Source: Fuerstiella marisgermanici
GTDB taxonomy: Bacteria; Planctomycetota; Planctomycetia; Planctomycetales; Planctomycetaceae
Assembly (NCBI RefSeq): GCF_001983935.1
Contig: NZ_CP017641.1
Location: forward strand, 620,001 to 684,000
Direction: 5' to 3'
DNA length: 64,000 bases
The translations under genes were made by a program, and so were the position numbers. This document shows, one piece after another, positions 1-64,000 of the stretch (its first letter is position 1; every line of letters begins with the position of its first letter). The notes beneath the pieces were generated by a model. That model saw only the letters and a list, made by a program, of their open reading frames with translations, made no database searches and was not told the DNA's origin.

Positions 1-2
1 CG

Positions 3-266
3 GACTGGGTGAAGACGTCAACGGGTTACGGCACCAGCGGAGCGACGATCGAAGACCTCACCTTGATGAGAAAACACGCGGCTGACCACGTGCAGGTGAA
101 AGCTGCCGGCGGCGTCCGGGAACTCGATAAGTTGCTGGAAGTGCGCGACATCGGCGTGTCACGGGTCGGAGCCAGTGCGACGAAAGTGATTCTGGACGAA
201 TGCCGCAAACGGCTGGAGCTGGAGCCAATTTTAGTGGCCGATGCGACCGAAATTTCGGGGTACTGA
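3..266 (+). CDS. deoC: Deoxyribose-phosphate aldolase, C-terminal part (5' end outside window)
   Basis: DeoC is a class I aldolase that cleaves 2-deoxyribose-5-phosphate to glyceraldehyde-3-phosphate and acetaldehyde in deoxynucleoside catabolism. The window opens inside the gene. The visible 87 residues contain both family lysines: the Schiff-base lysine in VKTSTGYG near the left edge and the second active-site lysine in VKAAGGVR. The following RVGASATK matches the phosphate-binding end of the TIM barrel. The reading frame is open to the left edge, so no start can be given. The PaaK-like gene begins 5 bases after the stop, which suggests co-transcription. The family call is secure. Confidence 0.93.
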   Translation, partial: DWVKTSTGYGTSGATIEDLTLMRKHAADHVQVKAAGGVRELDKLLEVRDIGVSRVGASATKVILDECRKRLELEPILVADATEISGY

Positions 267-271
267 TTAAC

Positions 272-1564
272 GTGGATCAAACTATTGAAGACGTGTGGCA
301 AAGTCGTGAGCTGATCGAGCAAATCCAGGCTCGGCGGCTGGCCGAAATGCTCGAAGCCATTATCCCTCGCAATCGGTTCTACACTTCCAAATTCGAAGCG
401 GCGGGTGTTGACGTGGCCAGTGTGAAAACGCTGGAAGACCTTCGCAAACTGCCGCTTACAACCAAGCAGGAACTCGTCGATTCTCAGACGCAGCAGCCGC
501 CGTATGGCGCGAATCTGTCGTACCCGTCGACGTCCTACACTCGGCTGCATCAAACGTCGGGCACCACCGGGCGTCCGATGAGATGGATGGATACGGCTGC
601 AAGCTGGGACTGGATCATGGAATGCTGGCGGCAGATTTATCTGCTGGCCGGTTTAACCAAACACGACCGGCTGTTCTTTCCGTTTTCATTTGGCCCGTTT
701 ATTGGTTTTTGGGCGGCGTTTGAAGGAGCGTCTCGGCTGGGCAACTTTGTCATCGCTGGCGGTGGGATGTCGACGGAAATTCGTCTGCACGCCATGATCG
801 AAAATGAAGCCACTGTTGTCTGTTGTACTCCGACCTACGCGCTTCGCATGGCGGAAGTCGCAGCTCAGGAAGGCATCGATCTAAAGGAATCCAGTGTCCG
901 CATGTTGATTGTCGCGGGCGAACCTGGTGGAGCCATCCCGGCCACTCGCACCCGCATCGAATCTGCCTGGGACGCTCGTGTCATTGATCACTGGGGCATG
1001 ACGGAAATTGCCTCTCTGGGAGTCGAAAGTGAAGATCGTCCCGGCGGTATGTATCTTCTGGAAACAGAAATGATTGCCGAGATCGTCGATCCGGAAACAC
1101 TCGAACCCGTCGCGCCGGGCGAAGTTGGTGAGCTGCTCATCACGAATCTTGGCCGCCTTGGCTCACCGCTGATACGCTACCGCACGCGAGATCTTGTGCA
1201 GGCCAGCACAGACGAAGATCCGTCCGGCCGCAAATTACAGTGGCTGGCGGGCGGGATTCTGGGGCGATCAGACGACATGGTGACCGTGCGCGGAAACAAT
1301 GTGTTTCCGTCCAGCGTTGAGGCCGTGTTGCGAGAGATCGACGCCGTGGCGGAATTCCGGATCGACGTGAAGACCGTGCGAGCCATGCATGAGCTGTGTA
1401 TTACGGTCGAACCAACAACGGAAGCGGAGGCTGAGGGACTGCAGAACGTAGTCAAAGCATCCCTGCGAAAACGGCTGGGATTTGCCTGCGAAGTAGCTCT
1501 TGCGGACCCCGGCGAACTTCCGCGATTTGAGCTTAAGGGGCGGCGGTTTCACAGGGAAACATAG
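272..1564 (+). CDS. PaaK-like AMP-forming acyl/aryl-CoA ligase
   Basis: This is a 430-residue member of the ANL superfamily, phenylacetate-CoA ligase branch, which activates a carboxylic acid with ATP and transfers it to CoA. Seen: the P-loop TSGTTGRP at about residue 95, the mid-protein HWGMTEIAS motif, YRTRDLV near residue 303 and the C-terminal-domain signature NNVFPSSVEAVL. Length fits PaaK (about 430-440). The GTG at 272 is chosen because upstream in-frame starts lie inside deoC and homologues begin near this point; its RBS is not obvious. The gene is 5 bases behind deoC and probably in the same transcript. The substrate cannot be read from sequence: PaaK-like paralogues accept phenylacetate, other aryl acids or unknown acids, and no paa genes are nearby. 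Confidence 0.87.
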   Translation: MDQTIEDVWQSRELIEQIQARRLAEMLEAIIPRNRFYTSKFEAAGVDVASVKTLEDLRKLPLTTKQELVDSQTQQPPYGANLSYPSTSYTRLHQTSGTTGRPMRWMDTAASWDWIMECWRQIYLLAGLTKHDRLFFPFSFGPFIGFWAAFEGASRLGNFVIAGGGMSTEIRLHAMIENEATVVCCTPTYALRMAEVAAQEGIDLKESSVRMLIVAGEPGGAIPATRTRIESAWDARVIDHWGMTEIASLGVESEDRPGGMYLLETEMIAEIVDPETLEPVAPGEVGELLITNLGRLGSPLIRYRTRDLVQASTDEDPSGRKLQWLAGGILGRSDDMVTVRGNNVFPSSVEAVLREIDAVAEFRIDVKTVRAMHELCITVEPTTEAEAEGLQNVVKASLRKRLGFACEVALADPGELPRFELKGRRFHRET

Positions 1565-1678
1565 CCGCGATTTTCGAACACTTCCGCCCGCCTGCGCGTT
1601 AAGATATTGCAGCGGTCTGCCTGTCAGTCCGTGCAGTCGATCGCGTTCTGCGTACCTAGTCTTCGGATCAATCCTGTT

Positions 1679-3484
1679 ATGCGCATTCTTCTCGCCCTCC
1701 TGATCAGTTGTTTTGCCTGCTCAACGGCCGATGCCGCTCTGCCGCCGGAAGTTCGCAGACAACTTACGGACCTCAACCGCGAACTCCGTCCGGTCCTCGG
1801 CATGCTTCGGCAAAACAAGGTGGACGAAGCTCAGGCCATTATTCAGAAGGTCGAAACCGAACTGGCTGGGCTGAACATTGCGGAAGACGAAAAAGATCGC
1901 AGCCTGTCATTGCTGCAATCTTCGATCGCCCGAGCCAAAGCCGCGATCCCTGTCAGCTTTGAACAGGAAGTGGCACCGATCCTGAAGGCGAACTGCCTGG
2001 GATGCCACGGGAATAATCAGCCGCGCGCGGACTTGAATATGACCACCTTCGCCAACATGAAGCGTGGCAGCAAGAGCGGCGTATTACTGCTGCCGCGTAA
2101 CCCAAACCGCAGCCTGATTATGGCTCGCATCATGACCGACAACGATCAGGCCCGAATGCCAAAGGGCGCCGCGAAACTGTCTGACGACGACATTTCCACC
2201 ATCGGCCGCTGGATCGCTGGCGGGGCCATATTCGATGGTGCGGACGAAAACGCGGCCATTGGTGAAGCGGCGAAACCGAAGAAGCCGCCGATCAAAGTGG
2301 TCATGGCGGATGGTAGTGAGACCGTATCTTTTAAAAACGACATTGCACCCTGGATTGTCAACGTTTGTTCGGGCTGCCACACCGGCCGGCGAGTTCGCGG
2401 CGGCTACAATCTTGCCACGTTCGAGAGCCTTCTGGAAGGGGGCGATACGGGCAGCACCATCGTGCCTGGTGCCCCGGACGGCAGCTACATCGTCGATCTC
2501 GTGTTGCGGCAGGACCCTTTGAAAATGCCCGCTGGCAATCAGGTGACGATCAAACGCTCGCAGGCCAAGGCTTTGGAGAAATGGATTAAGGAAGGTGCTC
2601 ACTTCGACGGCACTGACCCGAAAGCTCCAATCCGCAGTCTGGTGCCCACGGCCGCAGAACTGGAAGCGGCAATGCTGGCTGCGATGAGTGATTCTGAATT
2701 TGCGGATCGACGTAAGGAACAGGCTGAGACCAACTGGAAGCGGGTCGCTCCGCGTGAAGAGGCGACAGCGTCAACGACCGACGATCTCTACGTTTACGGC
2801 AATGTGCCGCAGAGTCGTCTTGACGAACTGGCCAGCTGGGGGCAGGAACAGGTTTCAGCACTCACAGAAAAGTACAAGCTGCCCGCCGGTGAAAAACCGT
2901 GGCGCGGGCGACTGATTGTGTTCGCCACGAAAGATCGTTTTGACTACGAAGAATTCAATACCGTGCTGTTGAATCGCAGTACCCCGCGCGGCGTGTCGGG
3001 ACATGCCGTGGTCAGCGAAAACTTCGCCGACGCCTACGTAGCGATGCACGACGTCGGTAACGCCGATAGCGCGGATGCACTAAATGCCAGGCAGCAGTTG
3101 AACTCGCTTTTGGCCCAGGCGTTTCTGGGGCGCAGCGGTGCCGATTTGCCGGATTGGTTGAGTCATGGGTTTGGGATTCTGGAATCTGGTGCCACGCCGA
3201 CGTCGCCGTTTATGCAGGCGCTGCCGAAGAAGGCCGCGGATGCCGTCAGCACTTTGAATTCGCCCGCCTCACTGTTCGACAACGGCACGTTCGGGCCAAG
3301 CGACGCGGGTTCGGTCGGGTATCTGTTGACGAAGTTTTTGGTCAGCCGAAGCGGCATGGCGAAACTGGGGCAATTCGTCACCGCGCTAAAAGCTTCTGGC
3401 AACGCAGCGCGGGCCATCCAGACAGCTTACGGCCAAAGCGCCGCCGACCTGGGCCGAGCCTTCCTGCAAAGCAGTGGGCGATAA
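1679..3484 (+). CDS. Exported dihaem planctomycete-type cytochrome c with degenerate peptidase-MA-like C-terminus
   Basis: This is a 601-residue exported protein. The ATG at 1679 is preferred over one 72 bases upstream because it directly begins a signal peptide ending near STADA. Two haem c attachment sites are visible: CLGCH at 106-110 and CSGCH at 230-234. Each is followed by a possible methionine ligand (ARMPKG, LKMPAG) and the tail typical of planctomycete cytochrome c domains. From about residue 400 the protein resembles a gluzincin (peptidase MA/DUF1570-like) domain with LPDWLSHGFG at about 490-499, but there is no HExxH and the usual glutamate of LPxWLxEG is histidine. A haem-binding, non-proteolytic periplasmic protein is inferred. 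Its partner and redox role are unknown. Downstream 3485-3693 shows nothing. Confidence 0.83.
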   Translation: MRILLALLISCFACSTADAALPPEVRRQLTDLNRELRPVLGMLRQNKVDEAQAIIQKVETELAGLNIAEDEKDRSLSLLQSSIARAKAAIPVSFEQEVAPILKANCLGCHGNNQPRADLNMTTFANMKRGSKSGVLLLPRNPNRSLIMARIMTDNDQARMPKGAAKLSDDDISTIGRWIAGGAIFDGADENAAIGEAAKPKKPPIKVVMADGSETVSFKNDIAPWIVNVCSGCHTGRRVRGGYNLATFESLLEGGDTGSTIVPGAPDGSYIVDLVLRQDPLKMPAGNQVTIKRSQAKALEKWIKEGAHFDGTDPKAPIRSLVPTAAELEAAMLAAMSDSEFADRRKEQAETNWKRVAPREEATASTTDDLYVYGNVPQSRLDELASWGQEQVSALTEKYKLPAGEKPWRGRLIVFATKDRFDYEEFNTVLLNRSTPRGVSGHAVVSENFADAYVAMHDVGNADSADALNARQQLNSLLAQAFLGRSGADLPDWLSHGFGILESGATPTSPFMQALPKKAADAVSTLNSPASLFDNGTFGPSDAGSVGYLLTKFLVSRSGMAKLGQFVTALKASGNAARAIQTAYGQSAADLGRAFLQSSGR

Positions 3485-3693
3485 TCCCGGCGTTTCTCTG
3501 GTGTTCGAATCTCAGGCCGCAACGTGCCAGCCACCAGTTTTCCTGGGGAATTCCCCCCTTAACGACCGGCTTGAGACTCACGAAATGCCTCACGGAGAAT
3601 TCACCCGCTGACTGCCGCCCTGACGCTGAAAGTGCTATCGTGTGGCCGCTCGCGATAGCGGTGCGACTTTGAATTGAACAAGCAGGAATCCTG

Positions 3694-4716
3694 ATGAGCG
3701 AAAAGGAAGAGAAACCCACGTCTGACCAGCCCCAGAAAGTCTGGGTCGGCTTCGACCTGGGCGGAACCAAGATGCTGGCCGTGGTCTTTGATGAAAAGCT
3801 CACGATCCTGGGCAAGAAGCGTCGCAGAACCCGTGAAAAAGGCAAAGACGGGGTTCACCCGGAACGGATTGTCGAAACAATCCGAATGGCTCTGAACGAC
3901 GCTGAGGTGGATGAGGCTGCGATTCAGGGAATTGGCTGTGGTTGCCCTGGCCCGCTGGATCTGAAAAAGGGCATCATTCTTGAAGCCCCCAATTTGGGCT
4001 GGAAGAATGTGCCGCTCAAGACACTGTTGGAGAAGGAATTCAAGTGTCCGGCGGAAATCTGCAACGACGTCGATGCGGGCGTGTTTGGTGAATACGCCAA
4101 CGGCGCCGGACGCAATGCTCGCTGCGTGCTTGGCGTCTTTCCCGGCACAGGAATCGGCGGCGGCTGCGTGTACGAAGGTAAAATTTTTCGAGGTTCGCGT
4201 GCTTCGTGTATGGAAGTCGGCTTTTTGCAAATGGCAACCGAAGGCCCTGCGGCAGGAGCTGGCCCGGTTGGCACGCTTGAGGCACTGGCCAGTCGCCTCG
4301 CGATTTCCGGCGAAGCAGCGAAAGCAGTCTACCGCGGCCTGGCACCAAACCTCGCTAAGGTGGTTGGAACGGACCTGTCCAAAATTCGCAGCGGAACGCT
4401 GGCCAAAGCAATTGAAGATGGCGACGAGGTCGTTGAACGCATCGTCCGGCGAGCCGCCGAACAGGTGGGCCGCGGCATCGGATCGCTTGCAAACATTTTG
4501 GCCCCGGACATCGTAATCATCGGTGGCGGGCTGGCAGAAGCGATGCCCAAATTGTACCTGTCAGAAGCCGAAAAAGGCGCGAAGCGAAACGTGTTGCCGT
4601 CGCTGAGAGACTGCTTCAAAATTAAGATCGCAGAACTCGGCGACTACTCCACCGTGATGGGCGCGGCCGCGTGGGTGCGTGAAGAACATCCGGACCCTGG
4701 CGACGAGAAAGGATGA
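3694..4716 (+). CDS. ROK-family sugar kinase (glucokinase-like) lacking the zinc motif
   Basis: A 340-residue ROK-family kinase that probably phosphorylates glucose or a related hexose with ATP in the cytoplasm. Seen: the phosphate-binding DLGGTK at residues 21-26, the catalytic-aspartate region CNDVDAGVFGEY, the second phosphate loop PGTGIGGG and a late IIGGGLA. An AGGA lies about 8 bases before the ATG. Most ROK proteins carry EVGH followed by CxCGxxGCxE, which bind a structural zinc. Here the equivalent stretch reads MEVGFLQM and then a glycine/alanine-rich segment with no cysteines, so the zinc site is absent. The protein is otherwise intact. Glucokinase is the likeliest role, but fructokinase or another ROK substrate cannot be excluded. 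Confidence 0.87.
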   Translation: MSEKEEKPTSDQPQKVWVGFDLGGTKMLAVVFDEKLTILGKKRRRTREKGKDGVHPERIVETIRMALNDAEVDEAAIQGIGCGCPGPLDLKKGIILEAPNLGWKNVPLKTLLEKEFKCPAEICNDVDAGVFGEYANGAGRNARCVLGVFPGTGIGGGCVYEGKIFRGSRASCMEVGFLQMATEGPAAGAGPVGTLEALASRLAISGEAAKAVYRGLAPNLAKVVGTDLSKIRSGTLAKAIEDGDEVVERIVRRAAEQVGRGIGSLANILAPDIVIIGGGLAEAMPKLYLSEAEKGAKRNVLPSLRDCFKIKIAELGDYSTVMGAAAWVREEHPDPGDEKG

Positions 4717-4822
4717 AGATTCGAAACACTCGCCGCCCGTCGCCTCAATGGCGAGGAGGCACTTAGCTCTGCAGCGCCGTTCGCAGGTCACCCATCGCAA
4801 CACCAAAGTCGATTTTTCCTCC

Positions 4823-6421
4823 ATGTCCGGAACAACTCACACCACGGAAACACAGGTCGACTCACGCCGAACATCCGGCCACGTTTATCCGATCGCAGTG
4901 ATCGAACTGGGCACATCCGCCATTCGCATGGCAATCGGGGAAACGGACGGCGTGTCCGGCGTGCGAATTCTGGAACAGCTGGTTCGTGGCGTGAGTCTCG
5001 GAAAAGACACCTTTACGAAGCGGGAAATCAAGCGAGACACGCTGAGTCAATGTGTTGCCGTTTTGAAAAGCTATCGTCGCAAGCTGGAAGAATACAACTG
5101 CACTGACGTTCGCCACATTCGCATCGTAGCAACCAGCGCTGTGCGCGAAGCGTCCAATCGGTTGTCTTTTTTGGATCGCATCTACACGTCAACTGGATTT
5201 GCCGTTGAACCGATCGACGATGCCGAAATAGCTCGGTTGACGTATCTCGGGATTCGGCCATTGCTGGAACGAGAACCCGAACTTCGCGACGCGATGACGC
5301 TACTGATGGAAGTCGGCGGCGGTAACACAGAAGTGCTGTTGCTGCGCGGCAAGAATATTCTGCATTCACAATCCTACCGCCTTGGTTCGCTGCGACTGCA
5401 GCAGATGATTAAGCAGTATCACGCCGCTCGTGACCAGGCCGTCAATATCATGAACGGTCAGATCGATCGCACGCTGGAACTGCTGAAAGACGTGGTGCCT
5501 CAACACGGTAACATCGAACTGCTGTCGCTGGGCAGTGACGTTCGTTTTGCCGCCAAGTCGCTGCAGCTTGAAATTCCGGACTCAGACATCGTGCGAGTGC
5601 CGCTATCGAAACTGCATCGATTTACGTCGTCCATTGCCAATATGAGTGCTGACCAGATCATGCGCAAGCACCATCTGGAGTTGTCGCAGGCGGAAACGCT
5701 GGTGCCCAGCCTTCTGGCGAACGTGCGTATGGGGCAAATGCTTGGAGCCGATCACCTGTTGGTCACCGGCTTCAATTTGCGAGACGCAATTCTGCAGGGG
5801 ATGGTGCAACAAACTGATTGGTCAGAAGATTTTCGTGATCAGATTTTTCGATCGGCTGAAGAACTGGCTCGCAAATTCCAGGTCGACCTCAACCACAGTC
5901 AGCACGTCGCGTCGCTGGCATGCCAGATTTTTCGAGCTCTGCGGTCTGAACACCAGTTGGATATTCGGTGCGAAACAATTCTGCATGTGGGCGCACTGCT
6001 GCATGAAGCAGGACTGTTCATTCGCACGTCCGGCTACCACAAACACAGTTATTATCTGATCAGCAACAGCGAGATCTTCGGGCTCAGTTCTGCCGACCAC
6101 AGACTAGCGGCGTTGGTGGCTCGCTATCACCGTCGAGCCGCTCCGAAACCAAGTCACGAAGTGTTTGCAGATCTGGATCGAGATAGCCGCGTGATTTTGT
6201 CTCGCCTGGCCGGAATTTTACGAGTGGCCATTGCACTCTCGCAGTCTCGCAGCCAGCGAATTCGTACGCTGGAATGTTCCGTCGAAAAGAACTGCCTCGT
6301 CATTCGACCACTTGGTCGCGCTGGCGATCTTTCGATGGAACAACTTGAACTGCGACAAAATGCCGGCCTGTTTCAGGATGTCTTCGGACTGGGCGTCCTG
6401 CTACGGGAAAGCGGCACCTGA
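4823..6421 (+). CDS. ppx: Ppx/GppA-family exopolyphosphatase with C-terminal HD-like domain
   Basis: A 532-residue Ppx/GppA phosphatase that releases phosphate from polyphosphate or from pppGpp. The N-terminal actin-like ATPase fold is recognised from IELGTSAIRMAIGE, the VATSAVREASN block and the glycine-rich MEVGGGNTEVLLL, which normally binds phosphate. The C-terminal third has the HD-like arrangement: LHVGALLHEAG, HKHSYYLI and a late RYHRR. The start is uncertain: ATG 4823 gives about 20 residues before the first beta strand, ATG 4748 adds 25, and neither has a clear RBS. The next gene, 69 bases downstream, is polyphosphate kinase, which supports a polyphosphate role over a purely (p)ppGpp role. 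Both activities occur in this family. Confidence 0.9.
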   Translation: MSGTTHTTETQVDSRRTSGHVYPIAVIELGTSAIRMAIGETDGVSGVRILEQLVRGVSLGKDTFTKREIKRDTLSQCVAVLKSYRRKLEEYNCTDVRHIRIVATSAVREASNRLSFLDRIYTSTGFAVEPIDDAEIARLTYLGIRPLLEREPELRDAMTLLMEVGGGNTEVLLLRGKNILHSQSYRLGSLRLQQMIKQYHAARDQAVNIMNGQIDRTLELLKDVVPQHGNIELLSLGSDVRFAAKSLQLEIPDSDIVRVPLSKLHRFTSSIANMSADQIMRKHHLELSQAETLVPSLLANVRMGQMLGADHLLVTGFNLRDAILQGMVQQTDWSEDFRDQIFRSAEELARKFQVDLNHSQHVASLACQIFRALRSEHQLDIRCETILHVGALLHEAGLFIRTSGYHKHSYYLISNSEIFGLSSADHRLAALVARYHRRAAPKPSHEVFADLDRDSRVILSRLAGILRVAIALSQSRSQRIRTLECSVEKNCLVIRPLGRAGDLSMEQLELRQNAGLFQDVFGLGVLLRESGT

Positions 6422-6490
6422 CAGCCGGATTCATGAAACTAAAAACTGACATCTCATATCCGCCCACATCCCCGTGGTAAATCGCTTCAA

Positions 6491-8590
6491 ATGAAAGTCA
6501 AACCCGAACTTTTTGTAAACCGTGAACTCAGCTGGTTGGAATTCAATCAGCGAGTCATGGATGAAGCGGCCGACACAACTGTGCCGCTGCTGGAGCGGCT
6601 TCGTTTTCTGGCGATTACCGCTTCCAATCTGGACGAATTCTTCATGGTGCGCGTCGGCAGCCTGCGAACCGCGATTCGTCGTGGCGACCCCGGCGTCGAT
6701 CCCAGCGGCCTGAATGCCAACGAACAGCTTCAGGCTGTGTCGGAACGCATTCACCGAATGGTTGAAGACATGTACCGGATTTATCTGGAACAGGTCGAAC
6801 CTGAACTCACGCGAATCGGCATCAAGCGGCGGCATGTGACCGAATTCACTCAACAGCAGTCGGACTTTGTTGAGCAACTCTTCGAAGAACAGATTTCGGC
6901 AATTCTGACGCCGATCGCAATCCACAATCCGGACAGCTTTCCTTTGCTGATGGGCCGAACGATAAACGTGGCCGTTCAGCTCGCACCGGCTGCAAATGAA
7001 GAAGCTTTTCGTTTTGCCGTCATTCCGTTCGGTCAGTCCGATCTGCGCTTTCTGACGTTGCCCAGCGATGGAACGCACGAATTTGTTCTTGGCGAAGATG
7101 TCATTGCGCTGCTGGTGCAACGTTTCTTTCCTGGTGAACAAATTGTTTCGACAGTCCCATTCCGCATCACTCGTAATGCTGACCTCAGCGTGCGTGAAGA
7201 AGACGGCACCGACCTGCTGGCCGAAATGGAAGACGTTCTGGAAGAACGCAAAGACAGCTTCTGCGTGAGACTGGAAATTTCAGATCAGGTCACCATGCCG
7301 ATGCTGACGTTTTTGAAGAAGCTGTTAAAGGTTCGCAGTCGAGACGTATACGTGCTGCCGGGACCGGCCGGGTTTGGCGACCTCATGCGGCTGGCTGATC
7401 TGCCGGGTGGTGAACAATACGTGTATCCACGGTGGAAGCCGCGTACACCAGTCGGCATCGATCCGGGGCAATCGATGTTTGAAGCGATCAGTCAGGGCGA
7501 TAAGTTGCTGTATCATCCTTACCAGTCGTTCGATCCCGTCATCCGTCTGATTGAAGAAGCAGCCGCCGATCCCGACGTGGTAGCAATTAAGCAGACTCTG
7601 TACCGCACCAGTCGCAACAGTCCGATCGTGGCCGCCTTAAAGCGAGCCGCCGAACACGGCAAGAACGTGACTGTGATTGTCGAACTGAAGGCTCGGTTCG
7701 ACGAAGCTCGCAACATTGAATGGGCCAAGCAACTGGAACTGGCCGGCGTTCAGGTCATCTACGGTGTGCGCGGCCTGAAGACTCATGCGAAAGCCTGCGT
7801 TGTCGTGCGTCGCGAGCCTCAGGGGTTTCGACGCTACTGCCACTTTGGAACCGGTAATTACAACGAAGCAACGGCCGGTCTGTACACCGACGTAAGCTAT
7901 TTTACGGCCAATGAAGAACTGGGGCAGGATGTGATTTCGTGGTTCAATGCGACCACCGGTTTTTCACAGTTGCAGCAGTTTCAGCAAATCGATTCCGCTC
8001 CAATAGGTCTGCGTGAACGATTGTTGGAACTGATCGAATTCGAAACCAGCCGAGCCCGCAACAACCTCGAAGCGGAAATCAACGCGAAGTTTAATTCCCT
8101 GGTCGACCCTGGAATCATCAAGGCTCTTTACACCGCATCGAAGGCGGGCGTGAAGATCCGGTTGAACGTACGAGGCATCTGTTGCCTGCGGCCTGGCGTG
8201 GCGGGGTTGAGCGAGAACATTGAAGTGATCAGTATCATCGACCGCTTTCTGGAACACGCCCGCGTCTTCCATTTCCTGCACGGCGGCGACGATCAGGTCC
8301 TGATTTCCAGTGCCGACATCATGCCACGAAATCTGGATCGTCGAGTCGAACTGCTGGTCCCGATTCTAGACGACGACTGCAAACAGATTGCCATTGAGCT
8401 TCTGGAAAATTGCATGCGAGACACCGTGAAAGCTCGCCGCATTCTCCCCGACGGAAGCTACGAAAAACCGTCGCCCGACCCGGACACAGCCTATCGCAGC
8501 CAACAGGAATCACAACGCCTTGCAATCGAAGCCGAAGAAAGCGCTTTCGAAGCCAAACGAAGAATGTTCGTTCCGCTGGAACCGAATTAG
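6491..8590 (+). CDS. ppk1: Polyphosphate kinase 1
   Basis: Ppk1 reversibly transfers the gamma-phosphate of ATP onto a growing polyphosphate chain. The 699-residue length fits the family. The N-terminal NRELSWLEFNQRV and SNLDEFFMVRVG blocks are canonical. Two phospholipase-D-like catalytic histidines are visible: H432 in LKTHAKAC and H589 in LEHARVFHF. These correspond closely to E. coli H435 and H592. CHFGTGNYN and ISSADIMPRNLDRRVE are also present. The gene follows ppx by 69 bases on the same strand, so synthesis and degradation of polyphosphate are encoded together. Nothing is missing; this is probably a fully active enzyme. Confidence 0.97.
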   Translation: MKVKPELFVNRELSWLEFNQRVMDEAADTTVPLLERLRFLAITASNLDEFFMVRVGSLRTAIRRGDPGVDPSGLNANEQLQAVSERIHRMVEDMYRIYLEQVEPELTRIGIKRRHVTEFTQQQSDFVEQLFEEQISAILTPIAIHNPDSFPLLMGRTINVAVQLAPAANEEAFRFAVIPFGQSDLRFLTLPSDGTHEFVLGEDVIALLVQRFFPGEQIVSTVPFRITRNADLSVREEDGTDLLAEMEDVLEERKDSFCVRLEISDQVTMPMLTFLKKLLKVRSRDVYVLPGPAGFGDLMRLADLPGGEQYVYPRWKPRTPVGIDPGQSMFEAISQGDKLLYHPYQSFDPVIRLIEEAAADPDVVAIKQTLYRTSRNSPIVAALKRAAEHGKNVTVIVELKARFDEARNIEWAKQLELAGVQVIYGVRGLKTHAKACVVVRREPQGFRRYCHFGTGNYNEATAGLYTDVSYFTANEELGQDVISWFNATTGFSQLQQFQQIDSAPIGLRERLLELIEFETSRARNNLEAEINAKFNSLVDPGIIKALYTASKAGVKIRLNVRGICCLRPGVAGLSENIEVISIIDRFLEHARVFHFLHGGDDQVLISSADIMPRNLDRRVELLVPILDDDCKQIAIELLENCMRDTVKARRILPDGSYEKPSPDPDTAYRSQQESQRLAIEAEESAFEAKRRMFVPLEPN

Positions 8591-8600
8591 CGATTTGCCC

Positions 8601-10388
8601 ATGAGGACAACAGGATCGAGTCAGAGAAGTCAGCAATGTCTGCGAGGTGCCGCGTACAAAGTGCTGGTCGCTTTTTGCAGCGCCGCGGCTTTGGGGGTTC
8701 AGGTCGGGTGTCAACAAACCAGCGAGGATCCATCGCAGCGTTCCAAAGCTGTCCCGCTGTTTCGGGAAGTAGCTGCGAGCAGAGGGATCGACTGGATCCA
8801 TAATGCTGGCCCTCACGACGATTTCCCTATGCCTCAGATAATGGGCAGCGGCTGTGCCCTGTTTGATGCCAATGGGGACGGCCTGCTGGATGTACTGCTG
8901 GTGCCGGGGCACTGTCCGCCAGAGTCGCTGCAGGAGGAGAACTCACAAGTTCGGACTGCTGTCCCTCTGTTCCTGCAATCCCAGGATGGAATGTTCGTGG
9001 AACACACCGGCCAATCCGGGATGGTGATTCGTGGTTTCGGCATGGGGGCCACCACTGGCGATATCGACAACGATGGAGATGTCGATGTATTGCTTACGAC
9101 TTCGACCGGCCCACTCTTGTTCACCAACAACGGCGATGCGACTTTCGAGGATGTTACAGGTGCAGCGGGAATCGAATCTTCCCGCTGGAGTGCGGCGGCC
9201 GCCTTTACCGACTACGATCGCGATGGGTGGCTTGATCTTCTGGTCGTCAACTATGTTGACTATTTCCCAGGAAGCATCTGCGAGGACGGTGTGGGCAATC
9301 GAGATTACTGTGGCCCGTTATCGTTCACCGGGACGACGGACCGGCTGTACCGCAATCTAGGCGCGGATGGTAGTCCCGGTGCGTTTCATGATGCGACGAT
9401 CCCGTCCGGGATTGTCACGGCTGTTGGCAAAGGGCTGGGTCTTATCTGTTCTGACTTAACTGGTGACGGGCGAATCGACTTCTATGTTGCCAACGACATG
9501 GAACCTAATCGGCTTTGGGTTCAGCAGGAGAACCTGACATTCGTAGATGAAGCACCAATCCGTGGCTGCGCAACAGATATTCATGGGCGTGCGCAGGCCA
9601 GCATGGGATGTGTGTGGACAGATCTGGACTCAGACGGGCGGAACGATATCTTGCTGACTCATTTGCGAGGAGAAAACAACACGGTTTATCGACAGGTCGC
9701 TCCAGGATTATTTGCCGATCAAACCGGGACCACTGGTTTAGGTGCCGCTTCACTTGATTTCACGGGCTTTGGCGTTGCGACTCCCGACCTTGATTGTGAC
9801 GGCTTCCTCGATGTGGTGATAGCCAACGGTCGCGTCAAGCGAGCTCCATTGTTGAATCCAGTTCCGGCGTCTTCTCATTGGGCTGAATACGCTGAGCGAA
9901 ATCAGATCTTTTTTGGGAGTAACGATGGTCTCTTCCAGCAAACATTGCCCCGCGACGAGCCGTTTACGAAAGATGCGCGAATTTCCCGGGGGCTGGCTAC
10001 CGGCGACATCGACAATGACGGTGACATTGATGTGCTGGTCGTTAATACGAATGGGCCATGTGAGATTTTTGAGAATATCGTGCCGAAGGCTGGTCACTGG
10101 TTGATGGTCCGAGCCATGGACGGTCGGAAGAAGCGAGACGCTGTGGGAGCAATGCTGACGTTAGTATGCAAGTCGGCCACCTGGCGGCGTGAAGTGCAGC
10201 CCAATTCCGGTTACCAATCCAGTCATGACGCCCGCGTTCACTTTGGCACTGGCGAGGAAACTGAATTCGAATATGTCGAGGTGGAATGGCCGGACGGGGC
10301 CTGCGAAATCGAAAGGTTTGAAGGCGGACCGCTGGACCGTCACATTCTCTTAATTCGTGGCAACGGCAGTCGAGGACCGGGTGGATGA
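8601..10388 (+). CDS. Membrane-anchored FG-GAP/ASPIC-UnbV beta-propeller protein 1
   Basis: A 595-residue exported protein. The ATG at 8601 lies 10 bases after ppk1 and leads into a hydrophobic segment ending in VQVGC, a weak lipobox, so a lipoprotein or membrane anchor is likely. At least seven calcium-loop FG-GAP/VCBS blades are visible, including DANGDGLLDV, DIDNDGDVDV, DYDRDGWLDLLVVNY, DLTGDGRIDF and DIDNDGDIDV. They are followed by an ASPIC/UnbV C-terminal domain (RDAVGAML, NSGYQSSHDARVHFG, VEWPDG). This is the architecture of animal CRTAC1 and bacterial UnbV relatives; no enzymatic activity is established for it. The stop overlaps the next gene's start by 4 bases (ATGA), so the products are probably made together. 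Confidence 0.88.
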   Translation: MRTTGSSQRSQQCLRGAAYKVLVAFCSAAALGVQVGCQQTSEDPSQRSKAVPLFREVAASRGIDWIHNAGPHDDFPMPQIMGSGCALFDANGDGLLDVLLVPGHCPPESLQEENSQVRTAVPLFLQSQDGMFVEHTGQSGMVIRGFGMGATTGDIDNDGDVDVLLTTSTGPLLFTNNGDATFEDVTGAAGIESSRWSAAAAFTDYDRDGWLDLLVVNYVDYFPGSICEDGVGNRDYCGPLSFTGTTDRLYRNLGADGSPGAFHDATIPSGIVTAVGKGLGLICSDLTGDGRIDFYVANDMEPNRLWVQQENLTFVDEAPIRGCATDIHGRAQASMGCVWTDLDSDGRNDILLTHLRGENNTVYRQVAPGLFADQTGTTGLGAASLDFTGFGVATPDLDCDGFLDVVIANGRVKRAPLLNPVPASSHWAEYAERNQIFFGSNDGLFQQTLPRDEPFTKDARISRGLATGDIDNDGDIDVLVVNTNGPCEIFENIVPKAGHWLMVRAMDGRKKRDAVGAMLTLVCKSATWRREVQPNSGYQSSHDARVHFGTGEETEFEYVEVEWPDGACEIERFEGGPLDRHILLIRGNGSRGPGG

Positions 10389-11743
10389 AAGCTGACCGGC
10401 CGGGTTCAACAAACGCAACGGCAACAGGAACGCATCGCGGCAGACGTTGGGCATGGTTTGCCGTACTAACAGTCGCTGTTTGCGCGGCAGGTGTGCTGTG
10501 CTGGCCGGACTCTGTTGATGTACCTCAAGTCGTGTTACCACACATGCACCCGGCTGTAGCTGAGCAGCTGGCTCGACAGCGTTCTCGCGTACTTGCCCAC
10601 GCTGAATCTGGTGAGGCATGGGGGGCATACGGAATGCTCTTGCATCAGCACCAACGTCTTCGCGAAGCACTGGTCTGTTTTCGCCAGGCAGCAATGCTGC
10701 AGCCGACCTCTGCAAAGTGGCCGTACTATTCCGCCGTGATTCTGGAACAGACCAATCCAGATGAAGCCCTGGCGCACTATCGAGATGCGATTCAGCGCGA
10801 ACCAGACTGCGTTGTGTGCCTGTTGCGCGCGGCGGAATTGCTGCTGACAAAAGGAGCCACGGAGCAGGCGGAAGAACTGCTCAATAGAGTTTCCGCACAG
10901 CCAGTGCCATCAGCGAGGGGCGTTCTCTTGAGAACGCGGTTGGCTCGCGTCAATCGGAATACAACTCAGGCCGAGGCCCTGCTGGAGCACGCTCGCCGGC
11001 AGGACATTTGTTCGAGTGAATTGCTGGTGGAAGCCGCCCGGGTTCAGCTTTTGGCTGGCAACCATGCGGCCGCTCAGCAACTGCAAAACCAGGCGACAAA
11101 ATTTCCAACAATAAAACTGATTGACAGCGATCCGTGGCTGAATGCCCTGGTGGAATTCGATGCAACCGGTGCGATGTCATCGGTCCAGGCAGATAGCATG
11201 CGTGAAAGCGGGCAGCTTAGGGAGGCGGCAGACCTGTTCGCGCGACTTGCAAGACAGTTCCCTGATCGCTCGCGGCCCGGCCTGAATCTCGCTCTCACGC
11301 TTGTAGAAGCCGGTAGCCTGGCACGCGCCGTCGAGCAACTGACCGTATTGAGCCAGCGTTTTCCTGATGACCCGCTGATCCACTTTCATCTTGGCTTTGC
11401 CCTGCTACAGACCGGAAACATCAATGCCGCAGAACTTGCAATGCTGGAAGCTGTCCGGCTGAAAGATGATTTTGGCACGGCCTGGGCAGCACTCGCTGAC
11501 ATCTATGGCCGCACGGATCGAAGTGACGCTGCGTTAGACGCTTTTGAGGCTGCCATCAATGCTAACCCGGAAGACGCTCATATCCATATATCCTTCGCAC
11601 AATTCCTTATTCAGGCGGAGCAATACGGAAGGGCACGAGAAATCCTGACCGTCACAAAGTATCTTGTGGCAGACGATCAACAGCGGATGTCGCAGTGGAG
11701 CCAGTTGGATGACCTGTTGAACCGCGGTCAGGCTCCAGAGTAA
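10385..11743 (+). CDS. Membrane-anchored TPR protein of the UnbV operon
   Basis: A 452-residue protein with an N-terminal basic stretch followed by one transmembrane helix (about residues 22-40), then helical tetratricopeptide repeats facing the periplasm. Repeat signatures can be read around HQRLREALVCFRQAAML, NPDEALAHYRDAIQ, and near the C-terminus around TGNINAAELAML and SDAALDAFEAAINANPEDA. TPR proteins are protein-binding scaffolds. The gene overlaps the preceding FG-GAP/UnbV gene by 4 bases and is followed 36 bases later by another. A separate gene at 17257-20193 joins a TPR half to an FG-GAP/UnbV half in one polypeptide, which suggests that this TPR protein binds its operon neighbours. 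The partner and process are unknown. Confidence 0.85.
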   Translation: MKADRPGSTNATATGTHRGRRWAWFAVLTVAVCAAGVLCWPDSVDVPQVVLPHMHPAVAEQLARQRSRVLAHAESGEAWGAYGMLLHQHQRLREALVCFRQAAMLQPTSAKWPYYSAVILEQTNPDEALAHYRDAIQREPDCVVCLLRAAELLLTKGATEQAEELLNRVSAQPVPSARGVLLRTRLARVNRNTTQAEALLEHARRQDICSSELLVEAARVQLLAGNHAAAQQLQNQATKFPTIKLIDSDPWLNALVEFDATGAMSSVQADSMRESGQLREAADLFARLARQFPDRSRPGLNLALTLVEAGSLARAVEQLTVLSQRFPDDPLIHFHLGFALLQTGNINAAELAMLEAVRLKDDFGTAWAALADIYGRTDRSDAALDAFEAAINANPEDAHIHISFAQFLIQAEQYGRAREILTVTKYLVADDQQRMSQWSQLDDLLNRGQAPE

Positions 11744-11779
11744 CCCAGTCTTGCTATTCGCATTGAGCCGTTTAGAAAT

Positions 11780-13720
11780 TTGCCTATCGGCAGTTCCGTT
11801 TTATCGGCGGTCGGGAGTCTTGCTTTGGGAAGTCGACGCAATCTTTCAATCCTCGTAGTTATGGGGCTGGTTGTTGCCTCACTGGTTGTCGGTGAAATTC
11901 GGCGACTCAGGCACCAGCACGATGCGAGTCGCAACGAACGAATCGTAAGCGATGCACCAGATTATGAGTGTGCCAAAGACCGCGCCGTCCGGGAGCCGCT
12001 CTTGACCTCCAGCGGAGATTGCTTCCGAGATATCACAGCAGAAGCAGGCCTTGATTTTCAGCATTGCGTCGGCCCACTTGGAACGTATTTTATGCCGGAA
12101 TCAACGGGAGCCGGCGTAGCCCTGCTGGACATCGACAACGACAGCCTTCTGGATTTGTATTTCATTAATAGTGGGCCATCTCCCGGCGTTCATCGCTCAC
12201 TGCCGGTCAGCCTTCCAACATGCAATCGAATGTTTCGGCAAACAGCAACCGCTACATTCGAAGACGTTACTGCAAAATCCGGGTTGGGCGACACTGGATA
12301 CGGTGGAGGAGTTGCGGTTGGCGACGTCGATAACGATGGCCGTCCGGATATCTACGTGACTAACTATGGGCAGGATTGCCTGTTTAAAAACAATGGTGAC
12401 GGAACCTTCGTGGATATCGCGACGATGAGCGGCATTATCGAACAGGAATGGGGCACCTGCGCCGCGATGTTTGACTACGACCGCGATGGCTGGCTGGATA
12501 TCTTCGTTGTGAACTACACGGCTGATCCGGAACATCACCATTCTGTCTCATGTGGTTTTCAGCATGGCATGGTCAGCTACTGCGGACCTCACAAATTTAC
12601 ACCCACTGTTGATCGCATCTACCACAATGAAGGACTGTCATCGAATACCCAATCTGTCAACTTTCGAGACGTCACGGACGACGCCGGTCTAGGTGCAGTG
12701 ACAACTTTTGGGTTTGGTGTGATCTGCGCAGATCTTACAGGGGATCACTGGCCTGACATTTTTGTGGCGAATGACGGTGATGCAAATCGACTTTGGGTTA
12801 ACGGAGGTGACGGAAAATTCACTGAGGAGGCGACGCTTCGAGGCGTTGCCTACAACAAGCACGGGATGCCGGAAGGTGGTATGGGAGTCGCACTTGGCGA
12901 TGTCAACGGAGACCTGCATCCGGATCTGGCCGTGTCTCACCTTTCTGGTGAAACGACCACGATCTACGAAGGCAATCAAAGCGGTCTGTACATGGACGCG
13001 ACTGAGAATTCGGGGGTTGATACGGCATCCAGGCGGCACACCGGCTGGGGAATGGCACTCGCAGACCTAAATTTGAACGGCCGACTGGATATGCCCCTTG
13101 TGCATGGATTGGTGATACCGTGCCATTCCGGATTTCCGTTTCATGGTGAGGATCACTTTCAGGTCAGAGACGACGTGATCACCGATGCAGAAGGCTATTG
13201 GTCATGGTACGCAGACGACAACATGTTGCTGATGGGACAGGCCGATGGTTCCTACGTAAACTCTCCACGGCAGGGCGGTGATTTCTGTTCCGTGCTGGCT
13301 TCGGGGCGGGGGCTCGGTTTGGGAGACATTGATGAGGACGGCGATTTGGATATGGTTGTCACCAACTGCGGCGGACAATCACGCCTTTACCGAAATGATC
13401 TGAAGCGGGTGGGAAACTGGCTGATAATCAGAGTTTTGACAGGCAACCCTGGTCGCAATGCTATCGGCGCTGAAGTAGTGGTCAATTCAGCAGGGCGTTC
13501 CTGGTCGTCCGCACTTGTTCCCCAAACCAGCTATCTTTGCAGTCACGATCAGCGGGTGCACTTCGGACTGGGGGACGTTGACTCCGTCGACTCAGTAACC
13601 GTAGTCTGGCCGGACGGTCCCCCGGAATCCAGTCGAGAAGTGTTTCACGGTTTTTCGACCAATCGCGTCATAACTCTCCGTCGCGGAGAAGGCAGTCCGT
13701 ACCAGAAAGACATTCCATGA
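11780..13720 (+). CDS. Membrane-anchored FG-GAP/ASPIC-UnbV beta-propeller protein 2
   Basis: Up to 646 residues with one N-terminal transmembrane helix (SILVVMGLVVASLVVG) and a periplasmic beta-propeller. FG-GAP calcium loops include DIDNDSLLDLYFIN, DVDNDGRPDIYVTNYG, DYDRDGWLDIFVVNY, DLTGDHWPDIFVANDG, DVNGDLHPDLAVSH and DIDEDGDLDMVVTN. The ASPIC/UnbV end is NAIGAEVVVN, QTSYLCSHDQRVHFG and VVWPDG. The start is unsure: 11780 is a TTG, and a TTG at 11825 has GGGAG 7 bases upstream and still keeps the helix. The protein is clearly related to the one at 8601 but much diverged. Its stop overlaps the following Amt-like gene by 4 bases (ATGA). The role is unknown. Confidence 0.86.
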   Translation: MPIGSSVLSAVGSLALGSRRNLSILVVMGLVVASLVVGEIRRLRHQHDASRNERIVSDAPDYECAKDRAVREPLLTSSGDCFRDITAEAGLDFQHCVGPLGTYFMPESTGAGVALLDIDNDSLLDLYFINSGPSPGVHRSLPVSLPTCNRMFRQTATATFEDVTAKSGLGDTGYGGGVAVGDVDNDGRPDIYVTNYGQDCLFKNNGDGTFVDIATMSGIIEQEWGTCAAMFDYDRDGWLDIFVVNYTADPEHHHSVSCGFQHGMVSYCGPHKFTPTVDRIYHNEGLSSNTQSVNFRDVTDDAGLGAVTTFGFGVICADLTGDHWPDIFVANDGDANRLWVNGGDGKFTEEATLRGVAYNKHGMPEGGMGVALGDVNGDLHPDLAVSHLSGETTTIYEGNQSGLYMDATENSGVDTASRRHTGWGMALADLNLNGRLDMPLVHGLVIPCHSGFPFHGEDHFQVRDDVITDAEGYWSWYADDNMLLMGQADGSYVNSPRQGGDFCSVLASGRGLGLGDIDEDGDLDMVVTNCGGQSRLYRNDLKRVGNWLIIRVLTGNPGRNAIGAEVVVNSAGRSWSSALVPQTSYLCSHDQRVHFGLGDVDSVDSVTVVWPDGPPESSREVFHGFSTNRVITLRRGEGSPYQKDIP

Positions 13721-15036
13721 TTTTGAATTGGAGCAATGAATTTGGAGCGGCTGGTGTCGCGATCTACGGACTTGTCACGTTGCTTCTGCTGGTAACGCTC
13801 GTGCCCGGCACGATTCTGGTCATAGGTGGACTTACCGGCACACCCCGAAGAAAACACAGTGTCGGGTGCTGGTTGTGCTTTTTTTCCGTGTCGAGTCTCT
13901 CTTGGTTTCTGCTGGTGTATAGTCTGGCATTTGCGTCCACGTTTGATCCCAATGAACCGAAAGCGGTGGCAGGCGCGCCAATGGGGATGAGCGAAATGAT
14001 CGAACAGAATGTAAACACCGTGGACCGACGGCATTTAATGGGCCGTGGCGGGTTCATCGGGAATCTGGATTTCGCTTTCTTTCGAACGTTGTCCCCGCAG
14101 GGAAACTCAGACCAGCCAATGTTTTCCTCCCGGCGCCCGTTTCACCAAATCCCGCACGCACTGTTTCAGGTATACCAACTCGCCATTTACCTGGCAGCGA
14201 CTGGCGCGATGGCGGTCGCGTTTCTCACGCGGTGGTCGTGGCTTAGATCTGGAACTGCTGCACTTGCCTGGGGAGCGGTCGTTTATGCACCGCTGGTGCA
14301 CTGGCTATGGGGTGATGGCTGGCTGAGTATGCAAGGCGCTTTCGATTTCGGGGGCGGGATGTTCTTCCTGATCGTCGGCTGTTCGCTTGCCGCGACATTG
14401 AAAGCAGAAACTCCAGCTTATCCATCAGTGACGAATTCACCGCCTGCCAGTGGCGACCAATGCATTCGTGCGGCAGCAATCACTTTGCTACTGGCGGGGG
14501 CGACGTTACTGAATACCACGTTCAGCCTGCCAGTGCCAGGCGTGCAGGCAGTCGCGTTGTTTAACGGTGTATCGTCCGTCGCGACCGCGTGTGCAGTATG
14601 GTGCGGTTTGTCCAGGCTCACTCAATCGGGGATTTCAAATAACACCGGCATACATGGTGCCATCGCAGGGCTTAGTGTGGCCTGCGGGGCTTCTGGCGTG
14701 ATCGTCCCAGTCTCCGGCTTGATTGTTGCGTTGGCCGGTGCCTCACTTGGTTTCGGCATTTCAGCGCTTGCGGCCAGGTTGCCGCAGCACAGAGGTGCAA
14801 TCATTTGCCTTGCCTGCATGGCATCACCGGCGGCGGTTGGGTTGCTCGCCACCGGGATCTTTGGCCATGAGAATTACGGAGTTCGCCACTGGAACGGGGC
14901 GACCATTTTCGGGCTTGCGGAGGGGAACATGTCTCAGTTGCCTGCTCAGGTACTAATGGTCGGCGTCGTTGCTGCGTCGGCTTTCGCGGGATCATATGTT
15001 ACCCGCTTCATCGGACAACGCCTTTCCCGACAATGA
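13717..15036 (+). CDS. Divergent Amt/Rh-like membrane protein without the twin-histidine pore
   Basis: A 439-residue polytopic membrane protein with about eleven hydrophobic segments. Three blocks match ammonium transporters: an N-terminal pair ending FLLVYSLAFASTF (Amt usually has WVLxGYSLAF), the central VYAPLVHWLWGDGWLS and GAFDFGGG (Amt has HWVWGGGWL and ALDFAGG), and the C-terminal LLATGIFG with GLAEGN. The aspartate of the DFxGG motif is kept (D210), but the pore histidine eight residues later is L218, and the second pore histidine aligns with M368. Ammonium conduction by the usual mechanism is therefore doubtful. The gene overlaps the upstream UnbV gene by 4 bases. It may be a repurposed channel, a transporter of another substrate, or a membrane anchor for the propeller/TPR proteins. 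Confidence 0.75.
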   Translation: MILNWSNEFGAAGVAIYGLVTLLLLVTLVPGTILVIGGLTGTPRRKHSVGCWLCFFSVSSLSWFLLVYSLAFASTFDPNEPKAVAGAPMGMSEMIEQNVNTVDRRHLMGRGGFIGNLDFAFFRTLSPQGNSDQPMFSSRRPFHQIPHALFQVYQLAIYLAATGAMAVAFLTRWSWLRSGTAALAWGAVVYAPLVHWLWGDGWLSMQGAFDFGGGMFFLIVGCSLAATLKAETPAYPSVTNSPPASGDQCIRAAAITLLLAGATLLNTTFSLPVPGVQAVALFNGVSSVATACAVWCGLSRLTQSGISNNTGIHGAIAGLSVACGASGVIVPVSGLIVALAGASLGFGISALAARLPQHRGAIICLACMASPAAVGLLATGIFGHENYGVRHWNGATIFGLAEGNMSQLPAQVLMVGVVAASAFAGSYVTRFIGQRLSRQ

Positions 15037-15048
15037 CATACGACACCA

Positions 15049-15088
15049 CGCGGCGGAGAGAGTTCCTGGCTTGAGCAATTCCGCCGCG
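15049..15088. terminator. Hairpin between convergent genes, possible bidirectional terminator
   Basis: A perfect 9-bp GC-rich inverted repeat (CGCGGCGGA and TCCGCCGCG) with a 22-base loop sits between the end of the Amt-like gene and the end of the minus-strand lipoprotein gene. It lacks a clear T-tract on either side, so intrinsic termination is only possible. Confidence 0.35.
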
Positions 15089-15100
15089 CGTCGATTCTCG

Positions 15101-15571
15101 CTACTGTCCCAGAAGTGCTCTGCCGGGCTCCTTCTTCTGGCTTCCACTACCGCTGCTGGTGAGTTTAATCTCAACGTCGGTAAGTCCTTCTGGCGGAACT
15201 GTGATCTCACTCGAATTGATTGCAGCGCCTTGTGCTGCGGCCATCATCGCTGAAGGATCTGTCGATGCTCCATCAGCCTCGCTCCCAAGGCTAATCGTGT
15301 AGCTGCCTGGAATAATTCCATCGCCCGTGACATATGTTGTCGCGGAAAATGATCCATCCGACTCCGTTTTCGCATAAGCGGTCCTGGCTCCTCCATCGGC
15401 GGCTTTAGGGACGAAGCTAATGGACGCATTGCCGCGAGGCTGACCGTCAACCAGAACTGTTCCGGTTAATGTCACCGTCTTTTCCTTCATGCCATCATCT
15501 CCGCCACCACAACCGATGACGGAAGTCGCTAGCAAAGTCGAAGCAATTAACACAGTCCGATAATACAACAC
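15101..15571 (-). CDS. Small secreted lipoprotein, carboxypeptidase-regulatory-like fold
   Basis: A 156-residue predicted lipoprotein. The GTG at 15571 is favoured because GGAG lies 8 bases upstream; a GTG at 15580 is the alternative. The signal sequence ends in a good lipobox (SVIGC), followed by a glycine/aspartate linker. The body has the pattern of small planctomycete proteins with a transthyretin/carboxypeptidase-regulatory-like beta sandwich: LTGTVLVDGQPRGNASISFVP, TESDGSFSATTYV and IIPGSYTISLG. Such proteins are usually found singly beside DUF1559 genes, as here, where one lies upstream on the same strand. The function is unknown; a surface or matrix role is inferred. The C-terminal 20 residues are low-complexity and charged. 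Confidence 0.78.
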   Translation of the reverse strand: MLYYRTVLIASTLLATSVIGCGGGDDGMKEKTVTLTGTVLVDGQPRGNASISFVPKAADGGARTAYAKTESDGSFSATTYVTGDGIIPGSYTISLGSEADGASTDPSAMMAAAQGAAINSSEITVPPEGLTDVEIKLTSSGSGSQKKEPGRALLGQ

Positions 15572-15740
15572 GAAAGGCACTCCAGTCTGAAAGTTAAATA
15601 ACCAGTTTGCGTCCGTACAATGCCCAAAACCTTGCCTAAGCGTCGAACGACACCGCTCGGGATTTTCCCGTTCGCCACATCAAAGCAGATGATTCAACAG
15701 GAACAGGTGACGCGAAAGCAACCGCAGACGGTGGCTGATT

Positions 15741-15779
15741 GTACGCACGCAACCGGTGTGCGTACTGCACACCGGTTGC
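15741..15779 (-). terminator. Interleaved hairpins downstream of the DUF1559 gene
   Basis: The 3' flank of the DUF1559 gene holds a perfect 13-bp inverted repeat (15749-15761 with 15767-15779, 5-base loop). Overlapping it is a second perfect 8-bp repeat, GTACGCAC/GTGCGTAC (15741-15748 with 15758-15765). The two stems are interleaved, so they either compete or form a pseudoknot. There is no U-run, so a terminator or RNA-stabilising 3' structure is inferred. Confidence 0.45.
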
Positions 15780-15815
15780 TGATGAGGGAACTATGAACAC
15801 TTCACTGACGTAGAA

Positions 15816-16895
15816 TCAGAAGTCGCCTGGAATTGGCTGGCCTGCTTCTGTTCCGCCGTTGAAAGTGTGCAAGGCAAACCACAGAGACGGTTGCTGTGCT
15901 CCCTGAATATTCTCGCTGATAAACCGCACCGCACCATCACCCAGCAGGAATTGACCTCCACCGGTGTGGACGGCGCTTGCTCCCGGCCAGTTGTTGTTAA
16001 TGCCGAAACATGCAAGGTAGGTCGGAGGGTGAGCGTACGGCGACGCTTTCCACCAGTAGCTTGCAGTCTGGCCATCGGGGCGGACCCAGGCACGTGTCTG
16101 CACCTGGCCGATTCCTCGTAGAGCTGCCGAGTCCATTACGTCACCATTGCTTCCGGTGTCGATCAGTGCACATCGAAAGACGCTATTCCGCGGCAAGTTG
16201 TTACGTCGAACACCGCCGTTTGCTTGATGGCTGGGAGCACCGGGACGTGGCATGAAGCCTGATGTCGAAACTTCCCCAACCATAATTGTGTTGGAAGTGC
16301 CGTCCTTGAATTCTGCGATCCGAGTTCCGGGGGTACCATTCTGGAACGGTCCAGACGCCCAGTGCGGACCACGGTAGTGCCAGTCCCAACCCATGTTGCC
16401 AGCGTAATTGGTATGGGCGATGTCGTGGGAAATTCCCGTTCCGCCTCCAAAGCCAGGATCAGATGGGCATTGCAACGCGGGAATTGTCTGAGACACGATC
16501 GGGTTGCCATTTGGCAGTGTCTGAAATGAGCTGGTCGCTGGGTCGAACATGGGTGCTGAAAAGTTGATCGAATCGTACAGTGACTGTTGCTCGAGATACG
16601 GCAGAATCATCGCAATCCATGTGTGATTGCGCGGCTGCGGGTTCGTGTTACCGGCACCTGCGTAGTGGACCATGATCTGAGTCGGCGGGAATCGGCTGTG
16701 CACATCGTGATAGTTGTGCAGCGCGAGCCCCAACTGTTTCAGGTTGTTTTTACACTGAGTTCTGCGGGCCGCTTCACGAGCCTGTTGAACGGCGGGGAGC
16801 AACAGCGCAATCAGGATCGCGATGATTGCAATAACAACCAGCAACTCGATCAGCGTAAACGCCGGACGTCGAGTTAACTTCAACGCACTTTTCAT
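15816..16895 (-). CDS. DUF1559 pilin-like secreted protein
   Basis: A 359-residue protein with a type IV pilin/type II pseudopilin N-terminus: a basic stretch, then FTLIELLVVIAIIAIL as the prepilin cleavage and hydrophobic helix, then AARRTQCKNNLKQLGLALHNYHD. The C-terminal GGGQFLLGDGAVRFISENI is the standard DUF1559 ending. The family is heavily amplified in Planctomycetes and its function is not established; pseudopilin-like assembly or surface location is inferred from the N-terminus. A strong Shine-Dalgarno (GGAGG, complement at 16904-16908) lies 8 bases before the ATG. The gene stands alone, with an inverted-repeat structure after it and a 361-base gap before it. Confidence 0.93.
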   Translation of the reverse strand: MKSALKLTRRPAFTLIELLVVIAIIAILIALLLPAVQQAREAARRTQCKNNLKQLGLALHNYHDVHSRFPPTQIMVHYAGAGNTNPQPRNHTWIAMILPYLEQQSLYDSINFSAPMFDPATSSFQTLPNGNPIVSQTIPALQCPSDPGFGGGTGISHDIAHTNYAGNMGWDWHYRGPHWASGPFQNGTPGTRIAEFKDGTSNTIMVGEVSTSGFMPRPGAPSHQANGGVRRNNLPRNSVFRCALIDTGSNGDVMDSAALRGIGQVQTRAWVRPDGQTASYWWKASPYAHPPTYLACFGINNNWPGASAVHTGGGQFLLGDGAVRFISENIQGAQQPSLWFALHTFNGGTEAGQPIPGDF

Positions 16896-17256
16896 AATTA
16901 CAACCTCCAGGAACAGAAAAAAGACACATGCGAAATTGCCGGAACAGGCGTTGCAGCTGTGCAGACGCCGATGAATGTTAGCCGACGTTCTTGACTGCCG
17001 CCGAATCCACGCTTAATAAAAGTAACGTTGAACAAATATCGGTGTCAACCGACGGGTTCTCCCCAATTTCCCGAGTGAAACAAATGTCGTAGCACAAATA
17101 GCTAACCAGTGGGGGATGTCGGTTTTGGTGCCAATGTGGTACTTGTTGCTTTCTGCTTGGTGGATTTATTATGCCAGTCTTGGGGGAGTGTGACTCGTTG
17201 CCTTGGCAGATTTTCGCATGCTCAATCGATTGCCGATTGAATCGATTGTACGCCCC
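16896..17256. other. Intergenic region upstream of the DUF1559 gene
   Basis: 361 bases without a credible gene. It holds the ribosome-binding site and presumably the promoter of the DUF1559 gene at the left end, and the hairpin after the TPR-UnbV fusion gene at the right end. No RNA gene or other structure was recognised. Confidence 0.6.
17223..17248 (-). terminator. Hairpin after the TPR-UnbV fusion gene
   Basis: A perfect 9-bp inverted repeat (CAATCGATT and AATCGATTG, 8-base loop) begins 8 bases beyond the stop codon of the minus-strand fusion gene. It is AT-richer than a classical intrinsic terminator and has no U-tract, so termination is only inferred. Confidence 0.35.
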
Positions 17257-20193
17257 TTAGGGAAGCCTACGCAGCAAACTTCTGCCTTCGTTGAGCAGGT
17301 ATTCAGACGCCTCCCCGATGTTTAGGACGTCGACCTCAAATACGTCTCCCGTTGGCCATTTCACTTCCAGTTTTACTGGGGGGCCAGTCGCCGGAATTGC
17401 AAAGATCAGTTGTGTGTCGTTGCTGGACATGAAACCGTGCGATCCTTGACGCCACTGTGTTTGTTGTCGGTTTTTCTGCTGCAGCGTAGCCTGGGTGGCG
17501 ACAGCATCGCGTGTGGAGATGACTCCCGCCAGTTTTAGGCTGAAGTACGGCTGAGCCTGCGATTCATTTTTTAGAAGCGTGGCTGGGCGATCCTGGTGCA
17601 CCACGACAATATCCATCAAGCCGTCACGATTGTAATCGATTGTCGCGACGCCACGTCCCAGCGACCGCTGCTGGAAACAGTCTCCCGCCGACTCTGAAAC
17701 ATCTACGAAATGTGAACCCGCAGCCCCGGCAAAGACCTGAGACGGCATTTTCCACGGGCGGTTTGTATGCGAGTAGTCATCGATGTCACCATTGGTGACG
17801 AACAAGTCCGCAACCCCATCCAGATTCCAGTCCGCTGTTTGCACTCCAAAGCCTAGCCAACTCAAACTCGATGCCGTGATTTTCCACGGCGTACTGCTGT
17901 CGACATAGGTGCCTGATTCAGACATGAGGTACAGCCGATTGGCCTCTTGGTAAAAATTTGTTACGAAGATGTCGGCAAGGTCATTGTTGTCAAAATCGCC
18001 TACAGCAATCCCCATTCCTGCTTCGGTTCGGCCTGCTTCGCTGACCGCGCACCCGAGCGGCATGGCCATATCCGCCAGCTGGAAATAATGATCGTCGTCG
18101 CTATCTGCAGAATTCAGAAACAGCTGATTGGCAGTGCCGTCGTTGGCAACGTAGACATCACACCGGCCGTCCCCGTCAAAATCCTGAGTCACCAGGCCCA
18201 GTCCGCGGTGAGCGACGGCAGGAGATTGAATGCTGCGTTCGTCAATCACAAAACTTCCAGTGCCACTATTCACCAGAATCTGATCCGGGGCTGCCGGTAA
18301 CTCAATCGGCATGCAGGTGCTGAAATTACCCTGACCATTCTGACACAGCCGATGCCAGTCACGAACATAGTTGACAACAAACAGGTCGCCATTGCCGTCT
18401 CCGTTGAAATCCGCGACGCCAATGCTCGCCGATAGTTCAGTCGAGGATTCCGGCAGCCATGTTCCTGTAAAAGTAGCGTCCCCGTTATTGATCCACAACA
18501 GATTCGTTCCGGCGTTCGCCACGAAGATATCTGCATCGCCATCATTGTCGAAATCGCTTACGGTACAGCCCAACCCGTAGGAATTGTCGTCGATTCCAGC
18601 TTCTTCGGTCACGTCCTGAAACGTCCCATCGCCACGATTCCGGAATAGCTTGTCGCCACGATCGGACGGAGATAAGCCATCGTTTCCTGGCAGTGATCCT
18701 CCTTGAGGAAAAAACAAATCAGGCCAGCCGTCGGCGTCAAAGTCGATGACTCCCACGCCCCCACCAATAGATTCGATAATCAATTTCTTTCCTGTGCCCC
18801 CGTTCTCGTATTGAAACTCAAGTCCAGCCGTCAGGGTTTGATCCGCGAATCGAATTGGTAACGGTGCTGACACCGGTGTGTTTGAGTCTGAAGAGCGTGG
18901 CTTTGCATCGGCCGCAAATTCTGCCAGCACTTCTCTGACTGAGTCGGTAATTGTCGGCCGACTCGGTGAAGACGAAAGACATTCGAACAAGGCATCCGAT
19001 TTTGCACCAGCCGCATCTTCGCTAGCAGTAGGGCTGACAAAATACACACTCGCTGCACGTTGCCACTGTTTTGCCTGATGTGTTTGGCCAAGCTTCGCGA
19101 GATGACTGGCGACTTGTCGCATTTTTTCTGCCATCAATTGAGGGCTCGGATGTCCTCGCAATACGAGGTAGGCATCGCGTTCCAGTTCGTCAGCCGCTGC
19201 AGCGGCTGACGCCGCCAGTCCTGCCGCTGCATTGCTGCCATCTTTCTGGAGAGACAGAGCCAGTTTTTGGTAGGCGCTTGGGTGCAGGCAACCTTGTTTG
19301 ATGGCTGCAGCCAGAAAATTTACTGCTGGCTTGTACTGGTTCGTATCGCAAAAAACGGCGCCCAACGCATGTAGGGTCTCGACGTCAAAATCGTCCTCTG
19401 GGTTCACATCTAAGGTGATGCGTGCGGCTAGGCCTGTATTTCCGAGATCCCGCGCGAGTGTCAACCTTGCAGTTGTGCAGGCGGAGTTCATTTCGCAGTC
19501 ACGTAACAAGTCGAATGCATCTTCGTACTGACCTTGATCGCGCAGGAACCAGGCTTTTCCCGCCAGGCTAAATGTGTCATCGCTATTGACTCGCAGAAAT
19601 TCGTCCAGGTATGCAATCGCTGGTTCCGGAGGATGGAGTGCACCACCAGCAAGAACGTCCATCGCCAGTTCCCGCGGTGAGAGCGGTCTACATTGTTCAA
19701 TATGAGTAATTGCCCATCGCAAGTCGGAAGCTCGACGCTGGACTGCAAATAGCTCAGTGAGCATTTCCAATGGTGCCAAAAACTGCGGCTGCAATTCGAC
19801 CGCTCGGCGAAGATGAGATTCGGCAGCAACAGCATTGCGTTGATCCAAATAGGCCGAGCCTTCAAAGTAGCGAGCTTTCGCTGCGACGACTGCAGAATCG
19901 GGAATTCGCTGCCAGAGTTCGAATGCTGATGGCTGTTTTTGATTCCACTGCAGTTGTCCCAGAAGCAACAGCGCTTCGTCGTGGTTGGAGTCTGATTCGA
20001 GCACGTTCTGTACTATCTCGGTGGCAGACTGAATGTCTCCTGCTTCAGCCATCCGTCGTGCTCGATGCACAGCAGCATTTGCGTCGTCAATAGTGACGGG
20101 GCGTTGTTGCAGAGCTGTCACGATGAACACCACGCCAGCGGTCATCGCCAGAAGAATCCACCAGCGGGAAATGGTCGGAAGAACTTTGGACAT
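17257..20193 (-). CDS. TPR / FG-GAP / ASPIC-UnbV fusion protein
   Basis: A 978-residue protein with one N-terminal transmembrane helix (WWILLAMTAGVVFIVTAL). Tetratricopeptide repeats follow to about residue 400 (examples: GDIQSATEIVQNVLE, AVAAESHLRRAVELQPQ, QYEDAFDLLRDCE). Next come a linker and an FG-GAP propeller with loops such as DFDADGWPDLFFPQ, DFDNDGDADIFVAN, DFNGDGNGDLFVVNY, DFDGDGRCDVYVAND and DYNRDGLMDIVVVHQ. The C-terminus is ASPIC/UnbV (STRDAVATQA, QGSHGFMSSNDTQLIF, VKWPTGD). It combines in one chain what the plus-strand operon at 8601-13720 encodes as separate TPR and FG-GAP/UnbV proteins. It is probably anchored in the inner membrane with both halves in the periplasm. No enzymatic function can be assigned. 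A plus-strand gene starts divergently 150 bases away. Confidence 0.87.
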   Translation of the reverse strand: MSKVLPTISRWWILLAMTAGVVFIVTALQQRPVTIDDANAAVHRARRMAEAGDIQSATEIVQNVLESDSNHDEALLLLGQLQWNQKQPSAFELWQRIPDSAVVAAKARYFEGSAYLDQRNAVAAESHLRRAVELQPQFLAPLEMLTELFAVQRRASDLRWAITHIEQCRPLSPRELAMDVLAGGALHPPEPAIAYLDEFLRVNSDDTFSLAGKAWFLRDQGQYEDAFDLLRDCEMNSACTTARLTLARDLGNTGLAARITLDVNPEDDFDVETLHALGAVFCDTNQYKPAVNFLAAAIKQGCLHPSAYQKLALSLQKDGSNAAAGLAASAAAAADELERDAYLVLRGHPSPQLMAEKMRQVASHLAKLGQTHQAKQWQRAASVYFVSPTASEDAAGAKSDALFECLSSSPSRPTITDSVREVLAEFAADAKPRSSDSNTPVSAPLPIRFADQTLTAGLEFQYENGGTGKKLIIESIGGGVGVIDFDADGWPDLFFPQGGSLPGNDGLSPSDRGDKLFRNRGDGTFQDVTEEAGIDDNSYGLGCTVSDFDNDGDADIFVANAGTNLLWINNGDATFTGTWLPESSTELSASIGVADFNGDGNGDLFVVNYVRDWHRLCQNGQGNFSTCMPIELPAAPDQILVNSGTGSFVIDERSIQSPAVAHRGLGLVTQDFDGDGRCDVYVANDGTANQLFLNSADSDDDHYFQLADMAMPLGCAVSEAGRTEAGMGIAVGDFDNNDLADIFVTNFYQEANRLYLMSESGTYVDSSTPWKITASSLSWLGFGVQTADWNLDGVADLFVTNGDIDDYSHTNRPWKMPSQVFAGAAGSHFVDVSESAGDCFQQRSLGRGVATIDYNRDGLMDIVVVHQDRPATLLKNESQAQPYFSLKLAGVISTRDAVATQATLQQKNRQQTQWRQGSHGFMSSNDTQLIFAIPATGPPVKLEVKWPTGDVFEVDVLNIGEASEYLLNEGRSLLRRLP

Positions 20194-20343
20194 GATTTAT
20201 TTTTGGTTCTTCGATGTCTTGAAACAGAAGACGCTTCTGTCTGCAGAGTCAAACGGCTGATTTGCGGTGGTCCGGTGGCTTGATGAGCGAAATACTTTAC
20301 ACTGATGTGGAGACGAATTCGCCGTTAGTTGGGAGTCGACGAC

Positions 20344-21933
20344 ATGTTTGCAAAAGTTATCTGCCCATTGTTGTGTGTGGCTGTGCTGAATGGTTCGACA
20401 ATCACTGCGGTCGCGTTGGCTCAAAATGGCGAAGATGTGGCGAAGGGATTGCTGCGGGCGTTGATTGAATCGCAGTTGGAAAAATCGCGGCGGAAAAGCA
20501 ATCCTCAAAGCGGATCTCTGCGCAACCCGAGTCAGGAACGAGCTCCACGGCCCGAGCAACTTACTAATCAGTCGCAGCAGTTGCGGCCGATTACGGCCAG
20601 CTTCGCTCAGGAAAGCGCGACTCTGGTTGCCCTGATGAACACCGCCGCGCGGCGTGATTTCGAAGTGCGGCGTCGGCTGCCGGATGCGGTTAATCTTCAG
20701 GCCACCGCCACTGCGCTCAGTCAGCGAGCCGCTCAACAAAATCATCACCGCTCACTGGTGGACGGCTATCGAAACCTGAACGCTGAATGGACGATGTTGT
20801 CGCACCAGCTTGAGCAGTGCCGTTCGCTGACGCCGCAGACCAGGGCCACCATGAAGCGGATGGCGAAACTCGATTCGCAATATTGTTCGATTCTGGGCCT
20901 GCAGGAACAATTTGACGACAGTCAGCTGACGCGGGAAGCCTACACACTTTCAACTTATCTACGTACTTTGGCCGACGACGTGCGGGATTCGGGGGCTTCC
21001 GGAATCCGTCATAGTGTGCTGCGAAATCTGGGGCGCATCAGCCAGGAAGCCGACTTCTTCGCTCAGACCGTCGCGCGCGGCGTGCCTTATTCGCGAGCCG
21101 TTACTGAATACCAAAGGCTGTATGCGTCGTGGCAATCGATTGATACTTCTCTTGATAGTATCACGGCTCGCACGGTCACTCGGTCACTGCGACGAATTCG
21201 TGATTCGCACCGTACCATTCATGGTTTGTTACGACTGGACATGGGAATCGACCAGGACCTGGTGTTGCACCTCGTTCATGAAATTGACCATGAACTGGGC
21301 GACCTGTACAAGTCGATCACGCTGGAACAGTTGATGAGCATTCCGGACGGTGGTGCTTTGCCGAATGCTGCCGATGTAATGCACGGAAATATCCAGAACC
21401 TGGATGACCTCGTGCATCGCAACGAATCACCGCAGGCCATCGCGGAAGCCTGGGTGTATGCTGATGAAGCGTGGAAGATGTTTCGCTACTACGTCTCGCA
21501 GATTGGTGACGCGGGGACTCAGGCGTCGCTGCGTTCTATTAATGAGTCTATGGCTTCGCTGCGGCAGATGATGGGCGTGAATGTCGAATTCGATCAAAAC
21601 GCGCTGGTGCAGTCCGCATCGCTGCTGGAGACAAAAGCTGCGGCACTGGCTTCCGCGATCCGACGCTGGCACACGCACCCCGGAAATCATGATCGCCGCT
21701 TGGTCAATCAGACAGAAGCCGTCATCGAACAGTGCCATTCACTGGAACAAGCGATCATCAGGGGGCGTAATCCCGATCAGCTTCGTAGCACATGTGATGC
21801 AATAATCGTCGCGTGGCAGAAGATCCGCCCGGAACTGAAGAATTGCGACACCGACGAACGGGACGAGATCAATCACATTGCGTCGACCTTCACGCCGGAA
21901 CTCATTCGGCTTCGCACGATGCTGGGCGAATAG
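20344..21933 (+). CDS. Exported helical protein of unknown function
   Basis: A 529-residue protein not recognised as a known family. The ATG at 20344 has GGGAG 8 bases upstream and starts a signal peptide (FAKVICPLLCVAVLNGSTITAVALA, read as two parts: a hydrophobic core and an ALA cleavage end). The mature part is almost entirely polar, alanine/leucine/glutamine-rich and helical, with repeated spacing of leucines and arginines that suggests helical bundles or coiled coils. No cysteine motif, metal site or catalytic signature was seen. It lies 10 bases upstream of the sulfatase-fold gene, so the two are probably co-transcribed. A structural or binding role in the periplasm is the only reasonable inference. 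Confidence 0.75.
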   Translation: MFAKVICPLLCVAVLNGSTITAVALAQNGEDVAKGLLRALIESQLEKSRRKSNPQSGSLRNPSQERAPRPEQLTNQSQQLRPITASFAQESATLVALMNTAARRDFEVRRRLPDAVNLQATATALSQRAAQQNHHRSLVDGYRNLNAEWTMLSHQLEQCRSLTPQTRATMKRMAKLDSQYCSILGLQEQFDDSQLTREAYTLSTYLRTLADDVRDSGASGIRHSVLRNLGRISQEADFFAQTVARGVPYSRAVTEYQRLYASWQSIDTSLDSITARTVTRSLRRIRDSHRTIHGLLRLDMGIDQDLVLHLVHEIDHELGDLYKSITLEQLMSIPDGGALPNAADVMHGNIQNLDDLVHRNESPQAIAEAWVYADEAWKMFRYYVSQIGDAGTQASLRSINESMASLRQMMGVNVEFDQNALVQSASLLETKAAALASAIRRWHTHPGNHDRRLVNQTEAVIEQCHSLEQAIIRGRNPDQLRSTCDAIIVAWQKIRPELKNCDTDERDEINHIASTFTPELIRLRTMLGE

Positions 21934-21943
21934 GGTGACACGT

Positions 21944-22978
21944 ATGACCGGTCGCGTTTGCCTGCTTACATTCGCTCAACTGCCAGACTTGTCTCCAGCG
22001 GCGGACGCGTCGCCGCTCACCGCGGTCGTTGATGAACTCACGGCTGACAGTGTCGTGTTTGACAACCATTACCTGCAGCACCAGGGACCGTCTGGTGTTG
22101 TCAAATCGCTGCAGCTTGCGATGGCACAAGCTGCGAATGCTGGCGGCGTTTCGGCGGGAGCGACCGGCGGTGACGGTTTGCAGACGCCTGCTTCTGTGCC
22201 TGGTACAACGCGCTCCGGTTTCGCCGACGCTTGTGCGACGTGTTTCGTGGTGCCGCGGGAAAAAGGCAACGACAGCGGCTTCGATGCGCCCAGTTGGTTG
22301 AATCTCACGAAAATGCAAGCTGATTCGACGGACGCAGCGCTAGCAAACGCTGGTGAAATTCTGAGCGTGTTGCAGGACGCTGAGTTCGCATGGTTACATG
22401 TTGATGTTGCCGTCACTGAGGACAATCATCATCTGCTGGCTGATGCAGTCAGCGTGATGAAAACTCTGGCGGCGGGGTCTGATGACCTGATCATGATCAC
22501 CAGTCTGCAAGGTCATTCGCCGGCCGAAGAATTGCCGTTCGAGTCAATCCTGTGGGAAGGATGTGTGCGAACTCCCATGTGGTTGCAGTATCAGACGCTG
22601 TCGCACCGTCGCATTCAGTGTTGCACGGGGAGTCACGACATCGGGCACACGGTACAGGACTTTCTGTCGTCCAAGGCGATCGCGACCGAAACCACAATTC
22701 CAACCGCCGCTGGGACTCAAAGCCTGTTAAAACTGGCAAAGTCGCCCGGTGTCATTCCCGAACGCGAAATACTGATTCGGACAGATTCAGTCACGGCGAT
22801 CCGGACCACGAATTTCCTATTCGCTCAATCTGTGAGCGAAGGTGTGCCGGAAACAGCGATGTACGCCAAGCCGGAGGACATTTGGCACGTCAGCGATGTT
22901 TCGACGGAATACCTTGCGACGGCGGAAGAGTTTGAAGCAAAGCTGCGAGCGTTGGATGCGGACGGCGGCGGTGCGTGA
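21944..22978 (+). CDS. Degenerate sulfatase-fold protein (probable pseudoenzyme)
   Basis: A 344-residue protein with the outline of the sulfatase/alkaline-phosphatase fold. It opens with a VCLLTFAQLPD strand and ELTADSVVFDNHY, where sulfatases have the first strand, an aspartate pair and VxFDNAY. Later come FAWLHVDVA, LIMITSLQGH and LWEGCVRTPMWLQY, matching the WxHxxDP, VVxTSDHG and LYExxLRVPLxx blocks. The C/SxPSR formylglycine motif is absent and the metal-binding DH of TSDHG reads LQ, so sulfatase activity is unlikely. ATG 21944 has AGGG 8 bases upstream. There is no signal peptide, unlike the co-transcribed upstream gene. A binding or regulatory role is inferred; the fold assignment needs a profile search. 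Confidence 0.6.
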   Translation: MTGRVCLLTFAQLPDLSPAADASPLTAVVDELTADSVVFDNHYLQHQGPSGVVKSLQLAMAQAANAGGVSAGATGGDGLQTPASVPGTTRSGFADACATCFVVPREKGNDSGFDAPSWLNLTKMQADSTDAALANAGEILSVLQDAEFAWLHVDVAVTEDNHHLLADAVSVMKTLAAGSDDLIMITSLQGHSPAEELPFESILWEGCVRTPMWLQYQTLSHRRIQCCTGSHDIGHTVQDFLSSKAIATETTIPTAAGTQSLLKLAKSPGVIPEREILIRTDSVTAIRTTNFLFAQSVSEGVPETAMYAKPEDIWHVSDVSTEYLATAEEFEAKLRALDADGGGA

Positions 22979-23060
22979 CCATCCAGGACCGACTGTCCAG
23001 ATCACGTGCGCTCGCCGATCAATTCTACGGCTCCGCGGTCACAAGTCAGCGAGATTCGCA

Positions 23061-23948
23061 TTACTTCGTCCAGCCGTTTCGCTTCAGCCATGCGTGACAA
23101 CGTTTCGGCCATGATGTGACGGGACGATCTGCCACGGGACGCAGACCGTAACCGTGGCCGCCGGTGTCGTAAACGTGCAACTCTGATGGCACGCTGTTTT
23201 CCTTCAACGCCATTGCCAACAGCAGGCTGCCCTGAACTGGAATCCCGTCATCGAAGGCATGCACGATGAACATATTCGGCGAATTTTTTGTGACGTCGAT
23301 CCCTTCGACTAATTCTGTGTTCTGCTTATTTGACAGATACGCCGGGTAGATCAACATTGCGGCGCTTGGTTCGCACGATTGTTCGTCTGCGTCGTCCACC
23401 ACTTTGTAATGACGTTTGGTTGCGAGTGCCGTCATTGCCGCTGTGTGCCCGCCGGCTGAGAATCCGAGAATGCCGATCTTGTCCGCATCCAGCTTCCACT
23501 CGGCCGCTCGGCTACGCACGATGCTAAGTGTTCGTTGAGCGTCCTGAACCGGTTGTAGCCACTTCGGATCAACGTCGCCGGTGGGGACTCTGTATTTTAG
23601 CACGACGGCAGTGACACCAATCGAATTCAACCAATCGGCGACTTCCAGTCCTTCCAGGTCCCATGCCAAAATGCGATAACCGCCGCCCGGACACACAACC
23701 ACTGCCGCGCCGGTTCGCTTATCTTCCGGCGGCAGAAACACGTGTGCTTCCGGTGAGGAAACGTTGCCAAGACGAATGACTGACCGTCCGGCGACCTTGT
23801 GAGCATCGGGCCGTGAAGTGTCTTTTTCTTCACCGACTTCGCGAGCTGGCCCGGGCGGAGTTCCCGGCCACAGCGTGATCACTTCGGACGGTTCGGCAGC
23901 GAAGGCGTGAGAGAACATCAGCAGGAAAGGTAGAGTGATTCGCAACAT
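23061..23948 (-). CDS. Secreted alpha/beta-hydrolase, acetyl-esterase-like
   Basis: A 295-residue exported serine hydrolase of the BD-FAE/acetylxylan-esterase-like group. Seen: a signal peptide ending HAFA, the oxyanion-hole region VVVCPGGGYRILAWDLEG, the nucleophile elbow GFSAGGHTA, the acid HAFDDGIPV and the histidine GGHGYGL. ATG 23948 is chosen because GGAAG lies upstream and it directly precedes the signal; a GTG 9 bases earlier is possible. The family removes acetyl or feruloyl esters from polysaccharides, consistent with the many exported hydrolases nearby, but the substrate is not determined. It is convergent with the sulfatase-fold gene. Confidence 0.88.
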   Translation of the reverse strand: MLRITLPFLLMFSHAFAAEPSEVITLWPGTPPGPAREVGEEKDTSRPDAHKVAGRSVIRLGNVSSPEAHVFLPPEDKRTGAAVVVCPGGGYRILAWDLEGLEVADWLNSIGVTAVVLKYRVPTGDVDPKWLQPVQDAQRTLSIVRSRAAEWKLDADKIGILGFSAGGHTAAMTALATKRHYKVVDDADEQSCEPSAAMLIYPAYLSNKQNTELVEGIDVTKNSPNMFIVHAFDDGIPVQGSLLLAMALKENSVPSELHVYDTGGHGYGLRPVADRPVTSWPKRCHAWLKRNGWTK

Positions 23949-24031
23949 GGTGAGCACTTCCGGTGTGACGTGTTGAATGGCGTTGGATTCTGAGTTTTAC
24001 CGAACGGTCGGTGGTGATGAAAGCAAGGACA

Positions 24032-25555
24032 TCACAGTCGCTTGAGCATTTTCATCGCTGCATCTTCAAAGATTTGCTGCCATTCAGGAGCGAGCAGGCA
24101 GTCGCTGTCTTCCTGAGCTCCGCCGCGATTGTTGAGCTGCTCGGCCGTTGGCGCGTAGTAGATATATCCGTTGGTGTAGCCCGCCACGAAGGTGTGTTCG
24201 TGAGGCGACGCCTTCTTGATATTCAAGCCAATCTGCACGACCAACTCTCCAGGTGATGTCACCATGCGGAAGTCGCCAATCCGCAGGCCAACCAATTCGA
24301 CGTCCACTGTTCGTTTTCCGGCAGCAACGTAGTGAGCCTGGTGCTTTTCCAGAAGCCGCAGATTGGTTTGCAGGCGCGTTAACTGTTCCATGGTGTAAAT
24401 ATTGCGCAGGTATTGCTCCATCGCCGCTCGATTGTTTGCGTCCAGTTTGGTCAGGTCTGAACGGCCGAGCGTTTTTTCGTTGAGGTAGCTGTGGGAATAA
24501 TATGACGGAAAATCTTCAGCCAGGTTGTACTTCACGATCAGCGGCAGAAACGTTTTCAGGTTTAGTGTGGTCCCACGAAGCGTCCTCAGCAGCCGTTCTT
24601 TTTCGTTTTCCATCAGGTTAATACGTTCCGCCAGGTCCGCACGCGGAAGTTCGATGGTTTCGTTGTGCATCACCAGTTGCGTGCTCGGTTTGCATTGGAT
24701 TTTGCGAACAGCTTTCAGCGTGCTAAGTCCCAGCATGTTGCCCAGCGGTTCTGCATCGCGAGGCATGTTGACTTCCTTGTAGAACGCCGGGTTGATGTCG
24801 CCACCGCAGCCCTGTACGAACAACGCGACCGTGCCTTCGTCAAGATTGTCTTCAATTACCGTCGACGAAAATCCTGTGATGTCTGCCGTATTACCGCCGC
24901 CAGCGGCGCCCTGAATCGGATGGCAGGCGAAGTTGTACAGCACGGCCAACGTGCGACCATCCTCACGGTTAAGCCGCAACACACCGATCTCCGGATCGAT
25001 GGGGCCAACCGACGCGACTTCTTCATCGGGCGGCATTGAATACGCATGCCGCACATCAATCTCACGACCGTTCTTGAGTTTCAACCGACGGTTTTCCTGA
25101 ATCCGGTCTTCGTGCCCATGACCGACTCCGACATGAACGGGAACGATATTCTGAAGCGCCGTCTTGATGGCTGCCACGGTACGTTGATCAACATCAGGAA
25201 CAACGATGCCGTGACAGTGGCTGGCGTTCGCCATGATGTTGGCGGGGTGAATGCCTAGTTCTTTTTCGACAGCCGCTCGCACGTTTGGAAGATAGTCGTT
25301 TTTGATCGGGCCGATTTCACCGATTGCGACGGCGTCTACAGTGACGATTGCTGCAGTCGTTTCTCCTTGCCGTAATACGAGAGCTCGCACATACATTCGG
25401 TCATTCGCCGGGCCCGCCGATTCATCCGTGACATCAACTCTAGCCACACCAGCCAGCAAAGGCTCGGCTGGCAGTGGTTCCGCACGGGCGGCAGCATTCA
25501 GAGGACCAAGGCCGCAAACAACAAGAAGGACGACTCGCAGGCTGGAGGGATACAT
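24032..25555 (-). CDS. Exported neutral-ceramidase-like protein
   Basis: A 507-residue protein with a signal peptide (start ATG 25555, cleavage after AARA). The neutral/alkaline ceramidase N-terminal domain is recognised from LLAGVARVDVT, NASHCHG (zinc histidines), YNFACHPIQG and FVQGCGGDINPAF. Neutral ceramidases hydrolyse the amide of ceramides using zinc and a serine in GDVSP. Here that position reads GDINP, so the canonical serine is asparagine. The protein is also shorter than the roughly 670-residue bacterial enzymes and seems to lack their C-terminal beta-sandwich. It is probably a hydrolase of this fold with an altered mechanism or another substrate. The 324-base divergent gap to the HPP gene presumably holds its promoter. 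Confidence 0.8.
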   Translation of the reverse strand: MYPSSLRVVLLVVCGLGPLNAAARAEPLPAEPLLAGVARVDVTDESAGPANDRMYVRALVLRQGETTAAIVTVDAVAIGEIGPIKNDYLPNVRAAVEKELGIHPANIMANASHCHGIVVPDVDQRTVAAIKTALQNIVPVHVGVGHGHEDRIQENRRLKLKNGREIDVRHAYSMPPDEEVASVGPIDPEIGVLRLNREDGRTLAVLYNFACHPIQGAAGGGNTADITGFSSTVIEDNLDEGTVALFVQGCGGDINPAFYKEVNMPRDAEPLGNMLGLSTLKAVRKIQCKPSTQLVMHNETIELPRADLAERINLMENEKERLLRTLRGTTLNLKTFLPLIVKYNLAEDFPSYYSHSYLNEKTLGRSDLTKLDANNRAAMEQYLRNIYTMEQLTRLQTNLRLLEKHQAHYVAAGKRTVDVELVGLRIGDFRMVTSPGELVVQIGLNIKKASPHEHTFVAGYTNGYIYYAPTAEQLNNRGGAQEDSDCLLAPEWQQIFEDAAMKMLKRL

Positions 25556-25879
25556 AAGTTGGCTCCGGGGAGGGCGTGGCGGGAATATGTGGCCTGCCAG
25601 CATAGCGAATGCAATACACACTTTGCAGTTGGCCGTATCATTCGTGGCTGCTTGATTCGAATTTTCATTCTTTGCGACGACGGATTCCAGCTCGCCACAG
25701 ATCCCTGCGCTGGCAGGCATGGGAACGTTTCTTCTGGTCTGGCCTCATGCTGCTTTCTTTACGTAGCCAACAAACAGATCAGGTGCGTAACTTCGGTCGC
25801 GAGACTGCAGTGGGCCAGAACGCGAGGGTCCGCTAACCTATCCATCTGTCCTCACCCCGATCACGATTGACTGACAAAG
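25556..25879. other. Divergent intergenic region, ceramidase-like / HPP genes
   Basis: 324 bases between two divergent genes. No convincing coding sequence, tRNA or hairpin was seen; it presumably carries both promoters. Confidence 0.55.
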
Positions 25880-26548
25880 ATGAAGACGAACGAACGACAC
25901 ATCATGGCCGCGCCGGTCACACGACTGGCGAAGGATCTGGAGCAAAAATTCTTTCGTATGGAACGAGCCAACAGTTGGCAGGCGGCGGTCGTTAACGGAG
26001 TCATTGCCGGATCGGCCGTTGCATTGGTCGCCTGGCTGATGACGTCGCCGGAAGAAGGCGATCTGTTGTTGTTTGCGTGTTTGGGATCGTCCGCCGCGAG
26101 CGTCGTGTTTGCTCCGTTGGCGAAAGCGAACAGCCTGCGCACAATCGTTTCGGCCTACATCATCGCGTCCATTGTATGCGTATTGGTGTATCCGCTACAC
26201 AAACACCAATGGGTGGGAATGCCGGTTCAGTGCTTTCTGGCAGTCGCATTGCCGATCACTTTGATGCGGCTGATAGACGCAATGCACCCGGCCGCCATCG
26301 GTAGCTCGCTGGCGTTTATCATTTATGACCGGCCGCCCCAGGTATTGGGACTGCTATTGCTGGCAATTGTCGGACTACTGACTGTCGTGAAGGTACTGGC
26401 CTACATCTATCTTGAGGATCTGACGTTTCGCAAGTTTCCCCGTGAATTTCGGCGAGACTACTACGGTCAGGAGATGCTGGTGACCATCACAGAAGACAGC
26501 AAGTCACCACAGCACGCGAACACTTCAGCTGCTGATTCGCTTGAGTGA
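25880..26548 (+). CDS. HPP-family integral membrane protein
   Basis: A 222-residue membrane protein with four or five hydrophobic helices. The family signature is present: LGSSAASVVFAPLAKANSLRT in the second helix region and the name-giving DAMHPAAIGSSLAFI near residue 132. HPP proteins are poorly understood; a plant/cyanobacterial member has been linked to nitrite transport, but that cannot be transferred here. The N-terminus has a charged amphipathic stretch before the first helix; ATG 25880 was used, and an alternative ATG lies eight codons on. The gene is convergent with the next, with only 13 bases between them. Confidence 0.85.
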   Translation: MKTNERHIMAAPVTRLAKDLEQKFFRMERANSWQAAVVNGVIAGSAVALVAWLMTSPEEGDLLLFACLGSSAASVVFAPLAKANSLRTIVSAYIIASIVCVLVYPLHKHQWVGMPVQCFLAVALPITLMRLIDAMHPAAIGSSLAFIIYDRPPQVLGLLLLAIVGLLTVVKVLAYIYLEDLTFRKFPREFRRDYYGQEMLVTITEDSKSPQHANTSAADSLE

Positions 26549-26561
26549 CGTCTCGCGACGC

Positions 26562-27965
26562 TCACTGGCCGAATTGCATGGCGTACAGTTCGGCGTCCTT
26601 CATCACGAAACGCAGCCGAATCGACTCACCCGCCAGTCCCGCGACTCCGCTGCCAAATTTCCACGACACAACCTGATTCGTGGCGTCGCCTTTCAGGCTT
26701 GTACAGTCTGTTCGTGAGAACCCTTCGACCGCTTTACCTGCCGCATCACACACTTCCACCGCCAGCGAACCACCGTCTTTGCAGCGGTAGTTGACGCGAA
26801 GCGTCATGCCGTCGAATGTGATTGGTTTCGTGAGCACTTCGCCGCTTCCCTGCAGAGCAGCAAATCCATCCTTGCGATACGTGAAACGACGTACTCGGCT
26901 GTCCGGGCCGGCGTAGTAGGCTTCGGTGGCGTAAACCGACAACTCATCCGGTCGCCCCGGCAGTTCCAGCAGGCCGTAGGTCATGTAGTTGCTGCGGTTG
27001 CCGTCACGATCTTTGGGCGCTGACTGCGGAATGATCGCCTTTTCGAAGCGGTGGAAATTCACCCCGTCCCGACTGGACATAAACACGGGTTCGACCTGCT
27101 GTGTCTTGGGGATATATCGAGTCGGAAACCCAATCCGAATGTGAGGTGCGTGCGAATACGGGCGAATGGTGTTTGTGTACAAATGCTGATCTGGAGCCCC
27201 CGGGTACGAGAGTAGCACGGGCTTTGTCCATGTAACGAAATCGTCCGACGCACACATCATGATCGTCCGCACTCCGTCTACGAATGTGCGGTGATAGTCG
27301 ACATATTTGCCGGTGACCGGATCCCAAAATGCCAGATTCTGAGAATCGAAATAGCCTTCGGTGATCACTGGTTCCTCGCTGATCAACGACCAGTGGATCC
27401 CATCTGGCGACTTGAACGCGTACAGGCCTTTCTTAGCCTGCGGTCGGCCTCGCGAAATGGCTTTGTATTTTGCATCAGCCGATGCGTCGGGATTATGGTC
27501 TTTAAACGGCGTGAAGCAGTGAGTGCCAATGCCGTTCCAGACGATATTGTTCTCCTTCGAGCCTTCCCATTCGTAGAGGCCGAGTTTCGGCTTCGTCCAA
27601 TGAATGCCGTCGTTACTTTCTGCATAGCAGGTGACTTCGTCGTGGGTCCCCTTCATGTTCTTTGTGTGAGACCCGCGATAGTACATGCGATAGATATCGT
27701 CATCTTGAAAGATCGAATAGTACGCACACGTGTTTCCTTCCCAGGATTCGCCGGTCACCAGGACAACTTCCTGAGGTTCCGGTCTCTGCACCTGTAACGA
27801 CACTCCGTCGGACATCGAATCAATCAGGAATTCGTCGACGAATAGTTCACGTCGCGACTCCAGCGCGATGGGATCGGCCGCCGATGATCCGGCGTTGGAA
27901 ACTAATAACACGCAGACCGTGGCAAGTGTACGGATTGGAACACTGTTGGCAGGCAGAGTACACAT
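26562..27965 (-). CDS. Exported GH32/43-like five-bladed propeller protein
   Basis: A 467-residue protein starting at ATG 27965 (AGAGG 8 bases upstream) with a signal peptide ending near SSAADP. The body has the repeated strand pattern of glycosidase clan-F/J-like five-bladed propellers: ELFVDEFLIDS, DDDIYRMYYRGS, CYAESNDGIHWTKPKLGL, YAFKSPDGIHWSLIS, FWDPVTGKYVDYHR and CASDDFVTWTKP. The C-terminal 100 residues form a beta-sandwich-like region. Such planctomycete proteins are annotated as glycosyl-hydrolase-like, but a catalytic acid pair cannot be assigned by eye, so hydrolase activity is inferred. It probably acts on polysaccharide in the periplasm or outside the cell. Confidence 0.72.
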   Translation of the reverse strand: MCTLPANSVPIRTLATVCVLLVSNAGSSAADPIALESRRELFVDEFLIDSMSDGVSLQVQRPEPQEVVLVTGESWEGNTCAYYSIFQDDDIYRMYYRGSHTKNMKGTHDEVTCYAESNDGIHWTKPKLGLYEWEGSKENNIVWNGIGTHCFTPFKDHNPDASADAKYKAISRGRPQAKKGLYAFKSPDGIHWSLISEEPVITEGYFDSQNLAFWDPVTGKYVDYHRTFVDGVRTIMMCASDDFVTWTKPVLLSYPGAPDQHLYTNTIRPYSHAPHIRIGFPTRYIPKTQQVEPVFMSSRDGVNFHRFEKAIIPQSAPKDRDGNRSNYMTYGLLELPGRPDELSVYATEAYYAGPDSRVRRFTYRKDGFAALQGSGEVLTKPITFDGMTLRVNYRCKDGGSLAVEVCDAAGKAVEGFSRTDCTSLKGDATNQVVSWKFGSGVAGLAGESIRLRFVMKDAELYAMQFGQ

Positions 27966-28152
27966 CGTGAGACCTCTCATGGCGGGAACGAACTTCGGGG
28001 AATACAGAGCATGGTCAATTGAATTGCATACGTAAAGCAACTTACTGTAATTGCTCGACGCATGCTGATCGCTACTTCAGCTACCGATCAGCACCTTCCA
28101 ATCTAACGCCGCTGCTTGCCCGACCTGCTACGTCTTTAGCCAGCGTATTCAG

Positions 28153-28425
28153 TCAGCCTCGCAGGAAGATCAGCAGCGAACATACGGCCGTCGCGAAGAG
28201 TAACACAGCGGTACTGCAGCCCGCGCCCTTGCGATCCAAACCGGCAAAGCGTTCGGGGTCCTTTTCAACTAGTGAAGGAATCAGCTGATCGACGAACTCC
28301 TTCGCTTCCATTAAGCCTTTGCCAGTGGAATCGCGATAGATCCTAATCGCCTGGAGCTTCCGACCTCGCTCCAGAGCTTCGGTCATGTCTGCCACGACAC
28401 CCGGTGCTAAATCCTCATCAGCCAT
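28153..28425 (-). CDS. L7/L12-C-terminal-like membrane microprotein
   Basis: A 90-residue protein. Residues about 21-47 (RGRKLQAIRIYRDSTGKGL followed by MEAKEFVDQL) match the helix-turn-helix of the ribosomal protein L7/L12 C-terminal domain, where the usual sequence is KIxxIKxVRxxTGLGLKEAKxLV. Instead of the L12 N-terminal dimerisation domain there is a short acidic N-terminus, and the protein ends in a hydrophobic helix (AVLLFATAVCSLLIFL). This is not ribosomal L12. Small membrane proteins with this domain are known, but their role is not. A GGGA-type RBS lies before the ATG. It is 35 bases upstream of the M19 stop-side end and shares its strand. Confidence 0.75.
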   Translation of the reverse strand: MADEDLAPGVVADMTEALERGRKLQAIRIYRDSTGKGLMEAKEFVDQLIPSLVEKDPERFAGLDRKGAGCSTAVLLFATAVCSLLIFLRG

Positions 28426-28460
28426 CTGCTTCCCTCTCTCCGGCTCGTTGTGTGTGTTGT

Positions 28461-29774
28461 TTAGTTTTGCACAGATTCTTTAGCCACTCGCAGCACGTTG
28501 CCGCCGATGATCTTGCGAATGTCGTCGTCCGTATAGCCTCGCTGAACCAGCCCGACGGTGAACAACGGCCAGTTGGTCCATGCCACGCTGTTGCGAGCGT
28601 CCTGCGTTGTGACGTAGTCGTCTTTCGGCCACAGCGACCGAAAGTCAGCTCGCTTCTTCCCTGTTGACGGAACCTTTTTCGACTCCGCCGCAAAGTTTTG
28701 CGACGTGTAGGCCACGTCGGTTCCGATTGCGACGTGGTCAACGCCGAACGTTTTTGCAACGTAATCGATGTGGTCCAGCAGAACTCCGATATTACCTGCG
28801 CCACGCAGATACCTCGGGATACAGCAGATGCCCGCAAAGCCGCCGGAATCGACGATCGCCTTCAACACATCGTCCGGTTTGCTGCGGATATGCGGATAGA
28901 TCGCCCCCGCAACAGTGTGGCTGGCGACTACGGGTTTGCTCGACACCTTCGCTGCTTCCAGACTGGTTTGCCAGCCGGAATGAGCACAATCCGGGATCAC
29001 GCCGATACGATTCATTTCCGCGACGGCCGCTCGCCCAAAGTCGCTCAACCCTGCGTTCGACGTTTCCCCGCACCCATCGCCGATCATGTTGCGACGCTGG
29101 TACGTCAGATGCATCATGCGAATGCCAAGCTGGTAGAAAATTCGCACATAGCTGAGTTCTTCCGGCACGGTGTTCCATTCCTGAGCCAGCGGAACTCCGT
29201 TGCCCGTGAGATACAAACAATGTCGTCCGTTGCGTTTCGCGTCCAGCACGTCCTCTGGCACGACGGCCTTTGTGATGAAGTCTTTCATGGCGTCAGTGAC
29301 AAACGTAAATCGCGCGAGGCGTTTGAGCAATCGTCCAGGATCCTGGCCTTCTTCACCAGCGTTTTGGAAAACACACGTCACGCCGGACGCTTTCCATGCG
29401 GCATGATATTCGGCCTGTTCGACGGGATCGATTGCACATCGAGTCATCGACATTTCTTCGCGAAGGTCTTTGATCTCCGCGTTCGATCCACCTTCTTCCA
29501 CCAAGGCTTTCATCGCGTCGCCGTCGATGGCAGAGCGTGGTGAGAAGCCGTAAGAATCGAATACCACCGAGTCGGCGTGTAGCTCAAGTCCATGTTGCAG
29601 GTCCGCCGGGGACGGCTTCAGAATACTCAACGCGACTTCGCGAGCATGTTGAATCGTCGGGTTCAGCCGTTCGGTCAGATCGGCGACGGGATTTGGTTCG
29701 TCGGCAGAACTGCTCGATGTCGTTGCGATGGCAGCGGTCGCCGCCGTGGCCTGCAAAAAGGTACGTCGGTCCAT
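28461..29774 (-). CDS. Tat-exported M19 membrane-dipeptidase-like protein
   Basis: A 437-residue protein with a twin-arginine signal (DRRTFLQATAATAAIA). It belongs to the renal-dipeptidase/M19 family of binuclear zinc amidohydrolases, which cleave dipeptides including D-residue peptides. Seen: the HAD motif at the barrel start, MMHLTYQRRNMIGDG, the DFGRAAVAEMNRIGVIPD block leading into CAHSGW, VVASHT, and the late AIGTDV. The bridging-glutamate region reads NAGEEGQD. Metal histidines can be placed in HAD, CAHSG and ASH, so the enzyme is probably active. Peptidoglycan or peptide scavenging in the periplasm is inferred. The L7/L12-like gene follows downstream. Confidence 0.86.
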   Translation of the reverse strand: MDRRTFLQATAATAAIATTSSSSADEPNPVADLTERLNPTIQHAREVALSILKPSPADLQHGLELHADSVVFDSYGFSPRSAIDGDAMKALVEEGGSNAEIKDLREEMSMTRCAIDPVEQAEYHAAWKASGVTCVFQNAGEEGQDPGRLLKRLARFTFVTDAMKDFITKAVVPEDVLDAKRNGRHCLYLTGNGVPLAQEWNTVPEELSYVRIFYQLGIRMMHLTYQRRNMIGDGCGETSNAGLSDFGRAAVAEMNRIGVIPDCAHSGWQTSLEAAKVSSKPVVASHTVAGAIYPHIRSKPDDVLKAIVDSGGFAGICCIPRYLRGAGNIGVLLDHIDYVAKTFGVDHVAIGTDVAYTSQNFAAESKKVPSTGKKRADFRSLWPKDDYVTTQDARNSVAWTNWPLFTVGLVQRGYTDDDIRKIIGGNVLRVAKESVQN

Positions 29775-30056
29775 AGTTTTGCTCTGAGCGTTGGTGGGGA
29801 ATGATCGTCTGGTCGTAGGGGCCTGATCCTATGATGTTCCGAGTCTTTCTGCCACACAGCGCTCCGCAAACCATTGGGGCGAACCAATGCCCGCATTCTC
29901 GTGTCATTGGGCATGGTATGTATGTTGCCTGGAATCCCAATGAGCTGTTGCTATGCGTGTTTCATTCCTTTCTCGCGTGTCGCCCATTCGAAACGATCGC
30001 AACGAGTTTGTTTCGAAGGATCTTCTCCTTTTTGATTCCTTTTCTGGAAACTTTAC

Positions 30057-30476
30057 ATGCCGATTAGTAAGCACCAGCGCGAAAAATTGCTGGCGTTGTG
30101 CGGGCAGTTAAACGAAGACGACGCGGTTGATCCGCGTGAATTCTTTCGAAAGAAGTACCGCACGAAAGACTCCAAGGCGCTTCGCTTGTGCAAACAGGTC
30201 GCTGACACTCTGTCATTGGTTTTGTCGGGCGAATTTTCCGACGAAGTGTTGCAAAGTCTGGAAGTGTTCTCTGTGCAGCCAGCTCCCAGCAGCAAACGCC
30301 TGTTGGTCGTCGTGAAACCGCACGAAGACATTTTGGACACGACAACTCCTGCTGAAATTGTGCAGAAGCTGGACACCGTCAAGAGCATTCTACGCAGCGA
30401 AATGGCAGCGGCTATTTCTCGAAGCAAGACGCCGTCACTGGTGTTCGAAGTCGTCTGGCCTCAAGACGACTGTTGA
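30057..30476 (+). CDS. RbfA-like small protein
   Basis: A 139-residue basic protein resembling ribosome-binding factor A: a helical N-terminus with ADTLSLVLSGEFSDEVLQSLEV (RbfA has a variant of ISREIxDPRL), a middle strand RLLVVVKP, and SILRSEMAAAISRSKTPSLVFEV, matching the RbfA end IRSELxxRLxxRxxPELxF. RbfA helps 30S maturation and binds 16S rRNA. Canonical rbfA lies with infB/truB, but this gene stands alone and is followed at once by a strong terminator, so it may be an RbfA paralogue. The similarity is moderate. GGAAA precedes the ATG by 7 bases. Confidence 0.6.
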   Translation: MPISKHQREKLLALCGQLNEDDAVDPREFFRKKYRTKDSKALRLCKQVADTLSLVLSGEFSDEVLQSLEVFSVQPAPSSKRLLVVVKPHEDILDTTTPAEIVQKLDTVKSILRSEMAAAISRSKTPSLVFEVVWPQDDC

Positions 30477-30483
30477 CCTGAAC

Positions 30484-30521
30484 AGCGAGCCGGGTCTGTA
30501 GGTACCCGGCTCGCTTTTTTT
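30484..30521 (+). terminator. Rho-independent terminator of the RbfA-like gene
   Basis: A perfect 12-bp GC-rich stem (AGCGAGCCGGGT with ACCCGGCTCGCT, 8-base loop), starting 8 bases after the stop and followed directly by a run of Ts. This is the clearest intrinsic terminator in the window. Confidence 0.93.
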
Positions 30522-30598
30522 ACACAAAAAGCAGTTAGTTCTGCCAGCTCGATTGGCCGCGAACGGAACAACTCCAGACAAACGTTCCCGCCACGTCG

Positions 30599-32443
30599 TT
30601 ATCTAGCCGCTGCCTGCCTTGGCGTGCTTCCCGCGGACTTTAATAGCTCACGAAGGTTTAGTTTTACGTAAGGCATTTCGGCCGCCGGCTTCGTGTGACT
30701 GGCGTTGGCGACGTACAGAATTCCGTCGGCGGGGACGAACAGCACATTATGCAGATTCGACTCCATTGCCACCGGACGACTCATCATCCACATGGCCACG
30801 TCCGCATCAATCTGGCCGTGCTTTTCGGTTACTCGTTCTCGCAGTTTTTCGAGTCGACTTCCAGCCGAAAGCACAACGGTGTCCGGAATCCCTTTGCCCA
30901 GGCGTTCGTGTCCCACGCCCGGTTTGATGAATTCAATCTTTTCCGGATACGCGGCAACTCCGACCGCTTCGTTGGTCTTACCATCGGCGAAGACGTAGTA
31001 GTATTCGCATGTTCGAGGATTGTCGGACCACAGCGCCATGACTTCCTTCAGCGTGGAACATTCTTCCAACGCACGCCGCATCAGCGTCGCCATGGGCACG
31101 CCGTCCCAGTTGCCTTCGCCACGGCCTCCCATCTCTCCCAGCGATATCGCCTGATCATTCATGCCGCTCACGCTGCCAATGAACGCGGCGTAACCGACGT
31201 TGGCAAATGCGTGATGGTCCTGAGGCTTGACGATAAACGTCGTCGCTGCATCCTGAAGACCGATCGTTGTCATGTAGTCCAGAACTCGACCGTGAAACAA
31301 CTTGCCATCTTTTGTGGCGCTGTCGAATACCGCGAACCCGGAACAGTGAAACATTTCGGGGAATACATTCAGAATCTGCAACGTTTCGTTTGGCAGATCC
31401 AACGCCGTTGCAAGCGCTGCTGTTTCTTGTTTATGACGCTCGGGGATGTAAGGAGTCAGCCGCGCGTAAGCGGCTTCAATATCGTGACGGAACCACTGCC
31501 CCGTGCGGATCACGTGAGCCGTCCCAAACGAATACAGCACCGATTCGATGCACCGAATTGATTCGTCCCGAAGAAGCTGCCCGTGAGCCGTCCCAATCTG
31601 GTCCGGCGTCCCATCCAGAATGGCGACGCGCTGACCTTCGATCCAGCGGAGTTCGCCATGAGCGACCTTACGCGGCTGCTGTCGTGGGTTTTTCAGGATC
31701 GCCGCCGGAGCCAGCACTTCGGTCGCGCGATGTACGCCGCGAGCCAACGTGCGTTCCAGTTCTTCGCGCGGGATTTCGACAATCTTCATGCCCTGAAGGT
31801 CATCCTTCATGGCAGGAATGTCGCTCGACAGCTTGAGTTCCACACTGCCAAAGTCAGCATTGATGAACATGTGGCCCGCTGCAGGAAACCGTACCGGACT
31901 ATGCCTGGTAAGCGTCCACTTTGAAGATGCCGGATCCAATTCGAGCTTCAGCGGCTTCTTAAGCATCTGCATCAGTGGATCCATATAATCCGGCTGAATC
32001 AGCGACACTATTGTCGCCATCTGCTTCGCGTCGGACGCCGCGCTGATCAATCGATTGCTTACACCGTCAGGACTTAATCGGACCTCCTGCGAGACATCGC
32101 CTTTGCCGACATAAGCCACCTTGTGCAAAGGCAGAATTAATGCTGTCGAATCTACGCGGCGACGGATTTCGACCGCATAGTCTTTGTGCGACAGTTTCAG
32201 GTCGAACGCTTCGTCGTTGAAGCGGACCAGTTGCAACTGGATCGGCTGCGGCTTGTTGTCGATCTGAATCTGGAGGTCGCCGGATAACTGAAACTCGGCC
32301 TGCCGTCCCGCTAGCATTTCCAGATAAGGCTTCAATCCTTCCTGCAGAGACACAGAAGAAGTTGCGACGTCTTCGGCGATCGACAGGACTGGGTGGAGTC
32401 CAACAAAGACGAACAGCAGGGAGGGAAGTAAGAAACGTATCAT
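30599..32443 (-). CDS. Exported C45-type (acyl-CoA:6-APA acyltransferase-like) hydrolase with extra N-terminal domain
   Basis: A 614-residue exported protein (signal peptide to about residue 22). Residues 30-240 form a beta-rich domain with no recognised family. The C-terminal 370 residues match the C45/N-terminal-nucleophile acyltransferase group: QIGTAHGQLLRDE, FHCSGFAVFD with the candidate nucleophile cysteine, HGRVLDYMTTIG, AFIGSVSGMNDQAISLGEMGG, and a late SNLHNVLFVP. These enzymes hydrolyse or transfer acyl amides after autocatalytic activation at the cysteine. In this protein the cysteine is far from the N-terminus, so either internal cleavage occurs or the upstream domain stays attached. 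The substrate is unknown. Gap 32444-32674 shows nothing. Confidence 0.75.
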   Translation of the reverse strand: MIRFLLPSLLFVFVGLHPVLSIAEDVATSSVSLQEGLKPYLEMLAGRQAEFQLSGDLQIQIDNKPQPIQLQLVRFNDEAFDLKLSHKDYAVEIRRRVDSTALILPLHKVAYVGKGDVSQEVRLSPDGVSNRLISAASDAKQMATIVSLIQPDYMDPLMQMLKKPLKLELDPASSKWTLTRHSPVRFPAAGHMFINADFGSVELKLSSDIPAMKDDLQGMKIVEIPREELERTLARGVHRATEVLAPAAILKNPRQQPRKVAHGELRWIEGQRVAILDGTPDQIGTAHGQLLRDESIRCIESVLYSFGTAHVIRTGQWFRHDIEAAYARLTPYIPERHKQETAALATALDLPNETLQILNVFPEMFHCSGFAVFDSATKDGKLFHGRVLDYMTTIGLQDAATTFIVKPQDHHAFANVGYAAFIGSVSGMNDQAISLGEMGGRGEGNWDGVPMATLMRRALEECSTLKEVMALWSDNPRTCEYYYVFADGKTNEAVGVAAYPEKIEFIKPGVGHERLGKGIPDTVVLSAGSRLEKLRERVTEKHGQIDADVAMWMMSRPVAMESNLHNVLFVPADGILYVANASHTKPAAEMPYVKLNLRELLKSAGSTPRQAAAR

Positions 32444-32674
32444 GAAAGCATCTCACAGGGCAGGAAAGGAAACGCGAGAGGATCCATAGTAAGCAATGCG
32501 GCGGCGCAAATGAAGTTCGAACATTCACTCAGTCAAAGTCTCGCCGCTCAACCGCCAGCTGCCTTACTACTCGATGTCTGAAATCAGACTAGCGCCCAAC
32601 GGAAGCGGTGCCGGCGCTCTCACCCAACCACGTCTTGCAACTCCCCACGCCATCGGCCGTCGGGCCACCCCGAC

Positions 32675-33670
32675 TTATTCAGGTTTAAGAGGCCGTTGCA
32701 TGAGTTCTATGGTGGCGGTGCGTGGCGACTTGTTTTCGAACAGTACGTTGAAGACCTCCTGAGCGATCGGCATGTCGAGTTGTCGTTCTTGTGAAATGCT
32801 TTGAATGCTGCGAGCGGTAAAGACACCTTCCGCCACAGCGTGCATCGCGTCTTGAATTTCTCGCAGTGACTGTCCCTGGCCGAGTAATTCGCCAACCCGA
32901 CGATTGCGGCTGTGTTGGCTGCCGCAGGTGGCGATGAGGTCTCCGATGCCGGCGAGGCCGTAGAACGTATCCGGGACGGCTCCCATCGCTTCGCCGAAGC
33001 GAACCATTTCCGCGAGTCCTCGCGTAATCAATGCGGCCTTTGCATTGTCGCCGAACTGCAGTCCATCGCTGATTCCGGCGGCGATGGCGATCACATTTTT
33101 CAAAGCACCCGCGAGCTCGACACCTAACAAGTCGTTATTTGAATAGACTCGCAGGTTGTTGTTGGAAAATGCCTGCTGAACGATTTCTGCGTGCGGCAGG
33201 CTGTCCGACGCAGCAACCACGGTTGCAGGCCGACCGCAGGCCACTTCTTCAGCGTGACACGGTCCGCCGAACGCAACAACGGGACGATCGCCGAGCAGCT
33301 GTTGAATCATTTGGCTGGGGCGGATCAGTGTTTCGTTTTCAATGCCCTTCACAGCGCTGACAAGCAACGCTTCCGACGGAATGTGGCTTTTGAGCGTGGT
33401 GATGACGTCACGTATCCCTCGCGTCGGGACACACACGACCACCATATTTGCGTTCTTCAACGCGGCCTCGGCATCAGCGGTGACGAGTATGGAATCTGCC
33501 AGACGCACGCCAGGCAGCAGGCGTTTGTTTTCACGAGACTCCGCAATTTCATGTGCGTAGGCAGGGTTTCGCACCCAAAGACGAACATCGTGCGTCGGTT
33601 CGACGGCCAGCACGTTGGCGCAGGCCGTTCCCATCGCACCCCCGCCGAGAAGACAAATTGAGTTCGCCAT
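32675..33670 (-). CDS. gpsA: Glycerol-3-phosphate dehydrogenase [NAD(P)+]
   Basis: GpsA reduces dihydroxyacetone phosphate to sn-glycerol-3-phosphate, the backbone for phospholipids. All signatures are present in 331 residues: the Rossmann LLGGGAMGTACANVLA at the N-terminus, VVCVPTRGIRDV, SAVKGIE, FGGPCHAEEVA (family consensus SGPSFAxEV), the catalytic-lysine helix ELAGALKNVIAIAAGISDG, AGIGDLIATC, SRNRRVG and AEGVFTA. The length is standard. The gene is divergent from the small gene at 33955, and the 284-base gap presumably contains its promoter. The call is secure. Confidence 0.97.
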   Translation of the reverse strand: MANSICLLGGGAMGTACANVLAVEPTHDVRLWVRNPAYAHEIAESRENKRLLPGVRLADSILVTADAEAALKNANMVVVCVPTRGIRDVITTLKSHIPSEALLVSAVKGIENETLIRPSQMIQQLLGDRPVVAFGGPCHAEEVACGRPATVVAASDSLPHAEIVQQAFSNNNLRVYSNNDLLGVELAGALKNVIAIAAGISDGLQFGDNAKAALITRGLAEMVRFGEAMGAVPDTFYGLAGIGDLIATCGSQHSRNRRVGELLGQGQSLREIQDAMHAVAEGVFTARSIQSISQERQLDMPIAQEVFNVLFENKSPRTATIELMQRPLKPE

Positions 33671-33954
33671 CGTTACTGGATTCCTCAGCGCCGTAAATTG
33701 TTGATCGGTGGGTGTTGAAATGTGAATTGCACGTGGACGGATACCCTACTGCCCGTCGCCGAACGATGAGCCTCACTACTTTATTCGGTTTTATCCGTAC
33801 AGAACAGGCTGCGAATAGGGGTGGGTGTGTCAAAGAATTTTGCCTGTTCGGAAAAACCGTCCCAGACTCCCACTAAGGATCGCGCGATCCAGGACAGAAC
33901 AACATTTTCAATCGCTCCGCCGACTCGGAGCACACCCATCAGAAAGTAGATTCG

Positions 33955-34194
33955 ATGGAACAACAACTTACAGCACCCGTGGGAAGCCCGGATTTCGTTG
34001 AACGTCGATCTGCTTCAAGTGGTAGCGCACCATCAGGCGAACGCCGTCAGTTTCGAGATGGCAATCGGTCTCTGCGTCCGGAAGTCGCTGAATTTGCTGA
34101 TGCGGTCGATCATTACAAGATCAGCAATCGACGCCGCTTCATCACGTTTGAAGAACTTTACGACGTGATGGCGTCGCTTGGCTATCACCGGTAA
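33955..34194 (+). CDS. Small hypothetical protein, paralogue of the one at 34582
   Basis: A 79-residue protein. The N-terminal half is disordered and rich in Ser, Arg and Gly. The C-terminal 35 residues (EFADAVDHYKISNRRRF then ITFEELYDVMASLGYHR) form a helical domain that is clearly repeated in the protein at 34582-34929. No function can be assigned. The conserved helix-turn pattern suggests a small binding module. The start is the first ATG; no strong RBS was seen. Confidence 0.62.
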   Translation: MEQQLTAPVGSPDFVERRSASSGSAPSGERRQFRDGNRSLRPEVAEFADAVDHYKISNRRRFITFEELYDVMASLGYHR

Positions 34195-34581
34195 CTGCAG
34201 TCGGTCAACAACGCTGCATTTGACCAGCCTGCACATTCGCTGGCTGTCTTGAATGCAGGTGGACGTCGAATTCAGAGGCCTGGCGACGTCTACTCAGCGC
34301 GGCGGACGTGGCTTCTAAAGCGAATCTCGCTGACTTGTGGCGGCGGAGCAAGTGGTTCGGACGATGAAGGCCGTTTCCTGCGAGCGCGAACCGTCCACAA
34401 TAATATGGCAACTACTCTAGTCCGGCATAATCGGCACAGTCGGTTTTCTTCCGTGACCGCTCATGTTTCCTTTTGTTATCAGCATCATTCAACCGGATTA
34501 TTTTGCTCCGTCGTTAGTTTTTGTGGAAGACTGCTAAAGTGAGTCGTAAGTTTTCCCCCGAACGCGAGAGAGTGCTGATCA
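34195..34581. other. Intergenic region between the two small paralogues
   Basis: 387 bases with no credible gene, RNA or hairpin. The right half is AT-richer than its surroundings and probably carries the promoter of the second paralogue. Confidence 0.5.
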
Positions 34582-34929
34582 ATGATGGAATTTGAAACGG
34601 ACCTTGTGGTCACTGAGCGACGTAGTCGCGGACGACGCAAGGCACTGGCGGAATCGTCCAACTCAAGAACTGGCAGCTTTAGCAAAAAAGACGCGCCTCA
34701 AGTCACTGATCGACGCAAGCAGGATCGCCGTCGGCAGATTGACCCCACCACCTGTGAACGGGACTACAGCGGTGGCGAAGTTGAATTTATGCGCGCCATG
34801 GATGACTATAAGCGCCGCAGCGGGCGACCGTTTCCAACATGGAGCGAAGTACTGGAAGTACTGATCAGCCTTGGATATCGCAAAGTCGCCGAACCTTCTG
34901 AGATGGAATGGCGTTCGTCCGGAGAATAG
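34582..34929 (+). CDS. Small hypothetical protein, paralogue of the one at 33955
   Basis: A 115-residue basic protein. Residues about 1-65 are charged and low-complexity, with many arginines ([19 protein letters not shown]). The C-terminal module ([18 protein letters not shown] then [17 protein letters not shown]) matches the end of the 79-residue protein encoded 390 bases upstream, with the same spacing and the same LGY ending. Two ATGs are adjacent (34582 and 34585). The charged N-terminus could bind nucleic acid, but this is only inference. Function unknown. Confidence 0.66.
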
Positions 34930-35029
34930 ACGGCTGCCTGGCTTACGAAAAGATGTTCGATAATATGGTCGAACGTGGCGGACGCTTTTTCCGCCCTCTT
35001 TTCGTGCCGCTTAAATCTCGAGGTGAGCG

Positions 35030-36076
35030 ATGCTGTTTCGTGGTATGGCCGCTGTGCCAGTTCTGGCCTCATTATTGATCATGGTCACCAGCTCCGGATT
35101 CGCAGCGCACAATGTTCGAGCGGCTGAGAACGTGCCCATCGATCAGGTGTTCTCGACGACGGACAGTCTGGTCACCGTTAGTGACGCAGCTGCCGACGCT
35201 AAGGAGTGTCTCGACGGGTTGTGCTGGAAGCCACAAACATTCGCGGTCGAATGTCGCCGCCCGAAACGCAAGCTGATCGATGCGATCGTGCGTTTTCCAT
35301 CGGCAAAGCCCGTCGGCATTCCTCAGAACGATACCGTGAACGTCGAATGGTACGCCGCCACGACACCGGACGGCAAAATTTGCACAGCACCAGCGATGAT
35401 TGTCGTTCATGAATCCGGCAGCGGCATGACTGTCGGCCGCCTGGTGGCTCGCGGGCTCCGCGATCGCGGCATGCATGCGTTTATGGTGCAGCTACCGTTT
35501 TACGGCAGCCGTCGTCCTCGTGGCATAGACGTCGACGATCAGAACTTCGGAGTTGTCATGGAGCAGGCGATCGCTGACGTGCGTCGAGCTCGTGATGCGA
35601 TTGCCGTGCTGCCTGGCGTGGATTCGGATAGGATCCACCTGCAGGGGACGAGTCTCGGAGGATTTGTGGCGGCCACGACTGCCGGCTTAGACGACGCCTT
35701 CCATAACGTTTTCATCCTGTTGGCGGGCGGCGATCTGCCGAAACTGGTAGCGACCGGACAACGCGAAACCGCGGAGCTAAAGGTGTTGCTTGAGCAGCAG
35801 GGATTCGTCGGAGAACGCATGCTGGCGCTGCTGAATCGATTTGAACCCAATCGTCTGGCACATCGAATTTCAGAAGACCGTTTGTGGCTGTTCACCGCAT
35901 CCTTCGACACAACCGTACCGCCCATCCACGCTGATTCGTTAGCCAAAGCGGCGGGACTGGCATCAGATCACCACATCAGGATGCCAGCCACGCATTATTC
36001 GGGCGTGATCTTTCTGCCGATCGTACTTGACCAGATCGCCGAAAAATCGGGCGGACGAACAATGGTGACTCAGTAA
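35030..36076 (+). CDS. Exported alpha/beta-hydrolase
   Basis: A 348-residue protein with a signal peptide ending near AENV and an AGGTGA just before the ATG. The hydrolase fold is recognised from APAMIVVHESGSGM (oxyanion region), RGMHAFMVQLPFYG, the nucleophile elbow LQGTSLGGFVA, and a likely acid/base pair in FTASFDTTVPP and ATHYSGV. It resembles the dienelactone-hydrolase/BAAT-like acyl-hydrolase set, but the substrate is unknown. The mature N-terminal 70 residues have two cysteines (ECLDGLCW) that could form a disulfide. It is convergent with the PHP-domain gene. Confidence 0.82.
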   Translation: MLFRGMAAVPVLASLLIMVTSSGFAAHNVRAAENVPIDQVFSTTDSLVTVSDAAADAKECLDGLCWKPQTFAVECRRPKRKLIDAIVRFPSAKPVGIPQNDTVNVEWYAATTPDGKICTAPAMIVVHESGSGMTVGRLVARGLRDRGMHAFMVQLPFYGSRRPRGIDVDDQNFGVVMEQAIADVRRARDAIAVLPGVDSDRIHLQGTSLGGFVAATTAGLDDAFHNVFILLAGGDLPKLVATGQRETAELKVLLEQQGFVGERMLALLNRFEPNRLAHRISEDRLWLFTASFDTTVPPIHADSLAKAAGLASDHHIRMPATHYSGVIFLPIVLDQIAEKSGGRTMVTQ

Positions 36077-36117
36077 TCGTCCAGCCACGGTATCTCAGTC
36101 TTGCACTGCCGATCGCA

Positions 36118-37398
36118 CTACGGCGTCACTGGCTGCACCCACGCTCGTTCGAACTCACCTTTTTCAGACGGATTCGGATGCTTACGTGACGATGTCACGA
36201 CGGCGCGGACGTACAGCTCTTTGCCCGTCATTTTATAGCTGGCCGATGTCCCTTCGCTGGACTGCAGCACGGTGCCCACGTCGTCGCTGTAAACGCGAGT
36301 CATGCTGTCGGCTTTGTCCGGGTCGTCAATGGCCGGTTTTGAAGAATCGTCAAAGTCTTTCAGAGTACCAATGAAATCCGTGCGGTAAGTGATGCCTTCT
36401 TCTGCCGCAATAGACACGTTCAACGTGCCATCACTGATTTCGACGCTGTCTAACGTGACGCCACTGGATGAGTAAAAGCGTCCCGCTTCGATTGCCAGAA
36501 TCATCGCGTCCGGTGTCAGCGTGTCGGCCAACACCATCACCCAGCCTCGCCCGGGCTGACTGCCCTTGCCTGGTTCAGTCACGTGATAAGCGTGCCCATC
36601 GTCGGTCGCCAGTCCATACATCAACGGCAATTCTAATTTTGATTGTCGCCATGTGTTGATGATGTCCCACATACGTTCGGTAGAAGCGTGAGTATCGTCG
36701 CCGGAATTGTGGACTGACGGATGGCCGTTGTAGACTTCAAAAAAGTTCTCACCGACAACATTCATCAATTGTTCTGCTGTGATGCCATAGTGAAAATTCG
36801 GATGGTTCAGATGGATCAATGCCTTCTGCCCGGTTCGTTCTCGATGAGAGATGGCGGCGTTGACATTCTGTTGCATCGTTTCCAGCACACTGCTTCCACC
36901 CAGCGGAGGAAGCAAATCGTTGGTGTTTGAGATGCACATGTGAATGGGCAGGTTCTTGTAGCGATCCGTGATTTCTTCGCCCTGAATCAGCAGAAATTCC
37001 TGCGGTTTCGCAATGCGGTCGAACACTTCGTCAAACGTCTTCAAGCGAACCTGTTTGCGATCCTTTTCGGTGCGAGTCTGAACCCAATTACCCGAAAATG
37101 CGGCGGTTAGCTTTTCAAACGCTTTGACGCCTCCTTTGTTCTTTTCTACGTCAATCCATCGCTCGCCCCGCTGCAGGACGTTGTGATCGGTGACGACCAG
37201 GAAGTCGTATCCTTTTTCCCGATACCACGTGGCAATCATTTCCGGGTAGTCGTCGCCGTCACTCCACAAAGAATGTGTGTGCATGTTGCCGCGATACCAC
37301 TTGGAATCGCCATCGGCTTTTAACGATATGTCCTCGCCAAACGCGTGAGTTCCTAAGAACAGAAAGCTGAGGCCGAGCAGAATTAAGTTTGTACGCAT
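36118..37398 (-). CDS. Exported PHP/CehA-like metallohydrolase
   Basis: A 426-residue exported protein (ATG 37398; signal peptide ending HAFG). The PHP-type metal-binding motifs are visible: RGNMHTHSLWSDGDDYPE at the start of the barrel, YDFLVVTDHN, LIQGEEITD, HLNHPN and a late ATDDGHAYH. CehA/McbA-like and PHP-domain phosphoesterases use three metals to hydrolyse phosphate or carbamate esters. The C-terminal 100 residues form a beta-rich add-on. The metal ligands look intact, so activity is likely; the substrate is unknown. Confidence 0.82.
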   Translation of the reverse strand: MRTNLILLGLSFLFLGTHAFGEDISLKADGDSKWYRGNMHTHSLWSDGDDYPEMIATWYREKGYDFLVVTDHNVLQRGERWIDVEKNKGGVKAFEKLTAAFSGNWVQTRTEKDRKQVRLKTFDEVFDRIAKPQEFLLIQGEEITDRYKNLPIHMCISNTNDLLPPLGGSSVLETMQQNVNAAISHRERTGQKALIHLNHPNFHYGITAEQLMNVVGENFFEVYNGHPSVHNSGDDTHASTERMWDIINTWRQSKLELPLMYGLATDDGHAYHVTEPGKGSQPGRGWVMVLADTLTPDAMILAIEAGRFYSSSGVTLDSVEISDGTLNVSIAAEEGITYRTDFIGTLKDFDDSSKPAIDDPDKADSMTRVYSDDVGTVLQSSEGTSASYKMTGKELYVRAVVTSSRKHPNPSEKGEFERAWVQPVTP

Positions 37399-37509
37399 TA
37401 CGGGAAGGCTCCACAGGTTCGAATATTCATCTGGCCAAAAGCTACAGCGAGTCGCACCAGACTGCAACTCAGGTCACCAGAAGTCATCGTTCCACGCCTT
37501 CGCCAGACG

Positions 37510-38208
37510 CTAGCCAGTCAGTTGCTCAACCAAATGCTGCACGTCCCAATGATCGCGGGCTTCCACAATCTGGCGATCACGAAAGACGGCCAGCGAGCTT
37601 CCTTTTAGCGAAACCCATCTGTGGGTTGCCGGAATGCCCAGAAACTCGGCAACGTGTTTCTTGCGGACACTCCAATAGGCAACTGCGGAATTGCCGTCGA
37701 CGAGCACGTTTTCCACGGTCAATTCCAGCGGGTTGAAGGCCATGTGAATCGCACTTATCCTTTGGCGAATCGGTGCTCGACCGCGAAGAGTGCTGCCTTC
37801 GGCGTACAGTAGCACCCGTTCATGCATCAGGTCGTCGATTACGCTCAGGTCCCGCTTGTTAAACGCTCGTTTAAACCAACTTCGGGTTAGGCCCTCCACT
37901 TGCGGATTGGAATAGCGAACAACCAACTGATCGGACTGTGGAAGTCGAGGCTGCGATCCCTGCGGCTGGCTTTCTCTGTAGGTATCGAGGATATCCTTTA
38001 GCGTATCCGTAGCCACCGGGCCGCCGCGTTCCAGTTTGCGAATCAGGCGGTCGGTGTAGCCGGATTTGTTCGCCGCAACCTGCTGAGTCCATCCCAACGC
38101 ATGGCGAATTTCTTTCAGTCGGCGACCATCCACGCGAACACTGCCGGAGCGGAAAACAGAATCGGGATCTGTCATCATGTCAGATGCATCGGTAAAATGG
38201 CGGGGCAT
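37510..38208 (-). CDS. XRE-type HTH regulator fused to an NTF2/SnoaL-like domain
   Basis: A 232-residue protein with two domains. Residues about 27-75 are a Cro/CI-type helix-turn-helix (GRRLKEIRHALGWTQQVAANKSGYTDRLIRKLERG). Residues about 110-230 have the NTF2-like/SnoaL pattern (WFKRAFNKRDLSVIDDLMHERVLLY, GRAPIRQRISAIHMAF, VDGNSAVAYWSVR, then HWDVQHLVEQL). NTF2-like cones bind small hydrophobic ligands, so this is probably a ligand-sensing transcription factor. The gene is divergent from the ECF sigma factor, with 148 bases between the starts, and nested inverted repeats in that gap are plausible operators. Alternative ATGs lie 10 and 11 codons downstream. Confidence 0.78.
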   Translation of the reverse strand: MPRHFTDASDMMTDPDSVFRSGSVRVDGRRLKEIRHALGWTQQVAANKSGYTDRLIRKLERGGPVATDTLKDILDTYRESQPQGSQPRLPQSDQLVVRYSNPQVEGLTRSWFKRAFNKRDLSVIDDLMHERVLLYAEGSTLRGRAPIRQRISAIHMAFNPLELTVENVLVDGNSAVAYWSVRKKHVAEFLGIPATHRWVSLKGSSLAVFRDRQIVEARDHWDVQHLVEQLTG

Positions 38209-38236
38209 CCCGCCGTGAACGTTTCTTATTGTAAAT

Positions 38237-38272
38237 CCGGCCTCTTATTAATAAGTGAGGACAAGAGTCCGG
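38237..38272. promoter_or_regulatory. Nested inverted repeats between the XRE-NTF2 and ECF sigma genes
   Basis: CCGGCCTCTT (38237-38246) is mirrored by AAGAGTCCGG (38263-38272) with one mismatch. Partly inside lies a perfect 12-base palindrome CTTATTAATAAG (38244-38255). The location in the only divergent promoter region of this regulatory block makes it a candidate operator for the XRE-NTF2 protein. Binding is inferred, not shown. Confidence 0.4.
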
Positions 38273-38356
38273 TTTTTGCGCAAAATTCGTAAAAAGTTCG
38301 GTTTTACTCAGCCTACTGCGTGAAGATGACAACACTGACATCCTCTTTATATTCAC

Positions 38357-38977
38357 GTGCCTTCAATCATCCAAAGTTCGGTCATCGCTCACGCCGTCGC
38401 CGGCGATTCCGCAGCCTGCGCTAAACTCTTGAAGACGTGCCGCCCGTTACTGCGTCTTGTCGCTCAACGCCATTGCCGCGAGATGCTGCGGGCAAGGTTT
38501 GACGAATCCGACATCGTGCAGTTGACATGCATGGAAGCTCATCGGGCGTTACCTGAGTTTCGTGGCAAGACAGCCAGCGAACTGCTCGCATGGCTGAACA
38601 CGATACTGCGGCGCACAATTTGGCGGTTGGACAACGAACATACGGCTCAGCAGCGTGACGTGGCGCGGGAATTCATTCCAACTGCGAACGAAGAGAGCCT
38701 GTCATTCATTTGGAACACGCTGCCAGCCCACGGCAAAGGACCGGCGTCCAGGCTAATCATGGGGGAAGCGGCCCTGGCTGTCGCGGCGGCTCTGGACAAA
38801 CTACCGGACGACTATCGCGCTGTTTTGGAAATGCGTTTTCTGGACAGTATGAAGCTGAAAGAGATCGCAAATCAGAAGCAAACGACGGTCGGTGCCGTGG
38901 CGGGCAATTTGCGGCGAGGACTGGAGATGCTGCAGCAACTGCTTCCGCCAGACATGGCTCAGGAGCTGCAGTCGTGA
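38357..38977 (+). CDS. ECF RNA polymerase sigma factor
   Basis: A 206-residue sigma-70-family factor of the ECF group. Region 2 is visible as LLKTCRPLLRLVAQRHCREMLRARF followed by DESDIVQLTCMEAHRALPEF. Region 4 is AAALDKLPDDYRAVLEMRFLDSMKLKEIANQ with VGAVAGNLRRGLEML. The start is a GTG. The gene ends inside the start codon of a Ser/Thr kinase gene (4-base overlap), the arrangement known for kinase-linked ECF factors in Planctomycetes. Control by phosphorylation instead of by an anti-sigma factor is inferred; no anti-sigma gene is present. Transcription probably starts in the divergent region shared with the XRE-NTF2 gene. Confidence 0.9.
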   Translation: MPSIIQSSVIAHAVAGDSAACAKLLKTCRPLLRLVAQRHCREMLRARFDESDIVQLTCMEAHRALPEFRGKTASELLAWLNTILRRTIWRLDNEHTAQQRDVAREFIPTANEESLSFIWNTLPAHGKGPASRLIMGEAALAVAAALDKLPDDYRAVLEMRFLDSMKLKEIANQKQTTVGAVAGNLRRGLEMLQQLLPPDMAQELQS

Positions 38978-41900
38978 GCGATGCCTCAGAAAGTTTACAG
39001 CCCAGCGATTCGCCAACGACTCTGGACGATCTCATCGCATCGTACCTTGAACTTGCTGACGGCGGGCACGAAGTTGATCCGGCGGGCTTTGTCGCTCCAT
39101 GGCCGCAGCATCGGACGGAATTTCTGCAATTCGTCGCCCGCCATGCCGGACTGAATCGGTTGGCCACACAACCTTCCTCCGACGAGATTCAACCGTTGCG
39201 TCGCCAAACCGCTGAGCAACTGCAGGGGCTGGAATCTGAATTCCAGCTAGGCGGCCTGCTGGGCAAAGGAGGCATGGGAACGGTTTGGTCGGCGATTCGT
39301 CGAAGTGATCAACTACCAGTCGCCATCAAAGTTCTGAATGCAAACATGTCAGTTGTCGACGACATTCGCATTCGGTTTTTGCGTGAAGCACGGGCGATTC
39401 AATCGCTTGACCACCCTCACATCGTGCCATGCCTGGACGTGGGGCATTCCGGCGGCTCGCCATATTTGGTGATGAAGCTTATCGAAGGGGTGACGCTGGC
39501 AGATGTGGTTGCGGAACAGGTTAGAGTCGATTCGAATCAGCCGACCGTGCCGTTGGGGGATTCTGCTTCGGTGGCCCCGGTGCATGAAGCAGACGGTCGC
39601 GTCGCGGAATGTGTAACCCAGGCACAAGGCAACGTCACATGGTTTCAGACGATCGGTCGCCTTGTCGCGGACATTACGGCGGGTTTAAGTGCTGCCCACG
39701 AGATTTCAATCGTGCACCGTGATGTGAAACCGTCGAATCTGATGCTGGACCGCAGCGGGAAGATCTGGCTGACCGACTTCGGTCTGGCCTCCATCGGAGA
39801 GTCTCGCACACTGCTGACTGCCACCGGCGATATCCTCGGCACGCCCGCTTTCATGAGTCCCGAGCAAGCTGCCGGAAATCGCGGGGCAGTTGATCACCGT
39901 ACCGACATCTATTCGCTGGGAGCCACCCTCTATACATTGGCGGCGCGGCGGCGACCGTATTCAGGAACCGGGCATCAGATCATTCGCGATGTTTGTGAAG
40001 GCCACCTGACGCCGCCATCCGCCCATCGAACCGACATCCCGCGCGACCTCGAAGCGATCATTCTGAAAGCGATGGCCCATCAGTCGTCGAATCGGTATTC
40101 CACTTGTAAGTCGCTGGAAAGAGACTTGCGACACTTCGTCGACGGCCTGCCCGTGCAGGCGCGAATGCCGGGGCCGCTCGTCCGAATCACGCAATGGATG
40201 GCACGCAATCCCGCAACCAGTCTCGTGACGATGACAATCGTGATGGTGTCGGTGATGGCGATCTTGATCGGGCAGGCCGTTGTCTCCCGACGTCTGTCAG
40301 GATTGAATGCGCAGCTGACGTCCAGCAACAGTGAACTTGATCAGGCGAATGTCTGGTTAGTTGAATCCAACAATCGACTCAATTCCAGCAAGCGTGACAT
40401 TCAACACTTGCTATATGTCTCGGACACCGCTGCCGCCTACCAGGCTTTCCACGACAACGAAACAGATACGGCTCGACGGCTACTCACGCGTCACATACCG
40501 GATGACGGCGAATCTGATCCGCGCGGGTTTGAATGGCATTTGCTGAATCGGATTTCCCAACCGGCGGAGCAACTCTCAATTCAAGGCCACGATGGTTCGG
40601 CAACGGAAATCGCGATGATCCCCGGCACGAATCAGTTTCTGACAGGGGGCACCGATGGCCACGTACGGCACTGGAGCTGGCAGTTGTCCGATGATGGTCT
40701 GACGTCGCCGACGTTGATAAAAGAGATTCCGGTTGCTGGCCCGGTCCATGCTCTGACAGTTTCTCCGCTGGGTGATCGGTTCGTGGTCGGGCAGATCGGA
40801 CCGCTTGAGGTGAATCTTGCGACTTTGCATGAACTCTCTTCCGGCGAAAAGACGCGGACACTTTGCCTGCGAACGACAACTATTGAGTCTGCCTGTTTTT
40901 CCAACGATGGCCTCCGGATTGCTCTGGGCAACCGGTATGGCCAGATCACTGTCCTGTCGATTGATGGGAAATTGCTGAATACGCTGCCAGCGGATGCTCG
41001 AAACGTGAATATCGGATTCACGTCCGATGATCAGCATGTTACAGCGATCAACAATTCGGCGAACGGAATCAATGTCTTTTCGCTGTCCGGCGACGAAGCA
41101 CGGGTGAATCTCTCCACAAAGTTCCTGCCCGTTGCGTACGCTCACGTGTCCGAAAGAAAAGACTGGATGGTCGTGGCCGGTGCGTCTGACGTCGTCTTGC
41201 TGGACGGTGTTTCGGACAGGTATCTGACACATTCGCCCGACATCCGTGGCCGAGTTCGCGTGGTCGGGGTTTCTGATCAGGGAACGAGTTTCGCTGCTGG
41301 CTGCGACAACGGCCTGCTGCACGTCTGGACAGACCCGAAGATTTCGCCGTCGGCAAATTTGGCCCGAACCTCTGTCACTGCGCCAGTTACGATTGACACC
41401 GGGTCGGCAGGCATCACAAGCATCGCCTTCGTGCCGATGGGTTCGCTTTCAGTGAACGATGGAAAGATCACCGCCGAGACGATTCTGGCAACGACTGCTG
41501 ACGGACAAATAAAGATCTGTCGCCTGCGAGTCGCAGATGCCTTCATCAGGCACCCGAATAAGTTTCAAAATGTTGCCGTTGTGACTTCAGGTTCTCGGGC
41601 GGCCTTTGCGTGGCACCGAAAGGAAGGTCTGTGCAGATTCGACGAATTGTTTTCCACTGATGCAGCGCCCACACCGATCGGAGTTCATCAGGCGGCCGAC
41701 AGCCAAGCGTTAGCGGTCGCTCCCGACGGCTCGCAGGTTGCCCTGGCAACAACAGATGGTGTCGTTGTGGTGGATGCTGTCACGGGCGAAGTGATCAGCA
41801 CTTTGGAAAATCCTGCGGCTCGCGAAGAGGCAAAGGACATTGTGTACTCCAGAGACGGCCGGCGTCTGTTCGTGCTTTATCGAACGACCATTGCCGAGTA

Positions 41901-42426
41901 CGCCGCTGCCGACGGAGTCATGAAAGACGCAACCGCCAGTCCCACGGCGTTGATGAATCGCATGATTTTGCATCCCATTCTGGACAAACTCTTGATTACA
42001 ACAGAAAACTCCGTCAGCCGCTATGATCCGAAAAGCGGTGAATTCGAATCATTGTACAACCCTAAGTACGGAACGAATCGGCCGAGTGTATCGGCGCTTT
42101 CTGCTGATGGAGGCATGGTCGCCGTGGGCTTGGAAGATGGCACGATCGAACTGATTGACGTTGAAACTCAGCAGAAAAAATCGTCGCTGCGTGGACATCG
42201 GTACAGAGTACACTGCCTGCACTTCTGGACGGACAATCGAGCTTTGGTGAGTTCCAGTGCTGACGAATCGCTGCGATTCTGGGACGTCAAAACCGGCCAG
42301 TCACTGGGCGAACTTCCAAACGCCGGACGGTGGTGTGTCCCGATCCTCGATCACAACGCCATCCTGAGCTGCGGCATGTCCGGACCGCTCAAACTCTGGC
42401 GCGGTGAGCCCCTCGAACGCCCGTAA
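38974..42426 (+). CDS. Transmembrane Ser/Thr protein kinase with WD40-repeat sensor
   Basis: A 1,150-residue Hanks-type kinase. GTG 38974 is chosen because it overlaps the sigma-factor stop by 4 bases and starts a plausible helical N-terminus (YLELADGG and so on). Kinase motifs are complete: glycine loop LLGKGGMGTV at about 94, VAIK lysine near 118, HRDVKPSNLML at about 248, DFGLA at about 268 and MSPEQA. A transmembrane helix follows at about 412-440 (LVTMTIVMVSVMAILIG). A helical linker then leads into WD40-type repeats, for example IQGHDGSATEIAMIPGTNQFL and SLRGHRYRVHCLHFW to the C-terminus. The kinase is cytoplasmic and the WD40 propeller probably periplasmic. The adjacent ECF factor is its likely substrate. 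Confidence 0.93.
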   Translation: MSDASESLQPSDSPTTLDDLIASYLELADGGHEVDPAGFVAPWPQHRTEFLQFVARHAGLNRLATQPSSDEIQPLRRQTAEQLQGLESEFQLGGLLGKGGMGTVWSAIRRSDQLPVAIKVLNANMSVVDDIRIRFLREARAIQSLDHPHIVPCLDVGHSGGSPYLVMKLIEGVTLADVVAEQVRVDSNQPTVPLGDSASVAPVHEADGRVAECVTQAQGNVTWFQTIGRLVADITAGLSAAHEISIVHRDVKPSNLMLDRSGKIWLTDFGLASIGESRTLLTATGDILGTPAFMSPEQAAGNRGAVDHRTDIYSLGATLYTLAARRRPYSGTGHQIIRDVCEGHLTPPSAHRTDIPRDLEAIILKAMAHQSSNRYSTCKSLERDLRHFVDGLPVQARMPGPLVRITQWMARNPATSLVTMTIVMVSVMAILIGQAVVSRRLSGLNAQLTSSNSELDQANVWLVESNNRLNSSKRDIQHLLYVSDTAAAYQAFHDNETDTARRLLTRHIPDDGESDPRGFEWHLLNRISQPAEQLSIQGHDGSATEIAMIPGTNQFLTGGTDGHVRHWSWQLSDDGLTSPTLIKEIPVAGPVHALTVSPLGDRFVVGQIGPLEVNLATLHELSSGEKTRTLCLRTTTIESACFSNDGLRIALGNRYGQITVLSIDGKLLNTLPADARNVNIGFTSDDQHVTAINNSANGINVFSLSGDEARVNLSTKFLPVAYAHVSERKDWMVVAGASDVVLLDGVSDRYLTHSPDIRGRVRVVGVSDQGTSFAAGCDNGLLHVWTDPKISPSANLARTSVTAPVTIDTGSAGITSIAFVPMGSLSVNDGKITAETILATTADGQIKICRLRVADAFIRHPNKFQNVAVVTSGSRAAFAWHRKEGLCRFDELFSTDAAPTPIGVHQAADSQALAVAPDGSQVALATTDGVVVVDAVTGEVISTLENPAAREEAKDIVYSRDGRRLFVLYRTTIAEYAAADGVMKDATASPTALMNRMILHPILDKLLITTENSVSRYDPKSGEFESLYNPKYGTNRPSVSALSADGGMVAVGLEDGTIELIDVETQQKKSSLRGHRYRVHCLHFWTDNRALVSSSADESLRFWDVKTGQSLGELPNAGRWCVPILDHNAILSCGMSGPLKLWRGEPLERP

Positions 42427-42786
42427 CCAGCCCCACGGCCATCCAGTCCTGCTCCGCCGCATTGGCTCCATTAGCTCGCCCCATGGACCTGCAAGGCCTC
42501 TGCACCAAGCGACTCGGCATGCGGTCCTAGTGCAAAAAAACGATGAATCTACGACAAGAGATCGTGGGCGATTGGGTGCGTTGCGGCCTTTTGGAAAGTT
42601 TTTGCAGATTTTTTTTCCTGCATTCTTTCAGCTTGAAATGGACTGCGCAGCTCGAACTCTGGCTTGCGTTCCGGTTCCGTTCCTGTTTGTCGCCGTTGAT
42701 GGCGGATTACCCTACTTGGTCGGCGGTTCCGCTATGGAGATGCCGCACGCGACATACGCCCTCCTTTTCTGTGGAGCCCGGAATCA
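42427..42786. other. Leader/promoter region of the giant gene
   Basis: 360 bases with no credible gene. An AT-rich stretch (about 42530-42640, with runs of A and T) is followed by a GC-richer segment up to the start codon. No assignable promoter boxes or terminator were found. A long untranslated leader is plausible. Confidence 0.45.
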
Positions 42787-45700
42787 ATGCCTCGAACAAC
42801 AATCACCAGCCTTCTGAATCGATTCCGAAATACGTCCGCGAAACGCCGCGGACGGGCCAACAGGCGTCGTCAAAGGCCGGCGGATTTGGAAGTGCTGGAA
42901 AGCAGAGTGCTGCTGACTGTGGCGCCGCTGGCAAACAATGATCAGTTCACAACTGCGGAAGATGCCACGCTATCCCCCGCTGCGGGCCTGCTGGAAAATG
43001 ACTCAGACCCTCAGGGCTACGACATCGAAGTGGCGGCGATTAATGGCCAGTCGTTGTCTGTGTCTGCTGGTTCTGAAATCGCAACGGCGACGGCTGATCC
43101 AAATCTGCCGATCTTCACGACATCGTTGAATGCTCAGAATTATTACGGGTTTCGATTCGAACTGACAGAGGCAACAACAATTGAACGCGTCGGAGGCAAC
43201 TTTCAGTTCTTCTCAGGAACCGGACCGTTTGCTGCCATCGTGGCGCTTGATAGTCAGGCAGACTTCCCCGATGCGGAAGACCTGTCCACGCCGGACGTTG
43301 TCGCGACCGCCGTGATCCCATTGGCCTACCAGGATGATGGAGAAAAGAGTGCTGAAATCAACGCGGACCTGCAGCCGGGTTGGTATGCGGTGATGTTTGG
43401 CACCGAACAGTTCGGATCGACGGGAATCACGGGGGTATATCTGAACAGCGCTCCGGTCGACGGCACGACGTTCATTCACTCTCAGCCGGAAGTTCCGCGA
43501 TTTCTGACGCCAACACCGGCTTCCAAAATTCCGAATTCGAGGCTGTTCGTTACGCTGGAGGGCGGCGCGTTTGTTCCCACAGATTTCGCTCTGCCTTCCG
43601 GAGCCGCGTTGAACGTCAGTCCGGATGGCCAGTTCGTTTATGACCCTCAGGATGCCTTCAATGATCTTGCTGTTGGCCAGCAGGGAAGCGAACAATTCAC
43701 CTACACGATCCGCAGTTCTGCCGGACTGGAAAGTACGGCGACGTCAACAATCACCGTCCACGGTGTGAATGACATACCGACCGCGGCTGCGCAGTCTGGA
43801 TTGGTTTCGGAAAATTCCCTGATGTCAAAGGCCGCGGCTATTGGCTTGTTAAGCGGCGCCGCTGATCCGGACGGCGATTCTTTGTTCGTAAGTGCCATCA
43901 ACGGGGCCCCGCTTGTCCCGGGCCAGCCAATCAGCTTGCCTTCCGGCGCGGAAATTACGGTGAACGCTGATGGCAGTCTGCTGTACAACCCCACCGTGGT
44001 GTTTGACGGTCTGACCGATGGCGAAACGGGCTCAGACAGTCTGACATTTACGATCTCGGACGGAAATGGTGGAACCGCTCAGGAAACACTTTCGATCACG
44101 ATCAACGGCTTTAATGACGCGCCGCAAATTGACGCACTTACCGATCCAATTGTGATTGAAGAAGGCCAGACGGCGACTTTGTCCGGTACGCTGATCGACT
44201 CAGAAGGCGACGCCACTCTGACCGCTTCTCTCGGCGACATCACACTGGCAGCCGATGGCGTCAATTGGACGTGGACGTATGAATCGACTGACTCTGCTCC
44301 GCTACAAAACGTTACGATTACAGCCTCAGATTCTGTGCGAGATCCCGACACGCTGTCGTTTGATCTGACTGTCAACCACGTTCCGACGGTCACAGCGACA
44401 GTGAACCTGTCTGCGAGCACGGTTGAAGAGGGACAGCAGTTCACGGTTTCCGGCAGCTATACAGAATCGCAGCCGACGTTGTCTCATGAGGTGTCCATCG
44501 CATGGGACGATTTCTCAGGGACGCAGTCCACGTTTAGTCTTCCAGATTCGGGCAGTCTGAATGCCGGAGACGAGTTCGTCGCAGCCGGTGTTGACGCTAC
44601 GCTGACCGTTACGTTTGTTAATCCGGCAGTCCTGAACCCTGGAATGACTTCGTACAACCTAAACGCCGCGGCATCTTCGTCACCGTCACAGTTCACGGTC
44701 GCTGACAGCTATGTACTGTTCGTCGCTGATGACGGAGTCGTTGGGAATGAACTGTGGATTTATGATCACAATGGCCCGCGACTATTGAAAGACATCAACC
44801 CGGGAGTAGGGTCATCCGCCGCGTACGGCTTGGTGGCAAATGGAGACATGGTTGCCTTTGCAGCGGATGATGGAGTTAACGGCACGGAACTTTGGATTAC
44901 CGACGGCACACGCCTGGTCGCTAATCTGAATTCCGGCGGTACTGCTCAACCACGCGGTCTTGTGGCGTTTCGAAGCGACTTTTACTTCACCGCAAACAGC
45001 GATGCATCGTACGGTGCCTTTTATCGAACCGACGGAACGCTCGCAGGCACGACGCAGATTCTTTCAGATGACTTTGTGAACGGAGCCTATGCCAATGCGG
45101 CCCGCCCGAAGGTTGTCGGTGACCAGCTTTACTTTCGAGCGGCCGGTAGGTCCGAAGGCGGAAGTCCAACAGGTGAGGAACTGTTTGTGACGGACGGTAC
45201 GAGTTCCGGGACTCGGCTGGTTCGCGACATTGTGCCGGGCACACAGTCATCAGCCGCCGAATTCATGACCGATGTTGATGGCACAGGGTTCTTTCAGGTC
45301 ACGAACGCGTCCGGGAAATTTGAACTCTGGAAGACGGATGGAACGGAAACCGGTACGGTCATGGTTTCCGATATTGTTCCGGGAGAAGGCTCACCCGGTG
45401 CCGTCGGATTAAAGTCGCTGACGGCACTCAACGGTGAATTGTATTTCGGTGCCGACGATGGGATTCACGGCTATGAACTCTGGAAAAGCGACGGAACGGC
45501 TGGCGGCACCGTGCGTGTGACAGACATCAACCCGAACGGCAATGGATTTCTCAGCGGCGACTTTGAAGGCACCACTTCGATGGCGGCACTGGGTGACGAA
45601 TTGTTCTTTCTGGGTCAGGACGTTAATGGCGATTTCGAGCTCTGGAAGACAGACGGGACTGCTTCCGGAACAATTGAACTTGAAATCAATCCCGGTTCTT

Positions 45701-48700
45701 CAGGCAGTTGGGCACAGGGTTTCGCAAGTTTCGGCAATTCACTGGCATTCATCGCAGATGACGGCACTCATGGACGCGAGCTGTGGTTCACGGACGGGAC
45801 ATCAGCGGGCACACAGTTGCTCGTAGACAGCAATCCTGGCAGCGCGACCAATCAACTGGCGATGCTGCGCTCCCACGGCGATTCACTCGTCATGCGTGGC
45901 AGCAGTCGTCCAAGTCCCGCCAGCAGCGACGACTATGAATTCTGGACATATAACCCTGCAGGAAATCCATTTGCCGAAGTTGGTTTTTCGATCGACTACG
46001 CTTATCCGGATGATCGCTCGGCAGAAGGCGAACAGGACCGCACCGTCACGCTGGTCGTCGACAACGGCGAACCCGATCCTGCAACTGCCAGTCAGTCGAT
46101 AATAGTGACGAATGTTGCGCCGGAATTGGACGCGGTCGGCAGCAGTAGTGATTCAGTGTTTGAAGCCGAAACGGTTGTTGTCACCGGCTTCATCGTTGAC
46201 CCATCAATCGATGATACTCACGTGGTCGACGTGGATTGGGGAAACGGGATCAGCTCAACTGCCACGTTGGGAGCAAGGGAAGCGGCAGGCATTCCATTCA
46301 CGGCAGCGCACGAATTCGCTGAAAGCAAGGTCAATCCTTACATCGTGACACTGACTGTTACTGATGATGATGGTGGTGGTGGAGCAACCGTCACGACGGA
46401 AGTTCTTGTCAGTAATAAAGTCCCTGAAATCACGAATGTCACACTCAGCGAAACAGCGATCGATGAAGGTGGCAGTGTTTCATTGAGTGTTGAGTTCGAT
46501 GATTCTCCCGAATCTCATCTTGTGGATGTCGACTGGGGAGACGGGACTGTAGATATCGTTTTTGTTGACTCAGGATTTTCGTTTGCTTCGCTCGATCACA
46601 CCTATGTCGACGATTTCCCGTTTGGAACTCCGGAAGATACTTTTCAAATTGTCGTGACTGTCAACGATGCGGAATCAACGTCGTTACCAGCGACGGCGGA
46701 CGTGATTGTCCGCAACGTGGCCCCTCAGATTACCAGCTTCTCGCTAACGGGCGATCCGGAAAATGCATCTCGAGTTATCCTGTCGGCGGAGTACTTTGAT
46801 GTCGGTGTTGAGCAGGAGGTTGGGATTGAACTCAGTTGGGGCGACGGGACAGGTGAGGCCTTTTGGCTTGCGCCCGGCGAGACGTCTGTGGAATTGAGTC
46901 ATCTTTATGTTTCGGACGCGGGGAGCCCCGTCGATGGGGGCTATGAAGTGACATTCGGCTTTGTTGATGACGACTTTGGCTTTGACGTCACGACAGCCCA
47001 AGTCGCTGTGAGCGCAAAGCCTGAAGTAACCTTCGACACTTACTCGCTGTCCTTCGATGAAGACGCAGGAACGGTTCAGATTCCTGTCTTGCTGTCAGTC
47101 CCGTCGTCTGCGGATATCACGATTCCTGTTATCTACGGAGGCACGGCGATGGAAGGCTTTGATCCTGAATTCGCCGACTATACGCTTGTCAGCACTGACG
47201 TTTTCATTCCAAGCGGTCAGGCGTCCGGCACGCTGACGCTGCAGATTCTGGATGACAATATCGACGAATTCGAACAGGAGACCATTGAACTCACATTATT
47301 GGAAACTGCGGGCGTGACGCTCGGGCGCACGCCGATTATGACGGTGTCCATCTTTGACAACGACGTGCCGACGTTGTCGTTCTCCACGCAGGACCCAACC
47401 TTTGTTTGGGAGGATCACGGTTCCGTCAACCTTGTCGCGGAACTGAGCGGGCCTCGTGACTTTGATACGATTGTTCAGGTGTTCGTGTCCGGGTCCGCTG
47501 CGAATAACGAGGACTACACGGTTTCCTCCCCGGATCTCGAAACCGATTTCGACGGCAACCGTGTTCTTCGGATACCGGCGGGCTTGACCGCGGCGACGCT
47601 GCAGGTGGATATCACCGATAACCAGGTCAACGAAACGTTCTACGAATCGCTGCGATTCTCGATCTCCCCGGAATCCCCCGATGTGCAGGTCGGCGACGAT
47701 TCAGTCACCTTATACGTCCGCGACAATGATCCACTGGTGACCATCGGAGACGCAGATAAAGACTTAGATTTTCGCACCGTAACGGAAGGCGATTCGGTTG
47801 CCGTCAGCGTGGACCTTTCTGCACCGACAAACGTCGACACCTTGATTCCTTTGACGTCATACGGTTATTGGCGTCGTCGCGCGTCCGCCACCGACTTTGC
47901 GGCACCATCATCAGTCACGATCCCGGCAGGCAGCACTAGCGCCACACTTACTATCCCAACGGCCGACGATAACCTGGACGAATTAAGCGAGCGGTTCCTG
48001 ATTGCGACCAACGTTGGTGGAGCACCCCAAGGCAATCGAGTCTACATCCAGATTAACGATGATGACACCTCTGTCGTCAACGTACGAGCGCGCACAAACG
48101 TTGGTGAAGGTGCATCCTTTCCGGTAACGGTTTCATTGACGAAGCCTTCGGTGAATGACGTGCTTGTGAAGATTCGGTTCTCCGGCACGGCAACTTCGGC
48201 AAAGACAGTAACTACCACTCAGGCGTTTTCCTTTACACCAATCCAACGCCCCGGCGACTATAGCTTTCCACTGCGGCTTCGACATAACCAAGACCGCGAA
48301 GCGTGGATCACCATTCCTGCCGGTTCCACTTCAGCAACGTTCCCAATCGGCGTCAATAAGGATGGCATCGGCGAAGGAAAGGAAAAGATAGTGATGTCGA
48401 TCGTCAGCGTGTCGGGTGGAGCGCAACGCGGGACAGGTGATACGGTCAACATACTGGCTAATCGCGCAAGCAGTGTCGCGAAGAAGGACGTGAGCAAAGC
48501 ACCGGTTTCCTACACGGATGGACAGCTTCTGATCGACACTTCTCGCCCGAACGTGACGATCGATCGGGCCGATGTTGAGCGCTACGCAGCACTGTTTACA
48601 GGCAACGGCGAAATCGAAGACAGCACGTTCGTCGATGACTCGCTCTTGACCGGCAGCAACGGCCTGCTCAGCAACGCGACCATGTTCTTTGATGCCAACT

Positions 48701-51700
48701 TCAACTCCCGCCGGGATTTCCTTGACCTTGACGGCGATGGAGTCTTCTCAGAAGGCGATTTGGTCGAACCGGCCTTCGTATCGGCACTCGACGGCAGTGT
48801 TTACTACACCATCCCGGACGCCTTTGATCTCAACGGAGACGGAACCTTCGACAATTCCGAAGGGCAGTTGGTTATGATGGGTGGCATCGATACGTCCGTT
48901 GACCAACCGCTGGAACAGGCGATTACCGCACCGCTTGGCTACGGCATCATCAGCCCGATGTCAACCGTCGTTTCGGAACTGATGCAGCAGCGTGATCTGG
49001 ATCTGGTTGCCGCATCACAGCTGACACTCAGCGCATTGGGCCTTGAAGGCTTCGCTTTGGCGGCCAACAACTACCTGTTCAACGCGGCTGAAGGCGACAT
49101 TCTTGCGGGAGAAGCCTATCGAACTGACGTGCGACTGGTGGTGACAACTCGGCTGATCACCGCGTTGTTCGAAGGCAGTTCAGGAGCTGATGCTCTAACC
49201 GTGGGACGAGCCGTCTATCAGAACATCGCCGAGAAACTGAACGGAGCGCTGTTCGATTTTGAAAGCACGGCATTCCTGCAGTCCGTCATTCAGGGGGTCT
49301 CATTCCGCCTTGCCACAGACATCGACAGCACAGTCACGTCGGCTGCGGCGGCCATTATTTCTTCACTGCAGCACCGTGTGAGCGAAGTTCCGAACGATGC
49401 GTCGCGGCAGTATGTCGACGCGATGGCTCAACTTCACAAGACCGCTGAAGTAGAATTGGTGCCGGTGATTCGTGGTCTATCCGCTGCGACAGATTTGACT
49501 CAGGTCGTGACAGACAACACCGGAACCGGCCTCGACGCACTGGTTTCCGCGACGGAAGTCTCCAACGTGCTGCCGCCGGAAATGTACGTATCCGACATCG
49601 CCGTTCAGGAAGGTGTCGACGGAACCACTGTTGCTATCCTTCAGGTTGCGCTGCGAGGCGGAACGGATGTCCCCGTCTCCGTTTCTTACGGCACCACGGA
49701 AGGTTCGGCCGACGAATTTGACAGCGACTATGTTCCCACCGCAGGTGTGCTGACATGGCAACCAGGCGACGCGGAAATCAAAACGATTCAGGTGGAAGTG
49801 AACGGCGATGGGCAATTCGAAGAGGATGAATACTTCGACGTCACATTCTCGGACGCCGACGGGCTGGTCATGCGGCATGACTTTGGCCGCATTTTTATCT
49901 TGAACGATGATGTCTTTGGTTTCACAGCGGAATCCACGGATCAACCAACGAATGTACGTGTCGTCGCAGATGGCGACCAGATCGAAGTCTATCAGGATGA
50001 CGTGCTGGCATTTACCGGCGGCATTTCGGACAGCGGCCCCATCACCATTTCAGCGTTCGATTCTGTCGAAACGGCATTCGAACTGGAAATCCTCAGTCCG
50101 GGGCCGCTGTTGACGAACGGCATTCAGTTTGTTGGCGGAGGAAGTGAGCTGGATACCCTGGTCGTGTCGAGCACCCTGACAGAAGGCAGTCTGATTTCAC
50201 TAACGGACGCCACGTCCGGGCAGGTAGAATTCGACACAGGGCTGGTAACGTTTTCCGGGATCGAAGCGGTCCTTGATTCTCTGTCGGCAACCATTGAAGT
50301 GCAGAGTGCTCTAACAGAAGGCGGCGCGGTCACACTGTCGGCCTTCAATCCCGTGTTCCCTGTAGAAGTCGGCGATTCGCTGACCTGGACCATCACGGGC
50401 CCGAATGGCCTGATGATTGAAGGCAGCGGTCAGGACTTTACATTCGATGCCGGTGACAACGGCGACTATCAAGCGGAACTGGTCCTGCAGCGAGTGGGCC
50501 GAGGCGAAGTTCGCGCAACTGCCGAGTTCTCTACCAGCAACATTGCCCCAACGGCGGTCAACGATGTTCGGGAGATTTCTGAAAACGTGGGCCCGGTGAT
50601 TGTCGACCTGCTAAACAACGATTCGGATCCCGCGGGTGCTGCTGATCAACTTACGATCGTCGCGATTGATGCAACCGCAGCGGTTGGAATCGTCTTGCTG
50701 GAAAGCGGCACAGCGACGTATGACCCGAACGGTCAGTTTGAAGGTCTTGCCGTCGGACAGACAGCGGTCGACAGCTTTAGCTACACAATCGACGACGGTG
50801 ATGGAGGCTCAGACACCGCGACCGTTTCGATCACGATTCTCGGGGCAAACGACGCGCCAACCGTCGGCGGACCGCTGACAGTTATCGCGACAGAAGACGA
50901 TGCGACGTTCACAGTCGACCTGCTGGCGGGGGCCAGCGACATTGACTTCGGTGACGTTCTGGCGGTGGATGCAATAACGCTGGTTTCGCACGACGACAGC
51001 GGCATCATCATCGGCACGAACACCCTGACCGTCGACCCATTGGCTTATAATCATCTAGCCGCCGGTGATTCGGAAGCCATCGAATATGCGTTCAACGTTG
51101 TTGACGGCAACGGCGGAACGGTTGCTCAGACAGCGATCATCACCATCACCGGTACAAACGATCGTCCTGCCGTCAGCGGTCCAGTGAATACTGGTTCGAC
51201 GGAAGACGATGCGACGTTCACCGTTGATCTGTTGTCCGAAGCCAGCGATGTTGACCTGAGCGACGTATTGAACGTGGATGCGTTGACGCTGACGTCCGGC
51301 GATGACACCGGCGTGACGGTTGGCACGAATGAGCTGACCGTTGACCCGGCGGCCTATGACCACCTGGCGGTCGGTGAATCGGAAGTGATTGGGTACAGCT
51401 ACAATGTCGTCGACGGAAACGGTGGCATAGTTCCGCAGACTGCTATGGTAACAATCAGCGGAGTCAACGACGGGCCGACGGTTAGCGCCCAGGTGTCGGC
51501 GGCGGCCACTGAAGACGATGGGACGTTCACCGTTGACCTGCTGGCGGGAGGAAGCGATGTCGACATAAGCGACGTGCTGAATGTAGACAGCTTGACGTTG
51601 GCGGCCGGTGATGACAGCGGTGTGACGGTTGGCGGCAACGTGCTGACCATTGATCCGGCGGCCTACAACCACCTGGCGGTCGGTGAATCGGAAGTGATTG

Positions 51701-53586
51701 GGTTCAGCTACAACATTGTGGACGGCAACGGCGGCAGTGTGGTTCAGACGGCGACGGTGACGATTTCCGGGTCCAACGACGCCCCAACAATCATCGCCCC
51801 GGTGTCCGCGGCGGCCACTGAAGACGATGGGCCGTTCACCGTCGACCTGCTTGAGGGAGCAAGCGATGAGGATCTCAGTGATGTGCTGAACGTAGACGCG
51901 TTGACGCTGACGTCCGGTGATGACAACGGTGTGACCGTCGGAGCTAACGCACTGATCATTGATCCGGCGGCCTACAATTATTTGGCGGTTGGTGAGTCGG
52001 AAGTTGTCACCTTCAGCTACGACATCGTCGACGGAAACGGTGGAAGTGTGGCTCAGACGGCGACGGTGACGATTTTGGGAGTCAATGATGTCGCAACCTT
52101 CGCGGATATCACGTCGTCTCACCCGGATGCGGGCAATGCGTCGTCCGACGGGTTGATCACTTTGGCGGGCACAGTCAGAGATGCGGATACGTCGGATGAG
52201 CTCACGGTAACCGTCAATTGGGGTGATGGTTCGGCCGTTGAAACACTAACCGTGGCCCGCCCGGCCGATGGATTCTCAATCAATCATCAATATTCAAATG
52301 GGGGACTCTATGAGATCACTGCTACGATTGATGACGGCAACGGAAGTGCTCAAACCGTCACCGCAACAGCCGCAGTGGAAGGCGTTGGTCTGATCGGTGA
52401 CGCTCTGTTCTTTATCGGCACGGACTATCGTGACAAGATCACGATCGACGAAACGTGGGTTTACGATGGTTCCGGCTGGTGGTGGAACCCTGGCAACTGG
52501 GACCGCAGAATCGTTGCTTTCGGGCAATTGGACGGCGACTGGTTCTATGAAACCTTCGACCCGTCCAACGTATCGTCACTGCACTTGGACATGCTGGGCG
52601 GCAATGACCGTGTGATCGTGACAACGGACGTGGGTGTTCCCGTGAATGCCGATCTGGGAAGTGGGCACGACCTTGCGATCATTGCCAGCAGTGCGGCGTC
52701 GATTCTGGCCGGTGACGGCAACGACGAAGTCTGGACGGGCTCTGGAAACGACACCGTCAACGGCGGAGCTGGGGACGACCTGATTGGCACGGATGGCGGC
52801 AGTGACACGATCAGCGATCCGTCCGGAGACAACACGATCTTCAGTGGAAGCGGCAACGATTCAGTCACCACCGGCGACGGGGATGACTTCATCCTGTCAC
52901 TGAACGGGCACAACACCATCGATGCTGGTCACGGCAACAACGTGATTATTACAGGCAGCGGTCGAGATACCGTGTCGGCAGGCGACGGCGACGATAACAT
53001 TTCCACAGACGGAGGCCGTGACGCGATTCGTGCCGGAAATGGTAACAACACGATTGACTCCGGCGGTGGTAGCGACATCGTCATCACCGGCAACGGAAAC
53101 GACGACGTGCGGCTGGGCGCAGGAGATGACGTGGCGCTGTTGGGATCCGGAAACGACACCGCTCGTGGCGGAAGTGGCAACGACGCGATCATCGGCGGCG
53201 ACGGCGATGATGACCTGCGTGGGCAGAGCGGTCGCGACGTGCTGATCGGTGGACGCGGAGCGGATGATCTGCGAGCGGGTACGGGGGACGATTTGCTGAT
53301 CAGCGGCCGCACCTCGTACGACGACGATCTCGCTGCAATCGATGCCATCATGCAGGCATGGACCAGCGACAATTCCTACGCGGCTCGTGTCAGTGCGCTG
53401 CAGTCGGGCGCGACGTCAGGTGGAATCGCACTTACTCCCGGATCGTCCGTGTTCAGCGATGAGGACAACGAGGTGCTGCGTGGCCAGGGTGGACAGAACT
53501 GGTACTTCGCCGGCCAAAGTAGTGATTCGGTGCCAAACAATGATGAAGATGAGTTCGTGGATTGGCTGGACGACATGAACCTGTAA
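42787..53586 (+). CDS. Giant secreted surface protein (LEPR-XLL-like, cadherin/VCBS, ELWxxDGT, Calx-beta, RTX)
   Basis: A 3,599-residue protein. It starts with a basic segment and LEVLESRVLLT (residues 35-45), the planctomycete LExLExRxLL signature that marks exported giant proteins. Approximate order: cadherin/VCBS-like repeat 1 with an inserted domain (50-320), repeat 2 (328-440), a run of ELWxxDGT repeats (640-1058), PKD-like beta domains (1058-1412), four Calx-beta-like domains (1412-1895), EF-hand-like DLDGDGVFSEGD and DLNGDGTFDNSEG (near 1980-2025), another Calx-beta (2265-2372), a cadherin-like domain (2585-2685), four identical-length 103-residue repeats (2686-3097), a PKD-like domain, and RTX calcium nonapeptides (about 3310-3510). 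An acidic tail ends the protein. It is probably a calcium-stabilised adhesin or matrix protein. RTX repeats suggest type I secretion, but no transporter is adjacent. Confidence 0.93.
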   Translation: MPRTTITSLLNRFRNTSAKRRGRANRRRQRPADLEVLESRVLLTVAPLANNDQFTTAEDATLSPAAGLLENDSDPQGYDIEVAAINGQSLSVSAGSEIATATADPNLPIFTTSLNAQNYYGFRFELTEATTIERVGGNFQFFSGTGPFAAIVALDSQADFPDAEDLSTPDVVATAVIPLAYQDDGEKSAEINADLQPGWYAVMFGTEQFGSTGITGVYLNSAPVDGTTFIHSQPEVPRFLTPTPASKIPNSRLFVTLEGGAFVPTDFALPSGAALNVSPDGQFVYDPQDAFNDLAVGQQGSEQFTYTIRSSAGLESTATSTITVHGVNDIPTAAAQSGLVSENSLMSKAAAIGLLSGAADPDGDSLFVSAINGAPLVPGQPISLPSGAEITVNADGSLLYNPTVVFDGLTDGETGSDSLTFTISDGNGGTAQETLSITINGFNDAPQIDALTDPIVIEEGQTATLSGTLIDSEGDATLTASLGDITLAADGVNWTWTYESTDSAPLQNVTITASDSVRDPDTLSFDLTVNHVPTVTATVNLSASTVEEGQQFTVSGSYTESQPTLSHEVSIAWDDFSGTQSTFSLPDSGSLNAGDEFVAAGVDATLTVTFVNPAVLNPGMTSYNLNAAASSSPSQFTVADSYVLFVADDGVVGNELWIYDHNGPRLLKDINPGVGSSAAYGLVANGDMVAFAADDGVNGTELWITDGTRLVANLNSGGTAQPRGLVAFRSDFYFTANSDASYGAFYRTDGTLAGTTQILSDDFVNGAYANAARPKVVGDQLYFRAAGRSEGGSPTGEELFVTDGTSSGTRLVRDIVPGTQSSAAEFMTDVDGTGFFQVTNASGKFELWKTDGTETGTVMVSDIVPGEGSPGAVGLKSLTALNGELYFGADDGIHGYELWKSDGTAGGTVRVTDINPNGNGFLSGDFEGTTSMAALGDELFFLGQDVNGDFELWKTDGTASGTIELEINPGSSGSWAQGFASFGNSLAFIADDGTHGRELWFTDGTSAGTQLLVDSNPGSATNQLAMLRSHGDSLVMRGSSRPSPASSDDYEFWTYNPAGNPFAEVGFSIDYAYPDDRSAEGEQDRTVTLVVDNGEPDPATASQSIIVTNVAPELDAVGSSSDSVFEAETVVVTGFIVDPSIDDTHVVDVDWGNGISSTATLGAREAAGIPFTAAHEFAESKVNPYIVTLTVTDDDGGGGATVTTEVLVSNKVPEITNVTLSETAIDEGGSVSLSVEFDDSPESHLVDVDWGDGTVDIVFVDSGFSFASLDHTYVDDFPFGTPEDTFQIVVTVNDAESTSLPATADVIVRNVAPQITSFSLTGDPENASRVILSAEYFDVGVEQEVGIELSWGDGTGEAFWLAPGETSVELSHLYVSDAGSPVDGGYEVTFGFVDDDFGFDVTTAQVAVSAKPEVTFDTYSLSFDEDAGTVQIPVLLSVPSSADITIPVIYGGTAMEGFDPEFADYTLVSTDVFIPSGQASGTLTLQILDDNIDEFEQETIELTLLETAGVTLGRTPIMTVSIFDNDVPTLSFSTQDPTFVWEDHGSVNLVAELSGPRDFDTIVQVFVSGSAANNEDYTVSSPDLETDFDGNRVLRIPAGLTAATLQVDITDNQVNETFYESLRFSISPESPDVQVGDDSVTLYVRDNDPLVTIGDADKDLDFRTVTEGDSVAVSVDLSAPTNVDTLIPLTSYGYWRRRASATDFAAPSSVTIPAGSTSATLTIPTADDNLDELSERFLIATNVGGAPQGNRVYIQINDDDTSVVNVRARTNVGEGASFPVTVSLTKPSVNDVLVKIRFSGTATSAKTVTTTQAFSFTPIQRPGDYSFPLRLRHNQDREAWITIPAGSTSATFPIGVNKDGIGEGKEKIVMSIVSVSGGAQRGTGDTVNILANRASSVAKKDVSKAPVSYTDGQLLIDTSRPNVTIDRADVERYAALFTGNGEIEDSTFVDDSLLTGSNGLLSNATMFFDANFNSRRDFLDLDGDGVFSEGDLVEPAFVSALDGSVYYTIPDAFDLNGDGTFDNSEGQLVMMGGIDTSVDQPLEQAITAPLGYGIISPMSTVVSELMQQRDLDLVAASQLTLSALGLEGFALAANNYLFNAAEGDILAGEAYRTDVRLVVTTRLITALFEGSSGADALTVGRAVYQNIAEKLNGALFDFESTAFLQSVIQGVSFRLATDIDSTVTSAAAAIISSLQHRVSEVPNDASRQYVDAMAQLHKTAEVELVPVIRGLSAATDLTQVVTDNTGTGLDALVSATEVSNVLPPEMYVSDIAVQEGVDGTTVAILQVALRGGTDVPVSVSYGTTEGSADEFDSDYVPTAGVLTWQPGDAEIKTIQVEVNGDGQFEEDEYFDVTFSDADGLVMRHDFGRIFILNDDVFGFTAESTDQPTNVRVVADGDQIEVYQDDVLAFTGGISDSGPITISAFDSVETAFELEILSPGPLLTNGIQFVGGGSELDTLVVSSTLTEGSLISLTDATSGQVEFDTGLVTFSGIEAVLDSLSATIEVQSALTEGGAVTLSAFNPVFPVEVGDSLTWTITGPNGLMIEGSGQDFTFDAGDNGDYQAELVLQRVGRGEVRATAEFSTSNIAPTAVNDVREISENVGPVIVDLLNNDSDPAGAADQLTIVAIDATAAVGIVLLESGTATYDPNGQFEGLAVGQTAVDSFSYTIDDGDGGSDTATVSITILGANDAPTVGGPLTVIATEDDATFTVDLLAGASDIDFGDVLAVDAITLVSHDDSGIIIGTNTLTVDPLAYNHLAAGDSEAIEYAFNVVDGNGGTVAQTAIITITGTNDRPAVSGPVNTGSTEDDATFTVDLLSEASDVDLSDVLNVDALTLTSGDDTGVTVGTNELTVDPAAYDHLAVGESEVIGYSYNVVDGNGGIVPQTAMVTISGVNDGPTVSAQVSAAATEDDGTFTVDLLAGGSDVDISDVLNVDSLTLAAGDDSGVTVGGNVLTIDPAAYNHLAVGESEVIGFSYNIVDGNGGSVVQTATVTISGSNDAPTIIAPVSAAATEDDGPFTVDLLEGASDEDLSDVLNVDALTLTSGDDNGVTVGANALIIDPAAYNYLAVGESEVVTFSYDIVDGNGGSVAQTATVTILGVNDVATFADITSSHPDAGNASSDGLITLAGTVRDADTSDELTVTVNWGDGSAVETLTVARPADGFSINHQYSNGGLYEITATIDDGNGSAQTVTATAAVEGVGLIGDALFFIGTDYRDKITIDETWVYDGSGWWWNPGNWDRRIVAFGQLDGDWFYETFDPSNVSSLHLDMLGGNDRVIVTTDVGVPVNADLGSGHDLAIIASSAASILAGDGNDEVWTGSGNDTVNGGAGDDLIGTDGGSDTISDPSGDNTIFSGSGNDSVTTGDGDDFILSLNGHNTIDAGHGNNVIITGSGRDTVSAGDGDDNISTDGGRDAIRAGNGNNTIDSGGGSDIVITGNGNDDVRLGAGDDVALLGSGNDTARGGSGNDAIIGGDGDDDLRGQSGRDVLIGGRGADDLRAGTGDDLLISGRTSYDDDLAAIDAIMQAWTSDNSYAARVSALQSGATSGGIALTPGSSVFSDEDNEVLRGQGGQNWYFAGQSSDSVPNNDEDEFVDWLDDMNL
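44706..45960 (+). repeat. ELWxxDGT repeat region in the giant gene
   Basis: About seven repeats of roughly 50-70 residues, each with ELWxxDGTxxGT or a variant: NELWIYD, TELWITDG, EELFVTDGTSSGT, FELWKTDGTETGT, YELWKSDGTAGGT, FELWKTDGTASGT and RELWFTDGTSAGT. They probably form a beta-propeller. Confidence 0.85.
50842..52077 (+). repeat. Four tandem 309-bp repeats encoding VCBS-like domains
   Basis: Units begin at 50842, 51151, 51460 and 51769 and are each exactly 309 bases (103 codons). A fifth boundary at 52078 starts with the same Gly-x-Asn-Asp motif but then diverges. Each unit carries ATEDD/STEDD, FTVDLL, DPxAYxxLAxGxSE and VDGNGG. Units 2-4 are more alike than unit 1, indicating recent tandem duplication without frame change. 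Confidence 0.92.
52716..53310 (+). repeat. RTX calcium-binding nonapeptide repeats
   Basis: A run of hemolysin-type GGxGxDxxx repeats, such as GDGNDEVWTGSGNDTV, GGAGDDLIG, GSGNDAIIGGDGDDDL and RGADDLRAGTGDDLL. They form calcium-loaded parallel beta-rolls and are typical of type I secreted proteins. Confidence 0.87.
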
Positions 53587-53673
53587 CCACGCCAGCCGCC
53601 AATGACGCGTGACTCCGCCAAGCGATGCAGATTTGCTGGGGGCGCGCAGTGTCGTCGGGCACGACGAACGAAG

Positions 53674-54699
53674 CTAGTTCTCGAGCCGCAAGTGGTCCAC
53701 AAAAAAGCTGCGGGCCGGTTGCGGTGTGGGGCTGAAGATTTCGATCGTGGACATTTTGCCGAGTTGCATCTGTCGGGTTGCGGGCGAATTTTTGACGTCC
53801 GTAAGTAGAATTTCCACGGAGACATCGGACTCAGGGGGCAGCACCACGCTTTGGTGAAAACGGTCATCCGGTGCGAAGCCAGTCTGTTCGTGCAGAGCAT
53901 CAAAGAGCTTCACAATCAGTTGCAGTTCAGAATCGCCAGCATTGTGAAATTCCATCTTCAACGCTCGATAGCTACGCCAGTCTGAGGGGAACCAGTCCAT
54001 AACGATGCCGGGATACTCACCGGCTGCGAGTGTGATTTTTGCCGAACACTTCCCATCGGCCGACCATGACTCTGTCCTTTCGATGTTGGCGTTGTGCGGC
54101 AACCACGCACCTATCTCGCGCGGCCGTTCGAATGATGCCAGCAGCGGAAATGATTGATCCTGCTGCACAGTGTCCCATGCTTCCAGCGTAGGATCGACGC
54201 TCACTGCCAGCAGAATGAGCACGAACGCCATCACCAGCCAGCAGCGATGCCAGCCGGATTTCGTCCGTGACGCAATCCAGAACAGCCCTGCGAAGATACC
54301 TGCTCCGTTTGCCGCAACGTCCCCTAGGTCGGGGCTGCGGCCGGCAAATTTTTGAAGAAATTCGCCGACGCCGCCGACCACCATCAGAACCGCCGCGATG
54401 CGCAAAACACGTGGCCGCGTCATTGCAACGACGGTCGAAAGTCGGCTGGGAAGCCCAATCGCCTGTGGATCAAACGCACCAACAACCCCAAGCAACATCG
54501 CGCAGAAGACAGGCGCGTGAGCGAGGTCAAACAGGTTGCCCCACAAGCGTCCGTCCAAAGGAATCGGCAACACTAAACCCAGTGCGACGACGACGACAAC
54601 GCTTGCCGCCAATAGCAGTCGTCTCGCCAAAATTTGACGAGGCCTCTCTGCAATCGCATTCTGTGGCCGCACTTCTGCGGCCTTAATCTCTGGCGCCAC
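53674..54699 (-). CDS. VanZ-like membrane protein with C-terminal beta-sandwich-like domain
   Basis: A 341-residue protein. The N-terminal half has four to five transmembrane helices with VanZ-type motifs: FDLAHAPVFCAML, GVGEFLQKFAGRSPDLGDVAANGAG, where VanZ proteins keep E, Q and DxxxNxxG. The C-terminal 160 residues are soluble and beta-rich (SFERPREIGAWLPH, DWRSYRALKMEFHNAGDSELQLIVKL), like carbohydrate-binding sandwich domains. It starts with GTG inside the hflC stop (TAGTG, 1-base overlap), so it is translationally coupled to hflKC. VanZ family roles include glycopeptide resistance, but most members are uncharacterised. An envelope role linked to HflKC is inferred. Confidence 0.77.
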   Translation of the reverse strand: MAPEIKAAEVRPQNAIAERPRQILARRLLLAASVVVVVALGLVLPIPLDGRLWGNLFDLAHAPVFCAMLLGVVGAFDPQAIGLPSRLSTVVAMTRPRVLRIAAVLMVVGGVGEFLQKFAGRSPDLGDVAANGAGIFAGLFWIASRTKSGWHRCWLVMAFVLILLAVSVDPTLEAWDTVQQDQSFPLLASFERPREIGAWLPHNANIERTESWSADGKCSAKITLAAGEYPGIVMDWFPSDWRSYRALKMEFHNAGDSELQLIVKLFDALHEQTGFAPDDRFHQSVVLPPESDVSVEILLTDVKNSPATRQMQLGKMSTIEIFSPTPQPARSFFVDHLRLEN

Positions 54700-55793
54700 T
54701 ATGGCCTGCCTTCAACCTGCGGTGATTCTTCCTCAGACGCAGCCGAGGGACTAATCTGCTTTAACATGCGGAACAAGTCGCTGTCTGTTGTCAAAATCAG
54801 GCGTGTCTCGGAATCCAGAGCGTTCTCATACACTTCCAGCGTTCGTTGAAAGTTGTAGAAGTCACCGGTTGTGCGAATAGCCTTTGCATACGATTCGATA
54901 ATCTCGGCTTCCACTTCGCCTCGCAAGCGTTTGCTCTGCTCTTCGCCTTCACCAAGAATCTTCTCGACCTCAGCTTTGGTTTCGTTGATGATTTCCTGCT
55001 TGCGTCGCTCACCTTCGTTGTGATAGCGAGCCGCGATGGCATCCATGAACGCTTTCAGACGTTCGAACGCTGCCCGCCGCACAGATTCTGCGAAGCCAAT
55101 ATTACTGACTCCCACGTCGATCAACTCAATCCCGCGATCGATGGAAGCCGCGCCCTCCTGACCTCCTTCAGCCTTCAGTTGAGAAACAATACGCTTTCGG
55201 ATCTCCTCCAAAATCTTCTCGCGGCCGACCGTGATTTTTGCCTGGCCTGCCACGGGAGCCGTATCGTCCAAAGCGTCTGTAGCTTCGGCTTCGTTGCCGC
55301 TCGGGACATCCGCGGGCACATCACTGAGACCAAAACTGTATGTGAGTTCCCGGTCTGTGCTGCGTACAACTTCGGACAAGTCGTATGACGTCAGCACGTC
55401 ACGCACGCCTGCTCGTACACGCTGAACAACCTGTTGCTCGGCCAACGCCACGGTGCGCATTTCTTTGATGAACTGTTCTGCATCCGTGATTTTCCAGATC
55501 GCCCAAACCGAAACTTCAACTTTCTTACCGTCCTCCGTCGGCAATGCCTCCAGGATGTCGTGCGCACCGCTGGACCAGAACTGCTGTGTACGAGGAAATC
55601 GGCGGACCTCCTGGATGAACGGAATTTTGAAGTTCAAACCTGGCTCATCGACGCTGTCGACCACCTTGCCGAATTCCAAAACCACGGCTAGTTCGCGTTC
55701 GCTGACTGTAAACATCGAACTGTAAGCGCCGATCGCCGCCAGAATGACGATCACGATGATGGCCGGCCCTTTGACTGAATTGTTAGCAGCCAT
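54699..55793 (-). CDS. hflC: SPFH/prohibitin-family protease modulator HflC
   Basis: A 364-residue SPFH-domain protein. An N-terminal transmembrane helix (IIVIVILAAIGAY) is followed by the SPFH core: VSERELAVVLEFGKVV, EPGLNFKIPFIQEV, VWAIWKITDAEQFI. Next is a coiled coil (RRKQEIINETKAEVEKILGE) and the HflC-like end (YENALDSETRLILTTDSDLF). A roughly 45-residue acidic insert near residues 170-195 is longer than in E. coli HflC. HflC with HflK forms a membrane cage that regulates FtsH. hflK ends 1 base before this start, so the two are coupled. The 1-base overlap with the VanZ-like gene makes a three-gene operon. Confidence 0.9.
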   Translation of the reverse strand: MAANNSVKGPAIIVIVILAAIGAYSSMFTVSERELAVVLEFGKVVDSVDEPGLNFKIPFIQEVRRFPRTQQFWSSGAHDILEALPTEDGKKVEVSVWAIWKITDAEQFIKEMRTVALAEQQVVQRVRAGVRDVLTSYDLSEVVRSTDRELTYSFGLSDVPADVPSGNEAEATDALDDTAPVAGQAKITVGREKILEEIRKRIVSQLKAEGGQEGAASIDRGIELIDVGVSNIGFAESVRRAAFERLKAFMDAIAARYHNEGERRKQEIINETKAEVEKILGEGEEQSKRLRGEVEAEIIESYAKAIRTTGDFYNFQRTLEVYENALDSETRLILTTDSDLFRMLKQISPSAASEEESPQVEGRP

Positions 55794-55794
55794 A

Positions 55795-56778
55795 TCACTT
55801 GCTCCCTTCGCTAAGATTCAACAACGGCAGCAATTGCTGCAGGTCGGAATCAATGATCGTTTTGTTTTCGACGTTGGACATGACTTTTTCCAGAGCTTCC
55901 AGATACAGCCGCTGGCGCGTTTCTTCCGGGGCTTTCGCAAACTGTTCGTACTGAACCATCAAAGCATCAATCTCCCCCTTGACTTCGGAGCGTCGCCGAG
56001 CTGCATAACCTTCGGCTTCCCGAATGGCTTTGTCGCGTTCCGCCTGCGCCTGCGGAAGCAACGTGTTCTTTTCTTTCTGAGCTTCGTTCTCCAGCTTGTC
56101 ACGAGTCTGGTCGGCCTCGTTAATTGCCGCATAGGACGCACGGACCTGTTCGGGCGGCAGCACTCGTTGCAACTGCAGGTTCGTTACGCGAATACCGCAG
56201 TCGTATCGGTCCAATAGCTGCTGAGTCGCTTCGGTTGCCTTAAAGCTGATTTCTTCTCGCTTGCTGGTGAGGACTTCGCCAATCGAATAGTCGCCTACCA
56301 ATCGGTTCATCACTGTGCGGCTGACAGCGGTAATGATGTATTGCAGGAATTGGTCCTGGTCGACCTGATCGCGGTGGAATGTAAACAGGTACTTTTGAGG
56401 ATCAGCCACCTGCCACTGCAACGCCCATTCGACGACGGCCGCATTCAGATCGCCCGTCAGCATGAGCACGTCTTCTTCTTTGACGGCGACCGGCCGGTCT
56501 TCCCCTTCGACTCCGAACGGCAAGCGCAATGTGCGTTCTCGGACTTCGACCTTCAGCACTTCATCCACAAACGGAATGCAAAAATGGAGGCCCATGACGG
56601 ACGTGCTGTGGTACTTTCCGAACCGCAATACCACCGCCTGTTCGCTGGGCTGGACCGTGTACATCGATCGCGTGACAAGCAGTATCACCGCGAGCAGCAG
56701 GAATCCGCCGACGATCAGTTTCGTCGCTTTGACGACGTCCTCGCGGCGGAATTCAATTTGGATTTCGTTGGGAGCCAT
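55795..56778 (-). CDS. hflK: SPFH/prohibitin-family protease modulator HflK
   Basis: A 327-residue partner of HflC. It has an N-terminal transmembrane segment (LIVGGFLLLAVILLVTRSMY), the SPFH core (VQPSEQAVVLRFGKY, MGLHFCIPFVDEV, NAAVVEWALQWQVADPQKYLF), the HflK motif GIRVTNLQLQRVLPPEQVRASY with a following alpha-helical coiled coil (AQKEKNTLLPQAQAERDKAIREA), and a C-terminus rich in leucines. It has no proline-rich N-terminal tail like E. coli HflK. Together with HflC it probably assembles a large membrane ring that controls FtsH. No ftsH gene lies in this window. Confidence 0.9.
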   Translation of the reverse strand: MAPNEIQIEFRREDVVKATKLIVGGFLLLAVILLVTRSMYTVQPSEQAVVLRFGKYHSTSVMGLHFCIPFVDEVLKVEVRERTLRLPFGVEGEDRPVAVKEEDVLMLTGDLNAAVVEWALQWQVADPQKYLFTFHRDQVDQDQFLQYIITAVSRTVMNRLVGDYSIGEVLTSKREEISFKATEATQQLLDRYDCGIRVTNLQLQRVLPPEQVRASYAAINEADQTRDKLENEAQKEKNTLLPQAQAERDKAIREAEGYAARRRSEVKGEIDALMVQYEQFAKAPEETRQRLYLEALEKVMSNVENKTIIDSDLQQLLPLLNLSEGSK

Positions 56779-57235
56779 AACTCATTCACTTTTAAATTTG
56801 CGGAGCAAAGCGCGTGGAATGTCTGACAACGGAACGCACATTCCAACCGTGCTGATCATGAAAACTCGCGGATTTCGGTAGTTTCGAGGTTTCACGCGCC
56901 AGAATTCAGTCACTGTGATTTCTTCTGGAAGACCCACCACGTGAACTGCACCGTACCAATCGCCACCCAACACGCTGCTGTGCAGCTCGCTGCATCTGAC
57001 GTCCGGCACTGAGCAGATGGCACACCTGTACAAGCCATACAACCGTTACTTTTCCGCTATTCGACCGCAGCGCTTTCATCTTTGCTCGTTTTACACGCTT
57101 GCGTATCCAAAGCAACCTGCAGAGTGCCGATCAAATCTCCTGGACTGCCAATCGTTGCACCCCTAGATGGGTTCATATCGCTTGGCGGCGGAAACGTGTG
57201 AGTGCCTTCAGAAATGGAAATTCGGTTGGAACGGA
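56779..57235. other. Divergent region between hflK and the oxidoreductase-like gene
   Basis: 457 bases containing only the doubtful small frame noted above. If that frame is not real, the whole stretch is the divergent promoter region. No RNA gene or hairpin was recognised. Confidence 0.45.
56782..57042 (-). CDS. Possible small protein upstream of hflK
   Basis: An 86-codon open frame whose stop lies 3 bases before the hflK start on the same strand, a spacing typical of an operon. The translation (for example GAVHVVGLPEEITVTEFWRV and STVGMCVPLSDIPRALL) has a balanced composition, but no family is recognised and the N-terminal part is cysteine-rich and less convincing. The start could be further in. 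It may be only a chance open frame. Confidence 0.33.
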   Translation of the reverse strand: MYGLYRCAICSVPDVRCSELHSSVLGGDWYGAVHVVGLPEEITVTEFWRVKPRNYRNPRVFMISTVGMCVPLSDIPRALLRKFKSE

Positions 57236-58210
57236 ATGATGAGCTACGAAATTGCAGTCATAGGAAATGACGAAGCCGCGTTTGAGGTACTGTTTCTTGC
57301 TGCCGCTTCGGGAAAACGGACGGTCGCCATTCTGCCCGAATTAAGGCACTCAGCATGGCTGGTTGGTAAGGCGTTTCGCAGTCTGATTTCCGATCTGCTG
57401 GTCGACCGCACGCCAGCCCGCAAACGCATGTTTGCGACGTCAGGAACGCCTCGCCTGCTGCGCACCCTGGTCGCTCGCGCAGTCGCTCACGAAACGCGAA
57501 CGCACGTTCAAGTCCTGCAGAAACTTGGCGTGGACGTGCTATTGGGAGAAGCTCGCTTTGAATCGCAGAACGACGTGACGGTTGCTCAGGCGGCCGTCAA
57601 TCGACGAGATTCTATGACTTCACGGCACATCGTCATCGGTACGGGCATTCGTCGGACGGCAATGCATCGACCGCTGGGGTTGATGCCGTTTCATCGCCCC
57701 GAAGCCCTGTTTGCAGGTCGCCGTTTGCCGGGTTCAGTCTGCATCGTTGGTGGCAGCGACTTTGGCATTGGCCTTGCATCGCTGGTGGCGTTGTTCGGCG
57801 TCGACACTCGGCTGGTCGCCCGAGAAGACACGGCGTCTGTCGCATTGGAACTGGCTCACGCGGCCGGCGTCCAGATCGGCAATCATCCGTCGGAGATCGG
57901 AATTCGGAACCTGGGCGAACCGTTCTCCAATCTTCGAGCCGACGTCGTTGATTGTCGTCGATCCGTCGGATTCACGCAGCACCTGAACCTGGAAGTCGTG
58001 AATGTCGAACCTGATGAGAACGGGCAACTGTGGTGCGCTGAGAACTTCGAAACCTGGTGCAGCGACATCTTTGGCGTGGGTGACGTCGTTGGCTTTTCTC
58101 CCGATACCGCGCTGGATCCCGTTATTCAGGCAGAACGAGTCATGAATCGGATTGTGCACGCACTGCCACGGCCTCATCTGTCACGACAGTTCGTGGCCGC
58201 ATCAAAGTAG
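57236..58210 (+). CDS. Degenerate FAD/NAD-dependent oxidoreductase-like protein (SthA-related)
   Basis: A 324-residue protein related to the soluble transhydrogenase/disulfide reductase group. It keeps the second dinucleotide fold (VCIVGGSDFGIGLASLVALFGVDTRLV) and the FAD-tail motif IFGVGDVVGF followed by a helix equivalent to the substrate-interface start. The first Rossmann glycine motif is altered (VIGNDEAAFEV in place of GxGxxG). The redox cysteine pair is absent, as is the usual C-terminal dimerisation domain (SthA is about 465 residues). It starts at ATG 57236 or 57239, directly before the first strand. It may bind NAD but seems unable to act as a normal flavoenzyme. Role unknown. Confidence 0.66.
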   Translation: MMSYEIAVIGNDEAAFEVLFLAAASGKRTVAILPELRHSAWLVGKAFRSLISDLLVDRTPARKRMFATSGTPRLLRTLVARAVAHETRTHVQVLQKLGVDVLLGEARFESQNDVTVAQAAVNRRDSMTSRHIVIGTGIRRTAMHRPLGLMPFHRPEALFAGRRLPGSVCIVGGSDFGIGLASLVALFGVDTRLVAREDTASVALELAHAAGVQIGNHPSEIGIRNLGEPFSNLRADVVDCRRSVGFTQHLNLEVVNVEPDENGQLWCAENFETWCSDIFGVGDVVGFSPDTALDPVIQAERVMNRIVHALPRPHLSRQFVAASK

Positions 58211-58315
58211 CCTGATTGCAGTGTCACCGGATTGTGAAGCCCGTCACCCCAGCATTGGCATCGCGAAAACTGTTGCGTAGATCGTTCTGAACCTTGCACT
58301 TTGACAATAAACGGA

Positions 58316-59257
58316 TCAGTTGACGTCGGCCAGTTCCCAGAAGTCGTTCGGCGGCGGAGCATTGAAAGTCAGCGGCATCTGCAGGATCGGATGCTGAAAA
58401 GTCAATTGGCACGCGTGCAAAGCATGTCGTCTCTCCGGTTCAGTGTCTTCAATTTCGGAAGGGCGACGAATACAACCGTTCGCAGCGTAGTATTCGTCGC
58501 CCAAAACCGGATGCCCGACCGCTGCCAGATGCACGCGGATCTGGTGATTCCGGCCGGTCAGCAGACGGCACTCAATCAGTGAGTGCGTGCCATGCCGGGC
58601 CTTCACCATAGCTTCTGTTTTTGCATGTCGCGGTCGTCGAGCGTCCGGCCGAGCGGACATCAGAATGCTGTCGCCGCCGGGATGTTGTCCGATGGGCAGG
58701 TCGATGGTGAGCCGTTCGAAGGTCGGGCATCCTTCAACCAGTGCATGGTAGGTTTTGGTGGGCCGCCCTCGCTGAAAGTCGATCGAAAGCAGGCGATGCG
58801 ACAGGTGGTCTTTGGTGACAACCAGCAAACCGCTCGTCATACGATCGAGGCGATGCACGATCCCTGGCCGCAACAGACCTTTGAATTTCGCTTGCGAATC
58901 CAGGTGTCGCTGCAACGAATTGATCAACGTGCCTCCGCGGAAATTTCCGACCGGATGCACGATAAGCCCTGCCGGTTTGTTGACCACGATCAGCCACGGA
59001 TCTTCGTAGACAATTGCGAACGCATCATCTGACGGGGGCAACAGTTTGTCGGGCGGTTCGACCAGCCGGATCGCCACGCGTTCGTCACGATAGACGCGAT
59101 GATCCGGCTCGGCCGTGACGCCATTTACCCAGACCAAGCCCGCGCACACCATTCGATGCAGCCGCCACGGGGTGTAGTTCCGCAGTTGCCGAGCCAGAAA
59201 CGTGTCGATCCGCACGCCGGAAAGGTAGGGCTCAACAATAAACAGAAACTGATTCAC
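58316..59257 (-). CDS. RluA-family 23S rRNA/tRNA pseudouridine synthase
   Basis: A 313-residue enzyme that isomerises uridine to pseudouridine in RNA. The N-terminal S4-like domain (RIDTFLARQLRNYTPWRLHRMV, GLVWVNGV) is followed by the catalytic core: VVNKPAGLIVHP, GIVHRLDRMTSGLLVV with the catalytic aspartate, and LLTGRNHQIRVHLAAVGHPVLGDEYY. The start is a GTG (59257) with no obvious RBS. The RluD/RluC-type layout suggests a large-subunit rRNA target, but the exact site cannot be read from sequence. Convergent with the oxidoreductase-like gene. Confidence 0.93.
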   Translation of the reverse strand: MNQFLFIVEPYLSGVRIDTFLARQLRNYTPWRLHRMVCAGLVWVNGVTAEPDHRVYRDERVAIRLVEPPDKLLPPSDDAFAIVYEDPWLIVVNKPAGLIVHPVGNFRGGTLINSLQRHLDSQAKFKGLLRPGIVHRLDRMTSGLLVVTKDHLSHRLLSIDFQRGRPTKTYHALVEGCPTFERLTIDLPIGQHPGGDSILMSARPDARRPRHAKTEAMVKARHGTHSLIECRLLTGRNHQIRVHLAAVGHPVLGDEYYAANGCIRRPSEIEDTEPERRHALHACQLTFQHPILQMPLTFNAPPPNDFWELADVN

Positions 59258-59310
59258 TTACGGTGACAATGGGAGCGGAATGAAATGCGGCGGGCGGCCT
59301 CTAATCCTGC

Positions 59311-60681
59311 CTACATGTTAATCGAATATTCCTTGCGGCTTTCTCGGCTAAGAAACGAGTTCGCCTGATCGTCGCCGATGATTTCGCGTTTCTTCGGATC
59401 CCATTTAAGTTCGCGATCCAGCCGCATCGCGATGTTCGACAGGTGACAGATTTCCAGCATGCGGTTGTGCGACCACACGTCAGAAATTGGCTGCTTGCGA
59501 GAGTTCATGCCCTCGATGAAGTTGGCCGTGTGATTGGCGCTGACTGGTCCGCCATAGACTTCTTCGATGGCATTGTCCGGCAGCGGATTGTCCGCCAGGT
59601 CTTCAACCGGCTTGCCAACGATTTTGCCACGGTTGACGAAGAAGCGGCCTTTCGAACCTTCAAACATGATGCCGTTGTCACCTTCACTCTTGATCACCAT
59701 TTCCACGTCATTGGGCATCGCCACGCTGATCTCAAACGCCGTGGCGGCATTATATTGATCGTTCACAACTGGATGGCCGTCTTTGTATTCGACGGGCAGT
59801 GTGAACTTCGTCGGCGTGATTTTACTCGGCCCGGTGTCGGTCGCGCCCAGCGCCCAACAGGCAATGTCCACATGATGAGCTCCCCAGTCGGTGAGCTTGC
59901 CGCCGGAATATTCATGCCAGTTACGAAACGAGTAGTGGCAATTGCTGTAGAGTGGAACGCCACCACCATAGCCTTCGCGCAGCTCCGGAAGAGCTCGATA
60001 GTCAACTTTGGGAGCTGGTCCCAACCACATGTCCCAATCAATTTGTTCAGGCACCGGTGCCACGGGAATCACGGGTGACGCGATCATTCCATTGATGCCG
60101 CAGGTCACCTTCTTAACGGTGCCGATTCGTCCATGCTTGACCAGGGCCACGGCCTGTAGAAACCGCTGCTGTGATTCCGAGCGTTGCATCGTGCCAACCT
60201 GGAACACGCGGCCTGTTTGCTTCACGACCTTTTCGATTAACTTGCCTTCGTCGATGGTCAGCGTCAGCGGCTTTTCGCAGTAAACGTCTTTGCCAGCCAG
60301 CATCGCTTCAACGGCGATCTTTGTGTGCCAGTGATCCGGTGTGGCAATCATGACAGCGTCGATATCATCGCGGTCAAGAATTTTGCGGTAGTCTTTGTAG
60401 GCGTCCGGTTTTTTCTTTTGAGCCTTCTCTGTCTTACTGACGTTCTCGGCCAATACGTTTGCATCAGCATCGGCAAGAGCCGCGAAGTCGGCGAACTTGA
60501 ACGACTTCGACGTGATCGTCCATCCCTGGTTTCGCAGACCAATGGTGGCAAACACGGGACGGTCGTTCGGTGACCGGTACCCGAACGCTCGGTTAGCCGA
60601 AGGAGCAAGGATCGTAGCCGCTCCGGCCGCTGCAACATTCTGAAGGAAACGCCGACGGCTGGGTTGATGAGATGTGGACAT
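59311..60681 (-). CDS. Tat-exported Gfo/Idh/MocA-family oxidoreductase
   Basis: A 456-residue protein with a twin-arginine signal (SRRRFLQNVAAAGAATILA). The NAD(P)-binding domain shows FATIGLRNQGW instead of the strict GxGxxG, then the family hallmarks DAVMIATPDHWHTKIAVEAMLAGKDVYCEKPLTLTIDEG, with the EKP lysine. The C-terminal alpha/beta domain includes DWGAHHVDIACWALG. Planctomycetes have many such exported paralogues, often associated with sugar modification; the substrate is unknown. The altered glycine motif is common among these exported members and may reflect a tightly bound cofactor inserted before Tat export. It stands alone. Confidence 0.9.
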   Translation of the reverse strand: MSTSHQPSRRRFLQNVAAAGAATILAPSANRAFGYRSPNDRPVFATIGLRNQGWTITSKSFKFADFAALADADANVLAENVSKTEKAQKKKPDAYKDYRKILDRDDIDAVMIATPDHWHTKIAVEAMLAGKDVYCEKPLTLTIDEGKLIEKVVKQTGRVFQVGTMQRSESQQRFLQAVALVKHGRIGTVKKVTCGINGMIASPVIPVAPVPEQIDWDMWLGPAPKVDYRALPELREGYGGGVPLYSNCHYSFRNWHEYSGGKLTDWGAHHVDIACWALGATDTGPSKITPTKFTLPVEYKDGHPVVNDQYNAATAFEISVAMPNDVEMVIKSEGDNGIMFEGSKGRFFVNRGKIVGKPVEDLADNPLPDNAIEEVYGGPVSANHTANFIEGMNSRKQPISDVWSHNRMLEICHLSNIAMRLDRELKWDPKKREIIGDDQANSFLSRESRKEYSINM

Positions 60682-61268
60682 GTGGAATTATCCTGGTTGA
60701 GTTCGCCTGAATGGTTCAGAATGAACCTGTGAAAATGCAATGGGCTCTTAGCGCACACGACACGCCTTGGCGGCGTAAAGGGAAAGTGCTTACGCCGAGC
60801 CCGCAAAGTGCGACATGTTTGCCCTGAATTGAATGATAACCGGATTTCCTGGCCAAATACAAAGCGTTGAGAGCCCCAACGCAAGAATCAGCTGCTTCTT
60901 ACACGCCTTTTACGCGTCCAATACGCTGTGGCGGTCGGAATATTTCGCTGCCCCCAACCCGCCAACAGGATTGAAACCTACCACCACGTCGCGACACTAA
61001 GTTCCCGCACCGCCCGAATTCGAAAGGACGTTGGATGGTCTTTCGCTGGCAATTAACCTGCGATTTCCTGGCCGCCCAAACAGATTCGATGCCGTTCGAC
61101 GCCTGCTCACGGAAGACGGCGCTGGTGGCATCGCCGGCGGTCCACTAACCTTCCCGGCTGGGCGGACTGATCGTTTTGAGTTCGGCGCTGTGCAAAGCCA
61201 GGCGGACTTTATCCACCAACGTCCTCAACCCCAAATTCGGCTAACAACTTACCTGCGGCCAATACTTA
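60682..61268. other. 587-base region without recognised gene
   Basis: Between the divergent Gfo/Idh gene and the UMP-CMP-kinase-like gene. Open frames inside are short and not convincing. No tRNA, repeat or terminator was recognised. It presumably contains both promoters, and may include remnants of older sequence. Confidence 0.45.
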
Positions 61269-62315
61269 ATGAGTGACACGAACGTGAAGACAGACGAACT
61301 TAAGCCGAACACGTTTTTTATTGAAGTGACCGGGGCTGGCTTGCCTGAAGTGGATGGGTTGTTCGTTCCTTCGACGGCGCCTCCAGCCGAATCGGAATCG
61401 GGAACGGTATCGAGCCCTGGCTACTGGAACGGCAGGATGGCGTGGGATCGTGCTGATGGTTTGTCTGCCAGAAGCCCGGCGCTGTCGTATTCGAATAGTT
61501 ACCAGTCGTGGAGAATATGCCGTCTGGATGGTCATCTCGCCTACGATGCCACGTGTGACGATGAAATGCCGCCGACGGACAGAGAATGGCACACCTACAA
61601 GAAGGGAGTTGCGCCTGCACCGAAAGTCGTCCTTCACCATTTTGACCCAAGACTGCCCTGTCCGAAGCCCAACGTTATTTTTGTTCTTGGCGGGCCTGGA
61701 ACAGGCAAAGGCACGATGTGTGAACTCGCCGAATCGCAGCTTGGCTGGGTGCACTTGTCGACCGGCGATCTATTGCGTGCTGACCGACAAAAGGGGGGCT
61801 CGACAGCGGCAGCGATTGAAGAATCCATTTCTGCCGGCCAATTGGTCCCGAACGAAATCGTGGTGAGGCTGCTGAAGGACGCGATGGAGACGACGACCAG
61901 AACAACAGGAAGGAACAACTTCCTGCTGGACGGCTTTCCTCGGTCGCTCACGAATCTGGAGGGCTGGCACGAAATGTTTGGACGGGATGCTGAGTTACCT
62001 CGGATGCTGTACTTTGAGTGTCCTTTCGAGGTTCTGGAAAAGCGAATTCTGGCCCGTGCCAAGTACACCGGACGAAGCGACGACAACGTTGAGAGCATGA
62101 AGCTAAGGTTCGACACGTTTAAGTCGGAAACATTGCCGACTGTTGAGTTATTCCGAAGCAAAGGCCGATGCGTTGAGATCGATACGAGTCAGGATCGACA
62201 GACCGTCTACGCGCTCGTCGCCAGCAATCTCGCTGAGTACACCGATCAGAAACTCGCCGCTCAACCGCTTTCTGAGAGAGCAGAAATGTTGCTCGGCCTG
62301 CGACCATATTCGTGA
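61269..62315 (+). CDS. Eukaryote-type UMP-CMP kinase with extra N-terminal domain
   Basis: A 348-residue nucleoside-monophosphate kinase. Residues about 134-330 match eukaryotic UMP-CMP kinase (CMPK1): IFVLGGPGTGKGT (P-loop G141-T149), VHLSTGDLLRAD, NNFLLDGFPRSLTNLEGWHEM, a short LID and GRSDDNVESMKLRF. The bacterial CMP kinase (Cmk) and UMP kinase (PyrH) are different families. The N-terminal 130 residues form a separate domain (FFIEVTGAGLPEVDGLFVPS, SYSNSYQSWRICRLDGHLAY, PPTDREWHTYKKGV) that resembles a G-A-G/xDG module seen by memory in protist and algal proteins. The start is ATG 61269. A eukaryotic origin by transfer is inferred. It stands alone. Confidence 0.85.
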   Translation: MSDTNVKTDELKPNTFFIEVTGAGLPEVDGLFVPSTAPPAESESGTVSSPGYWNGRMAWDRADGLSARSPALSYSNSYQSWRICRLDGHLAYDATCDDEMPPTDREWHTYKKGVAPAPKVVLHHFDPRLPCPKPNVIFVLGGPGTGKGTMCELAESQLGWVHLSTGDLLRADRQKGGSTAAAIEESISAGQLVPNEIVVRLLKDAMETTTRTTGRNNFLLDGFPRSLTNLEGWHEMFGRDAELPRMLYFECPFEVLEKRILARAKYTGRSDDNVESMKLRFDTFKSETLPTVELFRSKGRCVEIDTSQDRQTVYALVASNLAEYTDQKLAAQPLSERAEMLLGLRPYS

Positions 62316-62579
62316 ATGTCTATCCGTTGATTCGAGGCGCGGCTTTGCGAACCAATGGGTGAGCCGGATGGCGGACGACCAGGCGGACGATCAGATTGCT
62401 GAACAGATATCTCGCAACGCGATCGCATAGCGGACAGAATTCGCGGGGTTGGAAGGATTCGATCATGGAATCTGCTGCCCACATCCGTGTTTTTGGGGGA
62501 ATTTGTGGCTGAAGCCGCGGTGGCTGTTTAGTCTGTGGCTTCGATTATTCTTTCTTCTGCTTTCCGGAATCAGCCGACC

Positions 62580-63785
62580 ATGAAACTTCGCTTCCGCCTG
62601 AACTCGTTCATCCTCGCCGCATTGATTTTGCCGAGCAACTTGATAGCTCAGGACACCCCGCCTGCGACCACGGATGCAGCCGCGGCGTCGGAAAAAGAAG
62701 TTCCTCAGGATGCTGCTGAGAAAAAGACGTCTGGTAAACCTAAAAAGGCGGATTCAAAAAAACGCAAGTCTAAGACGATGGTCGTGCTACCGGGCAAGGG
62801 ACCAGCGTTCACTGAGCCTCCAACCGACGATCTCAATTTTGACTTGATGGGTGAATTTATCGGCCCAATTTCGACAGGTCAAGAAAACGAATACGAATCG
62901 CTCGGCTTGCAGATTCGCCCGCTTGCCGACAACAGTTTTCAGGCGATCGCATACTTTGGTGGCCTACCTGGTCAACAGAAGCATCGCAGCGAAATGGTGC
63001 GAATGATCGGCCAACGTTCGGACGACTTCCTGATTCTGTCCGGAGGACCGTGGGCGATTATTGTGGAGAAGTCCGGCTGCCTGATTATCGACCGCAAGGG
63101 ACAGCAGTTGGGGCGTTTGGAACGAATCGAACGCGTTAGCCCTACCTTGCACGCCAAAGCTCCCGCAGGTGCAGTTGTTATGTTTGACGGATCGGGCGTC
63201 GATCAGTTTTCCAACGCCAAAATGAGCGAAGAAGGTCTGTTGCTGGAGGGATCTGATTTCAAGCCAATGTTCCAGGACTTTAATCTTCACGTCGAGTTCC
63301 GGTTGCCTTATATGCCTCAGGCCGACGGGCAGCAACGTGGCAACAGCGGACTTTATTTGCAGAGTCGATACGAGTGCCAGATTTTGGACTCCTTCGGCAC
63401 GGAAACAATGATCAACGGAATGGGGGCTTTGTATCAAACGAAGAAGCCTGAATTGAACATGAGCTTTCCACCGCTTGTCTGGCAAACTTACGATGTGCAA
63501 TTCACAGCCCCGCGCTGGTCATCAGACGGGGCGAAGATTCGCGACGCTCACATCACGTCGTGGGTGAACGGTGTCAAAGTTCAGGACAACGTGGCTCTTC
63601 CGAACAAGACGGGGGCCGGCAAGGCTGAAGAACCGTTGCTACTTCCTATTCGTCTGCAAAACCATGGCGACCCTGTGCGTTTTCGAAACATCTGGGTCAT
63701 TGACCGGGGCCTAACGGTGGCTGATGAATTCCCCGTGTTGTCGCCGAAAGAGGCAGAGACGGAGAAGAAAGCCGCTGAGAAATAG
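62580..63785 (+). CDS. Exported DUF1080 (3-keto-disaccharide hydrolase-like) protein
   Basis: A 401-residue exported protein (ATG 62580; signal peptide ending LIAQ). A lysine-rich low-complexity linker occupies residues about 30-65. The rest contains a sandwich with LGLQIRPLADNSFQAIAYFGGLPGQ and then the DUF1080 domain: FNLHVEFRLPYMPQ, GNSGLYLQSRYECQILDSFG, WQTYDVQFTAPRW, TSWVNGVKVQDNV and PIRLQNHGDPVRFRNIWV. The last four are family hallmarks. DUF1080 has been linked to hydrolysis of 3-keto-glycosides; the exact substrate here is unknown. It lies after a 264-base gap. No further gene is seen before the window end. Confidence 0.88.
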   Translation: MKLRFRLNSFILAALILPSNLIAQDTPPATTDAAAASEKEVPQDAAEKKTSGKPKKADSKKRKSKTMVVLPGKGPAFTEPPTDDLNFDLMGEFIGPISTGQENEYESLGLQIRPLADNSFQAIAYFGGLPGQQKHRSEMVRMIGQRSDDFLILSGGPWAIIVEKSGCLIIDRKGQQLGRLERIERVSPTLHAKAPAGAVVMFDGSGVDQFSNAKMSEEGLLLEGSDFKPMFQDFNLHVEFRLPYMPQADGQQRGNSGLYLQSRYECQILDSFGTETMINGMGALYQTKKPELNMSFPPLVWQTYDVQFTAPRWSSDGAKIRDAHITSWVNGVKVQDNVALPNKTGAGKAEEPLLLPIRLQNHGDPVRFRNIWVIDRGLTVADEFPVLSPKEAETEKKAAEK

Positions 63786-64000
63786 TCCGCACAGGCTACA
63801 AGAGCTTCGCGATTTTCGGGTCGACGTAGACAGCGTCGTTCGCATCACCGATAAGAGCCCCCTGCAAGTCAGTTCACGGGGTGGCTGTTTAGGACGAAAG
63901 GGAATCATTTTCCAAGTGAATGGTTGAAGCACCCAAATACCGCACGCCCTCAGAATATTTCGGCTCGTCAAACCGGACATTACATCTACAACGGGAGATC

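Follow-up and report, generated by a model that had tools for sequence, protein, structure and literature searches.

The window (the whole stretch of 64,000 nucleotides analyzed here) encodes a 348-residue protein that we consider likely to belong to a horizontally moving bacterial family of accessory pyrimidine NMP kinases, having a eukaryote-type kinase core, an undescribed N-terminal domain, and a conserved C-terminal tail (Table 1). Our results favor the horizontal spread of a bacterial family over a single local transfer. The enzyme would transfer phosphate from ATP to CMP and UMP, and perhaps to dCMP, while the N-terminal domain would bind a ligand or a partner and direct, place, or regulate the kinase.

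Domain architecture and conserved motifs

The three sequence blocks that the initial annotation had listed for this protein are all present in the ORF: GGPGTGKGT, LLDGFPRSLTNLEGW (residues 219-233), and GRSDDN. The extra N-terminal module that it had described as fused to the kinase also proved to be real: the only Pfam matches, to the adenylate kinase family (ADK, E = 2.3e-37, residues 139-299) and to other P-loop families related to it, begin at about residue 132 or later. The N-terminal domain precedes the kinase in the loci examined, two of the copies being cut short (L070 and L149).

Table 1. Features of the fused kinase gene in the window (residue numbers refer to the encoded protein).
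Feature	Position in window	Strand	Basis
ORF, 348 aa: N-terminal domain and UMP-CMP-type NMP kinase	61269..62315	+	ATG start; ORF call, Pfam, NCBIfam, full-length homologues
N-terminal domain, aa 10-130	61296..61658	+	no known family; beta-rich prediction, low confidence
Kinase domain, aa 132-322, AK/UMP-CMP kinase fold	61662..62234	+	Pfam, NCBIfam, PDB, Foldseek, tree
P-loop GGPGTGKGT, aa 141-149	61689..61715	+	in 51 distinct sequences only 145 varies (T/A/S) within 142-149
NMP-side motif DGFPRSLTNLEGW, aa 221-233	61929..61967	+	alignment with the Dictyostelium enzyme: N229 = N97
Short-LID motif GRSDDN, aa 268-273	62070..62087	+	R269, D271, D272, N273 in 50/51
Conserved C-terminal tail, consensus PLTERAEMLLGLRP, aa 333-346	62265..62306	+	alignment, 24 rows

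We examined 51 distinct fusion sequences, derived from 63 loci (some genomes are present twice). The active-site positions checked are kept among them, the exceptions being one truncated copy (the single sequence without R269, D271, D272, and N273, which ends before the LID motif), one F223S substitution, and the variable positions 145 and 193; N229 and W233 are found in all 51, and F223 in 50. Since these motifs are intact in the 51 sequences (one truncated), the enzyme is probably active. The copies are highly identical and almost unchanged in length in the alignment, and in the tail P333, L334, E336, E339, L342, and G343 are invariant across the 24 rows.

The N-terminal domain

Mean pairwise identity among 39 sequences is 81% in the N-terminal domain (residues 10-128) versus 72% in the kinase (residues 133-322). 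It may resemble modules of algae and protists, as the initial annotation proposed. For the part of the window copy before the kinase, Pfam gave nothing at E ≤ 1 with the whole protein or at E ≤ 10 with residues 10-130; a profile of 23 N-terminal domains matched nothing among the PDB sequences at E ≤ 10, and the domain is without a match in PHROGs. Two Pfam families, the coronavirus nucleocapsid (0.036) and the threonine synthase N terminus (0.14), each appeared in one of the 23 members and were judged to be chance matches. The structure model of the domain is of low confidence (pLDDT 68.9) and is predicted to be mostly beta; the fold search with this low-confidence model gave best matches at E = 0.53 (PDB) and E = 0.61 (viral library).

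The domain had no further match in the window's own genome at E ≤ 1. Ten genomes of the same family gave only weak matches (E = 0.002-0.08), and two carriers (G004 and G1107) gave a second match that was likewise weak; we judged all of these to be due to chance. One second match (G1108:C535:4256-4471) is partial but strong (E = 1.2e-41, positions 2-73, in an open frame of 111 codons), and may be a fragment, a second copy, or the end of a contig.

Assignment of the kinase domain

The assignment to the UMP-CMP type made in the initial annotation is supported by profiles, structures, and the best trees (see below for the trees). The best NCBIfam model for the window protein is TIGR01359 (UMP_CMP_kin_fam), with 183.5 bits, under the curated cut-off of 207.6, followed by the AK1-type model (141.7 bits) and the general Adk model (130.4 bits). 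Across 382 genomes of the window's phylum, TIGR01359 gives the complete fused kinases 178-193 bits (maximum 193.3, also below the cut-off) and the best non-fused kinase only 148.8 bits. The Cmk model TIGR00017 gives 13 bits (E = 0.06) against its cut-off of 135.55. Among PDB chains, the best matches come from UMP-CMP kinases, namely those of Dictyostelium, human, and yeast (1e-43 to 6e-43), and Foldseek, with the predicted full-length model (pLDDT 76.6), places the Dictyostelium and yeast UMP-CMP kinases among the first three ranks. The features by which we recognized a UMP-CMP kinase, namely the P-loop, DGFPR, and a short LID with R/D/D/N, are all found in the window protein. In the alignment N229 corresponds to Dictyostelium N97, presumably a pyrimidine-contacting position; the asparagine agrees with a UMP-CMP kinase without being diagnostic, the column having asparagine in the Dictyostelium and human UMP-CMP kinases, and glutamine in yeast uridylate kinase and human AK1. 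None of the families of anti-phage defense models in PADLOC-DB 2.0.0 matched the window protein at E ≤ 0.01.

The eukaryotic UMP-CMP kinases (Dictyostelium, 1qf9/5ukd; human, 1tev/7e9v; yeast uridylate kinase, 1uky) have in common with the fusion the kinase core, the short LID, the P-loop, and the DGFPR and GRSDDN motifs; but the fusion adds the N-terminal domain and the conserved tail, falls below the TIGR01359 cut-off, and sits in bacterial genomes that also carry cmk and pyrH. Bacterial short adenylate kinases (Thermus, 3cm0, and the short Adk of the window's phylum) are alike in the P-loop NMP kinase fold and the short LID, whereas the non-fused kinases compared are about 24-37% identical to the window kinase and lie outside the clade of eukaryotic and fused kinases.

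Other nucleotide kinases in the same genomes

The question whether the window's genome (a single contig of 8.92 Mb) also has the usual bacterial enzymes, raised with the initial annotation, has a simple answer: cmk (C1:4572435-4573055) and pyrH (C1:56704-57402) are both present as separate genes. Bacterial Cmk (TIGR00017) and PyrH (TIGR02075) would be expected to overlap with the fusion in reaction (phosphorylation of CMP and UMP), but belong to different families. Another ADK-family gene (C1:2093682-2094158) is taken as the housekeeping adk. Because the genome has cmk, pyrH, and this other ADK-family gene, we regard the fusion as an extra kinase. A third ADK-family match (L003, G000:C1:6452543-6452803) lies in a frame of 459 codons, with only about 90 positions matched. 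Among the 10 carriers tested, cmk is over the cut-off in nine (the one without it is a 2.1 Mb assembly), and pyrH in all 10.

Distribution across bacteria

The fusion had been described as unusual in the initial annotation, a view that we do not retain: the same fused protein, 67-84% identical over the whole family, occurs in records labeled Planctomycetota, Verrucomicrobiota, Candidatus Hydrogenedentota, Myxococcota, and Pseudomonadota, and on a plasmid. The broad bacterial distribution named there as an argument against its proposal is thereby seen, although in patchy form. A contig scan gave 31 loci, 30 of them with the whole fusion at 70-84% identity, a lower bound because the scan requires exact short peptides. 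Most carriers are MAGs, which may be mislabeled or wrongly binned; the record for Adhaeretor mobilis is a complete chromosome, and the title of Haliea sp. E1-2-M8 has no MAG tag. The titles of several records suggest marine samples.

The patchiness is also seen in profile searches over many genomes, which scored part of the first-look candidates per genome. The N-terminal domain profile matched strongly in 21 of the 170 genomes of the window's family, in 7 of 392 genomes of its phylum, and in one of 288 genomes of the phylum of a Verrucomicrobiota-labeled carrier (L036), the one being that carrier itself. With the full profile, 274 genomes of Haliea's class gave one fusion, that of Haliea, and 14 others matched in the kinase part. 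The window's genus has the fusion in seven of its eight genomes.

We also considered carriage by viruses. Neither the protein nor the N-terminal domain alignment matched viral contigs, in searches that short peptide patterns limit in both cases; nine phage records matched at E ≤ 1e-10, all with less than 80% of the query covered, and the five among them that were listed match only from residue 128 on, so that viral carriage was rejected. Among the PubMed Central abstracts searched, none linked UMP-CMP kinase to Planctomycetes or to Verrucomicrobia, and nothing else directly relevant turned up.

A plasmid copy and the gene neighborhoods

The complete plasmid NZ_CP101744.1 (265,777 bp) of Comamonas sp. 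C11, which comes from a wastewater plant, carries a fusion 75% identical to that of the window and annotated as “nucleoside monophosphate kinase.” It belongs to a same-strand run (L139, 14692-23387) of genes for a TraR/DksA-type protein, a methyltransferase, cfa, release factor 3 (RF3), a diguanylate cyclase (PAS-GGDEF), the fusion, and a NUDIX protein, after which an SMR efflux gene and a site-specific integrase gene follow on the opposite strand, the integrase gene about 1 kb from the fusion. The run looks like an island; PLSDB types the plasmid as non-mobilizable. The Haliea fusion is 83.6% identical to that of Comamonas, and it too is followed by a NUDIX-like ORF (L124, 10479-10841), shortened, with part of the gene missing, and 71% identical over 76 residues to the Comamonas NUDIX protein; a methyltransferase near the Haliea fusion is 50% identical to that of the plasmid.

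Elsewhere the surroundings differ. The most frequent neighbor family reaches at most 7 of 40 loci in one set (in which L054 and L064 have no fusion ORF of their own) and at most 5 of 19 in another (20 loci minus L125), some flanks being only about 1.5 kb long; the alignments do not include L064, a match of 28 residues where a contig ends. The family found in 7 of the 40 loci has 387-594 residues in six and is a piece of 173 residues in one, and its side and strand vary. We found no neighbors common to the window and six same-genus carriers, and, of 7 same-genus genomes, 6 have the window's left neighbor (59311-60681) on a contig that lacks the fusion; the drafts are fragmented, and distance is not implied. 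A widely shared operon was rejected from neighbor clustering, and a shared operon or cassette from the flanks (≤600 bp upstream, ≤500 bp downstream), which are unrelated except in near relatives, in a few short stretches, and in the Comamonas-Haliea pair. The downstream neighbor in the window (62535-63785) encodes a member of the 3-keto-disaccharide hydrolase family whose N terminus is signal-like, and four other loci (L058-L061) have ORFs related to it downstream of their fusions. Beyond the window, about 4 kb downstream of the fusion in the same genome (L113, 14377-16414), two stretches resemble the Cfa-type protein encoded near the fusion on the plasmid (33% and 25% identity), which may be a coincidence. 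The composition of the gene (GC 0.549, versus 0.555 for the window) gives no signal of recent acquisition.

The plasmid neighborhood bears on the substrate. We consider it unlikely that the kinase fold has been kept for a different substrate (a modified or signaling nucleotide, or another small molecule reached through the N-terminal domain), even if the presence of cmk and pyrH in the carriers, the stronger conservation of the N-terminal domain than of the kinase, and the place of the Comamonas copy among NUDIX, diguanylate cyclase, methyltransferase, and RF3 genes would agree with it. Set against this, the UMP-CMP kinase motifs checked are intact, with N229 and W233 invariant, and of the plasmid neighbors only the NUDIX and methyltransferase genes are well matched in the vicinity of a second fusion, in both cases that of Haliea.

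Origin of the kinase core

We built a first tree of 52 rows, containing 23 fused kinases, three eukaryotic UMP-CMP kinases, two eukaryotic adenylate kinases, and 24 bacterial adenylate kinases, and a second of 34 rows after removing 18 (7 of the 24 bacterial rows, including five with a long-branch flag, and 11 of the 23 fused rows). The fused kinases form one clade in the 52-row tree (100/100), with a long stem of about 1.2 changes per site. They lie with the three eukaryotic UMP-CMP kinases on one side of a branch (99/92 with 52 rows, 99/93 with 34 rows), and all eukaryotic and fused rows are together separated from the bacterial rows (100/98 and 100/96). A position of the kinase inside the bacterial adenylate kinases, which would have spoken against the transfer from a eukaryote proposed initially, was not found; the bacterial rows in both trees come only from Thermus and from genomes of the window's phylum. 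The fusion nests among the eukaryotic UMP-CMP kinases with starred support in the 34-row tree, and with 96/63 at the innermost branch in the 52-row tree. From these comparisons we favor, without regarding it as proven, a eukaryotic ancestry of the kinase core, which would descend from a eukaryotic UMP-CMP kinase.

AU tests rejected none of the alternative placements at 0.05. The p values were 0.254 (first tree) and 0.056 (second) for the five eukaryotic rows held together, 0.27 and 0.185 for the three UMP-CMP kinases held together, and 0.056 (second tree) for the fusion placed with the eukaryotic adenylate kinases. The first of these constraints, in which the eukaryotic rows stay one clade with the fusion outside, is what one would expect if a UMP-CMP-like kinase were ancestrally bacterial and eukaryotes had taken theirs from such a lineage, or if the likeness were convergent on pyrimidine specificity; we think this rather improbable, given the nesting of the fusion in the best tree and the patchy presence and short distances between copies, which look young. 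Thus the eukaryotic transfer claimed at the outset survives in that the best trees nest the kinase with eukaryotic UMP-CMP kinases, but the AU tests leave alternatives, and the source of this particular copy is likely another bacterium, because the fusion is spread patchily over records labeled as five phyla and is found on a plasmid.

Probable horizontal spread of the fusion

Fusion identity does not follow organism kinship, for which we used PyrH as a control in 17 of 20 genomes (left out were the window's own genome, G001, which has no fusion, and G007, which has no PyrH match). In these genomes identity to the window ranges over 67-81% for the fusion and 43-89% for PyrH, with a Spearman correlation of 0.27 (p = 0.29). 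Eight genomes with PyrH identity below 65% have mean identities of 76.8% (fusion) and 53.6% (PyrH); the five genomes of the same genus have 75.8% and 86.0%. One same-genus genome (G003, locus L012) has the most diverged fusion (67%) despite a PyrH identity of 84%.

A tree of 43 fusions, whose bootstrap had not settled and whose labels may be wrong, is comb-like, with interleaved phylum labels and many unresolved basal branches. It needs five label changes each for Planctomycetota and Verrucomicrobiota, with 13 rows unlabeled; its well-supported branches force at most one change of any listed label, and the labels cluster more strongly than in nearly every shuffle (values as low were reached in 2 and 1 of 500). 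Among the seven copies from the window's genus, four fall into two pairs and the other three stand apart.

The comb-like tree with its interleaved labels, together with the marine samples suggested by record titles, could also be read as the outcome of multiple independent transfers, in which related eukaryotes (such as algae with the same fusion) passed the gene to different bacteria, instead of one entry followed by spread among bacteria. This we hold to be quite doubtful, since the bacterial plasmid copy suggests movement among bacteria, as does the related NUDIX sequence that follows the fusions of Comamonas and Haliea, themselves 83.6% identical. Old vertical inheritance in bacteria under strong purifying selection with many losses, with which the high identity, the nearly constant length, the grouping of some related genomes in the gene tree, and the clustering of labels relative to shuffles would agree, is disfavored as very improbable, since same-genus copies (67-82% identical to the window's fusion) are no closer to it than copies in records labeled as other phyla (72-82%) while PyrH separates the genomes sharply, and since neighbors differ within the genus, the window's left neighbor included. 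Horizontal spread is the best reading because of the mismatch with kinship, the plasmid copy, and the differing neighbors.

Implications

To our knowledge, the transfer of a central-metabolism enzyme from eukaryotes to bacteria has rarely been traced, and its later spread between phyla more rarely still. We tentatively raise the possibility that a eukaryotic UMP-CMP kinase was captured once and fused to a domain of unknown fold, and later became a roaming single-gene accessory trait in several phyla, in which the N-terminal domain, as the most constrained part, would set a new conditional role in pyrimidine supply or signaling. The seemingly duplicated housekeeping functions, the unusually conserved N-terminal domain, and the varying neighbors raise the question of what selective benefit the fusion may bring to its carriers.
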